From NCBI GenBank assembly GCA_016649475.1, contig JAENXP010000022.1, forward strand, positions 1-11,829: 11,829 nucleotides of DNA. Direction: 5' to 3'. The position numbers and the translations under genes are program-made. Origin of the DNA: Burkholderiales bacterium. GTDB taxonomy: Bacteria > Pseudomonadota > Gammaproteobacteria > Burkholderiales > SG8-39. Shown in pieces: positions 1 to 11,829 of the stretch (its first letter is position 1; the number at the start of each line of letters is the position of its first letter). The notes under the pieces are model-generated. The model did not search any database. It saw only the letters and a program-made list of their open reading frames with translations, and had not been told where the DNA came from.

Positions 1-114
1 CGCATAGGAGCCTCGAACCAAAATAGAGTAGAGGGCTGAATCATATAAAGTCTAGCATGCTTTTTATAGACTTCATTAAATTTAGCACCTAATCCGTTCA
101 ATTAGCAAGTTATT
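1..114. promoter_or_regulatory. AT-rich leader upstream of def, likely holding promoters
   Basis: This stretch has no gene and is clearly richer in A and T than the rest of the window, as expected of a promoter region. It contains a 7-bp inverted repeat, AAGTCTA at 48-54 and TAGACTT at 67-73, separated by 12 bases that include the palindrome GCATGC. TATAAA at 44-49 resembles a -10 box for def, but I see no good -35 box at the right distance. On the minus strand a TTGAAC-like box with TAATGA 17 bases further on could serve a divergent gene beyond the left edge. All promoter assignments are inference. Confidence 0.35.
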
Positions 115-618
115 ATGTCTCGCTTAGCTATCCTGCGCTACCCCGATGCCCGCTTGCACAAGATTGCGGCCCCTGTTGCCGAGGTAGACGACAGTATCCG
201 CAGCCTGGTCGCCAACATGGCCGAAACCATGTATGCCGCACCGGGTGTAGGTCTGGCGGCCACCCAAGTAGACGTTCATAAACAAGTAATTGTCATCGAC
301 GCGTCCGATACTCGGGACAAACTGCTTACCCTGATAAACCCGGAGATCATCGCCGCCATGGGGGAGGCTGACTGCGAAGAAGGCTGCCTGTCGGTGCCGG
401 GCATTTACGAGAAAATCGCGCGCGCCGAACATATCGTCGTGCGTGCGCTGGGGCTGGACGGCCGGAGTTTCTCCATGCAAGCGGAGGGGCTGCTAGCCGT
501 ATGTATCCAGCACGAAATGGATCACCTCAAGGGTCGGGTTTTCGTCGAGTATCTATCGCGCCTGAAGCAGACCCGCATTCGCGCCAAGATGACGAAGCAG
601 CAGCGCCAGAGCGCCTGA
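115..618 (+). CDS. def: Peptide deformylase (type 1)
   Basis: Removes the N-terminal formyl group from nascent proteins in the cytoplasm, using a bound metal (usually Fe2+). All three family motifs are intact in the 167-residue product: GVGLAATQ at residues 44-51, EGCLS at 89-93 with the metal-binding Cys91, and HEMDH at 133-137 with the two metal-binding histidines and the catalytic glutamate. The length is normal for bacterial Def. The ATG at 115 gives the expected N-terminus ([11 protein letters not shown]), although no clear Shine-Dalgarno sequence precedes it. fmt follows after 19 bases, the usual def-fmt pairing: Fmt adds the formyl group and Def removes it. The C-terminal tail is basic, as is common in the family. 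The identification is secure. Confidence 0.97.
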
Positions 619-637
619 TCTGCCGTCGCCTCCGCGC

Positions 638-1582
638 ATGCGCCTCATCTTCGCCGGCACCCCCGAGTTCGCCGCGCGCGCCCTGGCCGAGCTGCACGAT
701 GCCCGGCACGAGATCGTATTGGTGCTCACTCAACCAGACCGGCCGGCGGGGCGGGGGCTCAAACTTGCCCCCAGCGCGGTAAAGGCCCTCGCGCAAGAGC
801 GCGGCCTCGCGGTGCGTCAGCCCGGCAGTTTGAAAGATGCAGAGACGCTGGAAGTGCTGCGCACGGCCGGCGCTGATCTCACAGTGGTCGCAGCCTACGG
901 ACTGATACTGCCACCGCCGGCGCTGTCGGTTGCACGACTTGGCGCAATCAATATCCACGCGTCGCTGCTGCCGCGCTGGCGCGGCGCAGCGCCGATCCAG
1001 CGCGCCATTCTCGCCGGCGACGCGCTCACCGGGATCTCCATCATGCAAATGGACCGGGGCCTGGATACCGGCCCGATACTCGCCGCCGAGCCCGTGGCCA
1101 TCGACGCCGACGACACCGGCGCGAGCCTGCACGCCAAGCTCGCGCAACTTGGCGCACGCCTGATCGTGGACACGATCGCGCGGCTCGAATTCGGCCAGCT
1201 CCATGTTGAGCCCCAGGCGGAAGCCGGCGCGACGTACGCAGCAAAGATTACCAAGGCGGAAGCCGAAATCGACTGGCGCGAGGGAGCAACGGAGATCGAA
1301 CGCAAGGTACGCGCGTTCGATCCTCTGCCAGGCGCGTCCACGACGATTAGAAACACAGCGCTGAAAATCTGGAGTTCCCGGGTAGTCGCCACAGAAGGCG
1401 AGCCCGGCGCCATACTGGAGAGCGGCCCCGGGGGCATAGTCGTCGCCTGCGGAACCGGGGCGCTGCGGGTGCGGGAATTGCAGCGCGCCGGCGGTAAACG
1501 CCTGCCCGCAGCCCAGTTCCTTGCCGGCTTCCCCTTGGCGCCTGGCGAGCGGCTTGAATTTTCAGCGAAGGCCACCATCTAA
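638..1582 (+). CDS. fmt: Methionyl-tRNA formyltransferase
   Basis: Transfers a formyl group from 10-formyltetrahydrofolate to the methionine on initiator tRNA, in the cytoplasm. The 314 residues match the E. coli enzyme in length. The N-terminal catalytic domain starts FAGTPEFA (residues 5-12), and the catalytic triad is visible as Asn105, His107 and Asp143. [13 protein letters not shown] (109-121) is the family signature. A C-terminal tRNA-binding domain covers roughly residues 205-314. The ATG at 638 gives the standard N-terminus, but no good ribosome-binding site precedes it, so translation may be coupled to def. It belongs to a def-fmt-htpX transcription unit by spacing (19 and 35 bases). 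Confidence 0.97.
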
Positions 1583-1617
1583 GTACCGGTGCAAAAACCT
1601 TCGCGAGGAAACCGGGA

Positions 1618-2457
1618 ATGATCGGAAACTGGCTCAAGACCACCATCCTGATGGCCGGGATCGTGGCGCTGTTTGGCGTCGTTGGCGCCGCAATCGGCGG
1701 CGCCAACGGCATGCTGCTCGCACTTGCGCTCGGCGGCGTGATGAACGTCTTTGCCTATTGGTTCTCGGACAAGATGGTACTGCGCATGTACAACGCGCAG
1801 GAAGTCGACGCAGCGAGCGCCCCGCAGTTCTACGGCATGGTGCAGGAATTGTCGCAACGCGCCGGACTGCCTATGCCGCGCGTCTACCTGATCGACGAAG
1901 CGCAACCCAATGCATTTGCCACCGGGCGCAACCCCGAGCACGCTGCGGTAGCGGCTACGACCGGCATTCTGCAACTGTTGTCGGCACGCGAGTTGCGCGG
2001 TGTGATGGCGCACGAACTGGCGCATGTGCGGCATCGCGACATCCTCACTTCCACCATCGCCGCCACCGTGGCCGGCGCGGTCTCTGCCCTCGCCCAGTTC
2101 GGCTTCCTGTTCGGCGGGCGTGGCGACGGCGAACGCTCCAACCCGTTCGTAGGCCTGATCGTCATGATTCTTGCGCCGATCGCGGCAATGCTGATCCAGA
2201 TGGCGATCTCGCGCGCGCGCGAATTCGAAGCCGACCGCGGCGGTGCCGAAATCTCCGGGGACCCGAACGCACTGGCAAATGCCCTGGAAAAGATGGACCG
2301 TTACGCCAAGGGCCTGCCCCTTGCCGCTGCCGAGGCGCATCCCGCGACGGCCCAGATGATGATCATCAACCCGCTCTCAGGCGGCGGCATCCAGAACATG
2401 TTCAGCACCCACCCCGCGACCGAAATGCGCATCGCGCGCTTGCGCGCAATGGCCTGA
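1618..2457 (+). CDS. htpX: Inner-membrane zinc metalloprotease HtpX (M48B)
   Basis: HtpX degrades damaged or misfolded inner-membrane proteins with its active site facing the cytoplasm. The 279-residue product has the zinc motif HELAH at 132-136 (catalytic Glu133) and the third zinc ligand in REFEAD (Glu204). Two hydrophobic segments near the N-terminus (about 6-25 and 30-50) and two after the zinc motif (about 143-166 and 176-198) give the four-helix pattern of the family. Length is slightly under the 290 or so of E. coli HtpX. A good ribosome-binding site, GAGGAA at 1605-1610, lies seven bases before the ATG and supports this start. It follows fmt by 35 bases and is probably co-transcribed. 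The downstream gap is rich in hairpins, so the unit may end there. Confidence 0.96.
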
Positions 2458-2495
2458 TCCCAGGGGCTCGCCTGCGCGTGATGTCCTAAGAGCTT

Positions 2496-2620
2496 AGTTC
2501 AGAATTGCCACAATGGCCCTTCCCTCAGGGAAGTATGAGTGGAGGTCCCCCGAGGGGACTTTCCCCTCAAGGGGGATCGAGACCTCCGGGGCGTATCCTC
2601 TCATTTTGCAAATGAGCTCT
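2496..2620 (+). repeat. Structured intergenic repeat, copy 1 (with nested hairpin block)
   Basis: First of three copies of a repeat in this window (others at 3984-4060 and 8011-8084). It starts 38 bases after the htpX stop. Hairpin A is GCCA-CAA-TGGC (2507-2517). Hairpin B is CTTCCC-TCA-GGGAAG (2519-2533). Unlike the other copies, this one carries an extra block of about 45 bases bounded by GGAGGTC (2541-2547) and GACCTCC (2581-2587). Inside the block are GTCCCC-CGA-GGGGAC (2545-2559) and TCCCC-TCAAG-GGGGA (2562-2576). It closes with CTCATTT-TGC-AAATGAG (2600-2616). No run of T follows the stems, so it is not a textbook intrinsic terminator, though it could stop or stabilise the htpX transcript. 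Boundaries are approximate. Confidence 0.7.
2600..2616 (+). terminator. Perfect 7-bp hairpin at the end of repeat copy 1
   Basis: CTCATTT pairs perfectly with AAATGAG across the loop TGC. The left arm could instead pair with ATGAG at 2535-2539, which would enclose the nested block, so two folds compete. There is no T tract, and the stem is A/T-rich at its loop end. A terminator role is only a possibility. Confidence 0.25.
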
Positions 2621-2679
2621 GAGCCGGTTCTCTCGGCCGCCATCCCAGTGTAGGATGCGGAGTTCGTTTATCACCACGC

Positions 2680-2710
2680 CGGCATTGCTGCCGTCACAGC
2701 GGCAATGCCG
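2680..2710 (+). promoter_or_regulatory. Hairpin enclosing the rsmB start codon
   Basis: CGGCATTGCTGC (2680-2691) pairs with GCGGCAATGCCG (2699-2710) over a 7-base loop. The stem has twelve pairs: eleven Watson-Crick and one G-T. The ATG assigned to rsmB (2705-2707) lies wholly in the right arm, and no Shine-Dalgarno sequence is visible upstream. In mRNA this would hide the start codon. It could lower or control RsmB translation, be a DNA operator, or mean that the true start is elsewhere, for example the in-frame TTG at 2720. The pairing is seen directly; the role is inference. Confidence 0.5.
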
Positions 2711-3979
2711 CTTGTTCCCTTGTCCAGATCCGCAAACTTAGAGCTAGCGCTTTACACCGCCGGCGATGCCGTTGCGCAGGTGCGCGCCGGGCGCAGCCTG
2801 TCGGACGCGCTCGCGGGCCTGGAACCCGCCGCTGGCCTACGCGCCGCGGTGCAGGATCTTGCCTACGGCACGCTGCGCAACCTCGGTCTGCTCGACGCAC
2901 TCCTGGCCGAACTGCTGCGCAAGCCGGTCAAGCCCGCCCTGCACGCCTTGCTGGTTTGCGCGCTGTACCAATTACGCGCTCGGCCGCGCACCGCCCATAC
3001 CACTGTGGATCAGGCGGTGCGCGCGGTGTCGCGCCTCGAACCCGCGGCCAGGGGCCTCGCCAACGCGGTGCTGCGAAATTATCTGCGCGAGGCGGATGCG
3101 CTCGTAATGCGTTGCACCTCCGACAGCGCGCATTACTCCTACCAGCAGTGGTGGATAGAACGCTTGCGCAAAGCATGGCCACAATGCTGGGAATCGGTGT
3201 TGAATACGGGCAACCTCCACCCGCCCATGACCTTGCGCGTCAATCAGCGTCGCCTCACGGCCGAGCAGTATCTGGCCAAGCTGGGGGAACACGGCCTCGC
3301 CGGGGAGCTCATTGGAACGCACGCGATTCTGCTCGAGCGACCGCTGCCGATAGAGTCGGTTCCCGGTTTCGGCGCGGGTGAAGTTTCAGTACAGGACGCC
3401 GGCGCACAGCTCGCCGCGCCCTTTCTCGACGTTCAGCCGGGGATGCGGGTGCTCGATGCCTGCGCCGCTCCGGGAGGCAAGGCGGCGCACATCCTCGAGC
3501 TTGCCGATTGCGCGCTCACGGCATTGGACAGCGACCCGGTGCGCCTGCCGCGCATCAGCGACAATCTGACGCGGCTCGAGCTTAGCGCTCGCATCGTCTG
3601 TGGGGACTGCGCGTCGCCTGCGGCGTGGTCGGACGGCGGCTTGTTCGAGCGCATTCTGCTCGATGCGCCCTGTAGCGCATCGGGCGTGGTCAAGCGCCAC
3701 CCCGACATCAAATGGCTGCGCCGCGAAAGCGACATCGCCCGGCTCGCCGCCACCCAGGGCCGGATGCTGGATGCGCTGTGGCAACAGTTGGCGCCGGGTG
3801 GTAAATTGTTGTATGCGACGTGCTCGGTGTTCCCGCAGGAAAACGCACAGACTATCGCGTCCTTCCTGGGGCGCAACGGCGCGGCCCGCCGGCTCCCGCT
3901 TGCCGGGCTCGACGAAGGACAATTGCTTCCCGACGCGCGGCATGACGGCTTTTTCTACGCGCTGCTGCAAAAATACTAG
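2705..3979 (+). CDS. rsmB: 16S rRNA (cytosine-967-C5)-methyltransferase RsmB
   Basis: Methylates C967 of 16S rRNA using S-adenosylmethionine (also called Sun or Fmu). The 424-residue product has an N-terminal NusB-like RNA-binding domain (about 10-135) followed by a Rossmann-fold methyltransferase. Seen in order are the SAM-binding motif DACAAPGGKA (251-260, counting from Asp251), DAPCSASG (320-327, Cys323) and YATCS (370-374, Cys373). In the NOL1/NOP2/Sun family the second cysteine is the nucleophile and the first helps product release. The length is normal. The ATG at 2705 gives a plausible N-terminus but lies in a strong hairpin without a Shine-Dalgarno sequence, so the exact start is uncertain. 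Repeat copies flank the gene on both sides. In related bacteria rsmB often precedes DUF4390-ntrYX, as here. Confidence 0.95.
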   Translation: MPLVPLSRSANLELALYTAGDAVAQVRAGRSLSDALAGLEPAAGLRAAVQDLAYGTLRNLGLLDALLAELLRKPVKPALHALLVCALYQLRARPRTAHTTVDQAVRAVSRLEPAARGLANAVLRNYLREADALVMRCTSDSAHYSYQQWWIERLRKAWPQCWESVLNTGNLHPPMTLRVNQRRLTAEQYLAKLGEHGLAGELIGTHAILLERPLPIESVPGFGAGEVSVQDAGAQLAAPFLDVQPGMRVLDACAAPGGKAAHILELADCALTALDSDPVRLPRISDNLTRLELSARIVCGDCASPAAWSDGGLFERILLDAPCSASGVVKRHPDIKWLRRESDIARLAATQGRMLDALWQQLAPGGKLLYATCSVFPQENAQTIASFLGRNGAARRLPLAGLDEGQLLPDARHDGFFYALLQKY

Positions 3980-3983
3980 GTGC

Positions 3984-4060
3984 CCATTTTGAAATATCCG
4001 AAACGGCCTCCGTATCAGGGAAGCATGAGGGGGGGTAATCCCCGCATATTTCGATGAGCA
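3984..4060 (+). repeat. Structured intergenic repeat, copy 2
   Basis: Second copy of the intergenic repeat, starting about five bases after the rsmB stop and running almost to the next start codon. Hairpin A is reduced to CCG-AAA-CGG (3998-4006), because the outer G has become T. Hairpin B is mostly lost, although CAGGGAAGCATG is kept. The third stem survives as ATG plus GGGG (4025-4032) against CCCC plus CAT (4040-4047), with one A-G mismatch. It contains a run of seven G at 4029-4035. This is the most decayed copy, and it fills the whole leader of the DUF4390-ntrYX genes. Confidence 0.65.
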
Positions 4061-4067
4061 CTGGAAC

Positions 4068-4649
4068 GTGAGCCTGCGGCTGCTGGTGTCGCTGCTGCTG
4101 TTGCTGGCGCTCTGCTGGTCAGCGCAGACACGCGCCGAAGACATCGAAATCAGCCATATTTCAATCGAAGCCAACGACGACGGCTACATTCTCGATGCGG
4201 ACTTCGAAATCGACCTGAACCCGCGGCTGGAGGACGCCATCAACAAGGGCGTGGCGCTGTACTTCGAGGTCGAATTCGAGCTCACGCGCAAGCGCTGGTA
4301 CTGGTTCGATGAACATCCCGTCAGCCGGCAACTGACGCTGCGCCTGTCGTATCACGCGCTCACACGTCAATACCGGATTTCGCGCGGAGCCCTGCACCAG
4401 AGCTTTTCCAGCCTGACCGACGCGCTGCGCGTGTTGTCGCGCGTGCGTTCCTGGCGGGTTCTGGAACGCGGGGAGGTGGGGGCCGGAACAGATTACGAGG
4501 CGGCGCTGCGCATGCTTCTGGACGTTACTCAGCTGCCCAAGCCGTTCCAGGTGAGCGCACTCACCAACCGCGACTGGAACCTCGCCTCCGAATGGCGGCG
4601 TTGGCCGCTGCAGATAAAAGCGCCGGTTACGGAGAAGGCGCCTCGATGA
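4068..4649 (+). CDS. Secreted DUF4390 family protein upstream of ntrY
   Basis: A 193-residue protein with a clear signal peptide: a leucine-rich hydrophobic stretch at about 4-18 and a likely cut after Ala23 (TRA/EDIEIS). The mature protein is therefore probably periplasmic. It matches my memory of the DUF4390 family, whose biochemical function is unknown. Visible features are alternating acidic strands (IDLNPRLEDAINKGVALYF, about 48-66) and an aromatic RKRWYWFDE patch (74-82). The GTG at 4068 is the only start that keeps the signal peptide; the ATG at 4054 is in another frame and stops after five codons. The end overlaps the ntrY start (ATGA). Such coupling suggests it works with the NtrY sensor, perhaps in the periplasm, but that is inference. 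Confidence 0.85.
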   Translation: MSLRLLVSLLLLLALCWSAQTRAEDIEISHISIEANDDGYILDADFEIDLNPRLEDAINKGVALYFEVEFELTRKRWYWFDEHPVSRQLTLRLSYHALTRQYRISRGALHQSFSSLTDALRVLSRVRSWRVLERGEVGAGTDYEAALRMLLDVTQLPKPFQVSALTNRDWNLASEWRRWPLQIKAPVTEKAPR

Positions 4650-6760
4650 AATACGCACTCATCCTAAGTGTGCTGTTGGGCGCAGTCCTGTTGTTCCTGC
4701 TGGCGGCCGCGAGCGGCAACACTGCCCTGTTCTCGCGTCACTATGCGCTGCTGCTGGGTCTGAACGCGGCGCTCGCCCTGGCGGTGCTGACGCTGGTCGG
4801 CTATCAGTTGTGGGTACTCACCTCGAAGCTGCGCGCGCGCGTGTTCGGATCGCGTCTGACGCTGCGCTTCCTGCTGATGTTTCTGCCCATGGTGATCGTC
4901 CCCGGTGGCCTTGTCTATGTGGTGTCGCTGCAGTTCATGGCGAAAAGCATCGAATCCTGGTTCGACGTGCGCGTGGACAACGCGCTCGAGGGCGGGCTCA
5001 ATCTCGGTCGCACCGCGCTCGATCTGCTGCTCACCGAACTCAACGGCAAGGCGCGACGCATGGCGCTCGAACTCGCCGACAAGACGCCGGCGCAGCAAGT
5101 GGTGCTGCTAGACCGGCTGCGCGAACAGGCGGGCGTCGACGACGCGCTGATCCTGTCCTCGGGCGGCAATGTGATCGCCAGCGCGAGCAAGGGCCTGGGC
5201 AAACTCTTGCCAGATCTGCCCAATACCATGATCCAGCGCCAGGCGCGGCAGAGCCGCGGTTACGCCGCACTCGAAGGCGCGCCCGACAGGGGTTTGAGTC
5301 TGCGCGTGCTGATGCCGGTGGCGGCGCTCAGTATCGCCGAGGACGAACGGCTGCTGCAACTGCTGCAAAAGGTACCGCCGACGCTGGCGCGGGACGCGGA
5401 GGCCGTGCAGGACGTGTACCGCGACTACAAGGAGTTGTCGCTGTCGCGCCAGGGACTGAAGGAGATCTACATCCTCACCTTGACGCTGACACTGCTGCTG
5501 ACTTTGTTTTCCGCTACCGCCCTGGCATTCCTGCTTTCGGCGCGCCTGTCCGAGCCGCTGGCCCTGCTCGCCGCGGGAACGCAGGCAGTGGCGCGCGGCG
5601 ACTACAGCCGTCGAGCGCAAGTCACCAGCAGCGATGAACTGGGCATCCTCACCCAATCTTTCAACAGCATGACCGAACAACTGGATGATGCGCGCAGCGC
5701 CGCCGAATCGCATCGCGCCGAACTGGAAACGGCCAAGGCCTATCTGGAAAACATCCTCGCCAACCTGTCAGCCGGCGTGCTGGTACTGGACGAGCAGTTG
5801 CGCCTGGGCACGGTGAATCACGGTGCCAGCGCGATCCTGCAGGAAACATTCGACGGCCTGAAGGGCCGGCTCCTGGCCGATTGGCCCAGGTTGCAGCCGC
5901 TGGCGCGAGCCGTCGTCGACGGGTTCAGACAGCACGGCGAGGACACCTGGCAACAGCAGCTGGAGCTGGCCGAGCGCATATTGCTGGTGCGCGGCTCGGT
6001 CTTGCCGCGCACCAGCGGCGGCGGCTATGTGGTCGTATTCGACGATGTCACCAAACTGGTACAGGCGCAGCGCGCCACTGCCTGGGGCGAGGTGGCGCGG
6101 CGTCTGGCGCACGAGATCAAGAACCCGCTGACGCCGATACAGCTGTCGGCGGAGCGTTTGCAGGCAAAACTTGCGAACAAGCTCGCGCCCGAGGACGCGG
6201 CCACGCTCAACCGCGCCACCGCGACCATCATCAACCAGGTCGCGGCAATGAAGGGAATGGTGGACGACTTCGCCGAGTATGCGCGCACGCCCGCGCCCGA
6301 CCTGCAGCCGCTGGACTTGAACGCACTGGTACAAGAGGTGCTGGACCTGTACGAAAACGCCGGCGCGCTGGTGCGGCCCGCGTTGCAGGCCGGACTGCCG
6401 CAGGTGATGGGTGATCCGACGCAACTGCGTCAGGTGATACACAATCTGTTGCAGAATGCACAGGACGCGCTCGCCGGCGGCACCACCAGTGCGTGCATCG
6501 AAGTCGAAACAGAGCGCTCGGGCAACCAGGCCTGCCTCAGAATCAGCGATAACGGCTGCGGCTTCCCCGAAGCCATCATGGCGCGTGTGTTCGAGCCCTA
6601 TGTGACCACCAAGCCCAAAGGCACCGGACTGGGTCTGGCGATCGTGAAAAAGATAATCGACGAACACAATGGCGCGATCAGATTGGAAAATCTCCCCGGT
6701 CAGGGCGCCAGGGTCAGTGTTTCGCTGCCGCTACAAACCGAAATGGCGAGGTCAAGCTAA
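4646..6760 (+). CDS. ntrY: NtrY-type membrane sensor histidine kinase
   Basis: Membrane sensor kinase that phosphorylates the NtrX-type regulator encoded next. The 704-residue product shows hydrophobic helices at about 3-22, 32-56 and 73-97, an extracytoplasmic sensor region at about 100-270, and another helix at about 275-298. A HAMP linker (about 298-350) and a PAS-like domain (about 365-470) follow. The kinase core has the phospho-accepting His489 in RRLAHEIKNPLTPIQLS, an N box around Asn600-Asn604, DNGCGFP (635-641) and GTGLGL (659-664), so it looks catalytically complete. The ATG at 4646 overlaps the upstream stop as ATGA and has GGAGAAGG seven bases before it. An in-frame ATG at 4592 would add 18 residues inside the DUF4390 gene and is less likely. 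It overlaps ntrX as TAATG. The stimulus is unknown; NtrY systems elsewhere are tied to nitrogen or respiratory control. Confidence 0.92.
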   Translation: MKYALILSVLLGAVLLFLLAAASGNTALFSRHYALLLGLNAALALAVLTLVGYQLWVLTSKLRARVFGSRLTLRFLLMFLPMVIVPGGLVYVVSLQFMAKSIESWFDVRVDNALEGGLNLGRTALDLLLTELNGKARRMALELADKTPAQQVVLLDRLREQAGVDDALILSSGGNVIASASKGLGKLLPDLPNTMIQRQARQSRGYAALEGAPDRGLSLRVLMPVAALSIAEDERLLQLLQKVPPTLARDAEAVQDVYRDYKELSLSRQGLKEIYILTLTLTLLLTLFSATALAFLLSARLSEPLALLAAGTQAVARGDYSRRAQVTSSDELGILTQSFNSMTEQLDDARSAAESHRAELETAKAYLENILANLSAGVLVLDEQLRLGTVNHGASAILQETFDGLKGRLLADWPRLQPLARAVVDGFRQHGEDTWQQQLELAERILLVRGSVLPRTSGGGYVVVFDDVTKLVQAQRATAWGEVARRLAHEIKNPLTPIQLSAERLQAKLANKLAPEDAATLNRATATIINQVAAMKGMVDDFAEYARTPAPDLQPLDLNALVQEVLDLYENAGALVRPALQAGLPQVMGDPTQLRQVIHNLLQNAQDALAGGTTSACIEVETERSGNQACLRISDNGCGFPEAIMARVFEPYVTTKPKGTGLGLAIVKKIIDEHNGAIRLENLPGQGARVSVSLPLQTEMARSS

Positions 6761-8007
6761 TGTCCCAGATACTGGTCGTCGATGATGAAGTCGGCATCCG
6801 CGAGCTTCTGTCGGAGATACTCGCCGATGAAGGCCATGCCGTGCAGCTGGCCGAAAATGCGGCGAGCGCGCGAACACTGCGCGGCGCCGAGCGCCCCGAT
6901 CTGGTGCTCCTCGACATATGGATGCCAGATACCGACGGCATCACCCTGCTGAAGGAGTGGGCGGCGAACGGCCAACTTACTATGCCGGTGGTAATGATGT
7001 CCGGGCATGGCACCATCGAAACCGCGGTGGAAGCCACCCGCATCGGCGCCATCGATTTTCTGGAAAAGCCAATCGCCCTGCAAAAGCTGCTGGCCACGGT
7101 GAAACGGGCGCTGCGAAGCGAAGGCAGACAGACGCAGGCCGGGCTAACGCTGCTAAGCCTGGGTCGCTCCGCAGTCATAACCGATCTGCGCAAGCGCCTG
7201 GCGCAAATCGCCACACTGTCGGTGCCGGTGCTGTTGCGCGGCGAACCAGGCGTCATGCCGGAACTGTTTGCGCGCTACCTGCACCAGCCCAATACGCCCT
7301 GGATCGTTGCCGGCGCGGCACTGGCCGATGCGCCGCAGGATCTGCTGGCGCAGGCAGCGGGTGGTCTGATTTTCGTCGAAGAACTGGCAACGCTCTCGCG
7401 CGCGCAACAAAAGAATCTGGCATTCGTCCTGAGCAAACAGGAGAAAACCAAGACGCGGGTCGTCTCCTTCACTGCCGAGGCGCCGACGCGTCTCGCCGCC
7501 GAGCTCGGTTTCGACACGGCCCTGCTTGCGCGCCTGTCGGAACTCTCGCTGGTGCTTCCGGCGCTGCGCGAGCACGCCGAGGATATTCCCGATATAGCCG
7601 GCATTCTGCTGGCGCAGTTGGTGGAGGCCAGAATATGTCCTCCGCGGCATCTTTCCACCGCCGCGCTCAACGCCCTGCGCCAGTTTCATTGGCCGCGCAA
7701 TCTGCAAGACCTGCAAAGCGCCGTGAAAAACCTGGCGCTCACTGCACTGGAGGAAGAAATCGGCGCCGTTGATGTGGAACGCGTGTGCGCGCAGTTTCAC
7801 CCCTCCGCCGACCACCAGGTGTCACTGCCGGTCGAATCGCCGCTGCGCGAGGCGCGGGACATGTTCGAGCGCGCTTACTTCGAACATTTGCTGGCGCGCG
7901 AAGCCGGCTCGATCGCGCGCGTAGCCGAGAAAAGCGGCCTCGAGCGCACCCATCTGTACCGCAAACTCAGGGCGCTGGGTATAACGGCGGGTAGAAAGGA
8001 GGAATAG
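6760..8007 (+). CDS. ntrX: NtrX-type response regulator with degenerate AAA+ domain
   Basis: A 415-residue regulator. The receiver domain (1-120) is complete: Asp8/Asp9, phospho-accepting Asp52, Ser81 and Lys103. The C-terminal Fis-type helix-turn-helix (about 362-408) is also present. The middle domain aligns to the sigma-54 activator AAA+ fold but is shortened and broken. Walker A reads GEPGVMPE (161-168) with proline for the essential lysine. Walker B reads LIFVEE (203-208). The GAFTGA loop is missing, and the sensor II arginine in WPRNLQDL (311-318) is glutamine. It should bind DNA under NtrY control, but probably cannot hydrolyse ATP or open sigma-54 complexes. I recall similar NtrX proteins in Neisseria. 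The start overlaps the ntrY stop and has GAGG at 6748-6751. Confidence 0.9.
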   Translation: MSQILVVDDEVGIRELLSEILADEGHAVQLAENAASARTLRGAERPDLVLLDIWMPDTDGITLLKEWAANGQLTMPVVMMSGHGTIETAVEATRIGAIDFLEKPIALQKLLATVKRALRSEGRQTQAGLTLLSLGRSAVITDLRKRLAQIATLSVPVLLRGEPGVMPELFARYLHQPNTPWIVAGAALADAPQDLLAQAAGGLIFVEELATLSRAQQKNLAFVLSKQEKTKTRVVSFTAEAPTRLAAELGFDTALLARLSELSLVLPALREHAEDIPDIAGILLAQLVEARICPPRHLSTAALNALRQFHWPRNLQDLQSAVKNLALTALEEEIGAVDVERVCAQFHPSADHQVSLPVESPLREARDMFERAYFEHLLAREAGSIARVAEKSGLERTHLYRKLRALGITAGRKEE

Positions 8008-8010
8008 CAG

Positions 8011-8084
8011 GCCATTTCAGGATTGCCGAAACGGCCCCTGACTCAGGGGTGCACGGGGGGATATCCCTACTTTTCGCCATTTGC
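8011..8084 (+). repeat. Structured intergenic repeat, copy 3
   Basis: Third copy, starting four bases after the ntrX stop. Hairpin A is GCCG-AAA-CGGC (8025-8035). Hairpin B is CCCCTG-ACT-CAGGGG (8035-8049), a perfect palindrome around one base. Next comes the self-complementary GGGATATCCC (8058-8067) and a tail TTTTCGCCATTTGCACC matching the ends of the other copies. Relative to copy 1 the stem bases of A and B differ, but pairing is kept. This is the best-preserved short form of the element. It may end the ntrX transcript, though no T tract follows. Confidence 0.68.
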
Positions 8085-8091
8085 ACCAGGC

Positions 8092-8125
8092 TTCGACTCT
8101 GCAGCGCGGGAAAAGAGCATAAAAT
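8092..8125 (+). promoter_or_regulatory. Possible trkA promoter
   Basis: TAAAAT at 8120-8125 matches the -10 consensus at five of six positions and lies 65 bases before the trkA start. It falls inside the small hairpin GCAT-AAA-ATGC (8117-8127). TTCGAC at 8092-8097 looks like a -35 box, but the 22-base spacing is too long for an ordinary sigma-70 promoter. trkA probably has its own promoter in this 182-base gap, because a repeat copy separates it from ntrX. The exact site is uncertain. Confidence 0.25.
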
Positions 8126-8189
8126 GCGACCCATCCGCCTTTAATCTTCCGACTTGGCGCAGCCGGGTTCGTATCTCAGAGGAACAGCG

Positions 8190-9563
8190 TTGAAAATCAT
8201 CATCCTCGGCGCAGGGCAGGTCGGGACCAGCGTAGCCGAAAGCCTTGTTTCTGAAGCCAACGACATCACCGTCGTGGACATCGATGGCGCGCGCCTGCGC
8301 CTGTTGCAGGACCGCCTGGATTTGCGCACCGTCGCCGGCAGCGCAGCTCATCCTTCGGTCCTGAAAAGCGCCGGCATCGAAGATGCCGATATGCTGATCG
8401 CGGTAACGCAGAGCGACGAAACCAACCTGGTCGCCTGCAAGATTGCGGCGCACCTGTACAACGTTCCCACCCGCATCGCGCGTATCCGCGCACCGCAATA
8501 TCTCGCCAACGAGCATTTGTTCGAACCGGAATGCTTTGCGGTGGACTACGCCATCTGTCCGGAGCAGCTGATCACCGAGTATCTGGTCAAGCTGGTGCAG
8601 TTTCCCGAGGCGCTGCAGGTGCTGGAATTCGCCGACGGCCGCGTGAGTCTGGTGGCGGTGCGTGCCTTCGAGGGCGGACCGCTGGTAGGTCACCAATTGC
8701 AGGACATCCGCAAGCACATACCCAACGTGGACGTGCGCGTCGCCGCCATTTTCCGCGGCGACCGCCCGATCGTGCCAGAAGGAACGACTGTGGTCGAAGC
8801 CGAAGATGAAGTATTCTGCCTCGCCGCCAGCCAGAATATTCGCAGGGTAATGCAGGAGATGCGCCGCCAGGACAAGCCGGTGCGCAGGGTGATGATCGCC
8901 GGCGGGGGCAACATCGGCCTTAGGCTGGCGCGCGCGCTCGAGAACGACTATACGGTCAAAATCGTCGAGCGCGACAAGCGCCGTTGCGAAGAACTGTCCA
9001 CGCGGCTCGATAAAGCGCTGCTGCTGCAAGGCGACGTCACCGACGAGTCGCTGCTCGAAGCGGAGAACGTCGAGGAGATGGATCTGTTCGTCGCCGTGAC
9101 CAATAACGACGAGAACAACATCATGAGCTGCCTGCTGGCCAAGCGCATGGGCGCGCGCCGCGTTGTAGCGCTGATCAACCGGCGCTCATACGTGGACCTG
9201 CTGCAGTCGGGACAGATCGACATCGCCATCTCCCCGGCACAGGCAACCATAGGCTCGCTGCTGGCGCACGTGCGCCGCGGCGACATCACCGAAGTGCACT
9301 CGCTGCGCCGCGGCGCAGCCGAAGCGCTCGAAGCCGTGGTGCACGGCGATGCGGCATCCTGCCGCGTGGTGGGACGACAGATCGAACAGATCGAATTGCC
9401 CAAGGGCACGACCATCGCCGCCGTCGTACGCGGCGAGCAGGTGCTTATGGCACACCACGACACCGTGATCCAGAGCGGCGACCATGCCATAGTCTTCGTC
9501 ACCAACAAGAAAATGGTACCCAAGGTGGAAAAGCTGTTTCAGGTCAGCGCGGGTTTTCTCTGA
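8190..9563 (+). CDS. trkA: Trk potassium uptake regulatory subunit TrkA
   Basis: Cytoplasmic peripheral protein that gates the TrkH potassium channel on binding NAD(H) and nucleotides. The 457 residues have the classic two-lobed layout. A first RCK N-domain has GAGQVG (7-12) and Asp30. An RCK C-domain follows at about 140-225. A second N-domain has GGGNIG (238-243) and Glu260, and a second C-domain lies at about 370-452. I chose the TTG at 8190 because it gives the standard MKIIILGAGQVG start, has AGAGGA six bases upstream and gives the same length as E. coli TrkA. A longer in-frame form from the TTG at 8154 lacks a ribosome-binding site. trkH follows after 20 bases. A decayed copy of this gene lies at 11058-11315. 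Confidence 0.95.
   Translation: MKIIILGAGQVGTSVAESLVSEANDITVVDIDGARLRLLQDRLDLRTVAGSAAHPSVLKSAGIEDADMLIAVTQSDETNLVACKIAAHLYNVPTRIARIRAPQYLANEHLFEPECFAVDYAICPEQLITEYLVKLVQFPEALQVLEFADGRVSLVAVRAFEGGPLVGHQLQDIRKHIPNVDVRVAAIFRGDRPIVPEGTTVVEAEDEVFCLAASQNIRRVMQEMRRQDKPVRRVMIAGGGNIGLRLARALENDYTVKIVERDKRRCEELSTRLDKALLLQGDVTDESLLEAENVEEMDLFVAVTNNDENNIMSCLLAKRMGARRVVALINRRSYVDLLQSGQIDIAISPAQATIGSLLAHVRRGDITEVHSLRRGAAEALEAVVHGDAASCRVVGRQIEQIELPKGTTIAAVVRGEQVLMAHHDTVIQSGDHAIVFVTNKKMVPKVEKLFQVSAGFL
8740..8829 (+). repeat. Short direct repeats (TCGCCGCCA) in trkA
   Basis: The nine bases TCGCCGCCA occur at 8740-8748 and at 8821-8829, 81 bases (27 codons) apart and in the same frame. The decayed trkA copy downstream is missing exactly the segment between them and keeps a single junction. 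Slipped-strand deletion between such repeats would give that result without breaking the frame. Confidence 0.7.
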
Positions 9564-9583
9564 GATAACGGAACTCGCCTCTC

Positions 9584-11041
9584 ATGGTTCGAGTATCTGC
9601 CGTACTCCACGTGCTGAGCGTGGTCATCATGATGTTTGCGCTTTGCCTGTTGTTTCCCCTCGTCTGGTCCTTTCTCCTGGGCGATGCCGCGCAGACCGCC
9701 TACGACGAAGCCATATTGCTGACCGCGTCCTCAGGGGTGCTGCTGTGGGCGGCGACGCGCAAGCATCGGCAGGAAATGCAGCCGCGCGACGGTTTTCTCC
9801 TGGTAGCACTGGTCTACACCATGCTGCCGGCCTTCGCCACTCTGCCGCTGCTGTTCTATCTGCCGGAACTGTCCTTCACCGACGCCTACTTCGAGGCCGT
9901 TTCCGGGCTCACTGCCTCCGGCGGGACAGTGCTCTCCGGCCTGGACGCGCTGCCGCCCTCGATCAATATCTGGCGTACCTTTCTGATCTGGCTCGGCGGC
10001 ATGGGCGTGATCGTGCTGGCCGTGGCCATCCTGCCGCTGTTGGGTGTAGGCGGCAGCCAGATCTACAAGGCCGAGACCCCCGGCCCGATGAAAGACACCA
10101 AGCTGACCCCGCGCATCGCGGAGACCGCCAAGGGCCTGTGGCTGGTGTATTTCATGATCACCATTGCCTGCTTGCTCGCCTACCGCATCGCCGGCATGAC
10201 TTGGCTCGACGCCATGATGCATGCGTTCACCACCATGGGTCTGGGCGGGTTCTCCTCGCACGACGCGAGCTACGCCTATTGGAACTCGCCTGCGATCGAA
10301 GCAGTGGCCATCTATTTCATGCTGCTGGCCGGCATAAACTTCGGCACTCATTTCCTCGCTTGGCGGCGATGGAGTTTCGGCCCGTACGCGCGCGACCCCG
10401 AGGCCGGTTTATATCTGCTGGTGGTGCTCGGCAGCGTCCTCGGCGTCGCGACATTCCTGCTCGCCAATCAGACTTATCCCGACTTCTGGACCGCGCTGCG
10501 CTTTTCCGCTTTCAACGTAATCTCCATCGCCACCACCACGGGTTACTCCAACGCCGATTTCAACCTGTGGCCGATTTTCGCGCCGGTGTGGATGTTGTTT
10601 CTGTGCAGCTTCGCCACCTGCTCGGGCTCGACCGGGGGCGGCATCAAGATGATCCGCGCCAGGCTGATGGCGCGCCAGGCGGTGCGCGAAATGACGCGCA
10701 TCATCCATCCGCGCGCAGTGATCCCGGTGAAGCTCGCGGGTGCGACGGTGGAGAACAACATCATTTTCGCCATACTCGCGTTCATCCTGGTATATAACGG
10801 CGCAATCATCGCCATGACCATGCTGCTCGCCGCCTCCGGCCTGGATATCATCACTGCGTTCTCTGCGGTCATCGCCAGCATCAACAACACCGGCCCGGGT
10901 TTGAACAAGGTGGGACCGGCAACGACTTTTGCATCTCTGAACGACTTCCAAACCTGGATCTGCACCGTCGCCATGCTGCTCGGACGGCTGGAATTGTTCA
11001 GCCTGCTGGTGGTGTTCACGCCCGGATTCTGGCGCAGATAG
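9584..11041 (+). CDS. trkH: Trk potassium channel subunit TrkH, first copy
   Basis: Inner-membrane potassium-translocating subunit that works with TrkA. The 485 residues are close to E. coli TrkH (483) and are strongly hydrophobic, with the four-fold membrane-pore-membrane layout. The pore loops are SGLTASGGT (107-115), AFTTMGLGG (214-222), ATTTGYS (316-322) and NNTGPG (434-439). Filter glycines 113, 219, 320 and 437 are all present. Loop 1 is unusual: most relatives, and the second copy here, read TTTG where this reads TASG. The ATG at 9584 is 20 bases after trkA, so the two are co-transcribed. The first 165 residues are about 84 percent identical to the second copy at 11335, showing a tandem duplication. 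Confidence 0.95.
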   Translation: MVRVSAVLHVLSVVIMMFALCLLFPLVWSFLLGDAAQTAYDEAILLTASSGVLLWAATRKHRQEMQPRDGFLLVALVYTMLPAFATLPLLFYLPELSFTDAYFEAVSGLTASGGTVLSGLDALPPSINIWRTFLIWLGGMGVIVLAVAILPLLGVGGSQIYKAETPGPMKDTKLTPRIAETAKGLWLVYFMITIACLLAYRIAGMTWLDAMMHAFTTMGLGGFSSHDASYAYWNSPAIEAVAIYFMLLAGINFGTHFLAWRRWSFGPYARDPEAGLYLLVVLGSVLGVATFLLANQTYPDFWTALRFSAFNVISIATTTGYSNADFNLWPIFAPVWMLFLCSFATCSGSTGGGIKMIRARLMARQAVREMTRIIHPRAVIPVKLAGATVENNIIFAILAFILVYNGAIIAMTMLLAASGLDIITAFSAVIASINNTGPGLNKVGPATTFASLNDFQTWICTVAMLLGRLELFSLLVVFTPGFWRR

Positions 11042-11057
11042 GCCAGGGGCGACATGA

Positions 11058-11315
11058 GCCACGCAGTCCTTCGCGAAGGCGCGTTTCGCCCCCACCACTT
11101 CTCGCGTGAAAAGTCGCGCTCGCGTGGGCCTGGCGGCAGCGCGCGTCTTCCAGGGCGGATTTCTGACAAAGCGCCAGCTGCATGATATCTGCAAGAACTT
11201 GGCCAACGCAGACGTGCGCGCCGCAGCAAGTGAATACCCGCAGGTGATTGAGGAAATGTGCCGCATGAACTCGCCCGTGCACCACACCACGACCACCCGC
11301 ACGGGCTTTCTCTGA
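11058..11315 (+). pseudogene. Decayed second trkA, internally deleted in frame
   Basis: Remnant of a duplicated trkA lying between the two trkH copies. The frame is open from just after a TGA at 11055 to a TGA at 11313-11315. From 11121 the translation RVGLAAARVFQGG matches TrkA RVSLVAVRAFEGG (from residue 151). RQLHDICKNLANADVR then matches HQLQDIRKHIPNVDVR. It next jumps to VIEEMCRMNSPV, matching VMQEMRRQDKPV (220-231), and finally to GFL-stop, the TrkA C-terminus. Both NAD-binding domains are gone, so it cannot work as TrkA. A GTG at 11106 could start a 69-residue product, but no ribosome-binding site is seen. Bases 11042 to about 11120 match TrkA only weakly. It could instead be a retained small RCK fragment, because the frame has stayed open. 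Confidence 0.8.
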
Positions 11316-11334
11316 GTTAAGACGAACGCCTCCC

Positions 11335-11829
11335 ATGGTTCGAATTCCTGCTGTTCTCCACGTGCTGAGCGTGGTCATCATGATTTTCGCGTTGTGCGTG
11401 TTTTTCCCCCTCGCCTGGTCCTTTATTCTCCACGATGCCGCCGAAACAGCCTACGACGAAGCCGTTTTGGTAACCGCGTTTGCCGGCGTAGTGCTGTGGG
11501 CGCTCACGCGCAAGCACCGGCGTGAGCTGCAGCCGCGCGACGGTTTTCTCCTGGTGGCGCTGGTGTGGACCGTGCTGCCCGCCTTCGCCACCCTGCCGTT
11601 GCTGCTCTATCTGCCGGAACTGTCCTTCACCGACGCCTACTTCGAGACCGTTTCCGGGCTTACTACTACCGGGTCGACGGTGCTCTCCGACCTGGACGCA
11701 CTGCCGCCCTCGATCAATATCTGGCGCACCTTTTTGATCTGGGTCGGCGGCATGGGTGTGATCGTGCTGGCCGTGGCCATCCTGCCGCTGCTGGGTGTAG
11801 GCGGCAGCCAGATCTACAAGGCCGAGACC
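11335..11829 (+). CDS. trkH: TrkH potassium channel subunit, second copy (cut by window end)
   Basis: The first 165 codons of a second TrkH; the frame is open to the last base of the window. It begins MVRIPAVLHVLSVVIM and differs from the first copy at about 26 of 165 positions. Pore loop 1 reads SGLTTTGST, the usual family form, where the first copy has SGLTASGGT. Divergence is uneven: after residue 119 only one residue differs (Leu137 to Val), and about six of 140 bases differ. That suggests gene conversion or strong constraint there. The ATG is 19 bases after the TGA of the trkA remnant, mirroring the 20-base gap before the first trkH, so the duplicated unit included the 3' end of trkA. 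Whether it is full length cannot be seen. Confidence 0.93.
   Translation, partial: MVRIPAVLHVLSVVIMIFALCVFFPLAWSFILHDAAETAYDEAVLVTAFAGVVLWALTRKHRRELQPRDGFLLVALVWTVLPAFATLPLLLYLPELSFTDAYFETVSGLTTTGSTVLSDLDALPPSINIWRTFLIWVGGMGVIVLAVAILPLLGVGGSQIYKAET

Follow-up and report, generated by a model that had tools for sequence, protein, structure and literature searches.

A trkA remnant between two tandem trkH genes in a Burkholderiales bacterium points to a duplicated potassium uptake unit, probably with two channels left on one TrkA

Tandem trkH genes that follow a trkA gene form a sequence-defined natural series for studying why a single TrkA should be accompanied by two TrkH channels in bacteria. 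The window analyzed here is the whole contig JAENXP010000022.1 (11,829 nucleotides, forward strand) of assembly GCA_016649475.1, an environmental draft of a Burkholderiales bacterium (GTDB SG8-39) with 864 contigs, 83% completeness and 6.4% contamination. In this window, an intact trkA is followed by trkH1, a trkA remnant and trkH2 (Table 1). This order, given in a preliminary description of the sequence, is borne out by blastn, by trkA profiles and by the same tandem in the genome MAG26 (L019). The trkH2 gene runs off the contig and is completed to 485 amino acids by contig C296, which overlaps the window end by 119 identical bases. No promoter-, terminator- or RNA-like elements were found in 10950-11400, and Rfam gave no match anywhere in the window.

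Table 1. Features of the trkA-trkH locus. The nhmmer E-values come from a nucleotide profile built on 15 trkA genes, the window trkA among them.
Feature	Positions	Strand	Basis
trkA, intact, 457 aa, two TrkA_N and two TrkA_C domains	8190..9563	+	ORF, Pfam
trkH1, intact, 485 aa, pore-loop-1 TASGGT at residues 110-115	9584..11041	+	Pfam TrkH 8e-68
Initial segment of the inter-trkH spacer, in part common to MAG26	11042..11118	+	not significant vs trkA
trkA remnant block 1 (trkA nt 449-559)	11119..11229	+	nhmmer E 1.5e-15, blastn E 8e-13
trkA remnant block 2 (trkA nt 645-706)	11232..11292	+	nhmmer E 4.1e-6
Tail of the trkA remnant (GFL-stop) with the trkA-trkH spacer ahead of the trkH2 start	11299..11334	+	blastn 47 bp, 81%, E 8e-7
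69-codon open frame over the remnant, in the TrkA frame	11106..11315	+	ORF list
trkH2, first 165 codons, pore-loop-1 TTTGST, continues into C296	11335..11829	+	ORF, Pfam

Comparison of positions 11042-11350 with 8001-9600 by blastn gave three matches that are collinear with trkA. The first covers 107 bp at 72% identity (trkA codons ~151-186), another covers 64 bp at 72% (E 0.017), and the match to the trkA 3' end contains three gaps and includes the stop codon and the spacer behind it. The remnant is also matched by the nucleotide trkA profile (Table 1) and, in the same frame, by a TrkA protein profile (E 7.7e-9). In a whole-genome TrkA search, 11115-11228 was the weakest match (E 5e-4, 53% identity over residues 149-186). 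The alignment is significant at both the base and the protein level, and the proposal that the remnant keeps TrkA-like residues in the right order, followed by the TrkA ending and a spacer resembling that between trkA and trkH1, holds. The first 77 bases of the spacer (11042-11118) showed no significant similarity to trkA, with 59 of 300 shuffles reaching the same score. A reading of these bases as TrkA residues ~49-60 (SHAVLREGAF) was rejected, as shuffles gave it no support. Against the start of the MAG26 spacer, they gave a local score of 27, the maximum of 1000 shuffles being 26.

The earlier claim that the duplicated unit spanned both genes stands for the stretch between trkA codon ~149 and the trkH 3' end and is without support for trkA codons 1-149. 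It is conceivable, if rather unlikely, that the duplication breakpoint lay within trkA near codon 149, so that a second full trkA never existed and only the remainder decayed as proposed. Such a breakpoint would fit the finding that, in the spacers of both the window and MAG26, supported trkA similarity does not reach back beyond profile position 449. However, two further internal losses (profile 559-645 and after 706) indicate piecemeal deletion, by which the front part of trkA could be lost equally easily, and block 1 is largely missing from MAG26 too. The stage to be searched for in relatives, a tandem in which both trkA genes are complete, was not found among 14 same-genus genomes. Only one of the 14 (G003) has two full-length trkA genes, which lie on different contigs and match the window trkA at 93% and 61%.

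The tandem is present in two of these 14 genomes; ten have a single trkH and two could not be scored, since the contig of G013 stops within trkH and the contig of G003 with the window-like trkA stops right after that gene. In MAG26, the remnant (E 7e-7) is more eroded, with most of block 1 gone and the GFL ending out of frame, and by eye it is joined to the remaining parts as in the window. As MAG26 shares the tandem and has a remnant eroded still further, the second trkA was trimmed before the two lineages split. In protein trees, the four tandem trkH copies cluster in a single clade inside the genus, and there is no indication that trkH2 has an independent phylogenetic origin. The sequence downstream of trkH2 resembles, by eye, that downstream of the single trkH in G005, G010, G012 and G004. 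Second TrkH-like matches in G043, G044 and G060 are distant or partial.

The two tandem genomes are not sisters in the flanking-gene tree, and therefore losses or transfer are needed. In addition, the tree of nt 1-390 joins the trkH1 genes of the window and MAG26 to the single G001 trkH (support 100/98), which implies either that the duplication predates the tandem genomes or that trkH1 was transferred within the genus. Over the same stretch, a grouping of G005 with trkH2 was not recovered, nor did the AU test reject it (p 0.42). A transfer of trkH1, or of a trkA-trkH1 unit, from another member of the genus to a site next to a resident trkH, with the scrap as the remains of the resident trkA, would agree with the G001 grouping, as the flanking genes place G001 outside. 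However, the intact window trkA is sister to the trkA of G005 (100/98), just as the flanking genes are (100/100), and is not foreign, and the identity between the window and G001 is 88.5% in trkH1, near the 86.2% of the flanking genes, as expected from vertical descent. Such a transfer is considered improbable.

As read from the alignments, the second trkA has decayed through deletions without selection. Blocks 1 and 2 are separated by a net deletion of 83 bases, and one more base is missing within block 2. Over 107 bases, mismatches between the remnant and trkA number 10, 9 and 11 at the three codon positions, while in the same stretch the intact trkA genes of the window and MAG26 differ by 3, 0 and 14. 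Because its mismatches are evenly spread, the remnant is regarded as a neutrally decaying pseudogene, for which the collinear homology, the absence of essential parts and the lack of codon-position bias all speak. As had been proposed, the second trkA shrank while trkH2 stayed open. Retention of the 69-codon remnant as a small regulatory protein could be suggested by its open TrkA frame and by the deletions between blocks 1 and 2, which sum to whole codons, but this is very improbable in view of the even mismatches, the lack of any Pfam match or trace of selection in the frame, and the erosion and frame loss in MAG26. That two strain variants of one trkH were stitched into a false tandem is scarcely credible, because MAG26 has the tandem within a 136-kb contig, the decayed trkA between the copies is unlike strain variants and the 119-base overlap occurs only once in the window, despite the fragmented and contaminated draft, an identical run of 122 bases in trkH1 and trkH2, and the contig break in trkH2.

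Both trkH copies match Pfam PF02386 (TrkH), trkH2 with E 6e-23 for its window part and 2e-52 for its C296 part. Alignment with the solved TrkH places the filter glycine in all four pore loops of both copies (G113, GLGGF, TTTGY and NNTGPG). Both are presumed to be K+ channels of the SKT superfamily gated by TrkA. Judged by substitution ratios, both genes have been retained under purifying selection (dN/dS 0.10 for trkH1 of the window against MAG26, and 0.09 for the other trkH comparison). The two proteins are 91% identical in the window genome and 86% in MAG26. Site patterns and trees show that the copies have been partly homogenised by gene conversion, with ortholog:paralog patterns of 25:4 in nt 1-390, 2:10 in nt 391-776 and 0:7 in nt 1261-1358.

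In the proposed history, a trkA-trkH unit, comprising at least the part from trkA codon ~149 through trkH, would have undergone tandem duplication in its original place in an ancestor of this lineage. The second trkA would then have been eroded by deletions under no selection, with purifying selection keeping both trkH genes and gene conversion evening out part of their differences. The remaining TrkA gating ring would open both channels, which would no longer be equal after the loss of threonine 111 from trkH1. Taken together, a tandem duplication, decay of the second trkA and two retained channels with unequal filters on one TrkA are considered likely. The trkA scrap would then mark a route from a two-gene unit to a module of one regulator and two channels.

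The inequality lies in the filter of pore loop 1, which reads T-A-S-G in trkH1 and T-T-T-G in trkH2; the full motifs in MAG26 are TASGGT and TTTGAT. By alignment to the solved TrkH, residue 111 of trkH1 corresponds to KcsA Thr75, which lies at the inner ion site. Since this conserved threonine is absent from trkH1, the two channels are probably unlike in K+ affinity, or else in Na+ permeation or Na+ sensitivity. Other trkA-trkH-trkH loci in Burkholderiales and Rhodocyclales (L030, L045, L074, L127 and others) also have one trkA and two trkH genes, of which one is usually of the T-A-x-G and the other of the T-T-x-G type, but their tandem copies are only 54-78% identical at the protein level. 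All 16 tandem pairs in the set in which the split was first noticed have it, as do seven of eight in a later sample, giving 23 of 24 tandem pairs overall versus two of six non-tandem pairs. In a quick tree, the T-A copies fall into eight separate all-T-A groups. This pattern suggests that channel pairs on one TrkA have repeatedly come to divide the work between them. More tentatively, and with less than even confidence, tandem trkH genes behind one TrkA may be a recurrent K+ uptake module in which the filters repeatedly split into T-A-x-G and T-T-x-G forms of complementary affinity or selectivity. If so, the window would be a recent in-place case in which the scrap of the second regulator is still visible, and such loci allow one to ask if the pore-loop-1 threonine sets the functional division.

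Two TrkH-type channels with one TrkA in common are also present in Halomonas elongata (TrkH and TrkI); to our knowledge, a trkA scrap has not been described with any tandem pair of this kind. In Escherichia coli K-12, TrkH and TrkG are described as both depending on one TrkA, and TrkG as functionally distinct, being Na+-dependent and taking up Na+ (PMC9898762). By analogy, the two channels of the window genome most likely also share a single TrkA gating ring that opens them. Unlike the tandem copies studied here, the E. coli trkG gene is foreign and lies in the Rac prophage, distant from trkH (PMC9898762). The T-A/T-T split was expected in the E. coli pair and is absent; both filters are T-T-T-G, in contrast to the differing window copies. 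Streptococcus sanguinis likewise has two Trk systems per cell, reported as redundant for growth, but each trkH has its own trkA (trkA1-trkH1 and trkA2-trkH2; PMC12691585), whereas the second trkA of the window has decayed. The whole-genome search found only one intact trkA, beside two intact trkH genes, in the window assembly; at 83% completeness, another trkA could be absent from this draft. One trkA and two trkH genes are also present in G006, which is 99% complete.

The source genome is a draft of 864 contigs (83% complete, 6% contamination), in which the window forms one whole contig (C71). Its end shares 119 identical bases, present once in the window, with another contig, C296, which completes the second trkH (trkH2) to 485 amino acids. 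The reading frame is therefore open, ending in GFWRR like that of the first copy (trkH1). The DNA directly 3' of trkH2 resembles, by eye, that 3' of the single trkH in the relatives G005, G010, G012 and G004, so the tandem appears to occupy the ancestral site.

Features of the trkA-trkH tandem and of the adjoining contig C296
Feature	Position	Strand	Remark
trkA	8190-9563	+	window
trkH1	9584-11041	+	window
inter-trkH spacer	between trkH1 and trkH2		293 bases
trkH2	11335 to contig end	+	window
small gene	C296, beyond trkH2	opposite trkH2	lipoprotein-like start (own reading of the sequence)
RidA-family gene	C296, beyond trkH2	opposite trkH2	PF01042
methionine-synthase activation-domain gene	C296, beyond trkH2	opposite trkH2	PF02965

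The Walker A motif of AAA+ domains is GExGxGKE. An NtrX-like response regulator at 6760-8007 has GEPGVMPE at the expected place in its AAA+ domain, which matches PF14532 better than PF00158, and is possibly a degenerate ATPase.

The preliminary description of a trkA-trkH duplication with a nearly erased second trkA (trkA2) is correct, and its interpretation largely so. The spacer aligns to the window's trkA by blastn over 107 bp (72%, E 8e-13), 47 bp (81%, E 8e-7, spanning the GFL-stop into trkH) and 64 bp (72%, E 0.017). Using a nucleotide profile built on 15 trkA genes, the window's own included, two blocks are recognized: block 1 at 11119-11229 (profile 449-559, E 1.5e-15) and block 2 at 11232-11292 (profile 645-706, E 4e-6). 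A net 83 bases are lost between them and one more within block 2, which preserves the reading frame. Block 2 is followed by another, larger loss and then by the trkA C-terminal end. No supported origin was found for the 77 bases directly after trkH1. In the 107-base block, the 30 mismatches to trkA are spread over codon positions 1, 2 and 3 as 10/9/11, versus 3/0/14 between the intact trkA of the window and that of MAG26 (a same-genus genome) over the same stretch, indicating that the remnant decays without selection. A pseudogene is by itself ordinary. A TrkA search of the whole source assembly returned one intact gene, with the remnant as the weakest match.

Tandem trkH genes are present in two of 14 same-genus genomes, the window's own and MAG26 (G006, JACZJT010000010.1, L019), and ten have a single trkH at the locus in the stretches examined; G013 and G003 are outside this count, since the trkH at the locus is cut off by, or lies beyond, the contig end. 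In G003, full-length trkA genes are present on two contigs (C204 and C30; 93% and 61% identity to the window trkA), the diverged one accompanied by its own trkH as a second unit elsewhere in the genome. The MAG26 spacer has 198 bases, of which three are the last trkH1 codon and three its stop, and matches trkA profile 645-715 (E 7e-7). Most of block 1 is gone, and by eye a stretch ending near profile 559 is fused to block 2, the same as in the window; the automatic alignment places some gaps otherwise. Because of this shared junction, trkA2 was most likely already trimmed in the common ancestor.

In the tree of trkH nucleotides 1-390, trkH1 of the window and MAG26 clusters with the single trkH of G001 (support 100/98), and constraining the two window copies together is rejected (AU p 4e-4). 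In the tree of nucleotides 391-1455, the window copies are sisters (99/99). The site patterns (ortholog:paralog:cross) switch likewise: 25:4:4 for 1-390, 2:10:2 for 391-776, 11:8:5 for 777-1260, 0:7:0 for 1261-1358 and 3:0:1 for 1359-1455. We read these switches as gene conversion between the trkH copies in the window's lineage. Three metagenome proteins (P0012, P0014, P0017) combine an H1-type front (TASGG) with other-type tails (CGFCTCSG), which suggests either that modules were exchanged close to the conversion boundary or that the assemblies are chimeric. The flanking rsmB-ntrY-ntrX genes give ((window, G005), (MAG26, G013)) with G001 outside, which, with the single trkH of G005, implies a trkH loss there; in G001 only a gene of the H1 type is retained. 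The rival explanation is that H1 was transferred within the genus. Between the window and MAG26, dN/dS is 0.10 for trkH1 and 0.09 for trkH2, indicating that both genes are maintained.

In KcsA, the hydroxyl of Thr75 contributes to K+ binding. This residue is part of the S4 site (PMC8943062), and the pore-loop-1 glycine of TrkH has been equated with the first glycine of the K+ channel GYG (PMC9898762); TrkH residue 111 therefore corresponds to Thr75. Pore loop 1 reads T110-A-S-G113 in TrkH1 of the window and MAG26 and in the single G001 protein, and T-T-T-G in TrkH2, in the solved Vibrio TrkH (T-T-T-G113) and in both TrkG and TrkH of E. coli. In 108 homologs whose motif was read, from 120 listed as the best of 8000 scored, TTTGAT occurs 83 times, TASGGT 15, TTSGAT seven and three others once each.

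At the sequence level, the locus combines duplicated trkA-trkH sequence, trkA2 decay, two maintained channels, conversion and a changed filter residue in one of them. The idea that one TrkA serves both channels stays a proposal: as in E. coli, where one TrkA gates both TrkG and TrkH (PMC9898762), a single ring would gate TrkH1 and TrkH2. In the complex, a TrkH dimer is bound to a TrkA tetramer (PMC6987127), so mixed TrkH1-TrkH2 dimers would be possible. Loss of the pore threonine in one channel may tune affinity or Na+ handling.

The part deserving a second look is the recurrence of this filter split, T-A-x-G (T-A) against T-T-x-G (T-T), in tandem pairs. Among the papers listed by open-access full-text searches, none deals with tandem trkH pairs or with this split, judged by title and opening of the abstract, a weak sign of absence as subscription journals lie mostly outside. 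Two trkH beside one trkA occur in 13 of 80 loci (the 80 most similar to H1 among 577); with G082, G083 and the window, this gives 16 pairs, all with one copy of each type, compared with T-A in 10 of 72 single-copy rows. The T-A copy is nearer trkA in 12 pairs and farther in L030, L047, L088 and L096. At L047, the T-A-type second trkH lies just downstream of the trkA-trkH pair in opposite orientation. Many T-A copies of this set have T-S-L-G, not T-T-T-G, in pore loop 3, so that the older T-A group may also be distinct in another filter loop.

Since the idea arose on this set, a second sample of 250 genomes was drawn from the order, with a TrkH match at E 1e-100 in 108, the source genome included. 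Seven of its eight new tandem pairs are mixed, the exception being L210 (G205) with two T-T copies; the proteins of the eight pairs share at most 75% identity with any row outside these pairs and are thus not repeats of the first set. T-A occurs in 13 of 45 single-copy rows, a rough background with 20 rows hand-picked from the list of matches and two identical to first-set rows; at this rate, random pairing would give about 41% mixed pairs, kinship ignored. Non-tandem pairs are mixed in two of six cases: none of four in the second sample (G213, G288, G129, G090), and both of G103 and G105, two genomes selected for having a T-A copy. In G303 (C256:1344-2792), a trkH has one internal TAG stop in an otherwise full-length match.

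A quick protein tree was made with the motif columns removed and eight duplicate rows of the same loci dropped; five further rows are identical to others, and several long branches were flagged. The four window and MAG26 copies form one clade (support 96), so their split arose among near kin. Over the tree, the filter label requires 16 changes, at least 13 of these forced by well-supported branches. Among the 23 mixed pairs, the T-A copies are distributed over eight all-T-A groups, one with a support of only 39 and one holding 11 pairs, which indicates that the pairs are far from 23 independent events, yet need more than one origin.
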